From contig NZ_JAMCCX010000009.1 in assembly GCF_024706985.1 (NCBI RefSeq), positions 29,084 to 93,083 on the forward strand: a stretch of 64,000 nucleotides of DNA, given 5' to 3'. Shown piece after piece: positions 1 through 64,000 of the stretch; position 1 is the stretch's first letter; every line of letters begins with the position of its first letter. Both the position numbers and the translations under genes were made by a program. Below the pieces are notes generated by a model. That model was not told the DNA's origin and did not search any database. It saw only the letters and a list, made by a program, of their open reading frames with translations. This DNA is from Alicyclobacillus sp. SP_1 (lineage in GTDB: Bacteria; Bacillota; Bacilli; Alicyclobacillales; Alicyclobacillaceae).

Positions 1-2
1 CA

Positions 3-479
3 GCCGCCGTTGAGATGTGGATGGAGCCACTCGAGGCGGCGTGGCTGCTCGGCGTAGGGCAAGTGGAAGAATTGTTGGACACACAGATTGCAATTCTTGC
101 GGGTATTTCAGGCATTGCGGCACAAAGGCGCGCTCACTCGGACTATTCGCAGTTGTCTCAGGCACTGTTTGAGTTAGAATGTGCGGCGGGCAGTCGCGAT
201 AGTCTGTTGAATGCAGAGTTGCACTTTTTTGAGGTGTTGGCGCTCGTTGCAGGAAATTCGATTCTCGAAAATGCTTTTCGAGTTCTGCAGGAGTCATTTC
301 GCTCGGTACTGCGGCTCTTAGACAGTCGCTCCACGGACGCACTGCGGACCTGTAGAGCACTCTACGACGCTGTCCAGATGGAGCGTGTGCAAGAAGCGCG
401 GGACATTGTGTTTCGGTATGGTGAGACAGTCCTTCGACAAGTCCAAAAAATGCGGAAAAACGGCAGTAGAGGCGAGTGA
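3..479 (+). CDS. GntR-family regulator, C-terminal FCD-like domain (5' truncated by window)
   Basis: The frame is open to the window edge from position 3, so the N-terminal part is missing. The visible ~158 residues are all helical and follow the layout of the FCD ligand-binding domain of FadR-subfamily GntR regulators (an LLDTQIAILAGISGIAAQRRA helix, then LHFFEVLALVAGNSILENAF, then a long C-terminal helix). The usual D-x-x-F-H metal motif is not clear here (ELHFFEVL), so the effector site may differ. The DNA-binding winged helix would lie upstream of the window. Family assignment is by pattern only. Confidence 0.55.
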   Translation, partial: AAVEMWMEPLEAAWLLGVGQVEELLDTQIAILAGISGIAAQRRAHSDYSQLSQALFELECAAGSRDSLLNAELHFFEVLALVAGNSILENAFRVLQESFRSVLRLLDSRSTDALRTCRALYDAVQMERVQEARDIVFRYGETVLRQVQKMRKNGSRGE

Positions 480-615
480 TCCGGGGGCACCGGAACCCCG
501 TGGGAATACTGCCGCATGCTTTTTGATGAACGGACTCAAAGCTCTTTCGAAATTCAAGAAAGTGTTGTATACTGGTCATGTAAACGCTTCCACGGAATTT
601 TGGGGAGTGACGAGA

Positions 616-1038
616 ATGTCGAAGATGTTGATTGTGAGTACGAGTTATGACGGAAAGGAGTACTTCCAGAGAGCCCGGTCCATCGGATTAGAAGTTTACG
701 CGTTGGACTGCTTTGAAGGGCACCATCGTCAATTGAAAGACTGGTATGGCTCGGCGATGCTAGAAGTTGCCGGACGCCGTGCGGATGTTGTGAAGTTGCT
801 CACCCCGCATCAGTTTGACGTGGCCGTTATTCATGAGGACGACGATTACGTTCGCAGTGCTTTAATTGCGCAGTCCTTGCGAGATTGCGGCATCCCCTTG
901 GTGCTCGTGGTCACCTCAGATGCATCGAGAGTTCGTATCTATCGCCGCACCGGAGCGCATCGTGTGATTGTTGCCAATTCGGCATCCGAAGCCTGGAATT
1001 GCTTTGAGCAATGGCTGGTTGCGAACCAACCCGCGTAG
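616..1038 (+). CDS. TrkA-N/RCK-like nucleotide-binding domain protein
   Basis: A stand-alone ~140-residue protein. The start is ATG 616, preceded by GGGGAG at 602-607; the frame is open further upstream but without a better ribosome site. It begins with a beta strand (MLIVSTSYDGKEY), and the middle (FDVAVIHEDDDYVRSALIAQSLRDCGIPLVLV) followed by YRRTGAHRVIV resembles the second half of a TrkA-N/RCK Rossmann domain, which senses NAD(H) or nucleotides in potassium transport systems. The classic GxGxxG loop is not visible, so nucleotide binding is uncertain. It is a single gene with a terminator behind it, and no potassium transporter sits next to it. Confidence 0.5.
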   Translation: MSKMLIVSTSYDGKEYFQRARSIGLEVYALDCFEGHHRQLKDWYGSAMLEVAGRRADVVKLLTPHQFDVAVIHEDDDYVRSALIAQSLRDCGIPLVLVVTSDASRVRIYRRTGAHRVIVANSASEAWNCFEQWLVANQPA

Positions 1039-1116
1039 GTTGCCGTGGACGCACAGTTCCGTTGATGACGTAAGAGAATTTCCACTCAACACTTTCCATT
1101 CTTATCGAATGGTTTT

Positions 1117-1144
1117 GTCCACTCACATCGCGAGTGGACTTTTC
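1117..1144 (+). terminator. Rho-independent terminator
   Basis: A perfect 8-bp stem GTCCACTC/GAGTGGAC with a 7-nt loop is followed by TTTT. It lies 80 bp after the RCK-like gene and before the deoD promoter. Confidence 0.65.
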
Positions 1145-1175
1145 ACGTTGCATCTACGAATTTCACCGGCATTTC

Positions 1176-1203
1176 TTGCGAACACGGGCGAACATGAGAT
1201 AAT
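1176..1203 (+). promoter_or_regulatory. Probable SigA promoter of deoD
   Basis: TTGCGA (1176-1181), a 16-bp spacer and GATAAT (1198-1203), 35 bp upstream of the deoD start. The match is good for the -10 box and moderate for the -35 box. Confidence 0.5.
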
Positions 1204-1238
1204 GAGTTTGAATCTGCTTTCTTGAAAGGAGTCTCTGT

Positions 1239-1964
1239 ATGAGTATTCACATCGCGGCCAAAGCGGGGGATATTGCCGATTCAGTCCTTCTACCGGGCGA
1301 CCCACTGCGGGCTCGTTTCATCGCCGAGAATTTTCTCGAAGATGTTCATTTGTACAGCGAGGTTCGCGGCATGTATGGGTATACGGGAGTCTACAAAGGT
1401 CAGAAAGTATCCGTGCAAGGGACAGGAATGGGTATACCAAGCATTTCTATTTATGCAGAGGAACTGATGCGCGAGTACGGCGTAGAGCGACTGATTCGTG
1501 TTGGAACGGCTGGTGCACTGCCGGAGCGAGTCAAGGTGCGGGACTTGGTTTTGGCGATGAGTGCTTCGACCGATTCTGCGACCAATGTCCTGCGGTTTGG
1601 TTCCGTTCATTACGCGCCCACCGCCGATTATCACTTGTTGGAGCAAGCGGTCGCGGCCGGCGTTCGCATCGGTGCTACACTCCATGTAGGGAGCGTCTTG
1701 ACGTCAGACACGTTTTATCATGAAGACGAATCCATCTATGAAAAAATGTCCAAATACGGTGTGCTGGCTGTCGAGATGGAGACCGCAGCACTATTTACAT
1801 TAGCTGCCAAGTACGGTCGGCGGGCACTCGCTGTATTGACCATCAGTGACCACATTGTTACCGGAGAATCGACCACTGCAGCAGAACGACAGAATTCCTT
1901 TCAACAGATGATGAAGGTTGCGCTAGAAGCGCTATGGTATGATAACGCTGCTCATGTGGAATAA
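1239..1964 (+). CDS. deoD: Purine-nucleoside phosphorylase, DeoD type
   Basis: A 241-aa cytosolic enzyme that splits purine (deoxy)nucleosides with phosphate, releasing base and (deoxy)ribose-1-phosphate for salvage. The sequence shows the family hallmarks: [25 protein letters not shown] at the N terminus (phosphate loop GDP), the VGTAGAL glycine-rich segment, EMETAALF (nucleoside-ribose Glu-Met-Glu) and LTISDHI near the C terminus (base-contacting Ser-Asp). Length equals that of hexameric DeoD enzymes. The start is ATG after AAAGGAG. It has its own promoter and is followed 15 bp later by a small membrane protein. Confidence 0.93.
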
Positions 1965-1979
1965 CGGGAGGAGATAGAA

Positions 1980-2168
1980 ATGTCAGTCAAGCAGAAATTG
2001 GGGTTTTTGGCGTTGGCCATTATTTGCATGATTGGCTTAGCATCTGCGAGCTTATTTATGGCAAATGGATATGGCTGGTATGCTACGCTTGATTTTGTTG
2101 TCTCGTTCATTTTGATTTTCATTGGTTTCTTAGTGCGCCGCAAAATATTCAAGAGATTGAACAGTTAA
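1980..2168 (+). CDS. Small two-helix membrane protein, DUF5325/YlaF-like
   Basis: A 62-aa protein with two hydrophobic segments (about residues 7-27 and 33-52) and a basic C-terminal tail (RRKIFKRLNS). The start MSVKQKLGFLALAI and the size match the YlaF/DUF5325 family of uncharacterised Bacillus membrane proteins. GGGAGGAG at 1965-1972 provides the ribosome site. It probably shares a transcript with deoD. Function unknown. Confidence 0.65.
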   Translation: MSVKQKLGFLALAIICMIGLASASLFMANGYGWYATLDFVVSFILIFIGFLVRRKIFKRLNS

Positions 2169-2198
2169 TGAGCGACGGCTGGAGGAGAGTGTAGGATT

Positions 2199-3311
2199 TT
2201 GCTAAATCGTCAGCAAATGTTGCGCCGCTATTGGTTGCGCGTGGCAGAAGTCGCCGCTCTGCTGTTGTTTGTCGCGTTGGCCATTGTTGTTGTGGGTTTG
2301 CTGATGCGTTATATCCTACCTTTCATTCTCGGGTGGTTGGTGGCCGTACTTCTCGTTCCACTCGTGCGCTTGCTCGAACGCTGGAATGTTCCGAGATTGC
2401 TCGCCACGCTCATTGTTTTGTTGCTTCTCGTTCTCTTCGTCATCGTGTTATTTGTCGGTGTGATTGTTGGAGTCGCCCGGGAAGCGCCCATGCTGACGCT
2501 TAATTCGGAACATTTTCTGGCGCGTGGGAGTCTGTGGATACAAGAAGAAATCGAAGCGGGTCGCGTATTCTATGGAGAACTGCCACCTCAAGTAGCGACC
2601 CAAATTCAAAGGACGTTTGTGCACGTCTTAGCATTAATGGAACTTTGGTTTCAACATTTCGCCAGTGGTCTGTTACGGTCGGTGACACACTTGCCCGAGA
2701 CGCTCTTTCTCGCGGTGATTACCGTTATCACGGCTTTCTTCTTACTCATTCATCGCGAGCGTATGTTGCGCCGATTTTATCGTATGCTCCCCCCGGGATG
2801 GTCTGATAAAGTGGCCAGCGTAGTTCACGACGTGTATCGTGCGTTTGGTGGAACTATCCGTGTCCAACTGGTCCTCATGTTGTTGTCAGCGGGACTCGGG
2901 ATGTTGGGTATGTGGGTGCTGCACTTTCGGTATGCGGTGATTCTCGGATTATTATTTGGTCTTTTTGGTGTGGTTCCAATGCTCGGTTCGGCGCTCATGA
3001 CTGTGCCTTGGGCGATTGGGGCTTTAGTAGTGGGCGATCTATCGGTAGCGTTGAAAGTGATTGGGTTGCAGGTGGTTATCTCTATCTTGCGCCACTTGAT
3101 TGAACCAAAATTCCTGGCAGACAATGTTGGACTGGATACTTTATCTACGCTGTTTGCCCTTTATGTAGGTCTACAAAGTATCGGATTTTTAGGGCTGTTT
3201 GTCGGTCCAATAGTCCTTATCGGCATTCGCAGCCTGTTTGCCACACATTTGTTTGAAGATTTTTTCCCTGGAACGGAGGAAGAAACACGTTCCCCTGCAA
3301 CAGAAGAATGA
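2199..3311 (+). CDS. ytvI: AI-2E/PerM-family membrane protein, YtvI-like
   Basis: A 370-aa polytopic protein with about seven membrane segments (first at ~20-60, then ~65-90, ~165-185, and four in the C-terminal half). The pattern HLIEPKFLADNVGLDTLSTLFALYVGLQ followed by GLFVGPIVLI is the signature of the AI-2 exporter/PerM family; the N-terminal layout and length fit the sporulation-associated branch YtvI. It begins with TTG after GGAGGAG (2181-2187). It has a polar, acidic C-terminal tail. It lies 30 bp after the small membrane protein and may be cotranscribed. Substrate unknown; the sporulation role is a family inference. Confidence 0.7.
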   Translation: MLNRQQMLRRYWLRVAEVAALLLFVALAIVVVGLLMRYILPFILGWLVAVLLVPLVRLLERWNVPRLLATLIVLLLLVLFVIVLFVGVIVGVAREAPMLTLNSEHFLARGSLWIQEEIEAGRVFYGELPPQVATQIQRTFVHVLALMELWFQHFASGLLRSVTHLPETLFLAVITVITAFFLLIHRERMLRRFYRMLPPGWSDKVASVVHDVYRAFGGTIRVQLVLMLLSAGLGMLGMWVLHFRYAVILGLLFGLFGVVPMLGSALMTVPWAIGALVVGDLSVALKVIGLQVVISILRHLIEPKFLADNVGLDTLSTLFALYVGLQSIGFLGLFVGPIVLIGIRSLFATHLFEDFFPGTEEETRSPATEE

Positions 3312-3404
3312 CCAAAGTAGCTGGAACATCCATTTTGGGAAGCTCCAGCCGCGTCCATGTTGCGTATGAATCGTTTAACAAGATGGGCATGTTCACGAGC
3401 GACT

Positions 3405-4010
3405 TCAGGCTTCGCGGCTCTGTTTTAATGCCTGTTCGCCGAGTAGCTTTCGAGCGCGCTCCATAATAGCGAAGAGTGTCTTTGAATCCTCTTCTAGTTG
3501 TTGTGGATTGACCTCCACTCCAGTACTAGATTCAGGAAAATGACGGGCCGAGATTCGTTCTTCTAAAAGATGAATCCGCTCAGTCAGAGCTTGATTGTCT
3601 TCCTCTAGATGCTGCGTCTTGTTCTGCAGTCGATGAAATTCTTCGTCGTAAGAATGCAGGAACGAAATGACGTCTTGAATGCTCATCAGATTGACAGCAG
3701 TGACCTCTGCGTGCGAGGCTGTCTCGTAACCCGTCGCATTCGGCGCTGGTTCGTTGACGGCGGATTTTTTACCAAGCTTGCGTTTCTGTTTTGCCTGTTC
3801 AATTTCTTCACGATAGTATTTTCGCACCACACCGTTCCAGCGATACCCACAGGCGGCCGACGTGCGCCCTAATTCATTGGCTGCTTCGTCAAACGCGGAT
3901 AGCTGCGTGCTGCCAGACTGAATGTGGTAAAGAACTAAGGATGCGAGACGCTGGTCGTCTTCTGGCGTCCATGCGTCCGATCTCGATGCCCATTTTTCTA
4001 CCGACTGCAA
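3405..4010 (-). CDS. rsfA: RsfA-family prespore transcription regulator
   Basis: A 201-aa protein with an N-terminal Myb/SANT-like helix-turn-helix (AWTPEDDQRLASLVLYHI, then ELGRTSAACGYRWNGVVRKYY), a basic linker, and a C-terminal coiled coil (about residues 115-155, HRLQNKTQHLEEDNQALTER). This order is that of RsfA, a SigF-dependent regulator of forespore genes in Bacillus. The start is TTG with GGGAGG 7 nt upstream. Transcribed divergently from mrfA. Its targets cannot be read from this window. Confidence 0.8.
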   Translation of the reverse strand: MQSVEKWASRSDAWTPEDDQRLASLVLYHIQSGSTQLSAFDEAANELGRTSAACGYRWNGVVRKYYREEIEQAKQKRKLGKKSAVNEPAPNATGYETASHAEVTAVNLMSIQDVISFLHSYDEEFHRLQNKTQHLEEDNQALTERIHLLEERISARHFPESSTGVEVNPQQLEEDSKTLFAIMERARKLLGEQALKQSREA

Positions 4011-4178
4011 GGCAATTCCTCCCTTGGAGATGTACTATACTTTATTTCCATGTCGTGCAAGATTCATACGGACTCCACACTTGACAGCTTCATTAGTATG
4101 CTATGTGACATATGGGAAATCGTGAACGTGAATTTGAAAAAATCGTAGAAATCACCGCTGGAATGAGGGAGACGGGAC

Positions 4179-6497
4179 ATGGAACTGGCCATGCTTTTAG
4201 AAGAGTGGCGGCGAACCGATTCATTCATAGAGCAGGTTGCATCGTGGCAAATTCGCGCGGCGCGATTGGCGGCGTTCCGACCAACGCCGGGGTTTTTGCA
4301 CGAGGCACTGGTTGCAGCCGTCCGCAAGCGGAATGTGGAGAACCTCTATACCCATCAGGTACAGGCATTGGAAGAGGTTCATGCTGGAAACCATATCATC
4401 CTGACCACGCCTACTGCGAGCGGTAAGACACTGTGTTACAATCTCCCAATCCTCGATACCATCTTAAAAGATATGTCCACGCGCGCGCTATATATTTTTC
4501 CAACGAAAGCATTGGCACAAGACCAAGTTGCGGAATGGTCCAGTTTGACGGCCGGACTGACCCATGATGGAATTCATGCGTTTACCTATGATGGTGACAC
4601 GCCGATGCATGTTCGGCAACGCATTCGCGAAGCAGGACATGTGGTGGTGACCAATCCAGATATGCTTCACAGCGCAATTTTACCTCATCACACGAAGTGG
4701 CTCCGACTGTTTGAAAACTTACGTTTTATCGTCATCGACGAAGCTCATATGTATCGAGGTGTCTTTGGAAGTCACTTTGCCAATGTTCTTCGGCGACTGC
4801 TGCGAATCTGTGCTTTTTACGGAAGTCAGCCGCAATTTATTCTCTGCTCCGCGACCATTGCGAATCCGGAAGAACATGCTTTTCGCTTGACCGGTCAGAG
4901 TGTTACGTGGATAGGAGAGTCTGGAGCACCAGAGGGAGAGCGCCATACCATTCTGTACAATCCGCCGCTGTTGAACCGCGAGTTGGGAATTCGCAAATCT
5001 TCCATTCTGGAAGCGCGGCGCCTGGGAGCGAGGCTTCTTACGGAAAATATCACGACCCTTGCTTTTGTGAAAACACGGACGCAGGTTGAAATTCTTTCTG
5101 GTTACTGGAAGCGCGACGTGCCGGAACGATTGCGGACGAGAGTCATGGGATATCGAGGCGGTTATCTGCCGAGCGAACGTCGAACGATTGAACGAGGTTT
5201 GCGGGCGGGCGAAATTCGCGGCGTAGTGTCTACCAACGCATTGGAATTGGGGATGGATATTGGGTCTCTGGATGCGGTCTTGACTGTGGGTCATCCCGGT
5301 TCCATCGCGTCGGTGCGTCAACAGAGCGGCAGAGCTGGGCGCAGGCAAGGCCTATCTCTGTCTTTGTTCATTGCCAATGCTTCCGCTTTAGACCAATTTC
5401 TAGTGCTTCATCCGAATGCTTTATTGGAAGCGCCCCCTGAAGAGGCTCGACTCTCTGCCGATAACTTGCTCATCCTTATGGACCATGTCAAATGCGGTGC
5501 GTTCGAGCTCCCCTTTTCTGCGTCTGAGCAATTTGGGGACGAGTCAGTGGGAGAATTGCTGTCATACTTAGCGGATCATCGTGTGCTCCATCGACAGTCA
5601 TCTGGTACCTATTTGTGGATGGCGGAGAGCATGCCGAGTCTGTCCGTCTCGCTGCGCAGCGCATCGACCGAGAATGTTGTGATTGTGGACACCTCGGCTC
5701 CCGAGCCGAAAGTGCTTGGCGAAACGGACCGCTTTAGTGCCTTGACGACACTTCACGAAGAAGCCATCTACCTACATCAGACAAAGTCTTTTCAAGTCGA
5801 GAGATTGGATTTGGAAAACGGCAAGGCATTTGTCCGGTCTGTGGAAGCAGACTATTTTACAGAAGCCGAATTGGCCGTGCGATTGCAGATGCTGCATCTG
5901 TTGGATGGAGCAGTGGAACACGGAAAAGTAAGCCACGCACTGGCAGAAGTCATGGTCAACGCAACGCCTACCATCTTCAAAAAACTGAAGCTGGAAACGC
6001 ACGAGAATCTCGGGTGGGGGCGCGTTCACCTTCCGGAAGCGGAACTACATTCTATCGGGTATGCCGTGTCATGGCCCGAAACGGCAGCAGATTTGGCTAA
6101 AGATGAGTGGGAGACGGCACTCGCTATGCTCGGCTACTTACTGCGCCATACTGGCGCTGTTTATGCGATGTGCGCTGTCTCAGACTTGCATGCCGCCGTT
6201 CATGTGCGCGATGTGGTGTTTGAACAGCCGACCGTCTACTTGTACGATGCTTATCCAGGAGGCATTGGTTTGGCTGAGCGCCTTTACCGAGCACACGGGG
6301 AAGTATTTGCGGCTGCTTTTGAGGTTGTCACTGCGTGTCCTTGTGAGCAAGGCTGTCCGTCCTGTACGGGCCCCCGTCCGCGGGCTTTTGCCGGAGAAAA
6401 TCCGAAAGACGCGGTCTGCTCGCTACTGAGAGCGCTCCTTCGAGACGCAGATGAGCCGAGAAGCGGCAGAGTTAGCGGGACGGGTGAGGGAAGGTGA
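4179..6497 (+). CDS. mrfA: DNA repair helicase MrfA (YprA-type, DUF1998 zinc site)
   Basis: A 772-aa superfamily 2 helicase. Motifs: TPTASGKT (77-84, Walker A), DEAH (187-190), SAT (about 224), and a Hel-C end with QQSGRAGRR. The C-terminal domain ends with four clustered cysteines (C720, C722, C726, C729), the metal site of the MrfA family. In B. subtilis MrfA and the exonuclease MrfB repair mitomycin C damage independently of UvrABC. The gene overlaps mrfB by 4 bp (GTGA), so the products are translationally coupled. The start is ATG 4179 after GGGAGACGGG; an overlapping frame starting upstream at 4112 has no family support. Confidence 0.9.
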   Translation: MELAMLLEEWRRTDSFIEQVASWQIRAARLAAFRPTPGFLHEALVAAVRKRNVENLYTHQVQALEEVHAGNHIILTTPTASGKTLCYNLPILDTILKDMSTRALYIFPTKALAQDQVAEWSSLTAGLTHDGIHAFTYDGDTPMHVRQRIREAGHVVVTNPDMLHSAILPHHTKWLRLFENLRFIVIDEAHMYRGVFGSHFANVLRRLLRICAFYGSQPQFILCSATIANPEEHAFRLTGQSVTWIGESGAPEGERHTILYNPPLLNRELGIRKSSILEARRLGARLLTENITTLAFVKTRTQVEILSGYWKRDVPERLRTRVMGYRGGYLPSERRTIERGLRAGEIRGVVSTNALELGMDIGSLDAVLTVGHPGSIASVRQQSGRAGRRQGLSLSLFIANASALDQFLVLHPNALLEAPPEEARLSADNLLILMDHVKCGAFELPFSASEQFGDESVGELLSYLADHRVLHRQSSGTYLWMAESMPSLSVSLRSASTENVVIVDTSAPEPKVLGETDRFSALTTLHEEAIYLHQTKSFQVERLDLENGKAFVRSVEADYFTEAELAVRLQMLHLLDGAVEHGKVSHALAEVMVNATPTIFKKLKLETHENLGWGRVHLPEAELHSIGYAVSWPETAADLAKDEWETALAMLGYLLRHTGAVYAMCAVSDLHAAVHVRDVVFEQPTVYLYDAYPGGIGLAERLYRAHGEVFAAAFEVVTACPCEQGCPSCTGPRPRAFAGENPKDAVCSLLRALLRDADEPRSGRVSGTGEGR

Positions 6498-7903
6498 GAA
6501 GGTCGCTGGCTGATAGGCTGGACCGCCTGCAAAACTCTCTGTGCACTCCGTCTGTGAAGACGGAAGCAAAGAAGGAGGTGTCATGGGCTGACGGTCAATC
6601 GGCGGGAACTTCAGTCGAGCCTCCGCCACCGGATGCGCCGTGCGCACATCCATGGCAGCATGTTTTGAGGCAGATGGGATTTGCCCCTGTTGACCCGGTC
6701 AGCGAGTCGGTTTGGAAGCGCAGCGTTTCCTACGATGTCTTTTGTAACCATGGTCAGTACACGTTTCATCATCTCGCCGAAGCAGACGTCTCGGGTCTTC
6801 AACATCTTCTAGGCCATCCTGTGTCTCCGTGCGATTTGCGATTTTTTGACACGGAGACCATGGGACTCGGGTCCGGTGCGGGCAATATCGTGTTTTTGTA
6901 TACGGTTGGTCAACTTCTGGATGATGAGGTGCGTTTTGAGCAATATTTTCTGGCCGATCCCGCTGCAGAACTTCTCTTCCTGCAGCATCTGGAGGGATGT
7001 TTTGGCGAGGCGGCGATTTGGGTGACGTTTAACGGGAAATCGTTCGATTTGCCGATGATAAAGAGTCGCCGGACGATGTATCGGTTGTCGCCCTTGCCAA
7101 GTAGGCCGCATTTAGACCTTCTGCATCCGCTGCGGCGAATTTTTAAATCGACGCTGCCGTCCGTTTCACTCAGTTTCTTGGAGGAAAAAGTGCTGCGGCT
7201 TGAGCGGGTGGACGATGTTTCTGGGCGCGAAGCGCCACTTCGATATCTAACATTCATGACGGACAAAGACGTGCAGGCGGTGACTCCCGTGTTGCAGCAC
7301 AACCTAATGGATGTGGCGAGTCTCGTCGTACTGTGCGCGTATTTGGCGGACTTTACTTCTTCCCGTGCTGCTCTGCAGACCGCAAAAGAGTCGCTGGTCC
7401 TGGCACGTTGGTATGAAGCTTGGAAAAATGTTGAGGCTGCCGCAGAATGCTATCGAATGGCGCGTACGCTCGACGACCTCGACGGTTATGCCCTGTGGAT
7501 GGAGAGCTTGTTTCATAAACGGCAAGGAAGATGGCTGCAGTCCGTCGAATTGTGGAAGGAACTAAGTCGCCTGCAACAGGAAAGCGTGGCTCCTCTGTTG
7601 GAACTTGCGAAGTGGGCGGAACATGTTGAAAGAGATTTGCCACTGGCGCTCTTCTATGCGAAGGAGGCGCATCAACGTGCACTGCAACAAGAGATGTCGT
7701 ACTGCCGAGAGAGTTTCTTGCAACTTCCTTACCGGGTGTCAGCTCATGGAAGCAACATGGCTGCCGAAGTGAGTCCAGACTTTTTGCAAGAACCACAAAG
7801 TTCCAGCCCCGTCTTGCGTGCCATCGTCAAACGGATGCGGCGCATTGAGGGAAAAATATCCAAACAAGAGCAACGAGAAGAGGAGGACAAAGTGGATGGA
7901 TGA
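6494..7903 (+). CDS. mrfB: Exonuclease MrfB (YprB), DEDDh RNase H-like
   Basis: A 469-aa partner of MrfA. FFDTETMGLGSG (about 117-128) carries the first two acidic residues of a DEDD exonuclease; WVTFNGKSFDLPMIKSR supplies the third region, and a later HNLMDVASLVVL the final His/Asp. Behind the nuclease domain (about 110-290) is a helical TPR-like stretch (WYEAWKNVEAAAECYRMART and on). It starts with GTG overlapping the mrfA stop. It overlaps the downstream DUF1054 gene by 8 bp, suggesting one three-gene transcript. Confidence 0.87.
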   Translation: MRRSLADRLDRLQNSLCTPSVKTEAKKEVSWADGQSAGTSVEPPPPDAPCAHPWQHVLRQMGFAPVDPVSESVWKRSVSYDVFCNHGQYTFHHLAEADVSGLQHLLGHPVSPCDLRFFDTETMGLGSGAGNIVFLYTVGQLLDDEVRFEQYFLADPAAELLFLQHLEGCFGEAAIWVTFNGKSFDLPMIKSRRTMYRLSPLPSRPHLDLLHPLRRIFKSTLPSVSLSFLEEKVLRLERVDDVSGREAPLRYLTFMTDKDVQAVTPVLQHNLMDVASLVVLCAYLADFTSSRAALQTAKESLVLARWYEAWKNVEAAAECYRMARTLDDLDGYALWMESLFHKRQGRWLQSVELWKELSRLQQESVAPLLELAKWAEHVERDLPLALFYAKEAHQRALQQEMSYCRESFLQLPYRVSAHGSNMAAEVSPDFLQEPQSSSPVLRAIVKRMRRIEGKISKQEQREEEDKVDG

Positions 7904-8561
7904 GCGGGATCGCCAAGAGGAATTTACGGGGTTTATTGCAGAAGACTTTGATGTTTTTTCTGTGCCGGGACTAGACGCCCGCATGGATGTATTAAAGCGT
8001 GTTCTGCGACCGAAATTGCAGCAATTAGGCGAGTTGTATGCTCCCGTGCTGGAGGCGGAGTTGGGTCTCCCAATGTATGTTCATGTAGCCAAGCATGCTC
8101 GGCGCACCGTCAATCCACCGAAGGACAGTTGGGTCGCGTTTTCTGCGGACAAACGAGGCTACAAGCAGCATCCGCATTTCCAAATTGGAGTCTGGCCGAC
8201 GCATGTCTTTGCCGTGTTTGGGCTCATCTATGAGTCGTCGCAGCGCGCGCTATACAGCCACAATTTGCAGACTCATGCGGCAGATGTGCTCGCAAGGTTG
8301 CCGGACGACTATGCGTGGATACCAAACCATATGGAGCCCGATTCGGTGGCTTCAGCGGAGTTAGACGAAGCAGGATTGACGGCGTTGGCAGAACAGCTCG
8401 TGGAGCGTCGTCAGGGTGACTTGTTGGTTGGGAAAATATTTACCAGAGAGGCTGTACTGGCAACCCCGGTGAGCGCCTTTATTGAGGACGTATCGTCCGT
8501 CTTTCGTACTTTATGTCCCCTCTACAAGATGGCTCAGACCGAGATTCCTGTGACTTTCTAG
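7896..8561 (+). CDS. DUF1054/UPF0637 (YktB-like) protein
   Basis: A 221-aa soluble protein. The start ATG 7896 has AGGAGG at 7881-7886. The sequence FTGFIAEDFDVFSVPGLDARMDVL, then VAKHARRTVNPPKDSWVAFS, KRGYKQHPHFQIGVWPTHVF and LIYES is diagnostic for UPF0637/YktB, a conserved Bacillales protein of unknown function. It overlaps the end of mrfB by 8 bp, an arrangement that could link it to DNA repair expression, though no function is known. Confidence 0.88.
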   Translation: MDERDRQEEFTGFIAEDFDVFSVPGLDARMDVLKRVLRPKLQQLGELYAPVLEAELGLPMYVHVAKHARRTVNPPKDSWVAFSADKRGYKQHPHFQIGVWPTHVFAVFGLIYESSQRALYSHNLQTHAADVLARLPDDYAWIPNHMEPDSVASAELDEAGLTALAEQLVERRQGDLLVGKIFTREAVLATPVSAFIEDVSSVFRTLCPLYKMAQTEIPVTF

Positions 8562-8796
8562 AGAATCTGCGAAACAGGGTCCTCGAAGACTGGTCGGCAC
8601 AGGCGGTTCTAGTTTTGGGCGGTGAATCATGTTCGCATGCAGCCCGCAATATATTGTTTCGTGTTGCGTCCGGCACAAACGCTTTGCCGCACCGGAGGAT
8701 GTGTCATGAGGACATCCAGAATGGCGTGACGGTGATGCCATGTTCAAGAAGTTGGTGGTTGGCTTCTTCTCCAAGTAAAATAGGAGGGGACAGCTG

Positions 8797-8829
8797 ATGG
8801 CGGGCCGAGGTAATGAGGTGACGAGGTGA
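8797..8829 (+). CDS. Possible 10-aa leader ORF before the 5'-nucleotidase gene
   Basis: ATG at 8797 follows a strong AGGAGGGG (8783-8790) and reads MAGRGNEVTR, ending in TGA 8827-8829, which overlaps the GTG start (8826) of the next gene. Such an arrangement could couple translation. It may also be chance; the downstream gene has its own GAGGTG at 8815-8820. A possible promoter TTGGTG-18-TAAAAT lies just upstream. The 265-bp gap from 8562 shows nothing else convincing. Confidence 0.25.
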   Translation: MAGRGNEVTR

Positions 8830-10286
8830 ACATTCACTTTTTGCACATCAATGATGTGCATAGCTCCTTGGAAAACTATATGCGCCTGGGGCTCCGTCTG
8901 CGCCAACTGAGAGATAGACTGCGTCAGCAAGGGGAAGCCGTGTGGACGCTGGATGTAGGAGATTTGGTCGATCGCGCTCGACCCGAATCGGACATTACGC
9001 TGGGACGGATTAACGCTGCGCTGATGCAGTCACTACAGGTGGACGCCTGGGTTTTTGGGAACAATGAGGGGCTCAGTTTGCCGGTCGAGGTGTGGTCTAC
9101 CTTGGGTTCAATCTCCGGTGCGGCGATTTTGGGGACGAATCTGCGACGGCAGAGTGGACTGGCACTGGAAGGCATGGTCGACACGCAGTGCTTCTTCCAT
9201 GAAGGCGTGCGCATCGGTATGTTTGGGTTGACTCCTCCGTATGAATTGCCCTATCGACCACTCGGCGTGCGGCCCACTGAGCCGCGTGTCGTCGCGCGCG
9301 AGACGGTCGAGCGGCTCAGGGCGTGTGGCTGTGACCTCATCGTCTGTCTCTCTCATCTGGGTCTTCCGGAAGACCGAGAGCTGGCGCACGCGGTATCAGG
9401 AATTGATCTCATTCTGGGCGGACATACACATCATTGGCTAGAGTCTCCCGAATACGTAGGTTCAACGATGATCTGTCAGGCCGGATGGCGAGCAGGCGCA
9501 TTCGGTCACGTGACGTTGCGCGTGGAAACCCATCCGTTTCGCATCACACATCGCGAAGCGCATCTCGAGCGAGTGGATGTGCACGGGCCGCTCGACCCAG
9601 CCATGTGGGCGACTTATCGCGAGTGGATGGCGGAGATTGAGTTGTCTCTGGCGAGGCCCGTGTTGAATCTTCAAACACGGCTCGTCACCGACTTTCAAAC
9701 AGAAGAGAACTTTTCAAACTTGCTATCGGACGCATTATTGGATGCAAAGCCTGCACACATTGGGATGATGATGGCAGGGGCTTTGGTCGCCAGTATGTTG
9801 CCGGGACCTGTGGATATGCGGCAATTTCTCGCTGCCTGCTCCACACCGACAAAACCAGTGTCCATGGACTTGTCCGGATGGGAGATACGTGCGATCTTGG
9901 AGCGCGGGTTGGTGCCAGAGGTGCAGTTACACGTTGGGCGCGGATTTGGATTTCGAGGTGCTGTGGTGGGACGACTTGCGGTGTCAGGCGCGATGGTCGA
10001 TGTGGATGAAAGCGGCACGCGAGTCATCGACGTATGGATGAACGGTGACCGCATGCTGGATGACTTCGTGTACCGTGTGACGGCTTGCGAGTATCTGTAC
10101 TTGGCGCCCGTCTTTCCAGAGTTTAAAAATGGGCGAAATGTCGAATTTGGGCGATCGCTCGCTCGTGAAATTCTGATAGACTATGTACAGGATGAACAGA
10201 ACGTGGAGCGAGCAAAGGACAAGAGATATCGGGTAGTGACAGACCGCTCGTTCGGCTCTGAAGAGAATGGGGATGAAGGTTTGTGA
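8826..10286 (+). CDS. yunD: YunD-like 5'-nucleotidase / UDP-sugar hydrolase family phosphoesterase
   Basis: A 486-aa two-domain metallophosphoesterase. The N-terminal domain has the dimetal motifs: HINDVH (7-12), DVGDLVD, GNNE (in place of the usual GNHE), CLSHLG and LGGHTHH. The C-terminal 5'-nucleotidase domain (about 290-460) contains LLSDALLDAKPAHIGMM. No signal peptide is visible, so it should be cytosolic, like B. subtilis YunD. It hydrolyses nucleotides or related phosphoesters; the substrate is inferred. The GNNE variant replaces a catalytic His by Asn and is also typical of the YunD branch, as far as I recall. GTG start. Confidence 0.8.
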   Translation: MNIHFLHINDVHSSLENYMRLGLRLRQLRDRLRQQGEAVWTLDVGDLVDRARPESDITLGRINAALMQSLQVDAWVFGNNEGLSLPVEVWSTLGSISGAAILGTNLRRQSGLALEGMVDTQCFFHEGVRIGMFGLTPPYELPYRPLGVRPTEPRVVARETVERLRACGCDLIVCLSHLGLPEDRELAHAVSGIDLILGGHTHHWLESPEYVGSTMICQAGWRAGAFGHVTLRVETHPFRITHREAHLERVDVHGPLDPAMWATYREWMAEIELSLARPVLNLQTRLVTDFQTEENFSNLLSDALLDAKPAHIGMMMAGALVASMLPGPVDMRQFLAACSTPTKPVSMDLSGWEIRAILERGLVPEVQLHVGRGFGFRGAVVGRLAVSGAMVDVDESGTRVIDVWMNGDRMLDDFVYRVTACEYLYLAPVFPEFKNGRNVEFGRSLAREILIDYVQDEQNVERAKDKRYRVVTDRSFGSEENGDEGL

Positions 10287-10340
10287 GTGTGAGTCGCGAC
10301 ATACATCAACATAACTCACGTGGCGTCAGGGGGGAAGTGT

Positions 10341-11072
10341 ATGCGGCTACTCTCTCGTGCACAAACTAGAAGAATGTTGTTGAAGCTAGAAGAAGCGTAT
10401 CCGGATGCGCAGTGCGCGTTGAATTTTACGACTCCGTTCGAATTGCTCATAGCCACTATGCTGTCCGCTCAGTGCACGGACGTACGCGTCAATCAGGTGA
10501 CGGAGAGGCTGTTTCAAAAGTATCGCGAGCCCGAGGAGTTTGCGGAAGCAGACTTGGAACAACTTCAAGAAGAAATTCGAGAGGTGGGTTTGTTCCGAGC
10601 CAAAGCAGAAAATATTATCGCGGCATCTCAGATGATTTTGAAAGAATTCAGGGGTCTCGTGCCACGAACGCAAGATGAATTGGTTCGTCTTCCCGGCGTG
10701 GGCAGAAAGACGGCGAACGTGGTTGTCTCGAATGCGTTTGGCGTCCCGGCCTTGGCTGTGGACACACATGTACAGAGAGTTGCTAACCGCATCGGCATCG
10801 CCAACAGCATGAAGCCGGACATCACGGAGCGTCAGATTTGTCAGCGCGTGCCGCAAAAACTCTGGACTCAAACGCATCATTGGCTGATTCACCATGGTCG
10901 CCAAATCTGTTCGGCCCGAAGTCCGAAGTGTGATGTGTGCCCTGTTCAATCTTTCTGTCAATTCTATGCCAAATTGCAGCAAGACCCGAAATTGACGACG
11001 AAAGTCTTTGAATTGGATGAGCCTGTCAAAAAGGGTAAGCCCAAAAAGCGCGTGCGTGAAAATCTGCTGTAA
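10341..11072 (+). CDS. nth: Endonuclease III (DNA glycosylase/AP lyase)
   Basis: A 243-aa base-excision repair enzyme removing oxidised pyrimidines. The helix-hairpin-helix LPGVGRKTANVV holds the catalytic Lys123; AVDTHVQRVANR holds Asp141. The 4Fe-4S cluster ligands C190, C197, C200 and C206 follow the C-x6-C-x2-C-x5-C pattern. The ATG at 10341 is preferred over GTG 10320, because AGGGGGGAAG lies 6 nt before it. A short basic tail (KKGKPKKRVRENLL) extends past the usual ~210-aa end. Confidence 0.93.
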   Translation: MRLLSRAQTRRMLLKLEEAYPDAQCALNFTTPFELLIATMLSAQCTDVRVNQVTERLFQKYREPEEFAEADLEQLQEEIREVGLFRAKAENIIAASQMILKEFRGLVPRTQDELVRLPGVGRKTANVVVSNAFGVPALAVDTHVQRVANRIGIANSMKPDITERQICQRVPQKLWTQTHHWLIHHGRQICSARSPKCDVCPVQSFCQFYAKLQQDPKLTTKVFELDEPVKKGKPKKRVRENLL

Positions 11073-11209
11073 ATATCGCACCTCGCCGGTCTGGAGGCTA
11101 AGGTCTGGCCGCGCGCAAACGGCAACGTCGGCGATATGAAATGGCCATCCAATTAGGGCCGGCCTTCTAGAGTGATGGCATGGATCGGTATGTTGAAGGT
11201 GGGAAGCGT

Positions 11210-11809
11210 GTGTGGAAGAGAGCATTTGTCGTTCTTTTGACGCTCAATGTGTTGGTCGGCGTGTTGGCTTTGGCGTGGATTACGAGCTTTCCGACGGCCA
11301 CTTCGCCGCAGGTATCCGCGTTTCCTCAGAACTTGTCCACCCATTCTAATGAAGCGGTGATGCAAGTTGCGATTGGCGATGAGGCGATTAATTCATTTCT
11401 CAACTATGACCTACCTCGGCAACACGACTTGAAGCGAGTTCTTGCCTCGGCCCGCGTGTCGTTTGCAGAAGACTGGAATTGCCGTCTGGACATCAAACTG
11501 CTGGACCGGCAGGTTCCGTTCGTGATGACCTTTTCACCGGCCGTCCATCGTGGAAACCTCGATTTGCACTTGCTGCGCTCCTCGATGGGTGGGGTGCCGC
11601 TCCCCGACTTCATGCTCTTCCTAGTATTTCGCCACCTGCCGTGGCCAGGCTGGATTATTCTTAACAGCAAGCAGCATACCCTCGATGTGAACTTTACCAA
11701 TCGGCCACCCCGTCCTTACAGTATCCGCGTTTTATCGTACAGTGCCAAGACGAAGCAATTGACGCTTGCGGTAGGCATTGAACCTTCCGCGGTGCATACT
11801 CCGGCTTAA
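11210..11809 (+). CDS. YpmS-like (DUF2140) membrane-anchored protein
   Basis: About 199 aa. The N terminus MWKRAFVVLLTLNVLVGVLALAWI is a single membrane anchor; the rest should be extracytoplasmic. Segments such as INSFLNYDL, VPFVMTFSPAVHRGNLDLHL and LPDFMLFLVFRHLPWPGWIILN fit the DUF2140/YpmS pattern. The GTG at 11210 has AAGGTGGGA just upstream and fits the usual YpmS start; an ATG at 11180 in the same frame adds ten residues and is possible. Function unknown. Confidence 0.68.
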   Translation: MWKRAFVVLLTLNVLVGVLALAWITSFPTATSPQVSAFPQNLSTHSNEAVMQVAIGDEAINSFLNYDLPRQHDLKRVLASARVSFAEDWNCRLDIKLLDRQVPFVMTFSPAVHRGNLDLHLLRSSMGGVPLPDFMLFLVFRHLPWPGWIILNSKQHTLDVNFTNRPPRPYSIRVLSYSAKTKQLTLAVGIEPSAVHTPA

Positions 11810-11921
11810 ATGAGCGCACCGAACCGACACAGTATCGCATAATCGAGCGGGGAACGATGCAGGATAGGACTGCACAAGTCGGCATGGGCTGGCGAAGCAT
11901 GGTGCACCTGGGGGTGTTTTT

Positions 11922-13778
11922 GTGCAGCTGCAACTATCCAAGTGGTTTCAGAAGCTCTTGATTGTCAACGACAGCGTAGTGGACGACCAATTCACTTTGA
12001 CCGATGGAGAATCCTCGAACGAAGATGGGAGCGCATCGAGTTCGCAAGATGAGGTTAGGAGCGGAGTGGCGGCAGCTAGTCGACTGACCTCTGGAGGCGG
12101 TTCCATTCGTCCCAAGTCGTTGCGCGATTTTTTGAAACAAGGGCGGCAGGAATACGATGTGAGTGCAAAACAGCACGTACCAGGTCAGCCACACGGCATT
12201 CCAGTCGATTTAGACGAGACCAAACTTTTGCTGCAAAAAACATTTCACCTAGACATCAACAAGGATGTCGTGGTCCGTGATTTTATCATTGGCACAGAAC
12301 ATCCGTGGCGAGCCATGGCGGTGTTCGTGGACGGCATGGCCGACAAGACCACCATCAATACGCATGTTTTGCAACCACTGATGATTTTGACGCACATACC
12401 AGGAGACGAACCGCGGCGACACATGGAAACCATCGCAGAGCAACTGTTACCTGGCAATCAGGTGACGTTGATGCAGCAGTGGGGGGATGTGGTGCCGGCG
12501 ATTTTAGCGGGATCGACCGCGGTCTTTGTGGATCATTGTGACGCAGCGATACTCGTTGAGACGAAAGGCTGGGAGCATCGGACCGTGGGCCCCGTGCAAA
12601 CGGAGAATGTGGTTCGCGGACCGCACAACGGATTCACGGAAAGTTTTCGCGCCAACACGGCGCTGGTCCGCTCCTTGCTGAGAACGCCACATCTCGTCAC
12701 GGACATCATCGAAGTGGGCACGTTGGCGCCGACTGACGTAGCGATCATGTGGATTGAGGGGCTTACGAACAAGAGCCTTGTGGAGGAGACGAAGCGGCGC
12801 ATTCAGGCGATTGAAGTGGATTATCTGCCAGACAGCGGGTTGCTGGAACAGTTTCTCGACGACAAGCCGAGCATGATGATTCCACAAGTGTTTTCGACGG
12901 AGCGCCCGGACCGCATTGCCTCCCTGCTGTCGGAAGGGCACGTGGCGATTTTTGTCGGCAACAGCACGTTTGTGTTGGCGGTTCCCGTCGTCTTTTGGAC
13001 GCTCGTTCATACTGCCGAAGATGCCTACTTGCGGTTCCCGTTTGGTTCTTTTCTGCGCGTATTGCGCTGGATTGCACTCGTGGTGGCGTTGCTCTTGCCA
13101 GCGATGTATGTGGCTATCACCAACTATCACCCGGAGATGATTCCGACCGATTTGATGCTGGCAATTGCGGGTAGTCGCGAGCAGGTGCCATTTCCAGTCG
13201 TCGTCGAAATTCTCTTGATGGAGTTCGCGATTGAGCTGATTCGAGAGGCTGGTATTCGCATCCCATCCATCATTGGTCCGACCATCGGCATTGTCGGAGC
13301 TTTGATTATCGGTCAAGCTGCGGTACAGGCGGGAATTGTGTCGCCCTTGTTGGTCATCGTAGTGGCTACGACGGCGTTGGCGAGTTTCACCATTCCTAAT
13401 TATCACCTCAATTTGGCCGTGCGTGTCTCGCGCTTCTTCTTTCTGATTGCGGCTGCTTTTTTAGGGTTTTACGGCATCGCGATTTTGGCTGTTGTCTACC
13501 TTGTCCGACTCTCCGTGCAAAAGTCGTTTGGTGTGCCGCTGTTGGCTCCAGTCACCCCAAGCATGCAGAGTTCGCCAGACGTCCTCATGCGCGGCTACGT
13601 ATTTCAAATGAATCAGCGGCCAGAATATCTACAGACGCAAAAGAAGTGGCGGCAAAGCCCAGTGACGCGTCCGTGGAGTAAAGACACGAGGCCAGTCCCA
13701 CAGAGCGACCAAGAAGAAACCGGCGGGAGCACTGTCCACGCCGATTCGTCGCGCGGCGAAAGAAGGGATAGACCATGA
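11922..13778 (+). CDS. GerA-family spore germinant receptor, A subunit
   Basis: A 618-aa inner-membrane receptor subunit. The N-terminal ~380 residues form the soluble domain (DVVVRDFIIG, FVDGMADKTTIN, EGLTNKSLVEETKRRI), followed by FVLAVPVVFWTLVHTAEDAYLRFPFGSFLR and four to five membrane helices with EILLMEFAIELIREAGIRIPSIIG, a GerA signature. The N-terminal extension (residues 25-75) is Ser/Gly-rich, and the C-terminal tail is polar. GTG start after TGGGGGTG. It overlaps the B gene by 4 bp (ATGA). It acts with B and C subunits to sense germinants in dormant spores. Confidence 0.9.
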   Translation: MQLQLSKWFQKLLIVNDSVVDDQFTLTDGESSNEDGSASSSQDEVRSGVAAASRLTSGGGSIRPKSLRDFLKQGRQEYDVSAKQHVPGQPHGIPVDLDETKLLLQKTFHLDINKDVVVRDFIIGTEHPWRAMAVFVDGMADKTTINTHVLQPLMILTHIPGDEPRRHMETIAEQLLPGNQVTLMQQWGDVVPAILAGSTAVFVDHCDAAILVETKGWEHRTVGPVQTENVVRGPHNGFTESFRANTALVRSLLRTPHLVTDIIEVGTLAPTDVAIMWIEGLTNKSLVEETKRRIQAIEVDYLPDSGLLEQFLDDKPSMMIPQVFSTERPDRIASLLSEGHVAIFVGNSTFVLAVPVVFWTLVHTAEDAYLRFPFGSFLRVLRWIALVVALLLPAMYVAITNYHPEMIPTDLMLAIAGSREQVPFPVVVEILLMEFAIELIREAGIRIPSIIGPTIGIVGALIIGQAAVQAGIVSPLLVIVVATTALASFTIPNYHLNLAVRVSRFFFLIAAAFLGFYGIAILAVVYLVRLSVQKSFGVPLLAPVTPSMQSSPDVLMRGYVFQMNQRPEYLQTQKKWRQSPVTRPWSKDTRPVPQSDQEETGGSTVHADSSRGERRDRP

Positions 13779-14926
13779 AAACGACCACAAAGTTAGCGTC
13801 GAAAGAGCTGATTGCAATGCTCACCATCTTTGTCGCCTCGAATGCTTTTTTGATGTACCCGCGCTATGCCAGCCAGTCTGCTTTGGAAGCCGCCTGGATG
13901 GAACCGCTGGCGGCGGGACTCATGACGCTGCTTCTCTTCCTAGTCATGGAAGCGTTACTGTCCAAATTCTTTCCTGGCATGGACTTGGTGCAGGTGAGTC
14001 AAGAGACTTTCGGCAAATTTATCACGCTACTGTTGACCCTTATCGTGGTAGCCTACTTTGTCTTTTCGACCGCGAGCGTGGTGCGCCAATTTACCGAAAA
14101 TGTGTTGATCACGGTCTTGCCGTCTACTCCCATACTCTTCGTTGGGGCAGTCTTCATGGCTGCCGTGGCCTACATTGCGTTTACTGGTCTTGAAGGGATC
14201 TGTCGTACCGCTTACTTTGTCCAACCAATACTTATCATCGGCATTCTTGGCTTGTGCCTCATGACGGCCAATTGGTGGCATCCGCTCTATCTATTTCCGA
14301 TTTGGGGATCCGGCATTGTCCGCGTCGCTTCAGGCTCCTTTGCCTACTCATCCATCTTTGTGAATGTACTGTTGTTGTGCATCATTTTCCCACACGCGCA
14401 TCATCCGCGGGACTTTCGGGCCATTGGCGTGGTCAGCATTGTCGTGTCGACCGTGTTGCTGTCGGCCTTTCTTGTCTGTTATCACATGGTGTTTCCAGCG
14501 CATGCGGCGGGGAAGTCCTCGTTTGCTCTGTATGAGCTGGCGCGCATGGTGTATTTGGGACGGTTCATTCAACGACTGGAAAGCGTATTTGTCTTTCTCT
14601 GGGTGACTGCCGCCATTGTCAAAATGAGCGTGACGTTGTGGGGCGCTGGTTATCTTCTCGGTCGGGCCATAGGATGGCAGACGTTTCGCCCTGCCATTCC
14701 TTCCTTGGCGCTTCTCTGCTTTGCCATATCTCTCTGGAAGGCAGACCTCTTGCAAGTCATGGCTTTAGACCAAAAATATTTGATGCAGTGGGGATGGACG
14801 GTTGCTTTTGTTCTTCCAATTTTTATTGTGCTGGCGGGCATTGTCCGGCATTACGCCCGCAGAGGTCGAATGGGGGGTCCGCATCGGCGGATGACATCTC
14901 GCCGAGGAGGACCGCAGCATGTTTAA
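13775..14926 (+). CDS. GerB-family germinant receptor permease subunit
   Basis: A 383-aa protein with about ten membrane helices, a member of the APC-type spore germination permease family. LASKELIAMLTIFVASNAFLMYPRYAS and WHPLYLFPIWGSGI match GerAB-like proteins. In related receptors this subunit binds amino-acid germinants. It overlaps the A-subunit gene by ATGA at 13775 and, with its last 8 bp, the start of the next small gene. No GerC lipoprotein follows. Confidence 0.88.
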   Translation: MKTTTKLASKELIAMLTIFVASNAFLMYPRYASQSALEAAWMEPLAAGLMTLLLFLVMEALLSKFFPGMDLVQVSQETFGKFITLLLTLIVVAYFVFSTASVVRQFTENVLITVLPSTPILFVGAVFMAAVAYIAFTGLEGICRTAYFVQPILIIGILGLCLMTANWWHPLYLFPIWGSGIVRVASGSFAYSSIFVNVLLLCIIFPHAHHPRDFRAIGVVSIVVSTVLLSAFLVCYHMVFPAHAAGKSSFALYELARMVYLGRFIQRLESVFVFLWVTAAIVKMSVTLWGAGYLLGRAIGWQTFRPAIPSLALLCFAISLWKADLLQVMALDQKYLMQWGWTVAFVLPIFIVLAGIVRHYARRGRMGGPHRRMTSRRGGPQHV

Positions 14927-15092
14927 GTTTTTACTTGCTATGTTAATTCCGCTCGGCATCTTCATCTACACGTGGTCGTTTGGTCATTGGATGCAGATAA
15001 AGCGGAAATGGATGGGTGCTTTTTTTGCATATGCCTTGGCGCTTTGCTCTGCGTCGACAACCGGAATTATCTTTTGGCGAATGTTTGTATGA
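14919..15092 (+). CDS. 57-aa two-helix membrane protein, germinant-receptor D-subunit-like
   Basis: A short gene with ATG 14919 placed 8 nt after GAGGAGG (14904-14910) and overlapping the end of the permease gene. It encodes MFKFLLAMLIPLGIFIYTWS, a short basic loop (QIKRKW), a second hydrophobic helix (GAFFAYALALCSASTTGIIF) and a four-residue end. Small two-helix 'D subunits' of this size occur in some Bacillus germinant receptor operons and modulate germination. The assignment rests on position, size and topology, not on sequence similarity that I can verify. Confidence 0.65.
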   Translation: MFKFLLAMLIPLGIFIYTWSFGHWMQIKRKWMGAFFAYALALCSASTTGIIFWRMFV

Positions 15093-15143
15093 CCCATGAA
15101 ATGAGCCGCTGACTCGCTATAATGAAGGCGAGGAGGGTGTCTC

Positions 15144-15623
15144 GTGGAACGTCCGCAGGAGCATCAATATTCAAGCATGGGGGAACACACGCAAAAAACG
15201 GTCGAAATCTATACGGATGGGGCCTGCTCGGGCAATCCAGGTCCGGGCGGGTGGGCAGCCATTCTGCTTTACGCAGGTCGAGCACGTGAATTGTCCGGTG
15301 GCGAGCGCCACACCACGAATCAACGCATGGAGATTCAGGCGGTCGCTGAAGGTCTGCGAGCACTCAAAGAGCCCTGTTCTGTGGTTGTCTACAGTGACTC
15401 TGCATACGTCATCAATTGTTTCAAACAGCGCTGGTACCTTAATTGGCAGAAGAACGGATGGCGCAACAGTAAGGGCGACCCAGTGCAGAATCGAGACTTG
15501 TGGGAGATGTTGTTGGAGCAGACGAAGCGCCATCGCGTGCGGTTTGAAAAAGTTCGTGGGCATGCCGGGGTTGATTACAACGAACGCTGCGATGTGCTGG
15601 CAAGGAGTGCTGTTCCCAGATGA
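15144..15623 (+). CDS. rnhA: Ribonuclease HI
   Basis: A 159-aa enzyme that cuts RNA in RNA-DNA hybrids. All four carboxylates are visible: D25 (YTDGACSGNPGPGG), E63 (MEIQA), D85 (YSDSAY) and D150 (NERCD), together with H140 in VRGHAG. The basic-protrusion region (WYLNWQKNGWRNSKGDPVQN) is of the bacterial HI type. GTG start with GAGGAGGG upstream; the first ~17 residues precede the usual start. It overlaps queG by 4 bp. Confidence 0.93.
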   Translation: MERPQEHQYSSMGEHTQKTVEIYTDGACSGNPGPGGWAAILLYAGRARELSGGERHTTNQRMEIQAVAEGLRALKEPCSVVVYSDSAYVINCFKQRWYLNWQKNGWRNSKGDPVQNRDLWEMLLEQTKRHRVRFEKVRGHAGVDYNERCDVLARSAVPR

Positions 15624-16765
15624 CTGCTTTGACAGCAGTGGACGTGCGCCGAATTGGGGTGGAGTTGGGCTTTGATGCCGTTGGAGTGACAGATGCCGCG
15701 CCTTTTCCCGAATTGGTAGAGCAGCTGCATGACTATGAGCGGCGCGGATTGACTGGTTTTGAGGAACGGGATGTGCAACGGCGCGTTCATCCAACGCAGT
15801 CCTTCCCAGACGCACAAGCGATTGTGGCCGTGGCAATGGCTTACCAAACGGCGTCCGGCCAAGCGATTGCCAAGTCGCACCCGACGGGCAGGCAGCACGG
15901 TCAAATGTCGGTGTACGTATATGGACAAGATTACCATCGAGTCATGAAAGAGCGGTTGGCCACACTTCATGAGCGTTTAATGGAGTTTTGCGGCTATGTT
16001 TTTCCAGCGCATATCGCGGTCGATACCTCGCCTTTAGTAGACCGGAGAGTAGCAGAACGCGCTGGTATCGGATGGGTCGGGAAAAATTGCATGTTTTTCG
16101 TTCCTGGTTATGGAAGCTATGTTTTCCTCGGGTCATTGGTTCTCGGAACGCCAGTTGACATTGAGAAACAAGATGCCAAAGTCAAGCACGAAGCGAGCGC
16201 ATGTCACCAGTGCACACTTTGTTTGGCGGCGTGTCCGACTGGCGCATTGCTGGCACCGGGAGTGATTGACGCCACCCGGTGTCTCTCCTACATCACGCAG
16301 ATGAAAGGTGTGGTTCCTCGAGAGTTTCGCCGGCGCTTAGGTCGCCGCGTTTTCGGTTGTGACACCTGCCAATGGGCTTGCCCGGAAAATCGAGGGGTGT
16401 TCGCTTCCAAGCACCATGAGTTCGATCCGTCCGAAGAATTGGCCCACCCGGACTTAATCGCATTGCTCCGCATGACGAATCGTTCCTTTATGCGCCGCTA
16501 TGGGACATCGGCTGCCGCGTGGCGAGGGCTCAGAACTGTGCAGCGCAATGCACTCATCGCACTTGGCAATGCAGAGGCCGTCGAGGCGCTGCCGGAGATG
16601 ATTCCATTTTTAACGCATCCACGCCGAGAACTGCGAGCCACGACAGCTTGGGCGCTTGGCCAATTCGATGCATCTGAGGCCAGGCAAACCCTGGCCTCAA
16701 GACTTCATGAGGAGACAGATGAGATGGTGCTTGAGGAAATTCAAGCAGCACTCGCCACGCCTTGA
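15620..16765 (+). CDS. queG: Epoxyqueuosine reductase
   Basis: A 381-aa cobalamin-dependent enzyme performing the last step of queuosine synthesis in tRNA. Features: GFDAVGVTDAAPFPEL at the N terminus, SVYVYGQDYHRVMKERL, WVGKNCMF, and two 4Fe-4S motifs (CHQCTLCLAACPTGAL and CDTCQWACPEN). The C-terminal ~70 residues form HEAT-like repeats (ALGNAEAVEALPEMIPFL). It is coupled to rnhA by an ATGA overlap. Confidence 0.93.
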   Translation: MTALTAVDVRRIGVELGFDAVGVTDAAPFPELVEQLHDYERRGLTGFEERDVQRRVHPTQSFPDAQAIVAVAMAYQTASGQAIAKSHPTGRQHGQMSVYVYGQDYHRVMKERLATLHERLMEFCGYVFPAHIAVDTSPLVDRRVAERAGIGWVGKNCMFFVPGYGSYVFLGSLVLGTPVDIEKQDAKVKHEASACHQCTLCLAACPTGALLAPGVIDATRCLSYITQMKGVVPREFRRRLGRRVFGCDTCQWACPENRGVFASKHHEFDPSEELAHPDLIALLRMTNRSFMRRYGTSAAAWRGLRTVQRNALIALGNAEAVEALPEMIPFLTHPRRELRATTAWALGQFDASEARQTLASRLHEETDEMVLEEIQAALATP

Positions 16766-16775
16766 CTGGGGAGCG

Positions 16776-18287
16776 TCAACTCGTCCCCAGAGAGGCAATC
16801 TGGGTGTCGAGCGAGTCAAGAAATTGTTGCCTTCGTTCAGCGTGCGCGCCGTAGCTGTGAAGTGCGTCCATCCATGGCCGTGCCGGGCCGTGCTGGCTTG
16901 CCTCCTGCAGGAGGCGCCAGGCGTGGTGCGGGAAGCGAAGCAGCGCAGCCGTGGTCCGATATTCTCCAGAGGAAATCGGGTGCACGTTGTTGTAGTTTAA
17001 AAAGCCTACATAGGCAAAGTCGGTCGTCCAAAAAGTGGTCTGGAGACTTCGGCGGAGCAGATGAGCGAGATCGACCGCACGCGGAGCAAAAGCTGCCATG
17101 TCGTAGTCGATGATACACATTTCCGGGCCATTTGGGACAAAGATGAAATTGGACGGAATGACGTCAAGATGACATAGTCCCGCGCGAGCCGTCTCGCGCT
17201 CGAGATATTCTTCACACGCACTGGACGCCAATGTTTCCGTCGCTTGACTCGCATCTTCCTCGAGGCGACTTCGATGTTCTTTAAGCCAGCTGTTCAGTTC
17301 CGAGTGCGGATATTCCCGAGCAATTCGCTCCATTGACCGGTTCAGAGCCGCGTGACGGCGCTTCATCATGGTCGCCAAATTCGCCGGAGTAGTGCGCAGT
17401 CGTTCTTTGTGCGGAAAGGCTCGGGTCTGCTCGTGGAGTTCCGCCAATGCATAAGCGATTTGACCAACCTGTGTCGAAGACGCGAAGTTCGCCGTTGCTC
17501 CATCCAGCCAACGCAAGGCGTAGTAGGTTCGGGAGTCGATGGTCACGTAGGAAGCGCCGCTCGACGTTCGAATCATCGGAGCAAACTGGCGAAAACCCTG
17601 TTGCTCGGCAAACTCTAACACCTCGTGAATGAGCCTTAAGCGCGAGGGATGGACATGCGCGAGTTTGACTGCAAAAATTCCTTCGCCCGTCTCCACCCGG
17701 GTCACTCCCCGCAAATTCATAGTGGACCGCACGTCCCAACCGTATTCTTGGAGCACCGCAGGGGGCACTTCACGTGGCGCAAGTTTGGCCATTCCGTAGC
17801 CATCGCCGTCTCGAAGCGGGCCTACTGTTTGTGTTTTGTCCAATGGGTTTGGTCCATTCGACCCCCTGGCTCCAGAATTGGCTGCCTTCAAATTCCCTTT
17901 TACGCCTTTCGAGGCTGAAGAATTGTTGAGTGGTTTTCGGGTGGTGGCAAATGCCGCCTCTGTAGCCGCGGGATATGACGTTTTCCCGGCAGGCCCAGAA
18001 GTTGAACCTTTGCCCACGTTCGAAGTCGTGCCGGATGGACGAGCCAGTGGCTTATGTTCGGCGACTGGAGCTGTAGTTTGGTCCGCCTCGTACTTTGTTT
18101 TACTCGCGGATTTAGGAATCACCGGGGCAGACTTGGCCGAAGGAGCAGACTCGTCCTGGCGGTCGTCACCCCCTCCGTTTGCTGCCTCCTGCTGCGCTAC
18201 TTGCATGAAATAGGGAGGTTTCATCAACTCTTCGAGAATCGCACCCATCCAAGGCGTGCGTAAAGACCGGCGTTTCACCCCTATCAC
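16776..18287 (-). CDS. CotS/YsxE-like spore-coat kinase homologue with long low-complexity N terminus
   Basis: 503 aa. The C-terminal ~330 residues form an aminoglycoside-phosphotransferase-like kinase fold with LCHLDVIPSNFIF (HxD...N catalytic loop) and IIDYDMAAFAPRAVDLAHLLRR (metal-binding Asp), as in the CotS/YutH/YsxE coat family. Residues ~30-165 are a Ser/Thr/Ala/Gly/Lys-rich disordered segment not expected in CotS. GTG start at 18287; a second GTG three codons in is also possible. It is convergent with queG, with only 10 bp between. A role in spore coat assembly is inferred from the family. Confidence 0.7.
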   Translation of the reverse strand: MIGVKRRSLRTPWMGAILEELMKPPYFMQVAQQEAANGGGDDRQDESAPSAKSAPVIPKSASKTKYEADQTTAPVAEHKPLARPSGTTSNVGKGSTSGPAGKTSYPAATEAAFATTRKPLNNSSASKGVKGNLKAANSGARGSNGPNPLDKTQTVGPLRDGDGYGMAKLAPREVPPAVLQEYGWDVRSTMNLRGVTRVETGEGIFAVKLAHVHPSRLRLIHEVLEFAEQQGFRQFAPMIRTSSGASYVTIDSRTYYALRWLDGATANFASSTQVGQIAYALAELHEQTRAFPHKERLRTTPANLATMMKRRHAALNRSMERIAREYPHSELNSWLKEHRSRLEEDASQATETLASSACEEYLERETARAGLCHLDVIPSNFIFVPNGPEMCIIDYDMAAFAPRAVDLAHLLRRSLQTTFWTTDFAYVGFLNYNNVHPISSGEYRTTAALLRFPHHAWRLLQEASQHGPARPWMDALHSYGAHAERRQQFLDSLDTQIASLGTS

Positions 18288-18478
18288 CTACTTCCGTTCT
18301 GACGGTTCCACGCCTAGCCTATGCAGATCATTCGGTGGTTGTCATGAAAATTGAGGAAAGTCAATCCTTCAAAAGTATTAGAAAAATTCTCGACTTTTCG
18401 GTAATGTTGTCCGCTAAATCTTCTAGATACACTGGATGTGGAAAGAATGCGACTTATCTCAGAAGGGAGATTCTTTGA

Positions 18479-20542
18479 ATGAAAAGTCGGCAAGCCAAAC
18501 GCGTCTTATCCACTGCAGTCTCTGTCGCAACGTTATGCATGATGTCCAGTCCAGTCACTGCCATGGCTGCTACGAACAATGTCTCTATCGCAACCGCATT
18601 GTCTGCACTCCCGTCGACAGCGGTCCTTCTCGGGGCTACTAGTCCAACTCAAAAAATGGTCGTCTCTCTTGTCCTCAAGCCACAAGCAGGTTTGACGAGC
18701 GCAGCCAATCAAATGATGAACACACCCATCGAGAATCGTCCGAAGTTAACTCCGACAGAATTCGCATCGATGTATGGCAATCCGCAGGCTTCGTCCATTG
18801 CTGATTATTTTTCTAGCGCAGGCCTTCAAGCGCAGGTTCAACCGGGAAATCTGATGGTCAATTTAACGGGCACTGCAAGTCAAATAGAAAAGGTGTTTGG
18901 CATTCAATTTGACAACGTGAGCGCCACATTGCCGGAATTTGGACTGCAAAAATTTTATAGAGCGACGGGAACGCCTACTCTCCCAGCGTCGATTGCTTCA
19001 CAGGTGCAGTTGGTCGTTGGGTTGAGCAATCAGCCAACACTGAAGCCTATGTTGACGCGGGCGACAGGAAAAGGCGTGGGAGACTCAGCCACTCAGTACC
19101 CAGATGAGGGAGGAACGCCGCTCGATTACTTGCCCGCAGACATTCACGCCGCTTATGATGTCAATTCTGTATATCAGGATGGATATCTAGGGCAAGGTGA
19201 GACGATTGGCATCATGACCTTGGCAAATTTCAATCCTGCAAATACTGAAACCTTTTGGCAAGATACAGATCTACCGGCAACCCCCACTCTCCACCTGTTT
19301 GACGTAGACTGGGCTGGCAACAATCCGAACACCTCCGGACAAACAGAGTCCACTCTCGATAGTTCCGAATCAGGGGCTATGGCACCCGGTGCAACCATTG
19401 ATGAGTACATCGGCTACACGGCAGGATATGCGAGTATGTTGCAGACATTTCAAGAGATAGTCAGCAATGATACTGCAGACGTCATCTCGTCTTCGTGGGG
19501 AGCTCCGGAAGATGAAGTTCCGACAGACTACATGAATGCACTGAATGACGTTTTCAAACAAGCTGTCATGCAAGGGCAGACCATCCTCCAGGCGTCCGGC
19601 GATACAGGAGCTTACAGTGACCCGAACTCCAGTGCTCCCGTGGCTCTCTTTCCAGCCACCAGTCCTTATGTGACAGCGGCAGGAGGGACAACGTTGGTGT
19701 TGGCGGACGACAGTAGAGTCAGTGAGACGGCTTGGAGCTATCTCCCGGTCGCTGGTTCGGACACCGGAGGTTCCGGAGGTGGGTATAGTAGCTTCTTCAA
19801 GGAACCGAGTTGGCAATTGAATGCGGGAATCCCTGACGCACCAAGAATGCGTGGGGTACCAGACGTCGCACTCAACGCCAACCCGGAAACTGGGTATCAA
19901 ATTTACGATGATGGAGAATGGGAGAATGGATACGGGGGAACATCCTTCGCGGCACCGCAGTGGGCAGGATTTACCGCATTGATGGACCAAGCGCTCGGCA
20001 AACGTCTCGGCAACATGAATGAGATGGTCTACTCTCTGGCGCTAACGCCAGCCTATGCAAATTCCTTCTACGACATCACGGAAGGCACGAATGGAGCGTA
20101 TAGTGCGGGTACTGGTTGGAGCGCAGTGACAGGCTGGGGCACACCCGATGTTTCTGGGTTGATTGCGGCCATCCAGGGCCCGACGCCGATTTACGAAAGT
20201 ATCAGCAGCGCAGCATCCAGTGTTGATACTGGTCAATCGACGACGGTCACCGTTACCGTTACGGATGCGCGTGGCCAAGGTGTGGCCGGGCAGCCCATTT
20301 CGCTGACTTCAGACAGTACGACCGCGGATATTTCAAATGGCGGTTACGGGACGACGAATGCAGAAGGTCAGGCCACGTTTACCGTATCGGATAGCAGCGC
20401 GCAGGCCGTAGAATTCACGGGGACAGATGAAAATAGTTATGGCAATGTGGATCCGCAGAACGTCACTGTAGACTTTGTCCAGAATTCGTCTGGCCCGGCA
20501 CCAGCAGCCGGGGGTCCGGCTCCTGCGCCAGCCACACCCTGA
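18479..20542 (+). CDS. Secreted S53 serine-carboxyl peptidase (sedolisin/kumamolisin type) with C-terminal Ig-like domain
   Basis: A 687-aa preproprotein. A signal peptide (1 to ~31, ending AMA-AT) is followed by an activation prodomain (~55-200) and the subtilisin-fold catalytic domain. Catalytic residues: E290 and D294 in TESTLD, oxyanion D375 in QASGDTGAY, and S489 in YGGTSFAAPQWAG. The calcium site is YDITEGTNGAYSAGTGWSAV. Residues ~571-665 look like a Big_1-type Ig domain (TGQSTTVTVTVTDARGQGVAGQPISL) with a Pro/Ala tail. Such enzymes work at acid pH outside the cell. ATG with AAGGGAG upstream. Confidence 0.92.
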   Translation: MKSRQAKRVLSTAVSVATLCMMSSPVTAMAATNNVSIATALSALPSTAVLLGATSPTQKMVVSLVLKPQAGLTSAANQMMNTPIENRPKLTPTEFASMYGNPQASSIADYFSSAGLQAQVQPGNLMVNLTGTASQIEKVFGIQFDNVSATLPEFGLQKFYRATGTPTLPASIASQVQLVVGLSNQPTLKPMLTRATGKGVGDSATQYPDEGGTPLDYLPADIHAAYDVNSVYQDGYLGQGETIGIMTLANFNPANTETFWQDTDLPATPTLHLFDVDWAGNNPNTSGQTESTLDSSESGAMAPGATIDEYIGYTAGYASMLQTFQEIVSNDTADVISSSWGAPEDEVPTDYMNALNDVFKQAVMQGQTILQASGDTGAYSDPNSSAPVALFPATSPYVTAAGGTTLVLADDSRVSETAWSYLPVAGSDTGGSGGGYSSFFKEPSWQLNAGIPDAPRMRGVPDVALNANPETGYQIYDDGEWENGYGGTSFAAPQWAGFTALMDQALGKRLGNMNEMVYSLALTPAYANSFYDITEGTNGAYSAGTGWSAVTGWGTPDVSGLIAAIQGPTPIYESISSAASSVDTGQSTTVTVTVTDARGQGVAGQPISLTSDSTTADISNGGYGTTNAEGQATFTVSDSSAQAVEFTGTDENSYGNVDPQNVTVDFVQNSSGPAPAAGGPAPAPATP

Positions 20543-20590
20543 GTGCAACGTATTCTATCTTTGAGATGCAGAGAGCGCGTGGATTGACAA

Positions 20591-20634
20591 AGAGCCCATC
20601 AGCCCGAATGTTTCGGGGCTGATGGGCTCTTGTC
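20591..20634. terminator. Bidirectional terminator between sedolisin gene and dehydrogenase gene
   Basis: A 15-bp stem AGAGCCCATCAGCCC/GGGCTGATGGGCTCT with a short loop lies between convergent genes. T-rich stretches follow on both strands (CTTGTCTCT on plus, CTCTTTGTC on minus). Confidence 0.8.
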
Positions 20635-20648
20635 TCTGTATACGGCAC

Positions 20649-21737
20649 TCAGACGCTCTCGCCGAGTGTGCTCCACACTTCCAATTTTGTGCGTACGCGG
20701 CGTATGACTTCATCCGTGAATTCACTTGTGGTGGCTCCGCCTCCACCGAGATCGGACGTTCGGCAACCGCCCATGACGGTCTCCAAAGTGCTTTCGTATA
20801 TGGCACGGGATGCGGATTGATAGTTCTTGTCGTTGATGTACGCGAGCAGGGACGCGCCGGCCAGAATCATCGCCATGGGATTGGCGACGTTTTTTCCAAA
20901 AAGGCTGGGGGCAGTACCATGGGGTGCTTCCGCCATGACCACTTTCGGACGCCAATTCTCGTCGAGCGACAAAAGAATGGACTCGGCGCCAGCAATCGAC
21001 CCAAACATCTGCAGGACTAAATCGCTCAAGCAGTCGCCGTCGCGATTGAGGGCAGGAATGACCAGGGGCTCTCCTGCTTTGACAAGCAATAGTGCATATG
21101 TGGCATCAATTAACTGCGGTTCGTACGGAACATCTGGATATCTCGCGGCGGCGGCATCCAATTCTTCTTTCAGCATTCCCTCATAGATGGGCGATACGGT
21201 GAACTTGGGTCCGCCGAACACTTTCGAGTGCAATCGCTTGGCGTGCAAAAATGCGTATTCAGCGACTCCATGGCAGACGTGACGAGAGATTTTCTCGGTC
21301 CGGTAGGCCACTTCGTCCTCCTCTTTTGATTCGCGCCACTCCTTCGCGCCGTACGCATCGTCGACCGCCATGCGGACGACGGAGATGGGGGAGTAAACGC
21401 CGACTGGCGGCGCGACACTTGGGATGCGCCGCCCGGTACGGACAATCACCGTGCCGTTGATTTCTTTTCTCAAGATGGCATTTGGGCTGCCTACGTCGCC
21501 TTTCGTTTCGGGCGTGATGGTGGCTGCCTTGAGGCCCAGTCCAGTCTGCCGCATGGCCGCTGCTGCTTCATGGACAATCTCGTTTTTTGTCTCGCGCCGC
21601 TTGTCGAGACTAAGGTCGTATCGCTCAAACTCCATATCCAGTCCGATGACAGACGGGTCGAGCACGCGCAACGCTTGCTCGAGCAACTCTTGACCAGTTT
21701 GGTCGCCTTCCATGACAACAATGCGTGGTTTTGCCAT
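20649..21737 (-). CDS. Isocitrate/isopropylmalate dehydrogenase family protein
   Basis: A 362-aa beta-decarboxylating dehydrogenase. It has the substrate loop GSPNAILRKE with Ser and Asn spaced as in isocitrate dehydrogenases, R-rich contacts (VRTGRRIP), the SRHVCHGVAEYAF segment, the metal Asp region NRDGDCLSDL and the coenzyme loop HGTAP followed by Ser-Leu. Those two positions are Lys-Tyr in NADP enzymes and Asp-Ile in NAD enzymes, so coenzyme choice is unclear. At 362 aa it is short, like NAD-IDH/IPMDH types. It starts 1 nt after the IclR gene in one operon. Isocitrate is the best guess. Confidence 0.72.
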   Translation of the reverse strand: MAKPRIVVMEGDQTGQELLEQALRVLDPSVIGLDMEFERYDLSLDKRRETKNEIVHEAAAAMRQTGLGLKAATITPETKGDVGSPNAILRKEINGTVIVRTGRRIPSVAPPVGVYSPISVVRMAVDDAYGAKEWRESKEEDEVAYRTEKISRHVCHGVAEYAFLHAKRLHSKVFGGPKFTVSPIYEGMLKEELDAAAARYPDVPYEPQLIDATYALLLVKAGEPLVIPALNRDGDCLSDLVLQMFGSIAGAESILLSLDENWRPKVVMAEAPHGTAPSLFGKNVANPMAMILAGASLLAYINDKNYQSASRAIYESTLETVMGGCRTSDLGGGGATTSEFTDEVIRRVRTKLEVWSTLGESV

Positions 21738-21738
21738 G

Positions 21739-22533
21739 TTACTCCACCTCTTTCGGATTCATTTGTCGCGGATTGGCGGTGTCTTGTGACAGCCGTCGGG
21801 ACATCCAGTGTGCGGACGCCCGCAAGGTCTCAATGTGTTCTTTCATTTTGTCTTTCGTAAAGCGCGACACGGGTCCGGAAATGGACAGCGAAGCAACGCA
21901 GTCATCGTCTCCATCGAAGACAGGGACGGCAATGGAAGCCGCATCCACGTCTCGCTCTTGGCTGGAAATGCCGAACCCCTCGGTGCGGATGGTGTGCAGT
22001 TGATGGCGCAGAGTTTCCGCTTCTTCTCCTGTGAGTTTGGTTGAGCGGAAGACCTCCTCCCACTCGCCGACCGGCGAGAAAGCGAGAAGCACTTTTCCCG
22101 ATGCACCAAAATGCAATGGGTAAGACTTGCCAATAGAGACCACGCTGCGAATCGGTTCTTTGCTCTCGACCGCTTGAATGCGAAGACGCTCGGCGCCCGA
22201 CTTGATGGACAGACTCACCGTTTCGCCAGTGATATCGCGCAGGCGAGTCATCTCAGGGAGGGCGAATACAGCGAGATCGCCATGGTGATAAACGCCAGAC
22301 ACAAGTTCTAGTAATATCCAACCAAGAACGTATTTGTCGGTGCTCTCGACACGGCGAACAAATCCCTTGCTTTGCAGCGATGCCAACAGTCGGTGGGTGG
22401 TGCTCTTATGTAATCCGACTCGCTTGGCGATGGTACTCAAAGACAGTTCCGCTTGCGATTGTGTGAAACACAGCAGGATGTCAAGCGCTCGTTCAACAGC
22501 GCGAACGGTGGTGCGAGTTCCCTCTGGTTGCAT
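21739..22533 (-). CDS. IclR-family transcription regulator
   Basis: A 264-aa repressor/activator. The N-terminal winged helix is RAVERALDILLCFTQ...LSTIAKRVGLHKSTTHRLLASLQSKGFV; the C-terminal effector domain has HFGASGKVLLAF, GFGISSQERDVDAASIAVPVFD and ASLSISGPVSRF. ATG 22533 is chosen because GGGAGG lies 10 nt upstream; a longer GTG start (22560) would overlap the operator. It is followed directly by the dehydrogenase gene, which it probably controls together with itself. Confidence 0.88.
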   Translation of the reverse strand: MQPEGTRTTVRAVERALDILLCFTQSQAELSLSTIAKRVGLHKSTTHRLLASLQSKGFVRRVESTDKYVLGWILLELVSGVYHHGDLAVFALPEMTRLRDITGETVSLSIKSGAERLRIQAVESKEPIRSVVSIGKSYPLHFGASGKVLLAFSPVGEWEEVFRSTKLTGEEAETLRHQLHTIRTEGFGISSQERDVDAASIAVPVFDGDDDCVASLSISGPVSRFTKDKMKEHIETLRASAHWMSRRLSQDTANPRQMNPKEVE

Positions 22534-22553
22534 CAACTGGCATCCTCCCGTGT

Positions 22554-22580
22554 GTCCCACCCTGTGGGACCGTGTTCCAC
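22554..22580. promoter_or_regulatory. Three-half-site operator in front of the iclR gene
   Basis: Three 7-bp half-sites lie at exactly 10-bp steps with alternating direction: GTCCCAC (22554-22560), GTGGGAC (22564-22570), GTTCCAC (22574-22580). The first pair is a perfect inverted repeat with a 3-bp spacer; the second pair has one mismatch. The array sits between the minus-strand -10 box and the ribosome site, where a bound protein would block transcription. Autoregulation by IclR is inferred. Confidence 0.6.
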
Positions 22581-22585
22581 CATGA

Positions 22586-22614
22586 AGTATAACATAGGCG
22601 CTTCATCTTCTCAC
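22586..22614 (-). promoter_or_regulatory. SigA-type promoter of the iclR operon
   Basis: On the minus strand GTGAGA (22614-22609), a 17-bp spacer, and TATACT (22591-22586). It lies just upstream of the operator array. Confidence 0.55.
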
Positions 22615-22691
22615 CGATCCTCACGCCCCCTCAGGGAAGTGACCAACGTGACGCTTCTGTCATAGGGTGCCCAGAGAGTGAGGTGCCAGTA

Positions 22692-23714
22692 ATGGAAGCG
22701 GTTCTGCATGCAGTTCAGACATGGTTTGCGGCACGGAATCAAGCGTGGACGCTGCGGTCCAAAGAACGAGAGAGACTGTTTCGGTCGCTGCCCGCACAGA
22801 CATCGTCCGTGGATATGCTGCGCCGCGAGTGTGCTCGCTTAGAGCGTGGCGCAGAGCTCCACGGGCAGAGACTCGTCCGCGCGCACAGTCATGTCACCAT
22901 TGTGAGGATAGAGAGGAACAATCATCCTAAGTCTCCCGTGACTATCTATGCCCGCGAATGGATGTATTTTACGCAGATGGCCAATTCGCTGGCCCACGTT
23001 CATGGACGGGCGCTAACCCATGAAATGGTCTGGCGAAAAACAGACCATCACTGGAGATTGGTGGAGGATAAGGTGTGCGGACAAGAGGAGACCTGTGGTC
23101 TTCGTCAGCCATTGGTGCGATCCGCCATTCGTCCATACCCTCTGGTGCCTTCTTCACGAACTTCTGTGGCGCTCATGCGCCACGGGGAGTCTGAATTTGA
23201 CAGGCTTCGCGCTGTGCGCTATGCCGATTTGTGGTGGAACGAAGCCAATCCGAGTTATCCGCAATATGGCAACGACGGAGCCAACTTTGTCTCGCAGTGC
23301 CTCTACGCGGGAGGAATGCGCATGTCTGTGCTTGGGTCAGCGGACAGTGGGGGCTGGTGGTGTCAGTTTGCTCGGGGCAAGGGGGAGGGCGTAGCCCATG
23401 TGTCGAGTGATTCAGTGCCAGAACCAAGTAGTGAAGCGTGGAACCGCCCAGGTCGTCTCTATGAACACTTGACGTATCATCGGGGTGCCGTGCCACTGTC
23501 GTCGTCCAGTGATTTGTTGATTGGTGATTTGGTGTTTTATGATTGGACGGGTTCTGGGAAAGTGCAACACGTGGCGATGGTGACCGATTTTGATGCGGCG
23601 GGACGACCTCTGGTGAACGCTCATTCGCTCGACTGCCAGTATCGACTATACACCATGTCTGACTCTCTTGCGTGGAGCGACAAATGCCGCTATCGGTTTC
23701 TGCGGATTCCCTGA
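22692..23714 (+). CDS. Amidase_6-like protein with the usual cysteine replaced
   Basis: 340 aa. The C-terminal half (from ~165) is the putative amidase domain found with spore and cell-wall proteins: FDRLRAVRYADLWWNEANPSYPQYGNDGANFVSQCLYAGG, then GDLVFYDW and HVAMVTDF. In family members I know, the segment reads DCTNFVSQ; here it is D195-G196-A-N, so the expected catalytic Cys is absent. The later His (QHVAMV) is present. The N-terminal half is a polar helical region with a second alpha/beta segment. ATG after GAGGTG. No signal peptide is seen. Confidence 0.68.
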   Translation: MEAVLHAVQTWFAARNQAWTLRSKERERLFRSLPAQTSSVDMLRRECARLERGAELHGQRLVRAHSHVTIVRIERNNHPKSPVTIYAREWMYFTQMANSLAHVHGRALTHEMVWRKTDHHWRLVEDKVCGQEETCGLRQPLVRSAIRPYPLVPSSRTSVALMRHGESEFDRLRAVRYADLWWNEANPSYPQYGNDGANFVSQCLYAGGMRMSVLGSADSGGWWCQFARGKGEGVAHVSSDSVPEPSSEAWNRPGRLYEHLTYHRGAVPLSSSSDLLIGDLVFYDWTGSGKVQHVAMVTDFDAAGRPLVNAHSLDCQYRLYTMSDSLAWSDKCRYRFLRIP

Positions 23715-23771
23715 GGTCAGTGGACGCGAGTGTTAGACTATGGAGAGAATGTTCCATGTGGAGGATCTGCA

Positions 23772-24233
23772 GTGTTACAGATTGTCTTGTTTGAACCAGA
23801 AATTCCCGCGAACACGGGAAATATTGCGCGGACTTGTGCCGTGACAGGGTGCGGATTGCACCTCGTGCGACCGCTTGGTTTTCGCGTGGACGATAAGCAG
23901 TTGAAAAGGGCTGGACTGGATTACTGGCATTTGCTGAATGTCTGCTACCACGACTCATTGGAAGATTTCTTTTCCTATGCTGCGGGAGGGCGCTTTCATT
24001 TTGTAGAGACCAAAGGTAGGCATGACTACACAGAGGTGGAGTATCAGGAGTCGGACTATCTCGTCTTCGGTAAGGAGACCACAGGTCTCCCACCGGAACT
24101 GCTTGAACAGCGCGAGGATGAAGTGATTAGGATACCCATGCGAAACGAAGCGAGATCGCTCAATTTGTCCAACTCGGTGGCGATTGTCACTTATGAAGCG
24201 CTACGGCAGCAAGGGTTCCCGGGACTGCGCTGA
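23772..24233 (+). CDS. trmL: tRNA (cytidine/uridine-34-2'-O)-methyltransferase TrmL
   Basis: A 153-aa SPOUT methyltransferase acting on the wobble base of tRNA-Leu. IVLFEPEIPANTGNIARTCAVTGCGLHLVRPLGF is the family start; FGKETTGLP and IRIPMRNEARSLNLSNSVAIVTYEALRQ form the trefoil-knot SAM site. GTG 23772 is chosen because GGAGG lies 7 nt upstream and the protein then begins where family members do; the frame remains open upstream to 23730. Confidence 0.92.
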   Translation: MLQIVLFEPEIPANTGNIARTCAVTGCGLHLVRPLGFRVDDKQLKRAGLDYWHLLNVCYHDSLEDFFSYAAGGRFHFVETKGRHDYTEVEYQESDYLVFGKETTGLPPELLEQREDEVIRIPMRNEARSLNLSNSVAIVTYEALRQQGFPGLR

Positions 24234-24279
24234 GCAGACCGACAGTGTCGGCTGAATGGATGCTTTCAAGAACGCCGGG

Positions 24280-24299
24280 GCCGGCTTTGAACAGCCGGC
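24280..24299. terminator. Hairpin between convergent trmL and MFS genes
   Basis: A perfect 7-bp stem GCCGGCT/AGCCGGC with a 6-nt loop. There is no clear T-run, so termination is only likely by position. Confidence 0.35.
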
Positions 24300-24334
24300 T
24301 ATGTGGCGAACTGATGAAGAAGAGTATGTGCGTT

Positions 24335-25540
24335 TTAAGTGGCAGTCAGGCGGTCACTCTGCTTATGCACCAGCGCCAAGTTGATGAGTGCCAACACGAG
24401 GATGCCGATGGTCACGATGGCGAAGGTGGTCGGTTGGGTCAGTACGAGGGGGCCGAGAAGTGGCGGTAGTAAAGCAACGCCGACATTGGAGGCCATGCTG
24501 AAGCCAGCCGTCTGTACGCCCGCTCCCAGTGCTTCGCGGGAGGCTGCTCCCGTCGCGGCCAAGGCGAGTGCGTAGGTACCGTTGCCAAACAGACCGAGCA
24601 GGAGGAAGACGATTTTGAGGACGCCAGGGCCAGTCAACCATGCACCGGTGAGGGCGAGCGTGACCATCGCGGTGAAGATGGTCGTCAGGGCCAGCAACGT
24701 CCAGAGCCAGGCGCGCGGATGTCCGAACGTGTCGGCGAGCCAGGCGAAGAGGATGGCGCCTATGGCGGATCCTAAAAAATTCAGCGCGGTCAACAGAGAC
24801 CCGAGAGCGGCTGCGTTGGACAAGTGCTGATGACTGAGTGCGCTGACCGCAATTCCGCCGAACATGACGCTCGTGGCCGCGATGGCGAGTCCAATCCACC
24901 ACCAACGCGGGCTACCGAAAACGACTCGGCTGGTCGCTGTGGACGTGGCGTCTGGCGCGGACTGCTGCAATCGACCAGCTGTGGCAAATAGGAAAATGCC
25001 GGCGACCAAGTTGACGGCAAAGACAAAGGTCAGTGTGCCAGTCAACCCGAACACTGCGGCGAGTCGTGGGCCGAGAAACGCCCCAACGGACATGCCGAGA
25101 AACAAGAGGCCAATGGTCAGGCCGGTCACGGCACGCCAGCGCACAAGGCCTGCTTGACGAAGCACGGCGCCGACAGGTGAGATGAGAAAAGGGTAGGCGA
25201 TGGCTGCAACCGCTTGCGCTACGAAAAAGAGGGCATAGGAAGACGAGAAGATGCGCACACCGAGGCCCACGACGGACAACAAGACGGCCGTCCGCAGGAC
25301 TGGAGAAACGCCACTCTTCTTAGCCCACCATGCAGCGGGTAGGCTGAACACAATCATGGCAAAGCCGTACAGAGACACGAAGAGGAGGATGGAACTGAGT
25401 GATGATTGAAGATGATGAATGAGGTCTGGAACGAGCGGCGCGAGGACAAACCACGCCATGCCGAGCGTGAACGCAAACACGACGTATGCCACTGCTGTGC
25501 CGCGGTGGACGCTCGCTGAAGATGAAGTGACGGACGACAT
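24335..25540 (-). CDS. MFS-type transporter
   Basis: A 401-aa protein with about twelve hydrophobic helices. The loop after helix 2 (WWAKKSGVSPVLR) and the mid-protein polar loop fit the major facilitator superfamily; a second short loop, AWLADTFGHPRAW, mirrors it in the C-terminal half. Start ATG 25540 has GGGAGG 7 nt before it; upstream in-frame starts lack one. Substrate unknown. Monocistronic; a -10-like TATACT is at 25603-25598. Confidence 0.8.
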   Translation of the reverse strand: MSSVTSSSASVHRGTAVAYVVFAFTLGMAWFVLAPLVPDLIHHLQSSLSSILLFVSLYGFAMIVFSLPAAWWAKKSGVSPVLRTAVLLSVVGLGVRIFSSSYALFFVAQAVAAIAYPFLISPVGAVLRQAGLVRWRAVTGLTIGLLFLGMSVGAFLGPRLAAVFGLTGTLTFVFAVNLVAGIFLFATAGRLQQSAPDATSTATSRVVFGSPRWWWIGLAIAATSVMFGGIAVSALSHQHLSNAAALGSLLTALNFLGSAIGAILFAWLADTFGHPRAWLWTLLALTTIFTAMVTLALTGAWLTGPGVLKIVFLLLGLFGNGTYALALAATGAASREALGAGVQTAGFSMASNVGVALLPPLLGPLVLTQPTTFAIVTIGILVLALINLALVHKQSDRLTAT

Positions 25541-25680
25541 AAGCGACCCTCCCAGAGTCGAAATTTGGCTGCCCACGGGCGTGGACATCCTATCGCAAGT
25601 ATACGGATTGTCTCCCCAGTAAAGAAGAGTGACTGGTGCTTTCCCATGCACAAAATTTTCTGCAAAACTTGATGGAACGA

Positions 25681-25728
25681 CAAAACAGACCTCATCCTCC
25701 GAATCGGATTTGAGGTCTGTTTTGTTTG
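25681..25728 (-). terminator. Terminator of the pyruvate dehydrogenase operon
   Basis: A perfect 14-bp inverted repeat CAAAACAGACCTCA/TGAGGTCTGTTTTG (25681-25694 and 25711-25724), ending in T-runs on both strands. It is 135 bp past lpd and before the MFS gene on the same strand. The rest of the 318-bp gap 25541-25858 holds only a short GC hairpin near 25790 and the MFS promoter region. Confidence 0.75.
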
Positions 25729-25858
25729 GTGCAGACGTTGCGCGTAGCCACCCGTAGTTTTGAACAGCTACGCAAAGAGACAAGCGGGGGCTATCCCCGG
25801 CTTTGGCGTGGTATGGACAATGCTTGCAAGTTGGTTGAACAGACTCGGTTTGCGTCCG

Positions 25859-27271
25859 TTACTTGCTGACGACGTGAATGGCTTGGCCGAGCCCTACTTC
25901 TGCTGCTTCCATCACCATTTCTCCGAGTGTCGGGTGAGCATGGATGGTGAGAGCCAAGTCTTCCAGCGTGGCGCTCATTTCAATGGCCAAACCGAATTCA
26001 GCAATCATGTTTGATGCTTCCATTCCGACAATATGCGCTCCAACGACGACGCCGGAGTTCTTATCGGCCACCACTTTGACAAAACCAGCATCTGCGTTGA
26101 GGGAGACGGCACGGCCGTTGGCCGCAAATGGGAAACGACCCACGGCAATTTCGCCGTATTCCTTTTTCGCCTCGTCCTCGCTAAGGCCGACGGAAGCCAT
26201 TTCTGGGTCAGAGAAGACGACTGCCGGGATGCAACGATAGTCGACAATGCTTGGATGGCCGGCAATTGCTTCCGCTGCCACTTTGCCCTCGTAAGAAGCT
26301 TTGTGCGCAAGTGCAGCACCAGGGACGATGTCGCCAATCGCGTAGACATGCGGATTCGTCGTGCGTCCTTGAGAATCGACCTGAACTAAGCCTTTGTCAG
26401 TCAATTGAATCCCTGCGTCCGCAAGGCCCAATTCTTCAGTGTTTGGACGGCGCCCAACGGTGACCAGCACGTAGTCGGCACTCACACTTTGTTCCTGGCC
26501 ATCTTTATCGGTGAACGTCAACGTCACGTCTTTGTCGGTTTCTGCGACCGATTTCGCCATCGCCTTGGTGTGAATCGCCACGTCATATTTCTTCAAGTTG
26601 CGCTCCACCAGCCGGACCATCTGCTTGTCGAAAGCGGCAAGAATAGAGTCGAGTCCCTCGACGATGGTCACTTTTGTTCCGAATTTCGCGAAAGTCTGGC
26701 CGAGCTCGGTACCTATGTACCCTCCACCGACGATGACCATGCTGTCCGGGACTTTGTCCAAATTCAGGGCCTCTGTGGACGAGATGACCCGCTTCCCAAA
26801 GGGCAAAGACTTCAATTCAATCGGTCGAGACCCGGTGGCAAGAATGCAATCTTGGAACGTAAACCGCTCGCTCTCGTGTTCCATCATGATGCGAACTTCG
26901 TTCGGTTTGGTGAAAAATGCTTCTCCTGCGAGCACCTTAATCTTGTTGCCTTTCATCAGCGTTTTGACGCCGCCCGTCATTTTTTCAACGACCGACTGCT
27001 TCCACGACTGCACTTTTGCATAGTCCAACTCGGCTTTCGTCGCGATACCAGGAAACGCTGACTCTTTGGCTGCTTCATAGTGGTGTGCCGCAGAAATCAA
27101 CGCCTTTGATGGAATGCAACCGCGATTCAAGCAGACGCCACCCAGTTCGTCTTTATCCACAAGAGTGACCGATTTGCCCAACTGAGCGGCGCGAATTGCC
27201 GCCACGTAGCCGCCCGGTCCGCCTCCGATGACCAATACATCTACTTCTTCACTGAATTCGCCAACGACCAT
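25859..27271 (-). CDS. lpdA: Dihydrolipoyl dehydrogenase (E3)
   Basis: A 470-aa flavoprotein that reoxidises dihydrolipoamide with NAD+. FAD-binding GGGPGGYVAA (17-26), the redox disulfide C47/C52 in GGVCLNRGCIPSKAL, the NAD motif VGGGYIGTELGQTFAKFG, the second FAD contact YAIGDIVPG and the C-terminal HAHPTLGEMVMEA (catalytic His-Glu) are all present. Last gene of the pdh operon, starting 3 nt after pdhC, with GGAGGTG upstream. Confidence 0.95.
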   Translation of the reverse strand: MVVGEFSEEVDVLVIGGGPGGYVAAIRAAQLGKSVTLVDKDELGGVCLNRGCIPSKALISAAHHYEAAKESAFPGIATKAELDYAKVQSWKQSVVEKMTGGVKTLMKGNKIKVLAGEAFFTKPNEVRIMMEHESERFTFQDCILATGSRPIELKSLPFGKRVISSTEALNLDKVPDSMVIVGGGYIGTELGQTFAKFGTKVTIVEGLDSILAAFDKQMVRLVERNLKKYDVAIHTKAMAKSVAETDKDVTLTFTDKDGQEQSVSADYVLVTVGRRPNTEELGLADAGIQLTDKGLVQVDSQGRTTNPHVYAIGDIVPGAALAHKASYEGKVAAEAIAGHPSIVDYRCIPAVVFSDPEMASVGLSEDEAKKEYGEIAVGRFPFAANGRAVSLNADAGFVKVVADKNSGVVVGAHIVGMEASNMIAEFGLAIEMSATLEDLALTIHAHPTLGEMVMEAAEVGLGQAIHVVSK

Positions 27272-27274
27272 GGA

Positions 27275-28630
27275 TTACACCTCCAACAAGAGTAAACGCG
27301 GGTTTTGCAAGAAGGATTTGATGTCGTTCAGGAACTGCTGTCCGAGCACGCCATCAATCATGCGGTGGTCAAAAGAGAGAGACAGCGCCATCATTTGAGC
27401 TGCGAAGACTTCCCCGTTTTTCAATGCAGGTCGCTCCGTGATTCTACCCACACCAAGAATAGCTAATTCCGGGTAGTTGATGATAGGCGTGAAGAACATG
27501 CCACCAGCCGACCCAATGTTCGTGATGGAGATGGTACTTCCCTTCATTTCGTTCGGAGACAGCTTACCACTGCGACCACGTGTCGCCAAATCGTCAATTT
27601 CAGACGCAATCATCCACATGTTCTTGCGGTCTGCATGCTGGACAACCGGGACCAGCAAACCGCGGTCTGTGTCCGTCGCAATGCCAATGTGGTAGTAATG
27701 TTTGACCACAAGTTCCTGCTTCTCTTCATCGTAGTAGCCGTTGACGGTTGGATGTTTGCGCAGAGCGGCCACCAGAGCCTTGACGATAAACGGCAAATAG
27801 GTGATTTTGACGCCTCTGTCCGCCGCCAGCGGTTTAATTTCTTTGCGCAACTGAACCAACTCGGTGACATCAACTTCGTCCATCAGGGTGACGTGCGGCG
27901 CTGTGTAGGCCGACCGCGCCATCGATTCAGCAATCTTCTTCCGTATCATCGTCAGCGGAATGCGCTCTTCGGGCGCGCCGTTGTCTGTGCCGGACGGGAC
28001 CGTGCTACCTTGGTTCGCCGCTGGCGCCGCTGGCGCCGCTGCAGATGCCGCTGCTGCGCTTGTGTCCGTGCCGGCTTGGCTGCCGCCGGTCTTGAACGCC
28101 AGCACGTCTTCTTTCGTAACCTTGCCGTGATTTCCCGTGCCGTGAACCTGAGTGATGTTCACGCCTTCTTCGCGAGCAAACTTACGCACACCAGGAGTTG
28201 CCAACACTTCGTGCGCTTGGCTCGATTCTGCCGCAGGTGTGGTCGTCTTCTTGTCCGGACCGGATGTGCCTTCGTCCTTGGACGCTGGTTCCGTCGTTTT
28301 AAAGGCAGACGGCGGTTCACTTGGGGGAGCTGGTGTAACCTCCGGAGCTGGTGCGCTCTGGGCCGGGGCTGTGGGAGATGCATCCTCCCCAGCTACTTCC
28401 AAAATCATCAGCACGTCGCCGACAACAGACGTGGTGCCCTCTTCTACTTGGAAGGAAACTACTTTTCCACTCACGGGAGATGGCAGTTCCACCAGCGCTT
28501 TGTCATTTTCTACTTCTGCGACCGCATCGTCCTCTTGAATCGTATCACCCGGTTTGACCAGCCATTTGCTGATCCGCCCTTCGTGCAGACCTTCTCCGAG
28601 TTCTGGCAATTTCAGTTCGTAGGTTGCCAT
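27275..28630 (-). CDS. pdhC: Pyruvate dehydrogenase E2, dihydrolipoyl acetyltransferase
   Basis: A 451-aa complex core. One lipoyl domain (1-77; lipoyl lysine K44 in VENDKALVEL), an Ala/Pro/Thr-rich linker (~80-125), the peripheral subunit-binding domain (VLATPGVRKFAREEGVNI...HGKVTKEDVLAF), a second Ala-rich linker, then the catalytic domain with active-site H422 in FDHRMIDG. ATG 28630 follows AGGAGGTG; a longer frame to 28705 lies inside the intergenic region and pdhB end and is rejected. Confidence 0.95.
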   Translation of the reverse strand: MATYELKLPELGEGLHEGRISKWLVKPGDTIQEDDAVAEVENDKALVELPSPVSGKVVSFQVEEGTTSVVGDVLMILEVAGEDASPTAPAQSAPAPEVTPAPPSEPPSAFKTTEPASKDEGTSGPDKKTTTPAAESSQAHEVLATPGVRKFAREEGVNITQVHGTGNHGKVTKEDVLAFKTGGSQAGTDTSAAAASAAAPAAPAANQGSTVPSGTDNGAPEERIPLTMIRKKIAESMARSAYTAPHVTLMDEVDVTELVQLRKEIKPLAADRGVKITYLPFIVKALVAALRKHPTVNGYYDEEKQELVVKHYYHIGIATDTDRGLLVPVVQHADRKNMWMIASEIDDLATRGRSGKLSPNEMKGSTISITNIGSAGGMFFTPIINYPELAILGVGRITERPALKNGEVFAAQMMALSLSFDHRMIDGVLGQQFLNDIKSFLQNPRLLLLEV

Positions 28631-28647
28631 GGTGTCACCTCCTGAAT

Positions 28648-29628
28648 TTAGAGACTCATCACTTTTTCTAAGCCGCGAATGACCTGGTTCTGCGAAGGTA
28701 GCCATTCGTCCTCAATCAGCCCGAATGGGTAGACCGTGTCCGGTGGCGAGACGCGCAGCACTGGAGCTTCCAAGTAGAAAATTGCGTGCTCCGCAATCTG
28801 TGCGACGATTTCGGCGCCAGCTCCCGCTGAACGCTGTGCCTCCTGCAGGACGATAGCGCGATGCGTCTTTTTGATGGACGTTACAATCGTGTCCAAGTCG
28901 ATGGGGCTGACTGTGCGCAGGTCGATGACTTCGGCTTGAACGCCTTTCGCCTTTGCCCACTCGTCGGCCGCTTTGAGTGCCGTGTGTACCATAGCGCCGT
29001 AGGTGACAATCGTGATGTCTTTACCTTCGCGAGCCACCACTGCTTGGCCGAGAGGAACGGTGTACGACTCTTCTGGTACCTCTTGGCGCATGGAGCGGTA
29101 GAGCTTCATGTGTTCCAGGAACAAGACCGGGTCGTCATCACGAATGGCGGAAATCAGCATTCCCTTGGCGTCGTATGGGTTAGAGGGAATGACCACTTTC
29201 AGGCCAGGACTCTGTACGAATAGACCTTCCAGGCTATCCGCGTGCATCTCTGGTGTGCGAACGCCGCCACCAAACGGAGCGCGATACACAATCGGGCAGG
29301 AGTAAGCGCCATTCGACCGATAGCGCATGCGTGCTGCTTGTGAGGCAATCTGGTCAAACGCCTCAAAGACAAAGCCGAAAAATTGAATTTCCGCAACGGG
29401 TCGAAACCCTTGGGTGGCGAGACCATTGGCCAAGCCAGCAATTCCAGACTCGGCAAGCGGCGTGTCAAACACGCGGTCCTTGCCATATTTGTTTTGAAGG
29501 CCATCGGTCGCTCGAAAAACGCCGCCGTTGTGCCCCACGTCTTCACCAAAAACCAGCACGCGCTCGTCGCTACCAAGCTCCAGGTCGAGTGCGTTGGTGA
29601 TGGCTTGAATCATCGTCCACTGTGCCAT
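28648..29628 (-). CDS. pdhB: Pyruvate dehydrogenase E1 beta subunit
   Basis: A 326-aa transketolase-like subunit: [80 protein letters not shown] and [19 protein letters not shown] are typical. It pairs with E1 alpha to decarboxylate pyruvate and acetylate the lipoyl domain. ATG starts 2 nt after the pdhA stop, with GGAGGG inside the end of pdhA. Confidence 0.95.
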
Positions 29629-29630
29629 GG

Positions 29631-31656
<2,026 letters not shown>

Positions 31657-31662
31657 TCGATG

Positions 31663-31689
31663 CCCATTTTCGCGGGCGGGCGAAATGGG
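31663..31689 (+). terminator. Hairpin after the esterase gene
   Basis: CCCATTTTCGC pairs with GCGAAATGGG (one bulge) around a short GC loop. No T-run follows, so it is only a possible terminator, located between the esterase gene and prkA. Confidence 0.35.
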
Positions 31690-31817
31690 TCAAGTAGAAG
31701 AAGAATAGAATGAAGGAAGGCGACGCCACAAGTCGCCGACCGTACATGCTACCAGTTTCCTGTTGTCCAGTCGAATTTTGCCCACTGCGTCAGCTCTGAA
31801 AGATAGGAGGAATCGTC

Positions 31818-32702
31818 ATGGACTTTCTCGATCGCCTCAATCGCTATCGAGCAGAGGAAGAGGCGCTGCGTTGGGACGGCACGTTTTCGGATTATCTTGA
31901 CATCGTTCGAGAGCGACCAACCGTCGCCAAGAGTGCACATGCGCGAATTTACGACATGATTGTCGCTGCTGGTATCGAACGGGATGCAGAAGACAAACCG
32001 GTTTATCAATTTTTCGAAAGAGAAATGTATGGGCTGAGTCAGACCTTGGAGCGACTCGTAGAAGAGTATTTTCATGCAGCCGCTCGGCGACTCGATGTGC
32101 GCAAGCGCATACTCCTGCTCATGGGCCCAGTCAGCGGTGGCAAATCGACCATCGTGACCATGTTGAAACGGGGCTTGGAGCGGTATACGCGCACGTCGGA
32201 AGGTGCGCTGTACGGAATTAAAGGCTGCCCGATGCACGAAGAACCTCTGCATTTGATTCCAGCTCAACTGCGCGCGGAATTTGAACAAGAATATGGTTTG
32301 TTTGTGGAAGGTAACCTCTGTCCCAGTTGTCGGATGATACTAGAGAATGAATATGGTGGAGATATTCAGAAAGTACCCGTGGAGCGCGTGCTTTTGTCCG
32401 AAGAACATCGCATTGGCATCGGCACCTTCAGCCCCTCAGACCCGAAGTCGCAAGACATTGCGGATTTGACGGGCAGCATCGACTTCTCCACCATTACCGA
32501 ATATGGGTCGGAGAGTGATCCACGTGCGTATCGGTTTGACGGGGAACTGAACAAAGCGAATCGCGGGTTGATGGAATTTCAGGAAATGCTAAAATGCGAT
32601 GAAAAATTCTTGTGGAATTTGCTCAGTTTAACGCAAGAAGGAAATTTCAAGGCCGGACGTTTTGCACTGATCTCTGCCGACGAGATGATTGTGGCGGGAT
32701 GA
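31818..32702 (+). CDS. prkA: PrkA, N-terminal fragment (gene interrupted by integrated element)
   Basis: Encodes residues 1-292 of PrkA plus two residues from the element and a stop (A-G-stop). PrkA is the AAA+ serine kinase/Lon-like protein of spore-formers and is made in the mother cell in B. subtilis. Walker A GPVSGGKS is at 103-110, and the conserved FEQEYGLFVEGNLCPSC, IGTFSPSDPKSQDI and LNKANRGLMEFQEMLKCDEKFLW follow. The frame leaves PrkA homology exactly at DEMIVA, at an 18-bp repeat shared with the other half at 36626. ATG with AGGAGG upstream. As it stands the protein lacks its C-terminal half. Confidence 0.93.
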   Translation: MDFLDRLNRYRAEEEALRWDGTFSDYLDIVRERPTVAKSAHARIYDMIVAAGIERDAEDKPVYQFFEREMYGLSQTLERLVEEYFHAAARRLDVRKRILLLMGPVSGGKSTIVTMLKRGLERYTRTSEGALYGIKGCPMHEEPLHLIPAQLRAEFEQEYGLFVEGNLCPSCRMILENEYGGDIQKVPVERVLLSEEHRIGIGTFSPSDPKSQDIADLTGSIDFSTITEYGSESDPRAYRFDGELNKANRGLMEFQEMLKCDEKFLWNLLSLTQEGNFKAGRFALISADEMIVAG

Positions 32703-32710
32703 GTGCAAAA
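32660..32710. other. attL: left junction of the prkA element
   Basis: From left to right: host half-site motif TTTTGCACTGA (32660-32670), the 18-bp repeat CGACGAGATGATTGTGGC (32678-32695), then the element arm TGAGTGCAAAA (32700-32710). The host motif ends 12 bp from the inferred crossover centre (32682/32683), while the element arm starts 17 bp from it. Confidence 0.85.
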
Positions 32711-32732
32711 TCGCCGGGAGCTCAGGTTTTTC

Positions 32733-34367
32733 TCACGTTGTCGATGCGGGAGTGTGCTGACTGGCCGCGGACCGCAGTTCGACATCCAGATGAAAAGTGC
32801 TCGGGCGATTTCGCCCGCCGCCTTTTTCGGTGACTTCCAGGCGGACACGATGAAGCACGGCGTGCAGGAGTCGGTTTTTTAAGGCAGCGTCGCCAAGGTG
32901 CCGATAAAGGTCGGCCAAACTGTCCATGTCAGGGATGATGCGAGGCGTCACGGCGAAGGAAGTTCGGACATCGTGATTGTGGTCATCCGGCGCGTCATGC
33001 TCAACTTTCGCTAAGTCGGCTTGAATCTTCTCTATTTCAGCGCTCGTGTCGCGGCGGACAAGCAGGTATTCTTCGCGGCTGAGAATGCCGTCCAGCAGAA
33101 GCGTTCGAGCTTCGGCCATGCGCCGCTCCCATCGTGCGAGTTGCCGTTTTTGTCGATCCCGCTCCTCCTCCACGGAAACTTTCGCCACGCGTATCCTGGT
33201 CTCCTCCGCATTTTCGACTGCTTCTCGAAACATACCGAGTGTCGCGAATTTCAGGTGGACGAGCACTTGGATGAGCTGGTCTTCGCAGGTTCGGTACTTG
33301 ACGGACTGGCCGCACTGACGGCAGTAGAGAAACTCCTTCGTGTACGTGGACCGCTCTCCGTTTTTGCGCAGATACGATGGCTGCGAAGACTGGCGTACCA
33401 GCGTTTGGTTGCAAGCAGCACAGGTGACGAGGCCAGCGAGTTCCCAACTGCGCCGCGCTCGCTCTGCCGCTTGGCGAGAACCTTGTCGAGCGTCACGGGT
33501 CGCCAGTCTGTTCTGTACCAGCAACCAGATTTCGTCGTCCACGAGCGGCTGAAAAGCGTGCTCTACGACAATGCGTTCACCGCTCGGTCGCACGGTCACT
33601 CTCCCGTCCGTCTTGTTGCGGCGCGTTTTTCGGAAGACGAGTGTCCCGTGGTAGGCTGGATTTTCTAAAATCCGGCGAATGACGGTGGTTCTCCAGGTGG
33701 GTTTTCCGCGCGGAGAAAGGATGCCCTCTCCTGCCAGTCGACGAGAAATCGCCTGTACAGTCAGCTGTTCGTGCGCAAACCAGACGAATAGGTTTCGAAC
33801 GACTGCCGCTTCCTCCTCATGCGGTACAAGAATCTGGAGATTCCGATGGTATCGGTAGCCGTAGGGAACACTGCCAGCCACCCATTTGCCACGACTCGCG
33901 CCGTCGTACTTTCCCTCCGTTAGTCGCCAAACCGTCATTTCGTATTCCTCGCGATTGAAGAAGAGAGAAAAGCGAATCATGCGGAGGTCGCTGAAATTAG
34001 CGGGATCGTACACCGCGTCCTTGGTAATGATGAAGATGCGGCGGTCTCGCAGAATGTCGTAAACGAGGCCCATGTCGCCATAACTGCCGCGGCCAAGGCG
34101 GGAGAGGTCTTTGCAGACGATGGCCTGATACTTGTCCCCGAGTTGTGGCAAGAGGGCGCGAAAGACGGGACGATGCTGAATGCTGTCCCCCGATGCCACT
34201 TCTTCGGCGATGTCGTAGTCAAAGTTCTGATGCGCCAAAACTTCGCGAATCATCCACTCCCGTTGCTTCTGCAAGGTGTCTTCGCCGCGCCGTTCGGCCT
34301 CTTCATCTTCGCGCGACCGGCGCAAGTAACAGATGGCCGTGCGGACGGGCAAGGCATTATTGGACAT
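32733..34367 (-). CDS. Large serine recombinase (site-specific integrase/excisionase)
   Basis: 544 aa. Resolvase-like catalytic domain with nucleophile S18 in YLRRSRED and Arg90/Arg93 in SRLGRGS; recombinase domain (~155-290, VPYGYRYHRN...WRTTVIRRILENPAYHG); zinc ribbon with C316, C319, C349, C352; then a coiled coil (~370-440) as used for synapsis. Domain order matches SpoIVCA of skin and SprA of SPbeta. The gene ends 23 bp from the attL arm. ATG with GGGGGAAGGA upstream. It should catalyse integration and, with a trigger or directionality factor, excision that rebuilds prkA. Confidence 0.93.
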   Translation of the reverse strand: MSNNALPVRTAICYLRRSREDEEAERRGEDTLQKQREWMIREVLAHQNFDYDIAEEVASGDSIQHRPVFRALLPQLGDKYQAIVCKDLSRLGRGSYGDMGLVYDILRDRRIFIITKDAVYDPANFSDLRMIRFSLFFNREEYEMTVWRLTEGKYDGASRGKWVAGSVPYGYRYHRNLQILVPHEEEAAVVRNLFVWFAHEQLTVQAISRRLAGEGILSPRGKPTWRTTVIRRILENPAYHGTLVFRKTRRNKTDGRVTVRPSGERIVVEHAFQPLVDDEIWLLVQNRLATRDARQGSRQAAERARRSWELAGLVTCAACNQTLVRQSSQPSYLRKNGERSTYTKEFLYCRQCGQSVKYRTCEDQLIQVLVHLKFATLGMFREAVENAEETRIRVAKVSVEEERDRQKRQLARWERRMAEARTLLLDGILSREEYLLVRRDTSAEIEKIQADLAKVEHDAPDDHNHDVRTSFAVTPRIIPDMDSLADLYRHLGDAALKNRLLHAVLHRVRLEVTEKGGGRNRPSTFHLDVELRSAASQHTPASTT

Positions 34368-34400
34368 GAGTCCTTCCCCCTCTCGGCGGTGCTCGTTTTT

Positions 34401-34425
34401 CTATATGTATTCCAACGAGTAGAGT
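34401..34425 (-). promoter_or_regulatory. Possible mother-cell (SigE/SigK-like) promoter of the recombinase gene
   Basis: On the minus strand CATATAGAA (-10 like CATA-N3-TA, last pair AA) with AC 16 bp upstream (34425-34424), the spacing of SigK promoters; CATATAGA also resembles a SigE -10 box. It lies about 35 bp before the start codon. The motifs are short and could be chance. Confidence 0.25.
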
Positions 34426-34496
34426 TCATGAAGTTCGCGGTTCGGGCATGAAGGCGGCGTCAGTCGCGCTCACTGCCACACGTTGCATGAGAGATC

Positions 34497-34530
34497 AAAA
34501 AACACACTCTGCCCGCGGCAGAAGTGTGCT
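34497..34530 (-). terminator. Terminator after the M29 aminopeptidase gene
   Basis: Minus-strand stem CACACTTCTGCC/GGCAGAGTGTG with one bulge, followed by TTTTTT. It separates the aminopeptidase transcript from the recombinase gene inside the element. Confidence 0.8.
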
Positions 34531-34561
34531 CTTTGGTCGTCATTGAGAAGGCTGGAGGCCA

Positions 34562-35791
34562 TCAGATGACCCAGTTGCCCTTTCGGAAAATCGCGATGTC
34601 GCTACCGTCTTCCAAGGTACCATCGATGTCCAGTTCCGCCGAGCCAATCATAAAGTCGATGTGCGTGATGCTGTCATTGGCACCGTTTGCGACCTGCTCT
34701 TCTTCGGTCATGTCGCGACCGCCCACGAGGCAGGTAGGGTAGGCTTTGCCGATAGCCAGATGACAAGACGCATTTTCGTCAAACAGCGTGCTGTAAAACA
34801 GTTGATTGAGATTGGAAATCGGTGATTCATGAGGGACTAAAGCAACTTCTCCTAAATAGTGCGATCCGTCATCCGACTCGATGAGTTCCTTCAGCGTTTC
34901 GAGTCCGCTGGTGGCATGATACTTCGTAATGCGCCCACGCTCGAACGTCAGTTCAATGCCTTCGATGACGGTCCCGTTGTAAGCGAGCGGCATGGTGCTG
35001 CGAACCACGCCCTGGACGCCGTCTTTCTTAGGCAACGTGAATACTTCTTCTGTCGGCATGTTGGCTACAAAGGAAGTGCCTTTCCCGTTGATACTGCGCG
35101 CGGCCAGCCAAGTGTGCAATTCCGGCAACTCAATGGTCAAATCGGTGCCCGGCGCGGTGTAGTGTAGTTTCTTGAAGTGGTGGCTGTTCATGAATTGGGA
35201 GCGGCGCTCTAAGGCGTCGAGATGGTTGTGCCATGCTCCTACCGGATCGTCCTGGTCCATGCGCATCACGTGAAAAATCGCATCCCAGAGCTTTTGCAGT
35301 GCGTCGGTCTCGGACAGTTGCGGGAACATTTTCTTGGCCCAGGAGACGGTCGGGATGGAGCAGACCAGCCAGGATACGCGGTCTTCCATGAAGTTTCGGT
35401 TTGCCTCTTTGAAGGCTGTTCCCCATGCGCGCGCGTGAACGGCGATTCTTTCTGGAGAAATGTCCGCAAGCAGGTCGGGGTCTTCAGCATCCACCACCAG
35501 AAAAGCAGTATTTTTCTCACACAGCTCTTCTTGTTTACGTACGGCCCACGCGGGTACGTCGCTCAAAGCGTCCATCGACTCGCGGTTCATGCGCAGATGT
35601 CGAATGACCGGCGAGTGCCAGTCAATGTCTACCTGGTAGGCGCCAGCATCGTAAGCCTTTTCGGCGAGGATGTGCACAAAGTCTGCAGCCTCCAGTGGAG
35701 CCCCAATATGTACGGGCTGCCCCTTTTGAACATTCAGTCCCACGTTTACTAGAACTTCTGCGTATTGCTCCAACTTTTCTCGACTCGGCAC
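34562..35791 (-). CDS. M29-family aminopeptidase (AmpS/aminopeptidase T type), element cargo
   Basis: A 409-aa cytosolic metallo-aminopeptidase. KLEQYAEVLVNVGLNVQKGQPVHIGAP, HSPVIRHL, WLVCSIPTVSWAKKMFP, the metal-binding region FVANMPTEEVFTLPKKDGVQGVV (Glu), GSHYLGEVALVPHESPI (Glu and His) and GANDSITHIDFMIG (His-x-Asp) are family signatures. GTG 35791 (GAGGTGGG upstream) gives the usual ~410 aa; ATG 35815 has no ribosome site. It is an unusual passenger for a site-specific element and has no obvious role in mobility. Confidence 0.88.
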   Translation of the reverse strand: MPSREKLEQYAEVLVNVGLNVQKGQPVHIGAPLEAADFVHILAEKAYDAGAYQVDIDWHSPVIRHLRMNRESMDALSDVPAWAVRKQEELCEKNTAFLVVDAEDPDLLADISPERIAVHARAWGTAFKEANRNFMEDRVSWLVCSIPTVSWAKKMFPQLSETDALQKLWDAIFHVMRMDQDDPVGAWHNHLDALERRSQFMNSHHFKKLHYTAPGTDLTIELPELHTWLAARSINGKGTSFVANMPTEEVFTLPKKDGVQGVVRSTMPLAYNGTVIEGIELTFERGRITKYHATSGLETLKELIESDDGSHYLGEVALVPHESPISNLNQLFYSTLFDENASCHLAIGKAYPTCLVGGRDMTEEEQVANGANDSITHIDFMIGSAELDIDGTLEDGSDIAIFRKGNWVI

Positions 35792-35874
35792 GGGTCGTCC
35801 CACCTCTCTTTGCATTCGCTTTCATTGTAGCGGATGCGTCTGCAAAAGTGTGTCGAAATTGCTTCGGGACGTTT

Positions 35875-35902
35875 CTGGCAATCTTGGCTCATCCGCTATA
35901 CT
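35875..35902 (+). promoter_or_regulatory. Promoter of the Dabb gene inside the element
   Basis: CTGGCA (35875-35880), a 16-bp spacer, and TATACT (35897-35902), 30 bp before the GTG start. On the opposite strand a TACAAT at 35829-35824 may serve the aminopeptidase gene. Confidence 0.4.
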
Positions 35903-35932
35903 GAGATGAGATGTATGGGGAGGGATTTCAGC

Positions 35933-36238
35933 GTGATTGAACACATGGTTTTGTTCCAGTTTGGGGAGGAGACGACCCAAGCGCAGAAAGACGAGGTCCT
36001 GCGGCAGCTGCGAGAGCTTCGCGAGCACGTGGCGGGCATCGTGGATTTGCAAGCCAACTACAATTTCAGCAACCGTAGCCAAGGCTATGAGATGGGTTTG
36101 ACGGTCCGCTTTGCCTCGAAGACGGACTTGGAGGCGTATGGTCCTCACCCACGGCATCAAGCGGCAGTGGCGTACATGAAAGAGGTTGGACTCGTCCACT
36201 TGCTGGTGGTAGATTTTGAAATCGAGGACTTGCAGTAG
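35933..36238 (+). CDS. Dabb-family (stress-responsive A/B barrel) protein, element cargo
   Basis: A 101-aa dimeric alpha/beta-barrel protein. The start IEHMVLFQFGEE, the middle IVDLQANYNFSNRSQGYEMGLTVRF and the end YGPHPRHQAAVAYMKEVGLVHLLVVDFE match the Dabb domain (the HPxH segment is its signature). GTG 35933 sits 8 nt after GGGGAGGG. Function unknown; family members are linked to stress responses or small-molecule chemistry. Divergent from the aminopeptidase gene. Confidence 0.85.
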   Translation: MIEHMVLFQFGEETTQAQKDEVLRQLRELREHVAGIVDLQANYNFSNRSQGYEMGLTVRFASKTDLEAYGPHPRHQAAVAYMKEVGLVHLLVVDFEIEDLQ

Positions 36239-36357
36239 CAGGATTTTCCTGGTTGCAGTCGTGGCTTTGTGCAATCGCGGCTTACCGCTCCAGACATGCA
36301 GACATGCTCACTCTGAATAAACTCGGCTTGATCCGTGTTTTACAGGGGGGGCTTTTT

Positions 36358-36549
36358 GTGTTGCACATCAAAACCGCCGCTGGAACCGTGACGATTCATT
36401 CCACATGGGCTGGGCCAGACGATGCGTCCATCACTGTGCCTGCGGCTTTGTGTGAAGACCTGGCCTGGCTGTTCTTGGGCAATGAACGTCGCCTCCAGAA
36501 CGACGAGCGAGTACCGCCGGAAACGTCAGACAGTCGTGACTCGGTTTGA
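36358..36549 (+). CDS. Hypothetical 63-aa protein at the right end of the prkA element
   Basis: GTG 36358 follows a GGGGGGG run with 6-nt spacing. The product starts MLHIKTAAGTVTIHSTWAGP, continues as a mixed strand/helix protein (ALCEDLAWLFLGNERRL) and ends in an acidic tail. No family is recognised. It ends 77 bp before the right repeat. Its size and place beside an att site resemble recombination directionality factors such as the 58-aa SprB of SPbeta, but there is no sequence evidence for that role. Confidence 0.45.
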   Translation: MLHIKTAAGTVTIHSTWAGPDDASITVPAALCEDLAWLFLGNERRLQNDERVPPETSDSRDSV

Positions 36550-36563
36550 GAGGTGCCAGAAGC

Positions 36564-37664
36564 GTGCAGCATCGAGTCGAGCGTGGCGAAGGTCTGTGCG
36601 TCTTTTGCACTCAGTTGAGCACAAACGACGAGATGATTGTGGCCCATACCAATGAAGCGGAATACCGTTCTTTTGTGGCGAACCGCAAAAATGAGGCACT
36701 GCAGTCGCGGATGATTGTCATGCCCGTTCCCTACAACCTGCGGGTGGACGAAGAAGTCAAAATATACGAGAAATTGGTCAAAGCGAGCGATTTAAGTCAC
36801 GTCCACATCGCTCCACACGCGCTCAAAACGGCCTCCATCTTTTCAATTTTGACGCGCTTGAAAGAATCTAAAAAGCAAGGCGTTGACTTGCTCAAGAAAC
36901 TCTACTTGTACAACGGACAGACCGTCGAAGGTCTGAAAGACACAGACGTCAAAGAGCTGCGTGCAGAATATCCCGATGAAGGAATGTCCGGTTTAGATCC
37001 GCGCTATATCATCAACCGCATTTCGACTGCGCTGATTCGCCGCGACACGCAGTGCATCAATGCGCTAGACGTCCTTCGGGCCATCAAAGATGGACTCGAC
37101 CAACATGCGTCCATCTCCAAAGACGACAAAGAGCGGCTCCTGAATTACATTTCGATGGCGCGCAAAGAGTACGACGAAATGTCCAAGACGGAAATTCAGA
37201 AAGCATTCGTCTACTCATTCGAAGAGTCTGCCAAGACGCTGCTCGATAACTACTTAGACAACGTCGAAGCCTATTGCAACTGGCAAAAGATTAAAGATCC
37301 TTTGACCGGGGAAGAGGTCGATCCCGATGAGCGCCTGATGCGCTCCATCGAGGAGCAAATTGGCATCTCTGACAACGCGAAGCGGGCGTTTCGCGAGGAG
37401 ATTCTCATTCGCATCTCGACCTACTCTCGGCGCGGCAAGAAGTTTGAATATCACTCGCATGAGCGTCTGCGCGAAGCGATTGAGAAGAAACTGTTCAACG
37501 ACTTGAAAGACGTAGTGAAAATCACGACGTCGACGAAAACACCGGATGAGCAGCAATTGAAGAAAGTCAACGAGGTCATCGCGCGGCTCGTCGATGAACA
37601 CGGCTATTGTTCCGTCTGCGCCAACGAATTGCTTCGGTATACCGGAAGTCTGTTGAATCGCTGA
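36564..37664 (+). CDS. prkA: PrkA, C-terminal fragment (gene interrupted by integrated element)
   Basis: From codon GCC 36642 on, the frame is PrkA residues 293-632 (HTNEAEYRSFVANRKNEALQSRMIVMPVPYNL, DPRYIINRIS, EEQIGISDNAKRAFREEILIRIS, TSTKTPDEQQLKKVNEVIARL). The first ~26 residues come from the element. GTG 36564 with GAGAGG 10 nt upstream could start a separate C-terminal protein in unexcised cells, so a split PrkA might exist; the frame is open further to TTG 36546. After excision this part fuses in frame to the N-terminal fragment. yhbH and spoVR follow. Confidence 0.9.
   Translation: MQHRVERGEGLCVFCTQLSTNDEMIVAHTNEAEYRSFVANRKNEALQSRMIVMPVPYNLRVDEEVKIYEKLVKASDLSHVHIAPHALKTASIFSILTRLKESKKQGVDLLKKLYLYNGQTVEGLKDTDVKELRAEYPDEGMSGLDPRYIINRISTALIRRDTQCINALDVLRAIKDGLDQHASISKDDKERLLNYISMARKEYDEMSKTEIQKAFVYSFEESAKTLLDNYLDNVEAYCNWQKIKDPLTGEEVDPDERLMRSIEEQIGISDNAKRAFREEILIRISTYSRRGKKFEYHSHERLREAIEKKLFNDLKDVVKITTSTKTPDEQQLKKVNEVIARLVDEHGYCSVCANELLRYTGSLLNR
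36603..36643. other. attR: right junction of the prkA element
   Basis: Element arm TTTTGCACTCA (36603-36613), inner CACAA (36620-36624), and the 18-bp repeat CGACGAGATGATTGTGGC (36626-36643), then host prkA. In the excised circle this joins the left end to give an attP with inverted arms centred on 36630/36631. Confidence 0.88.
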
Positions 37665-37714
37665 CTGTTAGGTTTGCATCAAATGGGCGGAAACGATGAA
37701 AGGACGTCTTGCAC

Positions 37715-38875
37715 ATGACAACCAACACAGAATTCAGCTTATCGCGAGAAGATTGGTCGCTGCATCGCAAAGGGCACCAGGACCAGGAGCGTCATCAAGA
37801 AAAGGTGAAGCAAGCCATCAAAGACAATTTGGCCGACATTATCAGCGATGAGGGTATCATCCTGCGCGACGGCCAACAGATTGTCAAAGTGCCCATTCGG
37901 TCTCTGGACGAATACCGAATCCGCTACAATTTCAACAAAAATAAGCAGGCTGGGTCCGGCAACGGAGACTCCCAGGTGGGAGATGTGGTCGCCTCCGGCA
38001 AGCCCGCGGATGCTTCAGGCAAAGGTGGGCAAGGCGCGGGCGACGGACAGGGCGTAGATTATTATGAAGCTGGCGTGTCTCTCGAAGAGATTGAAGAGAT
38101 GCTGTTTGCAGAGCTGGCGCTGCCCAACCTCGCGCGAAAGAGCGCGGAACAGGTGACGGCCGAAGATGTCGAGTTTCGAGACGTCCGTAAAATTGGACTT
38201 TCCGGAAACATTGACAAGCGCCGTACGCTACTCGAAGCCATTCGCAGAAGTTCGCGCAGTGGAGACGAGGGAGTGAGCATTCGCAAGGACGATCTGCGCT
38301 ACAAAACTTGGGAAGAGCGCGACTTGCCAGATTCAAACGCAGTCGTTTTCGCGCTCATGGATACGAGTGGAAGCATGGGACTCTTCGAGAAGTACGCGGC
38401 GCGCACCTTTTTCTTCTGGATGGTGCGGTTTTTGCGAACGAAGTACGAGACCGTGCAAATTCGCTACATCGCTCATCATACGGAGGCGAAAGAGGTTTCG
38501 GAAGAACACTTTTTTACGAAGGGAGAGAGCGGGGGGACGATTTGTTCATCCGCCTATGAGTTGGCGCTTCAGCTGGCGGAGGCAGAATATCCAGCAGACC
38601 ATTACAACTTGTACCCTGTGCATTTTTCTGACGGCGACAATCTTACGTCCGACAATGACAAATGCATCCAATTGGTGCGCGAGTTGTGCAACCGGTCACA
38701 GATGTTTGCCTATGCAGAGGTGAATCAATATCAGCGGAATTCTACGCTCATGTCCGCTTACAGCAAGTTGCGCCACCCAACCTTCCGAACTGCGATGATT
38801 CGGGAAAAAGCAGACGTCTACAAAGCACTGCGCACTTTCTTCTCGCCTGCGCCAGGGGAGGGGAAACTCGCATGA
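37715..38875 (+). CDS. yhbH: Sporulation protein YhbH (DUF444, VWA-like)
   Basis: A 386-aa soluble protein. The N-terminal half includes LSREDWSLHRKGHQDQERHQEKV, a Gly-rich linker and DLRYKTWEERDLPDSNAVVFALMDTSGSMG; DTSGS is a von Willebrand-type metal site. This is the partner conserved next to prkA and spoVR (yeaG-yeaH-ycgB in enterobacteria) and SigE-controlled in B. subtilis. ATG 37715 with AAAGGA upstream; it overlaps spoVR by 4 bp. The prkA element separates it from sequence upstream of prkA, where the operon promoter should be. Confidence 0.93.
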   Translation: MTTNTEFSLSREDWSLHRKGHQDQERHQEKVKQAIKDNLADIISDEGIILRDGQQIVKVPIRSLDEYRIRYNFNKNKQAGSGNGDSQVGDVVASGKPADASGKGGQGAGDGQGVDYYEAGVSLEEIEEMLFAELALPNLARKSAEQVTAEDVEFRDVRKIGLSGNIDKRRTLLEAIRRSSRSGDEGVSIRKDDLRYKTWEERDLPDSNAVVFALMDTSGSMGLFEKYAARTFFFWMVRFLRTKYETVQIRYIAHHTEAKEVSEEHFFTKGESGGTICSSAYELALQLAEAEYPADHYNLYPVHFSDGDNLTSDNDKCIQLVRELCNRSQMFAYAEVNQYQRNSTLMSAYSKLRHPTFRTAMIREKADVYKALRTFFSPAPGEGKLA

Positions 38876-40323
38876 ATGTGGCAGAAATGGCGGAGTTGGA
38901 TGACAGCATTGCGACGATGATGGACATTGCCAGGCAGAACGGTCTGGACTTTTATCCAATGCGCTTCGAAGTCTGTCCGGCCGACATTCTCTACACATTT
39001 GGGGCATACGGCATGCCCACGCGGTTCCACCACTGGAGCTTCGGTAAAGTCTTTCATCGCATGCGATTGGAATACGATTTCGGACTCAGTCGCATCTACG
39101 AGTTGGTCATCAACTCCGACCCATGCTATGCATTTTTGCTCGACGGCAACACGTTGCTCCAAAACAAGACCGTGTGCGCACACGTACTCGCCCACTGTGA
39201 CTTCTTCAAGAACAACGCCACCTTTCGCAACACGTCTCGCGATATGGTCGAGCGCATGGCGAGTTCGGCGGACCGCATACGGCAATACGAACTGCAGTAT
39301 GGCCGAGACGCGGTCGAAGCGTTCTTAGATGCTGGTTTGGCGTGCCAAGAGCATATCGATCCGTCGACCTACGGCCGCATGCAGCGGCGTCGATGGTGGG
39401 AAGGAAGGTATCAGGAGCAGCGCGGTATGGCCCATGACGACTCGCTGCGCCAGCGTCCAAAGCGCAGCCCATACGATGACCTCTGGGAGTTGGATGATAG
39501 CGGCAACGCATCTCGAAACGAAGCAACGGATGTTGGCAGGCCGCGCTTTGCGTTGCCGCAGAAGGATATCTTGCTGTTCCTAATTGAACACAGTCCGGCC
39601 CTCAAATCTTGGGAACGAGACATTCTCTCTATTCTGCGCGAAGAAATGCTCTATTTTTGGCCGCAGTTGGAGACGAAAATCATGAACGAAGGCTGGGCGA
39701 CGTATTGGCACTTACGCATCATGCGCGAGCTCGACCTTACCCCAGAGGACGCTATCGAATTTGCCAAAATGCATTCGGGAGTGGTGCTGCCGTCGCGCAC
39801 GAGCATCAACCCGTATCATTTGGGTCTGGCCATCTGGGAGAGCATTGAAAAGCGATGGGATGCACCTGCGAAGGAGGGGGAGCGCCGAATTCCTCTCGAA
39901 GGTGGTGGCGGTCGAGCAAAAATGTTTGAGGTCCGTGAGATGGAGAACGACATCTCTTTTTTGAGGAACTACTTGACCAAGGAGCTCGTGGAGGAACTGG
40001 ACTTGTATCTCTATCAGAAAGTGGGCGCGGATTGGAAAGTTGTTGAGACGGACTGGGAGAAAGTGCGAGACAGTATCTGTGCCTCGCGCGTCAATGGGGG
40101 CATCCCCGTGTTGTATGTAGAAGATGCGGACCTCAATCAAAATGGGGAGTTACTGTTGCAACATGCCTATGAGGGAGTGGAGTTAGACCTCCGTCATTTG
40201 GAGAAGACGTTACCTCATGTACATCGTCTATGGGGGAGAACCTGTCATTTGAAAACGGTCGTCGAGGGCCGAGAAGTGCTCTTTTCTTGCGATGGGAAGC
40301 GAGTGCAGCGCAAATTTATGTAA
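38872..40323 (+). CDS. spoVR: Stage V sporulation protein R
   Basis: A 483-aa protein involved in spore cortex formation. YPMRFEVCPADILYTFGAYGMPTRFHHWSFGK, DPCYAFLLDGN, HVLAHCDFFKNN, KIMNEGWATYWHLRIM and INPYHLGLAIWESIEKRWD are SpoVR/YcgB signatures, including conserved His and Glu residues. ATG overlaps the yhbH stop (ATGA) after GGGGAGGGG. Last gene of the prkA-yhbH-spoVR group. Confidence 0.95.
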   Translation: MNVAEMAELDDSIATMMDIARQNGLDFYPMRFEVCPADILYTFGAYGMPTRFHHWSFGKVFHRMRLEYDFGLSRIYELVINSDPCYAFLLDGNTLLQNKTVCAHVLAHCDFFKNNATFRNTSRDMVERMASSADRIRQYELQYGRDAVEAFLDAGLACQEHIDPSTYGRMQRRRWWEGRYQEQRGMAHDDSLRQRPKRSPYDDLWELDDSGNASRNEATDVGRPRFALPQKDILLFLIEHSPALKSWERDILSILREEMLYFWPQLETKIMNEGWATYWHLRIMRELDLTPEDAIEFAKMHSGVVLPSRTSINPYHLGLAIWESIEKRWDAPAKEGERRIPLEGGGGRAKMFEVREMENDISFLRNYLTKELVEELDLYLYQKVGADWKVVETDWEKVRDSICASRVNGGIPVLYVEDADLNQNGELLLQHAYEGVELDLRHLEKTLPHVHRLWGRTCHLKTVVEGREVLFSCDGKRVQRKFM

Positions 40324-40381
40324 GACAGTCTGCGGTCAGTATCCGACTGGCAGAGGTACGTAGGTGCCCTCCGAGTATAGA

Positions 40382-40419
40382 GTCCCAAGCCTGGCGCCGA
40401 AAGACGCTGGGCCTGGGAC
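40382..40419. terminator. Hairpin between spoVR and convergent sedolisin gene
   Basis: GTCCCA-AGCC... pairs with ...GGCC-TGGGAC around a GAAAG loop, with internal mismatches. It lies between convergent genes; no strong T-run. Confidence 0.45.
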
Positions 40420-40480
40420 GGATAGAGTGAACATTAAAATGTGTTATGCACACAAAGTCCGGTAGTGTGACGGTTGTGGA

Positions 40481-42619
40481 TTATTGGCCAGCCGTTCCAA
40501 ACGCTCCGGGCATTCCCGGCATGCTTGGTAGAGACGGCAGGCTTGGCAACGATGGAAGCGGAGGAAGCTTCGGCAGAGTCGGCATGGGCGGCAAACTTGG
40601 CGGCGTTGGCAGGGGTGGCAAGGTGGGCAGCCCTGGGAAACGCATGGCCTCTTCGCTTTGGAAGTCAGACTCCAACTTTGCGAAGTTCGGCACGCCAAGA
40701 CCGGTCGCCGGATTGTACAGAGTGCCCGGTGTACCCGAGTAGAACAGGTTGGTGTTGCTCGGGCCCGGAGTGTCCAGCGGCTTGAATGGTGAATTTCCGG
40801 ATGTGGCGAATTTGTAAATCTGCGGATTCCAAAATCCAACGTCCGAATGTGTCTCGTCATTGATGAGCGCGGTCATGGCCGCCAATTGGGGACCGATGAA
40901 GCTTGTGCCGCCATAGCCAATTTGCCAGCCACCATCGACTCCAGGGTGACCACCCTCGCTCAAGTAAACCATGTAGCCAGTCTCTGGATCAGCATTCATG
41001 GCCAAGTCCGGCAGATTGCGACCGGAGGCGGTGCCGTGCACAATGACGGGGGTCTTGCGCAGTGCTGGCGGTGTGGAAGACAGGGAATTGTATGGCTTGA
41101 ACAGTTTGACTCCAGTGTACTCATTGACGCCGGGTACATTTTTCTGGTACCAAGGGGTCTTATATACTGTGCTGTAGCCTCCGTTGCCTCCAACAAAATA
41201 CTCCGAGAAGGGAAGGCCGAGCGCTTGAAAAACAGGGTACAGATAATTCCAGCCCCAAGCGCGTTGGTGCTTTACGTCGATCGACAGTGTTGGAGAGATC
41301 GTTGCCGACCAAGGCAGAGTCGTACCGCCGGCGGCAGTGGCGTAGGGACTGTCAGACGGGGCACCTGCCGTCAGATTGTACGTTGGGATGTCTAGTGGAT
41401 TGGCGTCTTCATAGGCACCGTTGTCGCCTGTAGCGATAAACAAGGATTGACCTTGAGCGGCCGCTTCCATGAAGAGTTGATTGAACGTGTTCAAATAGTA
41501 CGGGGTTTCCTCACCCTGTTGAATGGCATAGTTGAGAATGGTTTCATTCTCTCCCCAACTGCAGGAGATTTGCTTTGCAACATCCTGTGTGATGGCTTTG
41601 CTGAAGGCATCGTAGAAGCCCGGATCGGTCTGGCTTCCCACGTAGACGCGAATATTGGCATCCGGTGCCAGTGCTCCCGACTGCTCGACGTCGATGCTCG
41701 TTTCGGTGTGTCCGCTGTAGTTGGCGAAACCGCCGTCCACGTTGTACTTGGTGATGCGGTTTGGCTTGACTTTGAATCCAAGCGCGTTCCAGAAGTGATA
41801 CGCATCGGAACGGTTGAAGTTGGCGAGGGTGACAATGCCAATCGTCTGACCTTGGCCGGTGGCACCAGCATTGTACAGCGGCTGTACGTTGTATTTGCGG
41901 ATGACTTCACGTGGGGTGTAGAAGCCAGGTTGGCCGCGCTCTGCAGGAACGCTCGCTTTGACAATCCCTTTGTCTTCGGGAATCTGTTTCACGTTGGTGA
42001 CGTCATTGCTGTACGTTGTCAGGCCGAGGACGCAAAGAATGAAATTGGCGAATGCCGGAGGCAGCTTTGGAGCGGTCGGTGCCGCGATGAACGGTTTGCC
42101 TTTGTACGAAGCACTTTGCAGCTCTACGTTGAATGCTTGATTCAACTGATTGACGGTTCCGGTGGCCTGAATCCGCAAGTCGTTCTTGGCGATGCTCGTT
42201 TTGATTCCGTAGCCGTTAAAGAATTGAGCAATATACTGCACGAACGGTTTCGGTGGTGCGAAAAATTGGCTGAATTGCGAAACGCTCAAATACTGGTGGA
42301 AAAATGGACTATGCGGCGAGTACAAACCTTTGATGTATTGCTTGAGAAACGATTCGTTCTGAACTTTCAAAATGATATCCACGGTCATGACGGTGTTGCC
42401 TGGTGCGTTGCCGAAGTAGTTGGCTTCTTTGAGAATCGTCGGACTGGCAGCTTGTGGGACAGGGACCGGTGGCGCAGTGGCGGTCGATGTCGCGAGCGTC
42501 GAGGTAGAAGGTGCGCTGACGGGTGTCGTGGCTGCCAATGCCATGGTTGGCGGCATGGCGGCCATGACGAGAGCGGCGCTTGCACCAAATGCCACTTTTT
42601 GAATTCTCTTTCGCTTCAT
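40481..42619 (-). CDS. Secreted S53 serine-carboxyl peptidase with proline-rich tail
   Basis: A 712-aa sedolisin-family preproprotein. Signal peptide (1 to ~30, ALA-A), prodomain (~60-235), catalytic domain with E306 and D310 (TETSID), D399 (ATGDNGAYED) and S573 (YGGTSFIGP). The calcium-site region near the C terminus (NLFYSGTPGTLYNPATGLGVPN) is variant. The last ~50 residues are a Pro-Leu-rich repeat (LPPLPSLPSLPS and similar) ending in PGMPGAFGTAGQ. ATG 42619 has GGGGAGG 7 nt before it. An extracellular acid protease, second of its family here. Confidence 0.9.
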   Translation of the reverse strand: MKRKRIQKVAFGASAALVMAAMPPTMALAATTPVSAPSTSTLATSTATAPPVPVPQAASPTILKEANYFGNAPGNTVMTVDIILKVQNESFLKQYIKGLYSPHSPFFHQYLSVSQFSQFFAPPKPFVQYIAQFFNGYGIKTSIAKNDLRIQATGTVNQLNQAFNVELQSASYKGKPFIAAPTAPKLPPAFANFILCVLGLTTYSNDVTNVKQIPEDKGIVKASVPAERGQPGFYTPREVIRKYNVQPLYNAGATGQGQTIGIVTLANFNRSDAYHFWNALGFKVKPNRITKYNVDGGFANYSGHTETSIDVEQSGALAPDANIRVYVGSQTDPGFYDAFSKAITQDVAKQISCSWGENETILNYAIQQGEETPYYLNTFNQLFMEAAAQGQSLFIATGDNGAYEDANPLDIPTYNLTAGAPSDSPYATAAGGTTLPWSATISPTLSIDVKHQRAWGWNYLYPVFQALGLPFSEYFVGGNGGYSTVYKTPWYQKNVPGVNEYTGVKLFKPYNSLSSTPPALRKTPVIVHGTASGRNLPDLAMNADPETGYMVYLSEGGHPGVDGGWQIGYGGTSFIGPQLAAMTALINDETHSDVGFWNPQIYKFATSGNSPFKPLDTPGPSNTNLFYSGTPGTLYNPATGLGVPNFAKLESDFQSEEAMRFPGLPTLPPLPTPPSLPPMPTLPKLPPLPSLPSLPSLPSMPGMPGAFGTAGQ
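40500..40660 (-). repeat. Pro-Leu/Pro-Met coding repeat at the sedolisin C terminus
   Basis: About fifteen three-residue units of the form (L/M)-P-x in a row, encoded by degenerate 9-bp units. It could form a polyproline-II-like stalk or wall-interaction tail; function unknown. Confidence 0.7.
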
Positions 42620-42991
42620 GAAACAGCCTCCCCATTGATTTTCTGCGGGCTTTACATGAGACTGCACCGCATTTTTCTTCCATCCAAGTTCACCTTGGTG
42701 TTACGAGAAACGTCAGCAATGGAAAATGTGGTTGAATAATCAACTACTCTATCAAATTAAATCGAAATAGAGATAAAAGTCAATATCGGTAGAATCGAGG
42801 GATTGCGAAAATATGCAGACCGTGAAGACGCTGTCTTTTCCAGGTGATGGTCTGTTTCTGCCTCAGTTCGGTGGGTCGATCCCGCTGCTCAGTCGACATC
42901 CTTTCCCGCCTCAGGTAAACTGACCAGTGCATGGATGCCGTTCTCAGACGACAGGCGGCATCGCTTTCATCAGAGGAGGTCATCTCGCCAT
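42620..42991. other. Divergent intergenic region, 372 bp, AT-rich with two inverted repeats
   Basis: Between the sedolisin (-) and uspA (+) genes. It holds GTTGA-ATAA-TCAAC (42731-42744) and CTCTAT...ATAGAG (42747-42772), both upstream of the sedolisin start, where they could be regulator sites. A minus-strand TTGACT (near 42785) is a candidate -35 box, but no strong -10 follows. No gene or RNA is recognised. Confidence 0.45.
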
Positions 42992-43423
42992 ATGAAAAAA
43001 ATAGTCTATGCTACGGACGGATCGGACTCAGCTAAAAAAGCTCAGGCGCTCATTGCTGGCATGATGCAGGCGTGGCCGGAGCTGAAGATGCTCATCCTCC
43101 ACGTCATTCCAGAAATCATTCCGAGTGACGTGGTACCTTACCAGAGGATGTACCGGCAGGAGGTTGGGCGTGAGAATGCATTGGCCGACCGCATTGAAAA
43201 CGAGGCGCGTACTGAATTGTTTCCCGAGTTTGACGCGCGCATCGAATTTCGGGCTGAATTCGGACAACCGGCCAATCGCATTTGTGAGGTAGCAGAGGAA
43301 GAAGGCGCCGACTTGATTGTCGTCGGCAGCCATGGGCGCGGCGCCATCGACCGACTGCTTCTGGGCGGCGTGAGTTACGGCGTGGTGCATCGCTCGAAAA
43401 TTCCTGTACTCGTTGTGAAATAG
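42992..43423 (+). CDS. Universal stress protein (UspA family)
   Basis: A 143-aa small cytosolic protein. MKKIVYATDGSDSAKKA at the N terminus, and the ATP-binding-type motif VVGSHGRGAIDRLLLGGVSYGVVHRSKIPVLVV at the C terminus. ATG 42992 after AGAGGAGGT (11-nt spacing). Monocistronic. The role in stress is a family inference. Confidence 0.9.
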   Translation: MKKIVYATDGSDSAKKAQALIAGMMQAWPELKMLILHVIPEIIPSDVVPYQRMYRQEVGRENALADRIENEARTELFPEFDARIEFRAEFGQPANRICEVAEEEGADLIVVGSHGRGAIDRLLLGGVSYGVVHRSKIPVLVVK

Positions 43424-43457
43424 GTTTCAAAATAGGCTTCGCGGAGGCACTTTGCGG

Positions 43458-43485
43458 TTGACATCTGTGCTTGACGTGTTAAGCT
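43458..43485 (+). promoter_or_regulatory. Promoter of the SAM riboswitch transcript
   Basis: A perfect TTGACA (43458-43463), a 16-bp spacer, and TAAGCT (43480-43485) preceded by TGT (extended -10). It is about 30 bp upstream of the riboswitch. Confidence 0.55.
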
Positions 43486-43512
43486 AGTGCATAACTTCAT
43501 AGCGTTACCACG

Positions 43513-43686
43513 TTCTTATCAAGAGAGGCTGAGGGACTGACCCAACGACGCCTCGGCAACCGGCCAACTTTCCGGCACGGTGCCAATTTCAGAGGAGCTA
43601 CCGACTCGGTGTGCTCCGAAGATGAGAAGACGGTGGCATCGGATGCGATGTAAACCCTTCTCTCTTCGTGATTGAAGGGTTTTTGC
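43513..43686 (+). ncRNA. SAM-I (S-box) riboswitch with terminator
   Basis: The leader contains the conserved S-box blocks in order: TCTTATCAAGAGAGGCTGAG, GGACTGACCCAACGACGCC, CGGCAACC, the CACGGTGCCAATT segment, and GATGAGAAG. Behind it is a terminator AAACCCTTC/GAAGGGTTT (43652-43660, 43674-43682) followed by TTTT. With S-adenosylmethionine bound, transcription should stop before the flavin monooxygenase gene, so that gene is expected to be on only when SAM/methionine is low. Confidence 0.93.
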
Positions 43687-43750
43687 TTGTGCGGATAAAC
43701 CATCTGCAGATAGAACGGTCTACCTGCAGAACGTTGAGGAGTGGTGAAGC

Positions 43751-44800
43751 ATGCGATTCGGTTTCTTTATGCCGATATTTGGCGGTTGGCTGCGCAACGT
43801 CGAGGAAGAAGGCATGCCCGCCACTTTCGACTACGTGAAAGAAGTGGCGCAAACTGCTGAACACTTAGGCTATGATGTGACCTTGTTATCGGAGCACTAT
43901 TTGAACGACATTAAAGGGCCAGAAGCGGATGCGCTCGAGGCCTGGACGACGGCTGCCGCACTATGTGCCGTCACCAATAGACTGGAAATTATGGCAGCCC
44001 TGCGGCCTGTATTTCACAATCCAGCAGTGACGGCGAAAATGGCCGCCAATTTGGACCATATCAGTGGTGGGCGCTTTACGATGAACATCGTTTCGGCATG
44101 CCGGGCCGAGGAGGAGCGCCAATATCACGGCATGCTTGCGGGAAATGAGCAGCGGTACGCGTTGTCTCAAGAATTTGTGGATGTCATGAAGGGGCTCTGG
44201 CTGGCAGATAGTTTCACCTACGAGGGCGCTTTCTACCACATTCAGAACGCCAAACTAGCGCCCAAGCCCAAACGCACGGGCACGATGCTTTATGCAGGTG
44301 CCGAGAGTGAGCGCGGCAAACGCTTTGTTGCCGAGTCGTGTGACGCTTATCTGATGCACGGCAAAACTGCCGCAGAAGCTGCTGAAAGCATCGCGCAGAT
44401 GAAACAGCGGCGCCAAGAGACGGGACTGGCGCCGCTCGGTAGTTTTGGCATGGCGGCGTACGTCATCGTCCGCGATACGAGAGAAGAGGCAGAGTGGGAG
44501 CGAGATCGGATTATGCGAGTCAAGCCCTCCAGTCGCCCCATGGGTGGCACGAAGGGAACTCAACCGTCACGGTTGGAAGAGAAGCTTTTGCTCGAAGACG
44601 ACACGGTCTCAGAGGGTGGATTGCGGCCTCATTTAGTCGGTACACCAGAAGATGTTGCAGAGGGAATTCTCGAATTCGAGACGGCGGGGGTGGATTTGAT
44701 ACTTTTGCAGTGCTCGCCACAGTTGGAGGAGTTGGAGCGTTTCTCGCGCCAAGTCATGCCGCTTGTTGCCGCAGGTAAGCGAAGCGCCGTCGCTTTGTAG
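43751..44800 (+). CDS. LLM-class flavin-dependent monooxygenase (SfnG/SsuD-like), SAM-riboswitch controlled
   Basis: A 349-aa bacterial-luciferase-like enzyme. MRFGFFMPIFGGWLRNV, LLSEHYLNDIKGPEADALEAWTTAAALCAVT, LRPVFHNPAVTAKMAANLDHISGGRFTMNIVSACRAEEERQYHG and the later RHRS-like loop replaced by KPSSRPMGGTKG fit the alkanesulfonate / dimethylsulfone monooxygenase branch, which uses FMNH2 and O2 to cleave C-S bonds. The SAM riboswitch upstream supports a sulfur-scavenging role feeding methionine/cysteine supply. No partner flavin reductase is adjacent. ATG after TTGAGGAGTGG. Confidence 0.87.
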   Translation: MRFGFFMPIFGGWLRNVEEEGMPATFDYVKEVAQTAEHLGYDVTLLSEHYLNDIKGPEADALEAWTTAAALCAVTNRLEIMAALRPVFHNPAVTAKMAANLDHISGGRFTMNIVSACRAEEERQYHGMLAGNEQRYALSQEFVDVMKGLWLADSFTYEGAFYHIQNAKLAPKPKRTGTMLYAGAESERGKRFVAESCDAYLMHGKTAAEAAESIAQMKQRRQETGLAPLGSFGMAAYVIVRDTREEAEWERDRIMRVKPSSRPMGGTKGTQPSRLEEKLLLEDDTVSEGGLRPHLVGTPEDVAEGILEFETAGVDLILLQCSPQLEELERFSRQVMPLVAAGKRSAVAL

Positions 44801-44816
44801 GAATTGCCAAGAGGGT

Positions 44817-44835
44817 TTCGCGGTGCTGCCGCGAA
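44817..44835 (+). terminator. Hairpin after the monooxygenase gene
   Basis: A perfect 7-bp stem TTCGCGG/CCGCGAA with a 5-nt loop, 17 bp after the stop codon. No T-run. Confidence 0.35.
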
Positions 44836-44941
44836 TATTCATCGCGAGTCCAAAGTGTGACGGACGGCCGAGGAGAATGCAGGCGACGGGCACGGACTGG
44901 CGGTCTTGGTCCAGTTGAATTGGGTGTATGTGAGGAGTTGC

Positions 44942-46342
44942 GTGGGATTGTTCAACAAGAAAGCCTCTCTCTGCGAGGGGGCGTCTTGGCGTGTTGCTGG
45001 CGCTGTGATGGCGGGTCTGTTGGTTGTGGCAACCTCTGTGGGAAGGCCGACAGTCGCTCTCGCGAGCACTGAGAATTTGTCGACACATTCTGCCGCATCG
45101 GCAGGTGTGTCTTTTCGTATTCGAGATTTGATTCCGAAACAGGTGGTTGCCAATGCCGTGATGGTGAATGGCATCCCGATGGTTACTGGGTATTCGTTCT
45201 CAAAGTGGCCGGCTATTGTTTCAAAAGCAGCCGTCGTCATGGATATGAATACAGGAGTCGTGGTCTATGCGAAAGCTCCGCTCGCTCGCCACTACCCAGC
45301 CAGCATTACCAAAATCATGACGGCTCTGTTGGCCCTCCAACACGGCCGTCTCTCGCAGCAACTGACAGCGAGCGCCCTGGCGGTTCACCAACCAGCGGAC
45401 AAGCTCTATCAATTGGTGGGTGAGAAGCATTCGCTCGGCATCCTTTTAAAGGCCATGTTGGTGGATTCGGACAACGACGTCGCGGTAGAAATCGCACAGA
45501 ATTTAGCTGGTAATGTTCCGAATTTTGTGGAGTGGATGAACCGCGCCGCAAACGCGTTGGGTGCTACGCATACTCATTTTGCCAATCCCAGTGGATTGCA
45601 GCAGACAGACCACTACACGACCGCCTATGATATGGCCCTCATTGCCCGAGCAGCCATGCAGGTTCCTGAGTTTCGCAAGATGGTCCGCACCAAGCGGATG
45701 GAGTGGCATGGGTTAGCGTGGCATGCGCTGCTCGTCAATCTCAATCCATTCCTGTTTAATTACAGCGGAGCCGTTGGCGTCAAGACTGGATATACCAATG
45801 AAGCTAAAGAGACGTTAGTGGTGGCCGCCAAGCGGGATCATCAAGAGTTTTTGGCCGTACTGATGGACTGTCCGCTGAACGCGCAAATTCAACAAGATGC
45901 TACGAATTTGATGAATTACGCCTTTGCGCACGATGCCACGCAGACGCTCCTGACGAAAGGTCAGACCGTCGCATCCGAAACCAGCCCGTTGGGAGTCAAG
46001 ATACCGCTGATAGCCACAGAGTCCGTGGTCGCCACGGTTCCACTCGGCGAGCATCTTCAGGTGCTGGCGAAGCAGGTCGATGCAGCACCGAGAAATTGGC
46101 CAGAACCTGCCGGCGGGCCCGCCGGGCATGCGGAACTGATGTTGAGTGGTCCACCGAGCAATCCGTTAAGTGTCCCGCTCGCTTACGCCTCCGCTTGGGA
46201 GGTTCCGACCAAAAAGCCTGCCCACGCCCTGGTCGGTCGCTTGGCAGGCTATCTCCTTCTGGCTGCTTTATTGGCTTTAACTGAATATGTCCGCCGTTCT
46301 GGTCGAAACAGGGCTCGGCAGCGCCGCGGCACCCGACTGTAG
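44942..46342 (+). CDS. D-alanyl-D-alanine carboxypeptidase (S11 family, DacF/DacA-like)
   Basis: About 466 aa. Signal peptide or anchor (~15-41), then the penicillin-binding catalytic domain with S121-I-T-K124, S176-D-N178 and K281-T-G283, followed by a C-terminal beta domain and, unusually, a C-terminal membrane helix (~428-450) with a basic tail. It trims the stem peptide of peptidoglycan outside the membrane. The start is uncertain: GTG 44942 has GAGGAG 4 nt upstream; TTG 44906 is also in frame. Its last 66 bp overlap the convergent ABC transporter gene. Confidence 0.85.
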   Translation: MGLFNKKASLCEGASWRVAGAVMAGLLVVATSVGRPTVALASTENLSTHSAASAGVSFRIRDLIPKQVVANAVMVNGIPMVTGYSFSKWPAIVSKAAVVMDMNTGVVVYAKAPLARHYPASITKIMTALLALQHGRLSQQLTASALAVHQPADKLYQLVGEKHSLGILLKAMLVDSDNDVAVEIAQNLAGNVPNFVEWMNRAANALGATHTHFANPSGLQQTDHYTTAYDMALIARAAMQVPEFRKMVRTKRMEWHGLAWHALLVNLNPFLFNYSGAVGVKTGYTNEAKETLVVAAKRDHQEFLAVLMDCPLNAQIQQDATNLMNYAFAHDATQTLLTKGQTVASETSPLGVKIPLIATESVVATVPLGEHLQVLAKQVDAAPRNWPEPAGGPAGHAELMLSGPPSNPLSVPLAYASAWEVPTKKPAHALVGRLAGYLLLAALLALTEYVRRSGRNRARQRRGTRL

Positions 46343-48118
46343 CATGTACATTTTATAGTACAGTCCGCCCGTACTGAGCAACTCCTGGTGCGTTCCTCGC
46401 TCGACAATTTCGCCGCGATGGAGCACAAGAATCAAGTCCGCATCTTGAATCGTGGAGAGGCGGTGGGCGATGGCAATCGTGGTCCGCCCTCTGCGCATGT
46501 TTTCTAGAGCTTCCTGAATCGCTTCTTCGGTCTCCGTATCAATACTTGCCGTAGCTTCGTCGAGAATCAAGATTTTCGGCTCTCCGACCATCGTTCGCGC
46601 GAATGAGAGCAACTGCCGTTCGCCTGCAGACAGTGTGGAGCCGCGCTCCCCAAGCGGTTCTTTCAAGCCGTTGGGGAGTTTTTTCAGGAATCGATCCGCC
46701 TGCACAAACCGCGCTGCTGCCTCTACTTGCTCGTCCGTCAACTCGTGCCGTCCGAGGCGGATGTTGTGCGTGACGTCGCCTACGAACAAGAATGGGTCTT
46801 GTAAGACGAGTCCGAGCTTCGAGCGCAATTCGGTGTCTTCAAACGCCGAAAGAGGGACGCCGTCGATGAGAATGTCTCCCCGGTAGTTGTCGTAAAAGCG
46901 CATGAGCAGTGAGACGATGGAACTCTTTCCACTTCCCGTATGGCCTACTAGCGCCACGGTTTGGCCTGGTTCTGCCGTAAAACTGATATTTTTCAAGACG
47001 TCTGTCTTTTGGTCGTAAGAGAAAGACACATTGCGAAATTCAATTCGTCCTTCCGTGACGGCGGGTGCCATATCCCCACGGTACGACGGGTCAGCGGCTG
47101 GGGCATACTCGGTTTCGTCCAACAAATGAAATACACGTTGGGAGGACACCATCGCTTGCTGGAACAACGTCATGCGCTGCATCATGTTGTTGACGGGCTC
47201 GAAAAACTGCTCAAGATAGTTGACGAATGCGTACAGCACGCCAATGTTGACGGTTGTGCGAAACGATGCATGGCCGAAGAAGAAGATGATGGTCATCAGG
47301 GTGAGGAAGTAGACCAAGTCGACGAGTGGACGAAGCATTAGCCCATTCATTCGTATGTTGCGCATCCGGGAAGAACGATACGCTTCGTTGATGTGGCCAA
47401 ATTCTCCGCGCAGTCGCTGCTGTTGCCGCATGGCCTGGATGATGTACATGCCCTGCAGAGACTCGTTCATTTTGGCGTTTAGCAAGCTCAACCGATGGCG
47501 CGTGATGTGAAAAATACGCGCAGACAGGGTTCGGTAGAGGCGAATGATGCCATAGATGAGCGGCGCGAGAAACAGGCAGTAGAGCGCTAGATGCGCATCC
47601 AGATAAAACATGGCGACAAAAATGCCTGTCAATTGAACGATGGTTTGGATGAAGGTCGACAAGACCGATACAAACAAGTCGAGAATGGCTTCCGTATCAT
47701 TCGTAATGCGAGAAATCAGAGAGCCCGTTGGCATTTTGTCGAAAAACGCAAGACCCAGATGTTGCACATGACCGAAGACGTCTTGACGAATCTTTCGAAT
47801 GATTCGCAACGCTGCCGTTTGGAAGCGAACCAACTGGTGATATTGGCAGATGGACGAGACGATTTGAAGGCCCAAATAAGTTCCGGCCAATGTGGCGATA
47901 GGCTGGAACGGAAAACGGCGCAGTTCTAAGAAATTGTCGATAAACCGCTCGATTAAAATAGGCCCGATAACATTTCCGAGGGTCGCGATGACCAAGAGAA
48001 TAAAAGCCCCGAGCAGAGTCCATTTTTGAGGTCGAGCGTATGCAAAGAGACGCAGCGCCACATTGCCTCGAAAAGAAGTCGTTTCTTCCGGTGGCAATAA
48101 ATCAGCCTCCACTGACAT
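46277..48118 (-). CDS. ABC exporter half-transporter, BmrD-like (canonical ATP site)
   Basis: 613 aa: six membrane helices (~30-330) fused to an ATPase. Walker A VGHTGSGKSSIV, Q-loop LQDPFLF, signature LSAGERQLLSFAR, Walker B ILILDEATASID with catalytic Glu, and H-loop IAHRLS are all standard. With the upstream gene it should form a heterodimeric multidrug-type exporter like B. subtilis BmrC/BmrD. ATG 48118 with AGGAGG 11 nt before; it starts 1 nt after the upstream stop. Confidence 0.88.
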   Translation of the reverse strand: MSVEADLLPPEETTSFRGNVALRLFAYARPQKWTLLGAFILLVIATLGNVIGPILIERFIDNFLELRRFPFQPIATLAGTYLGLQIVSSICQYHQLVRFQTAALRIIRKIRQDVFGHVQHLGLAFFDKMPTGSLISRITNDTEAILDLFVSVLSTFIQTIVQLTGIFVAMFYLDAHLALYCLFLAPLIYGIIRLYRTLSARIFHITRHRLSLLNAKMNESLQGMYIIQAMRQQQRLRGEFGHINEAYRSSRMRNIRMNGLMLRPLVDLVYFLTLMTIIFFFGHASFRTTVNIGVLYAFVNYLEQFFEPVNNMMQRMTLFQQAMVSSQRVFHLLDETEYAPAADPSYRGDMAPAVTEGRIEFRNVSFSYDQKTDVLKNISFTAEPGQTVALVGHTGSGKSSIVSLLMRFYDNYRGDILIDGVPLSAFEDTELRSKLGLVLQDPFLFVGDVTHNIRLGRHELTDEQVEAAARFVQADRFLKKLPNGLKEPLGERGSTLSAGERQLLSFARTMVGEPKILILDEATASIDTETEEAIQEALENMRRGRTTIAIAHRLSTIQDADLILVLHRGEIVERGTHQELLSTGGLYYKMYMLQSGAAALPSPVSTRTADIFS

Positions 48119-48119
48119 C

Positions 48120-49874
48120 TTAGGCAATTCCTCCTTCTTCCACCATGGACTCTAGTTGTTGACGGTCCCACATTTTTTGATAGACGCCATGGAGTTGCAG
48201 TAACTCTTGGTGGCTGCCGCGTTCCACGATGGCACCTTCGTCCAACACGAGAATCAGGTCGGCGTGTTCGACTGCGGATAGCCGATGGGTCGCAATGATG
48301 GTCGTCTTATGGGAACGATTTCGCCGCAACGATTCGAGAATGTGGCTCTCCGTACGAGCGTCAACTGCCGACAGTGCATCATCTAAGATGAGGATTTCTG
48401 CATTCATGAGCAAAGCGCGTGCAATTGAAATGCGCTGTTTCTGTCCGCCCGACAGAGTGACGCCGCGTTCCCCGACGAGTGTGGCGTAGCCAAGCGGAAA
48501 GCGCAAAATGTCCTCGTGAATCTGTGCATCTCGGGCCGCTTCTTGTATCGCCGAGAGCGGCTTATCAGGCGCTGCAAAGGCGATATTGTCGGCAATCGTC
48601 GCCGAAAACAAAAAGTGGTCTTGGGGCACGTAGGCGACCGCGCTTCGCAAACTGTCCAGTGTGGTGTGATAGATGCTGCGGCCTCCAATGGCAATGTCGC
48701 CATGCTCCACGTCGAATTCTCGCAGCAAGAGGCGGAGGAACGTTGTTTTCCCGCTACCGGTGCGGCCCACAATGCCGAGAGTTGAGCCGCGCAGAAGGGT
48801 CACGCGAATGTCACGCAAGGTCGGCTCAGACGCGTTAGGGTAGCGAAACTCCTCCACGTTGTAGAGAATGTCTCCACTGGGTGTGGCGTCGACAGCGTCT
48901 TTCCGGTCGACAATGTCCGTTTTTGTCCCCAGCAAGATGCGAATGCGGTCATTGGAAGCACGTCCGCGTTCGACGATGTTGAACAGCCATCCGAACGCGA
49001 GCATCGGCCAGATGAGTTGACCCAAGTAGATGGAAAATGTGGTCAACTGCCCTAGGTTGAGTTGACCGTGAGCAACAAACCAGGCACCTGCGCCAAACGA
49101 GAGAAAATAGGACAGCGCGACAACAATGCCGATGGTCGGATCGAACAGTGCATCAATTTTGGCTACCGCTAAATTCTTGGCGACCACATCTTCTGTCAAT
49201 TCCGCAAAGGCGGCCTCTTCGGCATCTTCTTGCCCAAACGCTTTAATGACACGCATGCCGGAGATGTTCTCCTGCACCTTGTCGTTCGTGTCCGAGAAAG
49301 CGGCCTGCGCTTTCGTAAAGCGGCGGTGCAAGATGGTGCCATAGAACTGCGTGGTGACGGCGATAATTGGCATGGGTAATAGTGCGATAAGGGTGAGCTT
49401 CCATGAAATCGTCAGTGCCATGGTGGCGATGACGAGGGTTCCAGACGTTAAGGAGTCGACTAAGGTGAGAATACCGTCCATGGCGGTGCTTTCTACGGCG
49501 GAGATGTCGTTGGTTGCATGCGCCATCAGGTCGCCAACCCGGTGTTCTTGGTAGAACTTCGGGGACATGCGCGTGAAGTGGTCGTACAGTTGCCGGCGCA
49601 GTAGAGTCGACAACTGGACGGCCGAGCCGAACAGGAGAATGCGCCAGAAGTACCGTAAGACATACATGGTGAACGCGATGATCCCGATGATGAGCAGCCA
49701 CACTGCGAGTATGTGCGGTGTCAGGGATTTGTTGCGGATGTCGTTGACCAGGCGGCCGACAATTTGCGGCGGTACCAAGGACAAGAGCGTCACACAGACG
49801 AGCATGAGTATTCCGAAAATATAATGGCGTTTGCGTGTTTTGAAGAACCACATTAAATCGAGAAAGACGCGCAT
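48120..49874 (-). CDS. ABC exporter half-transporter, BmrC/YheI-like (degenerate ATP site)
   Basis: 584 aa, close in length and sequence pattern to B. subtilis YheI/BmrC: FWRILLFG, MSPKFYQEHRVGDLMAHATNDISAV, ISWKLTLIALLPMPIIAV, Walker A VGRTGSGKTTFL, YVPQDHFLFS, LSGGQKQRISIARAL and ILILDDALSAVD. In Walker B the catalytic Glu is Asp, as in the asymmetric site of this family. ATG 49874 with AAAGGAGG 7 nt upstream. First gene of the two-gene operon. No BmrB-type leader is recognised in the 168 bp before it. Confidence 0.88.
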   Translation of the reverse strand: MRVFLDLMWFFKTRKRHYIFGILMLVCVTLLSLVPPQIVGRLVNDIRNKSLTPHILAVWLLIIGIIAFTMYVLRYFWRILLFGSAVQLSTLLRRQLYDHFTRMSPKFYQEHRVGDLMAHATNDISAVESTAMDGILTLVDSLTSGTLVIATMALTISWKLTLIALLPMPIIAVTTQFYGTILHRRFTKAQAAFSDTNDKVQENISGMRVIKAFGQEDAEEAAFAELTEDVVAKNLAVAKIDALFDPTIGIVVALSYFLSFGAGAWFVAHGQLNLGQLTTFSIYLGQLIWPMLAFGWLFNIVERGRASNDRIRILLGTKTDIVDRKDAVDATPSGDILYNVEEFRYPNASEPTLRDIRVTLLRGSTLGIVGRTGSGKTTFLRLLLREFDVEHGDIAIGGRSIYHTTLDSLRSAVAYVPQDHFLFSATIADNIAFAAPDKPLSAIQEAARDAQIHEDILRFPLGYATLVGERGVTLSGGQKQRISIARALLMNAEILILDDALSAVDARTESHILESLRRNRSHKTTIIATHRLSAVEHADLILVLDEGAIVERGSHQELLQLHGVYQKMWDRQQLESMVEEGGIA

Positions 49875-50043
49875 GATTTTGCCTCCTTTGACGCGCCGAG
49901 CACCCCTCATCATACAACAAGAATGGGGAGAAAACATCCGTCTCTTCTCTGTTTTATTTGTAACAAAATATAAATTGTGGAATAGCGCGAGAAGGGCTTG
50001 TCCGACTGGGGTCACTTCGCTGTCGACTGACTCACTGAACGAT

Positions 50044-50205
50044 TCAGCGAATCAGCCACAGCCAAATTAAGTTAGATGGAAGAAAAATGGAGTTGGCAAT
50101 GACGCCTCTCTTGTTTTTGGACCGGCCATCCCGCGTGATGACAATCGCATATCCCGTGAGAAACCCGGCTGTAACAAGTAGGCGCAGCCAGTCGTTGCGG
50201 CTCAT
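50044..50205 (-). CDS. Hypothetical 53-aa membrane protein
   Basis: ATG 50205 with GGGAGGG 7 nt upstream. The sequence MSRNDWLRLLVTAGFLTGYAIVI is a first helix; after a basic loop (RDGRSKNKRG) comes ANSIFLPSNLIWLWLI. No family recognised. A longer in-frame GTG/ATG upstream lacks support. Confidence 0.5.
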   Translation of the reverse strand: MSRNDWLRLLVTAGFLTGYAIVITRDGRSKNKRGVIANSIFLPSNLIWLWLIR

Positions 50206-50377
50206 GCGCTGTCCCTCCCCGCGGCTCCCTGCAGAGAAGTTGTCTGGGTCAATCATAGTAAATGCAGCGCGGCACGTCGCTGACCTACCCAGGTGACCTA
50301 GAGAGGGACCGGAACGAGAGAGAAGGCGAGCCCGGAATCATCGGTTGTCATCAATCGCGGGATGTGTCGACCGTCAA

Positions 50378-51001
50378 TTAGTTCGACATTTGGAAGGACT
50401 GGAGGATGGATTGTGCGAGAGAGCTTTCCGAAGACGGCAACACAACATCGACGTACGCATAGCCGGACGCATTGTTGGAGGTGGTCAGTTCTCCCCATCC
50501 TTCATTGCTCGACCCGCTCGGAGTAAACGTATAGTGAACTGTGTTTCCGCTGGCGCTGGTTGAAGTGACGGTAGCTCCCGTAACCGGAATGACCTGCTGC
50601 GGATTGGGTTGGCCGTTAGACCCCATATAGCAACCCACGCAACCCGAGGTAGCGACCACAATTTGTGAGGTTGGGTCGGATGCGTCCGTGACAGTCCAAC
50701 CAGTTGTATCTCCGTGGCCGTTCCCTTTCATCGGTTTGCTGACCCAGCCCTTGGGTATGTCAACTGTGATGCCATATTTGGCACCTTCCTGAAAAGGCGT
50801 CAGTGAATTCGACTGGCTACTGTTCGCCGCAGAATTGTTTGCGGGTGCTGTCGAATTGGATGTGCTGTTGGAAGAGGGGCTCTGCGCTCCGCTGCTTGGA
50901 ACGACCGGGCCACCACCGCCGGAGCCGCTCCCAGGCGTGCCGCAGGCAGTCGCCATCAGACTGGCCAGCGTGAGCGTTACAGCGAGGGTCCTCTTTTTCA
51001 T
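50378..51001 (-). CDS. Putative lipoprotein of unknown function
   Basis: 207 aa. A lipobox LMATAC ends a typical type II signal peptide (MKKRTLAVTLTLASLMATAC), followed by a Gly/Ser/Asn-rich linker (~20-65) and a small soluble domain (YGITVDIPKGWVSKP...SDPTSQIVVA...SNEGWGELTTSNNASGYAYVDVVLPSS) resembling a PsbP/Mog1-like fold in outline. CVGC in the middle could form a disulfide. ATG 51001 with AGGAG upstream. Divergent from the ClC gene. Confidence 0.75.
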   Translation of the reverse strand: MKKRTLAVTLTLASLMATACGTPGSGSGGGGPVVPSSGAQSPSSNSTSNSTAPANNSAANSSQSNSLTPFQEGAKYGITVDIPKGWVSKPMKGNGHGDTTGWTVTDASDPTSQIVVATSGCVGCYMGSNGQPNPQQVIPVTGATVTSTSASGNTVHYTFTPSGSSNEGWGELTTSNNASGYAYVDVVLPSSESSLAQSILQSFQMSN

Positions 51002-51184
51002 GTTTTCAGCTCCTCTATACATTTGACTCTATCATACACGTTCCGTCAAAAAACTTGCTAGACAAGATAGGCGAATTTCTGCGTTTCCACACCGCCGATG
51101 TGATTTCTTGTCTATAATCAGTAGAGGAAACACGGTCTAAGTCTCGCGCTTGGTGCGCATCTCAGAACAACAGGAGGAGTCTTC

Positions 51185-53200
51185 GTGAAAGCAGATGGGA
51201 ACAGCGTAACTCTGCCAAAATCGTCCGGCAGATGGCTGAATGACTGGCTCAATCAAGGTTATAGGGAGCCTGTCATTCTCGGTGTTCTGGCTTTGGCTAT
51301 TGGCATTATTGGTGGACTAGGGGCGATTCTCTTTCGCGACATGATTCGTTGGTTCTTTCTCCTCTTTCACTTAGGCGGAGTGGTTCACAGCCCTCTCCGA
51401 GCCATCATCCCCGCCGTCGGACTGATGCTTGTCGGAGTCATTACGCACTTTTTTGCCAAGGAAGTGAAAGGTCACGGAGTACCGCAAATTTTAGAATCGC
51501 TCGCACTCCGAGGTGGGCGGATACGTCCGCGCGTGGCTTTTTTTGGGATTTTGGCGCCAGCCATTACGATTGGCGCTGGCGGATCCGTTGGCCGCGAGGG
51601 CCCCATCGCATTGATTGGCGGCGCGTTCGGCTCAGTGCTCGGCCAGGCTCTGAAACTTTCCGACAAGTACATTTCTCTTCTGCTCGCCTGCGGTGCAGCA
51701 GCAGGCATTGCCGCAACTTTTAACGCGCCGATAGCGGGTGGATTCTTTGGCCTAGAGGTGATTCTTGGAAGCTATGCACTAGGGGCTATTATGCCTGTAT
51801 TTCTGTCTGCTGTCACGGGCGCTACGATTTTTGACGCCATTATGGGGAACCGTCCGGTGTTGCAAACGGCAAACTTCCATGTCATTCACCCGATTGCTCT
51901 GTTGTTCATGATTGTTCTTGGTCTGATTGCAGGCGCTCTCGGTCTTGCTTATTCGAAGGGTCTGACTTGGTCCGAAGACGTACTCGCCAAATGGAAGTCT
52001 CCATTTTGGGTAAAAAATCTCGCCGGCGGAGTGACCGTCGGACTCATCGGTCTGTTTGCACCACAAGTTCTTGGCGTGGGATACGCTTCCATTCGCCTCG
52101 CTTTGGCGGGAGAATTGGCCGTAGGTACCTTGCTGGTGTTGCTCTTATTCAAATACATAGCCACCTTGACTACGGTCGGGTCGGGAGGTTCCGGTGGCGT
52201 ATTTGCCCCCTCCTTGTTTCTCGGAGCGATGCTTGGAGCCGTCTATGGCGATGCGCTTCGGCTTATCGTACCGGGACTCATTCCACACCCTGAAATTTAC
52301 GCAATTGCCGGCATGGGAGCCATTTTCGCGGCATCCGCCCAAGCGCCGTTTGTCGCCATTACGATTCTTTTGGAAGTGACCGGGGACTATCAGCTCACGC
52401 CCGTCGTGATTGCGGCCTGTGTTACGGCGTACGTCGTGCACGGCATTCTCAGTCGTGACTCCATGTACACCGTTAAACTCGCGCGGCGCGGTATTCGTAT
52501 TTTGCGCGGCAATGAGGTCCGGCCCACGGAGCAGATTTCCGTGGAGCAGGCGATGGAGTCCGTCAAGTTGCGCATCTTTTCGACAGACACGCTGGAGCAT
52601 GCGTACCGGACGCTGACGGTCTCGCGCGATCACGCTGCGGTCATGCTCGGGCCAAACCGGGAATTGCTCGGTGTGGTGACGCTGGAGAACCTGCGCCCGC
52701 TGATGGAACACACCGGGACGTCCAAAAAGGTGGGCGAGTTGGTGACTCCTATGAGTGCGTTTATTCGCCGTCATCGTTCGCTCGAAGAGGCGATGCGCAT
52801 GTTCACATTGCATGATGTGACGATGTTACCTGTACTGTCTGAAGAAAGTGATGAGGTTGTAGGGATTTTGACTGAGCGAGATGTCATTCGGGCCTACAAT
52901 GCGTTTACGATTTACTCTACGGAATCCAATGCAAAAATTCATCAGTTGCAGGAGATGAATCGGAATTCGGGTCAGTTTGTGACGCTGCATTTGTCGAAAG
53001 ATAGTCCGGTGGTAGGCAGGGCTCTGTCGAAAATTCGATTGCCTGCGGAAGCCGTGATTGTGTCTATCGAGCGGCGCGGGAAAGTGCTTGTTCCGCATGG
53101 GAAAACGGTCTTTCAAGAGGAAGATGATATTCTGCTCTTCGTCTCGCCCATCACGAAGGTGGATGAGATTTTGACGGATTTGCGCGGGACAACATCCTGA
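51185..53200 (+). CDS. ClC-family chloride channel/antiporter with CBS pair and RCK_C (TrkA_C) domain
   Basis: 671 aa. The membrane domain (~30-440) shows GHGVPQILESL, the gating-Glu motif GREGP (in AGGSVGREGPIALIGG), and GSGGSGGVFAPSLFLGAMLG. Then come two CBS domains (~450-515 and ~525-580; DHAAVMLGPNRELLGVVTLEN and DVTMLPVLSEESDEVVGILTERDV) and an RCK_C-like domain at ~595-668 (VVGRALSKIRLPAEAVIVSIERRG...FQEEDDILLFV). CBS domains sense adenosine ligands, and RCK_C domains often bind small ligands such as cyclic dinucleotides. GTG start after GGAGGAG; a -10-like TATAAT lies at 51113-51118. Confidence 0.9.
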   Translation: MKADGNSVTLPKSSGRWLNDWLNQGYREPVILGVLALAIGIIGGLGAILFRDMIRWFFLLFHLGGVVHSPLRAIIPAVGLMLVGVITHFFAKEVKGHGVPQILESLALRGGRIRPRVAFFGILAPAITIGAGGSVGREGPIALIGGAFGSVLGQALKLSDKYISLLLACGAAAGIAATFNAPIAGGFFGLEVILGSYALGAIMPVFLSAVTGATIFDAIMGNRPVLQTANFHVIHPIALLFMIVLGLIAGALGLAYSKGLTWSEDVLAKWKSPFWVKNLAGGVTVGLIGLFAPQVLGVGYASIRLALAGELAVGTLLVLLLFKYIATLTTVGSGGSGGVFAPSLFLGAMLGAVYGDALRLIVPGLIPHPEIYAIAGMGAIFAASAQAPFVAITILLEVTGDYQLTPVVIAACVTAYVVHGILSRDSMYTVKLARRGIRILRGNEVRPTEQISVEQAMESVKLRIFSTDTLEHAYRTLTVSRDHAAVMLGPNRELLGVVTLENLRPLMEHTGTSKKVGELVTPMSAFIRRHRSLEEAMRMFTLHDVTMLPVLSEESDEVVGILTERDVIRAYNAFTIYSTESNAKIHQLQEMNRNSGQFVTLHLSKDSPVVGRALSKIRLPAEAVIVSIERRGKVLVPHGKTVFQEEDDILLFVSPITKVDEILTDLRGTTS

Positions 53201-53243
53201 GCTAAAACGATGAACTGTCGGTGCCAAGAGTCCGATTGCAAAT

Positions 53244-53284
53244 AAAAGGCGTAGCTGCAACAGTTTCTGCAGCTGCGCCTTTTA
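53244..53284. terminator. Bidirectional terminator
   Basis: A 16-bp stem AAAAGGCGTAGCTGCA/TGCAGCTGCGCCTTTT with one wobble pair lies between convergent ClC and YerD-like genes. It gives T-runs on both strands. Confidence 0.85.
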
Positions 53285-53389
53285 GCGGGCGGTTATGGTA
53301 TGCGCTACGCATTCAAATCGTCAGGAGTCCCTGTGGTCTGGTGTAGGGACTGCTTATTTCTTTGCGTGTTTACTCAGGCTGCTTTCTTC

Positions 53390-55006
53390 TCAGCTGATTT
53401 CTTGTGCTGCAGAGACTCGAGATGGATGAGTCTGTGGAGTCTCTTCCTCTGGGTAAGGAAATAATTCGCTGATACGAACGGACCGGCCATGTTCGTTTTT
53501 GAAGACGATGTGTTCGCGCCGCAATTGTTTCGGGCTGTCCAGCCCGCACGCTGCAGAAAGGGCGTAGAGGCCCTGCCGGAGAGCGATGACGTAATTCATG
53601 ACGCGCCACTGCTTTTCTTCTGGCACCAAGGCTTCCATGTACTTCGGGTCCGTCGTGGTAATTCCGGTCGGACACTTGCCAGTGTGGCATTGGAGCGCCA
53701 TGATACAGCCATTGGCCATCATGAATCCGCGCGCAGAATTGACGCAGTCGGCGCCGAGAGCCAAGGCAATGGCCACCTTGTCTGGCGTGATGAGTTTCCC
53801 CGAGGCGAAAACGCGAAACTTGTCCCGGCATCCGTAACGTCGAGCGACATTGTCGAATGTCAGGAGCGCCGGAAACAGAGGAAGACCCATGGTGTCCGCC
53901 ATGCTTTTAAAGGTTGCACCTGAACCGCCTTCGCCACCGTCGACGGTTATGAAGTCGGGGTAGATGTCGAGTTTCTTCATCGCTTCAAAGAATTCTTCCA
54001 AGCGATGCTCATCTCCGACGACAATCTTGATGCCAACTGGCTTGCCGCCTTCCTCTTGCAATTTCGCGATAAATTTCAAGGCGTCTTCCGGTCCGCGCAA
54101 GTCTGGAAAGCGATTCGGCGACTCGACCGTCTTGCCCACCGGCACTTTGCGAATAGCCGCGATTTTGGCGTTGACCTTGGCACCTTCCAAATGTCCACCA
54201 CGTATTTTGGCGCCTTGAGCAAACTTCAGTTCAAATGCTTTGACGTTGTCTTTTGCGGCGTGGGCGCGGAACTCTTCGAATGAGAACTTTCCATCGTCGC
54301 CGCGAAATCCGAACATGCCAGGGCCGATTTGTGCTACAACATCGACTCCGGAAGCTAAGTGCTCGGGGGCAATGCCGCCTTCGCCAGTGTTAATCCAGCT
54401 TCCGCCGGCCATTGCGGCTCCATGTCCGGTCGACAGGATGTAATGTTCGCCGACGGCGCCGTAGGACGTGGCGGAAGCGCCAAACATGCCCCGGAGTCGC
54501 CACGGATGGCGGCGCCGGTCGCCAACCACGACGGCGTCCTCTTCTGGATACAACCATTTTTCAGTCGGAGATTTCACAACGTGTTCCATGCGGGTAAATA
54601 GACCTTCTTTGACGATTTCATATTTCCGGCCGTCTACTTTTTCTGAGCGGTCTACTCGCAGTTCACTCGTGAGCAAGGGAAACATACTGTTCGAAATGTA
54701 AAATCCGGGTTTGTCATAATCTCTCTTAGACCCAAACGAAATAAGGTCTGTGCGGTACTTTGCTGCGAATACGAGTCCGACATAGTCTGCTCTGGAGAAT
54801 GGTTTGCCTGTGTTGTCGCCGTCAAACCAGTACTGTCGGAATTCCGGCCCCATCTTCTCGAGAAAATAACGCATCCAGCCGAGATAAGGGTGAGCGCGAA
54901 TGACCGAATGCTGCGGTCTTCGTGAGAGGAAATATAGGTAGGCGAGGATTCCTACCGGCACACCGATGAAGAGAACCAAGATAACAATGAGAATTGCCAA
55001 AAGCAT
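53390..55006 (-). CDS. FMN-binding glutamate synthase family protein (YerD-like)
   Basis: 538 aa. An N-terminal membrane helix (~2-24) precedes a glutamate-synthase-type FMN barrel: FGASATSYGAVGEHYILSTGHGAAMAGGSWINTGEGG, PGMFGFRGDDG, KFAQGAKIRGGHLEGAKV, the FMN/phosphate motif DFITVDGGEGGSGATFKSMAD, and the 3Fe-4S-like Cys region CHTGKCPTGITT. It lacks the glutaminase domain and so is the GltB-like FMN part only, as in YerD. The true substrate is unknown. ATG 55006 follows AGGAGA. Confidence 0.85.
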   Translation of the reverse strand: MLLAILIVILVLFIGVPVGILAYLYFLSRRPQHSVIRAHPYLGWMRYFLEKMGPEFRQYWFDGDNTGKPFSRADYVGLVFAAKYRTDLISFGSKRDYDKPGFYISNSMFPLLTSELRVDRSEKVDGRKYEIVKEGLFTRMEHVVKSPTEKWLYPEEDAVVVGDRRRHPWRLRGMFGASATSYGAVGEHYILSTGHGAAMAGGSWINTGEGGIAPEHLASGVDVVAQIGPGMFGFRGDDGKFSFEEFRAHAAKDNVKAFELKFAQGAKIRGGHLEGAKVNAKIAAIRKVPVGKTVESPNRFPDLRGPEDALKFIAKLQEEGGKPVGIKIVVGDEHRLEEFFEAMKKLDIYPDFITVDGGEGGSGATFKSMADTMGLPLFPALLTFDNVARRYGCRDKFRVFASGKLITPDKVAIALALGADCVNSARGFMMANGCIMALQCHTGKCPTGITTTDPKYMEALVPEEKQWRVMNYVIALRQGLYALSAACGLDSPKQLRREHIVFKNEHGRSVRISELFPYPEEETPQTHPSRVSAAQEIS

Positions 55007-55251
55007 GACCAATCTCTCCTTCCAAATTCCGTAGTCTTACGAGAATGTGCCCAGTGCCGTTATAGCGCTGCGGCAGCGCCATCCGTGCAGGTTCCCTCGT
55101 AGCAAACCTCCGCTTGATTTGGAAATCGATTCGCAACCCTCATTGTAACAGATTGAGAACAGGACTGGTTTAGAAACTATGCCCAAGTCCTTTCCAGCGC
55201 AAAAAAAGACGCCCATCACAGGCGGTCGATGTCTTTCGAATGTGATTTGAT

Positions 55252-55413
55252 TTAAGAAAAGTGAAGAAACATGTGGTGCCGAATCCATTCTCGCTCACAG
55301 TCTGGGCAGAGCGCTACGAAGCCTTGGCTGGATGCGTCAGCCTCTTTACAGGATTCGCACAGCGCCGGGGACTCTTCGACGGGTTCATGCTCGACGACGG
55401 ATTGTGTATTCAT
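55252..55413 (-). CDS. 53-aa CxxC-CxxC zinc-ribbon-like protein
   Basis: ATG 55413 follows AAAGGAGG at 11-nt spacing. The product is acidic at first (EHEPVEESPA), then has CESC, 16 residues later CPDC, and ends EREWIRHHMFLHFS. Four cysteines suggest a single treble-clef or ribbon zinc site. No family recognised. It has its own promoter. Confidence 0.55.
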   Translation of the reverse strand: MNTQSVVEHEPVEESPALCESCKEADASSQGFVALCPDCEREWIRHHMFLHFS

Positions 55414-55437
55414 CCAATACCAAGCCTCCTTTGACTT

Positions 55438-55467
55438 ATTATAAGACAATTCAAACAGAATGATCAA
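55438..55467 (-). promoter_or_regulatory. Promoter of the zinc-ribbon gene
   Basis: On the minus strand TTGATC (55467-55462), an 18-bp spacer, and a perfect TATAAT (55443-55438), 25 bp before the start codon. Confidence 0.55.
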
Positions 55468-55570
55468 CTGTTTTAGAACAGAATTTAAAGCTTCTCTCTG
55501 TGTGTGCAGAAAGGGCAAACTTGGTGTCATCCATGCGCCGACGGTTTACGTTGCCCGAAGATATCGCCAT

Positions 55571-56218
55571 TTATGACGAATGGGGCGGTTTATGGACCGA
55601 AGCGACTAATAGTCCATCCACAAAAGGCAGGGTGAGAACGTCGAGACGTGGGTCTGTAGAAATTTGTTCAAGAAAGCGTCGCATGGCCACTGGGGTGGGC
55701 GATACGTTGGTCTCATCCAGTGTTCGGCCATGGCTTAGAATGTTGTCTGCGATGAGGATACTACCCTCGTGGCAGAGCGGGAGTAGCAGTTCGAGGTACA
55801 GCGGATAGCGCACTTTGTCTGCATCGAGAAACAGGATGTCGAAGGTTTCCTGGTGCTCTCGCAACGTGATCAAACTGTCGGCGGCGTCTCCAAGCATCAG
55901 TTGAATTTGCGCGAAAACGCCTAAGCTACGCCAATTGGCTTGTGCAAGAGACGCGAACTCCGGGTTCTTTTCCAGTGCCGTCACGCGTCCATCGGGACCC
56001 ATGCCGCGCGCTAAGCAGTACGAACCAAACCCGGCCAACGCGCCGACTTCCAGTGCTGTCTTGGCTTTCTGCAAGGCGCACAGAAAGGACAGGAAGTCAC
56101 CCCATTCTGGAGCTACGGAGATAGTGGGCCAGCCTCGCTCTGTCAGACTGCTCTGCACCTTGCGATAGACTTCCAGAGTGTCTGGAAACGACTCGTTTCG
56201 ATTCGAATGGAGGAACAT
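55571..56218 (-). CDS. SAM-dependent O-methyltransferase (caffeoyl-CoA OMT-like)
   Basis: A 215-aa class I methyltransferase: ALEVGALAGFGSYCLARGMGPDGRVTALEKNPEFASLAQANW (SAM motif I and acidic loop), FDILFLDADKVRYPLYLELLLPLCHEGSILIADNIL (metal-binding DxD and DN as in the divalent-cation OMT family). ATG 56218 with GAGGAG 9 nt upstream is chosen over a longer start at 56263. The acceptor is unknown. Confidence 0.85.
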   Translation of the reverse strand: MFLHSNRNESFPDTLEVYRKVQSSLTERGWPTISVAPEWGDFLSFLCALQKAKTALEVGALAGFGSYCLARGMGPDGRVTALEKNPEFASLAQANWRSLGVFAQIQLMLGDAADSLITLREHQETFDILFLDADKVRYPLYLELLLPLCHEGSILIADNILSHGRTLDETNVSPTPVAMRRFLEQISTDPRLDVLTLPFVDGLLVASVHKPPHSS

Positions 56219-56362
56219 GGTTTGAAACTCCTCTCGTAAAGTGTTACCTATATACATAGGCACTAGGATGATGAGTTCGTGAGACGGATGAGTGGTCCGG
56301 ATTCGGATTCAAGCGAATTTCAATGTCTTTTCGTTTTACTAATGAGCAGAGGTGTGTGACCA

Positions 56363-57397
56363 GTGAGGCAATCCAAGCATGCCCGCAAAACGCGACCTGC
56401 GCCAGAGACCAATCAACCTCGTCGGAGTCCTGTCAGGCGGCTGATACGAGGACTTGCCCTAGGTGTGGGAGCTGTCGCTTATCTGTACGCTTCCACGTCT
56501 TTACTTTTGTTTCACGGTCCCTATACTGCGCTGAAAAGTTTTTTTATTCAATCTCTCGATACTACGATGCACGGATATCTGTTGAAACCCCTGTCTCTGT
56601 GGACGCTGTCGCAACAAGAAATCGACAAATACAAGCCAGAGCAGACCATCAGCGGACCTGCCGTCATGCCTAAAGTCAAAGACTATAGTAAACTGGATAG
56701 CACGAAAATAACCTTCAAGGTGATTCATGAGCCGACGTTTACCGCGCATGTCATGTTTGTTGCCAATCCCAATCGAGTGAAAGTGGCTGTCACAAAGTAT
56801 CTCGATGTGCGCGGGCAGACCGTCAGTGAATTCGTGCGCACGACGGGTGCAATTGCTGGTATTAATGGTGGTGCTTTTGAGGATGCCAATCACTGGCGCG
56901 GTACTGGGGGCATACCCCTTGGTATCACGATGCATGATGGGAAGCTCATTCACAACGATCCGAGCCAGTGGTATCACTATCCGGAAATCGGGATTACAGC
57001 TAAAGGGCAACTAGTGGTTGGGGCGTACACGTTGGCTCAGTTAAAGAAATTGGATGTCAAGGAGTGTTTGTCGTTTGGGCCAGTCTTGATTCAAAACGGT
57101 GTGCCGGTTCATGGCATCAATACGTGGGGCTACGCTCCGCGCACTGCGATTGGCCAGGAGGCGAACGGAACCATGGTACTGGTTGTGACCGATGGCCGAT
57201 TGGTCAATGGAGTAAACGACGTCGGCGCGTCCATCGCGGAACTTCGCCAGTTGATGGAGAAGCTCGGGTGCGTCAATGCGGCCAATCTGGATGGCGGATC
57301 GTCCACTACCATGGTGTATAAAGGGAAACTTTTGGATACTCCGACCGACGTACTCGGAGAGCGGGCAGTTGCCACTGCGGTGGTTGTCATGCCATAA
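56363..57397 (+). CDS. Phosphodiester glycosidase (NAGPA-domain) family protein
   Basis: 344 aa. A basic N terminus, one membrane helix (~30-50) and an extracytoplasmic NAGPA domain: AHVMFVANPNRVKV, GAIAGINGGAFEDANHWRGTGGIPLGI, SFGPVLIQNG, PRTAIGQEANGTMVLVVTDGR and the signature AANLDGGSSTTMVYKG. Such proteins cleave phosphodiester-linked sugars and occur in exopolysaccharide or wall-modifying systems. GTG start. First of a tight series 56363-59543. Confidence 0.88.
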   Translation: MRQSKHARKTRPAPETNQPRRSPVRRLIRGLALGVGAVAYLYASTSLLLFHGPYTALKSFFIQSLDTTMHGYLLKPLSLWTLSQQEIDKYKPEQTISGPAVMPKVKDYSKLDSTKITFKVIHEPTFTAHVMFVANPNRVKVAVTKYLDVRGQTVSEFVRTTGAIAGINGGAFEDANHWRGTGGIPLGITMHDGKLIHNDPSQWYHYPEIGITAKGQLVVGAYTLAQLKKLDVKECLSFGPVLIQNGVPVHGINTWGYAPRTAIGQEANGTMVLVVTDGRLVNGVNDVGASIAELRQLMEKLGCVNAANLDGGSSTTMVYKGKLLDTPTDVLGERAVATAVVVMP

Positions 57398-57412
57398 CGG
57401 GGACATGTCTTA

Positions 57413-58396
57413 TTGAGGGTGATGGAAACGTTGAAGCGTAGGCTCGGTCCAAAGTTGCTCGTGTTTGTGTTAGTTGTCTCGGTGCTTCAGGTGGTCGCAT
57501 TTCACCACTACAATGCGGTCCTTGGCTCGGCAGACTCGCTGACCAAACTGGTGAGCTTGAAGCACAAGACAGCGACGGTTACGGATGAGCAAAAGGCGAA
57601 GCAGAGACTCGCTCGGATACAAAAAGACTATCCAATTGTCGACGTGTCGCCGAACGGGGTGTACGCTGCGTATGTCAACTCTGCCAACTTGGTTCGGGTG
57701 GTCAATCTGGACACGGGAGACGAGCTTTCTCACTATGCGGAGAGTGGTCAGGTCGTCTATGTATCCTGGATTCGAAACGACCAGTTGTTTGTGGGACTGC
57801 GCCCTGTTCCAGGTGAACTGCAACTGACGACCTTGGTGGCGAACAGCGGTCAATCGCGGCTCATCCACACCTATCAAGCTCCAGCGAATGCCACGTTTTA
57901 CAAGATAACCGACAGTTATTTAACGAATGACACCTATGTGTTGATTGCCAACAGTACCGCAAGTGCTGTTTATCATTGGGATACGGACGGTAACGAAAAC
58001 CGAGTACACCTCGGCGGCGTATATGTCAAAAACGTCGCAGTTTCTCTAACGCACGACATTTTGTATTACGAGGCGTACTACAATGGAACATTCAATGTGA
58101 ATGCTGAGGATAATGGAACGATTACGACCATTCAGCCTAATGGCGCCTTGATTGATGTGGTCAATGATACACTGTACTATGGAACGATTAACAGTCAAGG
58201 TTTGGTGACGGCGGTGTACCGCTACGATGCGAGCACCCAAGCTCGAAAGTTGATGGTCACTTTGGCTGTGCCTACACTGGCAGAAAAAATCTCTGTAACG
58301 CCGACGGGAAAGGTAGTTGTCCATCGCAACTTGCCACAAAACCTCGTTCCGCCGAGCGCGTTTTCAACAACGTACTCCTCCTCGTCCAGTTCGTGA
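57413..58396 (+). CDS. Membrane-anchored beta-propeller-like protein of unknown function
   Basis: 327 aa. One N-terminal membrane helix (LLVFVLVVSVLQVVAF) and an extracytoplasmic, strand-rich region with repeating units (VDVSPNGVYAAYVNSANLVRVVNLDTGDELSHY, VVYVSWIRNDQLFVGL, TNDTYVLIANSTASAVYHWDTDGNENRV) like TolB/WD-type blades. The C terminus is Ser-rich. TTG start 16 nt after the upstream gene, with GGGGAC before it. Probably acts with the phosphodiester glycosidase at the cell surface; this is an inference from position. Confidence 0.65.
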   Translation: MRVMETLKRRLGPKLLVFVLVVSVLQVVAFHHYNAVLGSADSLTKLVSLKHKTATVTDEQKAKQRLARIQKDYPIVDVSPNGVYAAYVNSANLVRVVNLDTGDELSHYAESGQVVYVSWIRNDQLFVGLRPVPGELQLTTLVANSGQSRLIHTYQAPANATFYKITDSYLTNDTYVLIANSTASAVYHWDTDGNENRVHLGGVYVKNVAVSLTHDILYYEAYYNGTFNVNAEDNGTITTIQPNGALIDVVNDTLYYGTINSQGLVTAVYRYDASTQARKLMVTLAVPTLAEKISVTPTGKVVVHRNLPQNLVPPSAFSTTYSSSSSS

Positions 58397-58446
58397 TGCA
58401 TGAGGATATATAGTCGCGATGGGCGAATTTGAAGGAGGGGTCCTTC

Positions 58447-58929
58447 GTGACCTTGGAGCGTGTGGTGTTGAGACATGGACTGACCAAATCATTGAAGCGA
58501 TATATGATGTTTCTGTTGGTTGGATTGATGAATGCGGCGGTTGACCTCATTGTCTTCAATCTTTTCCTTTTGATTGGTCCAACCCACGCGGTCTGGGCGC
58601 TGTCGCTCTATAATACGATGGCGGTTGTCGCGGCCATCGCCAACAGCTATTACTGGAACAAGCGATGGACTTTTGCTAGTCAGGCGACTGGCTCGATGCG
58701 AGAGCGCGGCTGGTTTATCGCGCAAGCCGGAGTGAATTTAGTGCTCAATGACCTGATTGTCGTTTGGGTCTCTAGGTATCTTGTCTTTTCCAAATCGGTG
58801 CCACTCTTGGCTTCTGGCAATGCGGCGAAGGTCATTGCAATGATTGCCTCCTCGGGATTATCGTATCTGTTCATGCATTATCTTGTCTTTCGCCCGAAAA
58901 GGTCTCATAAAGGTGGGGGTAGGTCGTAA
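58447..58929 (+). CDS. GtrA-family membrane protein
   Basis: 160 aa with four membrane helices. KRYMMFLLVGLMNAAVDLIVFNLFL, YNTMAVVAAIANSYYWNKRWTF and VIAMIASSGLSYLFMHYLVFR are GtrA/DPMS-type signatures. The family moves or supports lipid-linked sugars in polysaccharide and teichoic acid pathways. GTG 58447 with GGAGGGG 6 nt before; it ends 2 nt before the next gene. Confidence 0.85.
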   Translation: MTLERVVLRHGLTKSLKRYMMFLLVGLMNAAVDLIVFNLFLLIGPTHAVWALSLYNTMAVVAAIANSYYWNKRWTFASQATGSMRERGWFIAQAGVNLVLNDLIVVWVSRYLVFSKSVPLLASGNAAKVIAMIASSGLSYLFMHYLVFRPKRSHKGGGRS

Positions 58930-58931
58930 AG

Positions 58932-59543
58932 ATGGAATTGCTCTTGGCAACGAAAAATCCAGCAAAAGTGACTTATTTGACACGATTGATGGGCGAATTT
59001 GGTATTCGTGCGGTTTCATTAGCGGAATTGGATGTTGACGCGGTTGAGGTGGAAGAGTCCGGAGCTACAGTCGAGGAAAATGCATATTTGAAGGCAAGCG
59101 AGTACCAATGGTTGACTGGAAAGGCGACACTGGCCGACGATACGGGGCTGTTCATTGAGGCGTTGGACGGCTTTCCTGGAGTGCAGGCTCGGCGCTTTCA
59201 TGGAGAACTGTCAGACGATGTTTCAGACGAAGAGTGGCTCGCGCACTTTTTGGAGCGCACCAAGCACATTCCGGATGAGCAGCGGATTGCAACGTTTGTA
59301 ACTGGTTGGTGCGTGGTGAACGAAGAAGGATGCCCGTTTTATCACCAAGTGAGACGGAGCTTCACCTTTGCAAGACAGCCCATTCGACAAGGTCTGTCGG
59401 GATGGCCGTTGCAATCGGTTGTGTTGGAAACCGCTGCAGACTCTTACGAATCTATCTCGGTCCCGGAGATGAAGTTGTTTCTGGAGGAGACGGATTGGTT
59501 TGAAATGAAAGCGCGCACCAAGTCGAGAGAGCCCCGTTCCTAA
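58932..59543 (+). CDS. HAM1/RdgB-like non-canonical purine NTP pyrophosphatase, divergent C terminus
   Basis: 203 aa. The N-terminal two thirds are typical of ITP/XTP pyrophosphatases: LATKNPAKV (substrate Thr-Asn-Lys), VEENAYLKA and LADDTGLFIEALDGFPGVQARRF (catalytic Asp). The C-terminal part lacks the usual GYDPxF and SHRxxA motifs (here GWPLQSVVLETAADSYESI), so base recognition may differ. Only 2 nt after gtrA; its stop codon lies in the loop of the terminator. Confidence 0.7.
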   Translation: MELLLATKNPAKVTYLTRLMGEFGIRAVSLAELDVDAVEVEESGATVEENAYLKASEYQWLTGKATLADDTGLFIEALDGFPGVQARRFHGELSDDVSDEEWLAHFLERTKHIPDEQRIATFVTGWCVVNEEGCPFYHQVRRSFTFARQPIRQGLSGWPLQSVVLETAADSYESISVPEMKLFLEETDWFEMKARTKSREPRS

Positions 59544-59563
59544 GCGGAACAGGGCCCTTCTTT
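59531..59563 (+). terminator. Terminator overlapping the HAM1-like stop codon
   Basis: GCCCCGTTCC (59531-59540) pairs with GGAACAGGGC (59545-59554) with one mismatch, then CCTTCTTTTCT. The TAA stop (59541-59543) is in the loop. Confidence 0.65.
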
Positions 59564-59669
59564 TCTCGACGCTACGGCGCTACATGTTGGCGGCTTTGAT
59601 TGTTCGGCGGCCTCTAGCTCCGTGTGCGCGTTGCATCGGTGCACACCGCCCTCTACCCGCTGTGGATGC

Positions 59670-60629
59670 CTAGCGGTGAGCCTCTGCGGAGGGTTTCCTG
59701 CGCGAGTCTTCAAGCCATGCCAGCGTCTCACGAAGTCCGTCCCGCAAAGGGGTGGTCGGTTTCCAATCGAGAAGCTCTGCCGCTTTGCGACAGTCGAGCG
59801 CGCTCCGCTGTACGTCCCCCACACGCTCGGGGCGCCGGATGAGTGGTAGCTCTCTGCCGATGAGTTGCGCTAGCTCTTCATAGACGGTCTCAGTGTCGAC
59901 TTCAATACCCGTACCGATGTTTAGCACCGCTTGATTAGCTTTCGTAAGCGCTGCGACATTAGCGGCACATACGTCTTTTACATACACATAGTCGCGCGTA
60001 GTGCCGCGCGGCTGATTAGCATAGGCAAATAAGGTACACGGTTGGTTGGATAAAAGATTGTTCATAAAGATGGGGACCACGCCGCATTCCCCATCCGCAA
60101 TCTGGCGAGGGCCATAGACGTTGGCATAGCGCAAGACGGTGTACTCCAAACCATGCGTTACGGAATAGAAGTGCAGATATTGCTCCCCGAGATATTTATG
60201 AATGGCGTACGGGGAAATCATTTTAGGAATGTACGACTCGTCTGTCGGAATGACAGGGGCGTCTCCGGCCAAGGCACCTCCAGACGAGATGTAGATGATT
60301 TTCCGAACGTTGTGCTGAACGGCAGCTTCGAGCACGTTCAAGAGCCCGAGAGCATTAATACGCGCGTCCAACATGGGATTTTCGACGGACATCGGAACTG
60401 ATTTCTGAGCGGCATGATGATTGATGACATCTGGCTGTTCGAGTTTTAGCAGATTCCCAAAGTCAGGTGATTCAATGCTGATAGGATACAGTCGCACATC
60501 GCTTGGCAGACAAGCAGCACTGTCACTCGACAGATTGTCTGCCACCACAACTTCGTGGCCCGCAGATAAATACGCTTCTGCCACGTTCGATCCGATAAAG
60601 CCACTACCACCAGTGATGAGTATCTTCAA
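59670..60629 (-). CDS. NAD-dependent sugar epimerase/dehydratase (UDP-glucose 4-epimerase-like)
   Basis: A 319-aa extended short-chain dehydrogenase. TGGSGFIGSN (6-15) binds NAD; S115/S116 with Y141 and K145 (SPYAIHK) form the catalytic set; RYANVYGPRQ and RDYVYVKDVCAANVAAL follow. It likely makes a nucleotide sugar for surface glycans, in keeping with the neighbouring envelope genes. TTG start after GAGAGGAG. Confidence 0.86.
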   Translation of the reverse strand: MKILITGGSGFIGSNVAEAYLSAGHEVVVADNLSSDSAACLPSDVRLYPISIESPDFGNLLKLEQPDVINHHAAQKSVPMSVENPMLDARINALGLLNVLEAAVQHNVRKIIYISSGGALAGDAPVIPTDESYIPKMISPYAIHKYLGEQYLHFYSVTHGLEYTVLRYANVYGPRQIADGECGVVPIFMNNLLSNQPCTLFAYANQPRGTTRDYVYVKDVCAANVAALTKANQAVLNIGTGIEVDTETVYEELAQLIGRELPLIRRPERVGDVQRSALDCRKAAELLDWKPTTPLRDGLRETLAWLEDSRRKPSAEAHR

Positions 60630-60654
60630 AAGTTGCGGTCTCCTCTCGCTCTTA

Positions 60655-61110
60655 TTATCCTATCCAGGCGCGCCACAGACCTGTGGTGTGACCAGCGGGG
60701 AAGGCGATGTAGAGCATGATGAAGACGGTCAAACCAGTAGCTGCGGTCACAAACCAAATACTCACAGTCCACGGTCCCACTTTCTTGTGGCGAGCAAACC
60801 GCTGTTTAAACGCGTAGACCAGTGTGACAATGCCGAAGATAGCCGCAACGGTCGCTAGAATGGAATGCGTTTGTAAAAATCCATAATAAAAGGGCGCTAC
60901 CGATTTCGGTCCACCAAAGGTGGAATCTCCGATGAAAATGGTTTTCGCGACATACGTGATGAAGAATAGCGCGGCAAACGTCACGCCAGTCAACATCAAT
61001 CGCCGATGCGTTTCGCGGTGCCCCTTGCGGATATGGTACCAGCCGAAACCCATGACGATCGCGCTGATAAGAATACACGCTTCATTGAAGTAGGCCAAGA
61101 CATCTCCCAC
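60655..61110 (-). CDS. DUF420 membrane protein (CtaM/YozB-like)
   Basis: 151 aa, about four to five membrane helices. WYHIRKGHRETHRRLMLTGVTFAALFFITYVAKTIFIGDSTFGGP, FLQTHSILATVAAIFGIVTLV and RHKKVGPWTVSIWFVTAATGLTVFIMLY carry the conserved His and Arg residues of DUF420. Family members such as CtaM support maturation of haem A/O oxidases; the oxidase genes are not in this window. GTG start with AAAGGTGG upstream. Confidence 0.85.
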   Translation of the reverse strand: MGDVLAYFNEACILISAIVMGFGWYHIRKGHRETHRRLMLTGVTFAALFFITYVAKTIFIGDSTFGGPKSVAPFYYGFLQTHSILATVAAIFGIVTLVYAFKQRFARHKKVGPWTVSIWFVTAATGLTVFIMLYIAFPAGHTTGLWRAWIG

Positions 61111-61167
61111 GATAATGTGCCACCTTTCCGGATGCAGCCATCGTTCGCTGTCCTACCGCGAATTGTA

Positions 61168-62634
61168 TCAGACAACGCAACATCGACAAACTATGAAAAG
61201 ATGTTTTTGTGCAATATCCCATGGATTCGAGCAAAACTGTTCAAGAATGTTCAACCCTCCATAGGCAAGCGGTAACGAGTGATTGCCCGTCACGTTCCGC
61301 TTTGTTATGACACGAACTTGACAGATGGGCGATAGAGGTTCGTGGAAAGATATTTGGCCTTCATTTTTTTTGATGTTCACGACATGATCCTGCGGCAAAA
61401 CGGTCGCCCTGATATGCTGAATCATGCGTCCCACCAGCCGGAATGCATCCCGCAGAATAAACCATTTCTCTACCCGTTTGATTTCGCGCACCGGCACCTT
61501 CTTGTGCTTCATGACGGAGGTCAATTGATTTGACTCTTGCGCAAACGCGAGTTCCACCTGTTTTCGGAATTTCATTATCTGCTCTTGTAGCATGCTGTCC
61601 TGAGGCACTGGTCCGTGGAAGAGGGGATTTTCCTTGAAAGAATAGCCAAACTGTTTATCGCAAAGACCTTGCAGGGGACAGGCAGCGCACAACACAGGGT
61701 CACCGCGAAACCAGGCGGTATGGGTATCTCTATCAAATCCATCGAACACGAGAGCATGTCCCTGCTCGCATCCCGGTTTTCCTTTGGGGGAGCAGTGTTC
61801 GGGAATGACGGTGTTTTTCTTGATGCCCGTCACCACCGCCACATCGTGACTGAGCAACGCTTCCTTCTGGTCTTTCGCGTCTAAGTAACCCAAGTCGGCC
61901 ACTACATAGTCGACCTTCAGACCCTCGATCTTCTTCATCATGTCAATCAACGGCAGCATGACTTTGACGTCTGTTGTATCGTTTGGCAGAAGGATCGAGA
62001 ACAGGACGATCGGCCCTTTCGGGCTCGGGCAGACGATCGAATGCTTGCGATACCCGATGAAGAACTTATTCTGATTGGCCTTCGTCCGTTGCACACCACA
62101 GGTGGCGTCCGGGTCGGTATACGTCTTTTCGCAGTCACACCGGCTTCGATCCGGGCAGTCACAGCGTTTATGTTTATACCCATTGACATTGGCCCAAACC
62201 GGCCTGGAATCAATACCGGTGAGCATCGGTTGCAGGAAGTCCTTCAGTTTCAGGGCTTGAGCGATGAGGTCAAATAGAATTGCATAGAAAAGCTCCGCGC
62301 TGACTTTGGTGCGAAAATGGCTGAGGCTGCTGTGAACAGGGACCTTCTCGATGCTCGGAACACCGATAAAATTCCGCCATGCTTGATTTTTCGGTTCCTT
62401 CAGCTGTCTTTCCAACTCTCGAAACGAGGAGATCTCCGGGCGGGTGAAGTACAGGTAGTGCATGCGAAAACAGGTTCTTGGATCCACAGGCGGACGCCCG
62501 CCATTTTTATAGAGTGGAGCGATCTTCTCAAGCACAATTGAATCGTCCACATGATCGATATAATCAATCAGTTCCGCGTCAAATCCCAGTGTGCTATAGT
62601 AGTGGTACGGAAGCAGTTCAAGCTGCAAATCCAT
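61168..62634 (-). CDS. IS1182-like DDE transposase
   Basis: 488 aa. FDAELIDYIDHVDDSIVLEKIAPLY, GGRPPVDPRTCFRMHYLYFTRPEISSFRELERQL, TGIDSRPVWANVNGYKH, a Cys-rich insert (RCDCPDRSRCDCEKTY), VVADLGYLDAKDQKEALL and the C-terminal CPLQGLCDKQ...FRLVGRMIQHIRATVLP match IS1182-family transposases. The last ~22 residues (from FCSNPWD) lie outside the inferred inverted repeat, in flanking DNA. The start MDLQLELLPYHYYSTLGFDAE has no clear Shine-Dalgarno. Confidence 0.85.
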   Translation of the reverse strand: MDLQLELLPYHYYSTLGFDAELIDYIDHVDDSIVLEKIAPLYKNGGRPPVDPRTCFRMHYLYFTRPEISSFRELERQLKEPKNQAWRNFIGVPSIEKVPVHSSLSHFRTKVSAELFYAILFDLIAQALKLKDFLQPMLTGIDSRPVWANVNGYKHKRCDCPDRSRCDCEKTYTDPDATCGVQRTKANQNKFFIGYRKHSIVCPSPKGPIVLFSILLPNDTTDVKVMLPLIDMMKKIEGLKVDYVVADLGYLDAKDQKEALLSHDVAVVTGIKKNTVIPEHCSPKGKPGCEQGHALVFDGFDRDTHTAWFRGDPVLCAACPLQGLCDKQFGYSFKENPLFHGPVPQDSMLQEQIMKFRKQVELAFAQESNQLTSVMKHKKVPVREIKRVEKWFILRDAFRLVGRMIQHIRATVLPQDHVVNIKKNEGQISFHEPLSPICQVRVITKRNVTGNHSLPLAYGGLNILEQFCSNPWDIAQKHLFIVCRCCVV

Positions 62635-62746
62635 AAAAATGCATCTCGCGTCTTTGGTTTAATGGTTGTAGTGGTACTTCCATTTTACCATTTTTCGCGG
62701 TCGTGCATTTTTGTTTTTCATGCGAATTTATGACCTTCTTGAACAG
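61237..62746. mobile_element. Insertion sequence, IS1182-like, ~1.5 kb
   Basis: Imperfect terminal inverted repeats of 13 bp, CTGTTCAAGAATG at 61237-61249 and CTGTTCAAGAAGG (reverse strand) at 62746-62734 (12/13), flank the transposase gene. No clear target duplication is visible. Boundaries are inferred from the repeats alone. Confidence 0.6.
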
Positions 62747-62932
62747 GCTCTAATATATAAAGTTAATCGATTTTGGTTATTGTCTCCACAAAATTTAAAT
62801 CAAGACCTTCTGGAGCATATAGAATATAACTCAACTTTCGCAGCGTCAAAACAGACGAGATTGCTTGAATCTATTCCCTTTGTTAGCTTTGCAATATAGG
62901 TCTTGAAAAATGAAAAACACCCCTCCACGTGT

Positions 62933-62938
62933 TATAAT
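62933..62938 (+). promoter_or_regulatory. Extended -10 promoter of the IS4-like transposase
   Basis: TGT-TATAAT (62930-62938), 46 bp before the start codon; no good -35 at normal spacing. The stretch 62747-62932 holds no gene that I recognise, only flank or left end of the second IS. Confidence 0.4.
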
Positions 62939-62984
62939 TGGAATTGTCGAGATCCCAAATACGCGTAGAAAAGGTGTTTTTTAT

Positions 62985-63956
62985 ATGGTAACTCATAATG
63001 AACCCGTAAATCAATTGCCAACTGAGATTCGTCCCGCATTTCACGCACTGAATGTGCTTAAACATCTGCGTAAAGCCGGTATTTCAAAGAAGTTTGGGTT
63101 TACCTGCTCCTATTTGTTCCAGCTTGTCTTTGTTCTCATCTTCCACCATCGAAACTGGTTCCAACTCCTTGAGAGCACGAAGGCAGAATCATTTCCTGGC
63201 AAGGATGCCGTGTATCGTTTTCTTAACCATAGCGGGTTCGCTTGGCGACGATTTCTCCTATTTCTTAGCGCGGATGCTGTCAACAAAACGAGCACTTTGA
63301 CATCCGACAAACGTATCCATGTACTCATTGTCGACGACTCCATGTATGAGCGGAACCGGAGTAAGTGCGTAGAACTGTTGGCTCGATGCAGAGACCACGC
63401 GAGAAACTGCTACTACAAAGGCTTTCGTATGTTGACGTTAGGCTGGTCGGATGGGAACACGTTCATTCCCGTGGATTTTTCTCTTCTCAGTTCTGCCAAG
63501 TCGCGGATTCAGGAAATCAACCCATCGATCGATAAGCGAACACACGGTTACAAGCGCAGAGTAGAAGCTCTGCTCCCAGCGCCAGAGGTTATCCCTGCGA
63601 TGATTGAACGCGCTTTATCTGTGGGAATGAAAGCCTCCTATGTCTTGATGGACAGCTGGTTCACCTATGCCCCCTTGATTCAAGCGGTGCTCAACACAGG
63701 GATGGATGTCATCGGAATGGTCAAAGCAGACAATAAGCGCTACCTGCATGGAGGACGACGTCTCTCTTTGCAAGAACTGTATTACGCTGCTACACTGGTT
63801 CAAGTTCAAGTCATGAAGAAAGGCATTTTACGCTCCATACATGCCCAACTGAGTCCAGGCATCCCGGTCACGATGGTGTTTGTTCGACATCGAACCAACA
63901 AGAATGGTGAGCGTCAAACTCCGCACAGCGCGCCTAGCCAAGCTAGGCACAACTAA
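62985..63956 (+). pseudogene. IS4-family-type transposase, interrupted at its 3' end
   Basis: Encodes ~320 residues: VNQLPTEIRPAFHALNVLKHLRKAGISKKFGF, FPGKDAVYRFLNHSGFAWRRFLL, IHVLIVDDSMYERNRSKCVELLAR (first Asp), YVLMDSWFTYAPLIQAVLNTGMDVIGMVKADNKRYL (second Asp). Family similarity stops after VFVRHRTNKN; the remaining 13 codons (GERQTPHSAPSQARHN) are read from inserted DNA beginning near 63907. The part with the catalytic Glu (YREK region) is missing, so the product should be inactive unless an intron is spliced. ATG 62985 with AAAAGGTG upstream. Confidence 0.75.
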
Positions 63957-64000
63957 CCGGTGAGAGTCCGGTCGAGGTAGGGACCAGACCGCCTCGTAGC
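63907..64000 (+). mobile_element. Putative group II intron, 5' end (runs off the window)
   Basis: The insertion starts GTGAGCG, close to the group II 5' consensus GUGYG. Hairpin GCCTAG-CCAAG-CTAGGC follows, then ACTAACCGGTGAGAGTCCGG and CGAGGTAGGGACCAGACCGCCTCG, a domain I-like set of paired segments seen in bacterial group II introns. It breaks a transposase frame exactly at this point. Without the 3' half and the reverse transcriptase, the call is provisional. Confidence 0.6.

Follow-up and report, generated by a model that had tools for sequence, protein, structure and literature searches.

Organization of the Split prkA Locus

The window analyzed here, a stretch of 64 kb (64,000 nucleotides) from Alicyclobacillus sp. 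SP_1, contains a prkA-yhbH-spoVR operon in which prkA (632 codons) is interrupted by a 3,948-bp element flanked by two copies of an 18-bp repeat. The host gene of this element is a sporulation gene, as its operon includes a TIGR02877 (spore_yhbH) member; prkA is a mother-cell gene in B. subtilis. The features of the locus are as follows:

31818..32702, plus strand, 5' piece of prkA (joined residues 1-292, then two element-encoded residues and a stop; 294 aa; from ORF, Pfam and the join)
32678..32695, plus strand, left copy of the 18-bp repeat, putative attL core, with GA at 32682-32683 (repeat search)
32700..32710, plus strand, right arm of the putative attP inverted repeat, TGAGTGCAAAA (end pairing in the circle)
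32733..34367, minus strand, SprA-type large serine recombinase, 544 aa, beside the left end (Resolvase and Recombinase domains, SPbeta YokA profile match, phrog_95 integrase)
34562..35815, minus strand, cargo, M29 aminopeptidase, 417 aa (domain match, E 2.2e-162)
35933..36238, plus strand, cargo, Dabb (stress-responsive A/B barrel) protein, 101 aa, GTG start (family match)
36358..36549, plus strand, 63-aa ORF at the recombinase-distal end, tentative directionality-factor candidate (position, shared motif)
36603..36613, plus strand, left arm of the putative attP inverted repeat, TTTTGCACTCA (end pairing in the circle)
36626..36643, plus strand, right copy of the 18-bp repeat, putative attR core, with GA at 36630-36631 (repeat search)
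36630..37664, plus strand, 3' piece of prkA, from the crossover GA to the stop (ORF, Pfam, in-frame join)
37709..38875, plus strand, yhbH, unsplit in the window, with two split sites in relatives (TIGR02877 above cut-off)
38872..40323, plus strand, spoVR, unsplit in the window, with two split sites in relatives (ORF, SpoVR search of relatives)

The original prediction had assigned PrkA residues 1-292 and 293-632 to two pieces that share the repeat and join there into an intact 632-codon frame, and each of these points was reproduced: the 5' ORF starts at 31818, the 3' piece ends at 37664, an exact search finds the repeat exactly twice in the window, and fusion at the repeat gives 1,899 nt with zero internal stops. 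When up to three mismatches are allowed, the repeat has three matches in the window vs. 0.13 expected, the third (with three mismatches) lying inside the M29 gene. The Pfam domain AAA_PrkA crosses the join: the 5' piece covers profile positions 2-279, and the 3' piece continues with 280-356 and then the PrkA C-terminal domain. A second, intact prkA, which would have weakened the prediction, was not found in the organism's own genome (99.98% completeness, 105 contigs), whose PrkA matches are the two pieces only.

Anatomy of the prkA Element

The element has a GC content of 0.557, vs. 0.533 for the window. Its recombinase is placed in the SprA-type class by full-length similarity together with resolvase and recombinase domains, both of which are present. 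Searched against the PDB, a profile of six such recombinases matched SPbeta YokA/SprA with E 5.9e-120 along profile positions 5-521, and the best phage records for the recombinase are of the SPbeta type, with 32-37% identity. The M29 aminopeptidase has a second copy in the same genome that is 44% identical. No phage genes (structural or lysis) were seen among the recombinase, M29, Dabb and small-ORF products of the window element.

The element ends carry an 11-bp perfect inverted repeat that is symmetric about the GA, as expected of an attP site; its arms lie outside the direct repeat and are brought together only in the excised circle, which was formed on paper. The 18-bp identity of the direct repeat is local to the window and unusually long; elsewhere it is reduced to a short core that includes the GA.

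A small ORF sharing the motif T-x-x-G-x-[VI], which was chosen after looking at the sequences, is present at the far end of all six prkA elements of the family; it was found automatically in five of the six, the window's being recognized by eye, or with an internal GTG start only. It was not found in two prkA elements from other families (G139 and G173), had no PHROGs match better than E 0.14 and no family match, and gave no credible match in the PDB. From its position and motif, it could be a directionality factor. Close to SprA-type recombinases of another family (L147 and L148, in genomes G122 and G133) there are small genes whose starts are similar (...ILVVGGDRLGNI...). A sporulation-promoter scan gave promoter-like sites in some of the six elements and no signal at the prkA promoter used as a control.

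Recurrence of the Split at the Same prkA Codon

Six of the 41 genomes of the family (G000, G005, G017, G018, G029, and G040) have prkA interrupted at this codon, with intact genes in others. The five other family elements each have a recombinase inside the split that is 46-55% identical to the window's, and the six elements range from 3.1 to 6.2 kb. A longest-common-substring search missed the diverged repeats, and junctions were instead read against intact genes. All six cases have GA at the crossover, with identity around it down to a few bases outside the window's genome, and each rejoins at the GA into 632 codons without stop or frameshift. The insertion site falls in a well-conserved stretch of PrkA, and a conserved ATG (Met-290) stands at the start of the 3' piece.

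Across the class, a recombinase of this type was found in 16 of 299 genomes (E <= 1e-90), and nine of the 16 are in or beside a split prkA. Four of these nine belong to this family (G000, G005, G017, and G040), the two further family cases being outside the 299-genome sample. Another four, in three other families, have both halves of a prkA that is split at the same codon, with elements of 2.2 kb (G139), about 18 kb (G173), about 34 kb (G138), and about 31 kb (G271). The last, Ferroacidibacillus organovorans SLC66 (G257), has the 5' half of prkA and two recombinases, the 3' half being absent from its contig. These two SprA-type recombinases (L093, 3930-12929) follow the 5' half and are 45% and 36% identical to the window's, perhaps as two stacked elements. 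The remaining seven of the 16 comprise two beside an spsM-like gene, which we take to be spsM, the target of SPbeta, and five not near a prkA-yhbH-spoVR operon.

A tree places the prkA recombinases of this order in one group and intermingles those of other families with the spsM type; the family's prkA-289 recombinases form a clade only with G257 included, and class-wide the prkA recombinases are not one clade. The recombinase is on the plus strand at prkA in G139 and G257 and on the minus strand in the six family cases. No phage using prkA as a site was found among the eight viral loci recovered.

The prkA-yhbH-spoVR Operon as a Target

A search for YhbH and SpoVR with mapping of their loci in the 41 family genomes gave, together with prkA, 32 splits at five sites in 21 of the genomes:

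prkA-289, 6 genomes
yhbH-223, 13 genomes
yhbH-341, 5 genomes
spoVR-60, 7 genomes
spoVR-285, 1 genome

One genome (G029) has four splits in one operon. Judged from these splits, the whole prkA-yhbH-spoVR operon is a target of elements. A few cases in the count are weak: the yhbH-341 3' piece of G040 has 37% identity and one stop, the spoVR 5' piece of G021 has stops within the matched stretch, and the halves are on different contigs in yhbH-341 of G017 and G033 and in spoVR-60 of G014. A short yhbH match in G038 was left out. Apparent SpoVR "breaks" at residues 210-228 and a YhbH break in G039 proved to be alignment gaps within one open frame, and were not counted. The pieces of spoVR in G003 are about 135 kb apart (C1:533316-668437) and those of yhbH in G040 about 131 kb apart (C1:852875-984327), far beyond the distances at most sites. 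The yhbH-223 insertion (L106-L115 and others) falls inside the DTSGS motif of YhbH, presumably a metal-binding VWA motif.

Two controls were considered. spoIVA, which is also a mother-cell gene, was found in 37 genomes, unbroken in 36 of them and on two contigs in the other, and had no match in 4 of the 41. Eleven full-length prkA paralogs (66-73% identity, in 10 genomes) are unsplit, which is a lenient control, as any copy scored as full-length is necessarily unsplit; partial paralogs (G027, G031, and G034) break elsewhere than at residue 289.

Where a recombinase was found, it occupies one side of the element and has one orientation per site within the family. Among 29 recombinases (pairs aligned over >200 residues), two from one site are 41-89% identical and two from different sites 19-38%; the number falls short of 32 as none of this kind was found beside spoVR-60 in G019 and G021, and G014 was left out. 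Within the family, one recombinase clade per site holds for three multi-member sites, namely yhbH-223, yhbH-341, and spoVR-60, whose recombinases are monophyletic in each case.

Symmetry of the Predicted attP Sites

Both junctions could be fixed in 28 of the 32 elements, the omitted ones being yhbH-223 of G029, yhbH-341 of G040, and spoVR-60 of G014 and G021. When the ends of each element were brought together, the resulting attP dyad had a mean of 16.6 of 30 pairs vs. 12.5 in 562 mismatched pairings of ends from different sites (Mann-Whitney p 4.6e-14, only a guide since the same arms are reused in the controls). The centre of the dyad is at the site's commonest offset in 24 of 27 elements, with the single spoVR-285 element set aside; the offset of -0.5 at spoVR-60 reflects cores out of register by one base. 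Individually, 16 of the 28 elements exceed the 95% level of the control by pairs and 10 by run length. The window's attP has 18 of 30 pairs, including a run of 11, and no control run exceeds 10. Together with their attP/attB pairs, the site-specific recombinase clades are candidates for new integrases as well.

These results bear on whether the two pieces need to be rejoined. Both ORFs are open, and the conserved Met-290 would offer the 3' piece a start, as would be expected if the pieces were made as separate cooperating proteins; the break, however, lies inside the AAA_PrkA domain, and in yhbH inside the DTSGS motif, and separate proteins would leave both the attP dyads and the conserved recombinase unexplained. 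We regard this as extremely improbable.

Selection on the Split Genes

The six split prkA genes have a lineage-specific ratio of nonsynonymous to synonymous changes per site of 0.037, from 55 and 428 changes, and thirty intact genes have a ratio of 0.020, from 123 and 1,776 changes, in a test of 36 of the 41 genomes (G019, G020, G021, G034, and G037 were left out). The window's own halves have ratios of 0.026 (5') and 0.034 (3'). Because the window's insertion could be of any age, splits shared between genomes are better evidence than this ratio. One cargo gene, 89% identical between G017 and G018, has the same position in both, and their prkA has dN of 0.047 and 0.056 at a dS of about 1.3. 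In three genera with shared yhbH splits, dN/dS is 0.012-0.056 in those yhbH halves that allowed an estimate of dS, and 0.10-0.34 in the recombinases at these splits. The PrkA of G005 is 99.4% identical to that of its intact relative G015, and its insertion may be recent. Such ratios appear unlike those of simply broken genes. Recent, separate insertions could account for them, but are unlikely given how far the recombinases have diverged.

A mobile element that had inactivated a dispensable prkA, with decay now beginning, would fit the slightly higher ratio of split than intact prkA (0.037 vs. 0.020), and some split genomes do have a second, intact prkA-type operon (e.g., G018, G029, and G040). 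In the window's genome, however, no second prkA was found; each half has an open frame under strong constraint, as do the halves of splits common to a genus; the recombinases have been maintained, and the attP dyads are intact. We therefore consider such a static disruption unlikely.

Cargo of the prkA Elements

The prkA elements of the family carry a varied set of genes. In G017 and G018, the element encodes a thioredoxin reductase (TIGR01292 above cut-off; L054:3104-4060 and L055:14983-15942, respectively), which is the only TrxB match at E <= 1e-70 in either genome. A TrxB match is present in 38 of the other 39 family genomes, many of them 70-85% identical, and lies outside prkA; TrxB is essential in B. 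subtilis. The element of G005 contains a three-gene germination-receptor operon (GerA-GerC-permease, L053:4835-8806), that of G029 a PBP2-type transpeptidase and an NlpC/P60 protein, and that of G040 two TauE proteins. Germination receptors are made in the forespore. No phage genes were seen among the scanned (larger) ORFs of the family prkA elements. This cargo suggests that some elements have ceased to be parasites. Where a gene presumably needed for growth is found solely inside the element, it would hold the split in place, and such lock-in could explain why the split persists.

The elements might also be ordinary temperate elements for which prkA is a mere phage-type attachment site, with induced excision in growing cells and no developmental role. 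Their recombinase is SPbeta-like, the prkA elements of other families, at about 18-34 kb, are prophage-sized, and SPbeta itself plays both the temperate and the developmental role, according to passages in PMC4191935. No phage gene, however, was seen among the ORFs scanned in the 4-kb window element, and the target is a sporulation operon, with spoIVA unhit. Moreover, because the only TrxB found in G017 and G018 is inside the element, its loss in growing cells should be costly. We consider this explanation very unlikely.

Proposed Excision during Sporulation

The reading that we favor, with considerable confidence, is that the window contains a gene-intervening element that a SprA-type recombinase would excise during sporulation. 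The original prediction had proposed such an element with prkA as the host gene, and comparative grounds now support it: the split recurs at the same codon, the recombinases are of the SprA type, an attP dyad lies at the join, the frame is restored by rejoining, the halves are under purifying selection, and no second prkA was found. The prediction had missed the yhbH and spoVR splits in relatives and the host-type cargo.

From these sequences, we infer the following course. The recombinase would join attL and attR at the GA in the Glu-289 codon of prkA, freeing the element as a circle and making prkA whole in the mother cell, to which excision would be confined. The small element-encoded protein would set the direction of recombination. 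The forespore would keep the split copy and pass the element on, and the element with its cargo (here the aminopeptidase and the Dabb protein) would stay with the spore line and be dropped by the terminal cell.

In the window's own genome, a sigK-like gene is also in two pieces, C50:169320-169661 (profile positions 2-116) and C17:112874-113221 (profile positions 111-226), with a serine recombinase (C17:111296-112240) directly before the 3' piece; another sigK-like gene (C39:9320-9967) is whole. In B. subtilis, a prkA mutant is described in part of PMC4415436 as having lower sigK reporter activity. The prkA and sigK rearrangements might act in series.

More tentatively, and as a possibility that we put somewhat short of probable, the elements may constitute germline-restricted DNA in Alicyclobacillaceae-type bacteria. 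Growing cells would carry the operon in fragments, up to four independent recombinases would put it together in the mother cell alone, and the excised elements, as homes to host genes (the sole TrxB, a germination-receptor operon, a PBP2), would be kept by the spore line and discarded by the terminal cell. This would amount to programmed DNA elimination and a germline/soma division of gene content, and, if true, would be a bacterial parallel to the germline-restricted DNA of ciliates and some animals. With four elements in one genome, sporulation would depend on several precise excisions at once.

Comparison with Known Sporulation Intervening Elements

The window element has three traits of the intervening elements skin, SPbeta, vfbin, vrin, gin, and yin: it splits a sporulation gene, the frame is restored on paper at a short direct repeat, and it encodes its own site-specific recombinase. 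A 2013 primary study reportedly described two such elements, vfbin in spoVFB and vrin in spoVR of Geobacillus thermoglucosidasius. The known targets, as named in passages of four papers, are sigK, spsM, spoVFB, spoVR, gerE, and yabG (PMC4191935, PMC6957869, PMC10747680, PMC5595907). Neither prkA nor yhbH occurs in the main texts of these papers or in that of PMC13141910, parts of which describe the sigK prophage of Alicyclobacillus acidoterrestris. We found no report of either gene as a target in the open-access literature searched, in agreement with the original prediction as regards prkA; the 2013 vfbin/vrin paper might mention them. YhbH is listed in part of PMC9341999 among the prophage proteins of Paenibacillus larvae, where it is not called a split gene.

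Of the known systems, SPbeta of Bacillus subtilis (SprA/SprB, in spsM) has the same kind of recombinase over its full length and likewise splits a sporulation gene; its excision unit has recombinase and helper at opposite ends (passages in PMC6957869), to which the recombinase and the candidate small ORF of the window element might correspond. However, SPbeta is a 134-kb phage genome in spsM, whereas the window element is 3.9 kb, with no phage genes seen, and is in prkA. The skin element in sigK (SpoIVCA) is also a serine-recombinase element splitting a sporulation gene that is rebuilt in the mother cell (in part of PMC6957869), but is a defective prophage of 48 kb (in part of PMC13141910), and differs in both target and size. 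The vrin element interrupts spoVR, another gene of this operon (in part of PMC4191935). The gin element in gerE of Bacillus cereus ATCC10987 is a non-prophage intervening element with serine recombinases that is excised in sporulation; as described in sections of PMC5595907, it has 28.6 kb, three recombinases, a 9-bp core, and the helper GirX, whereas the window element has about 4 kb and one recombinase.

The published sporulation intervening elements that we found were described one gene at a time, whereas here one operon is split at five positions across a family. Our best reading is that prkA is a new host gene for the known kind of sporulation intervening element, of which the elements found here are a compounded variant.
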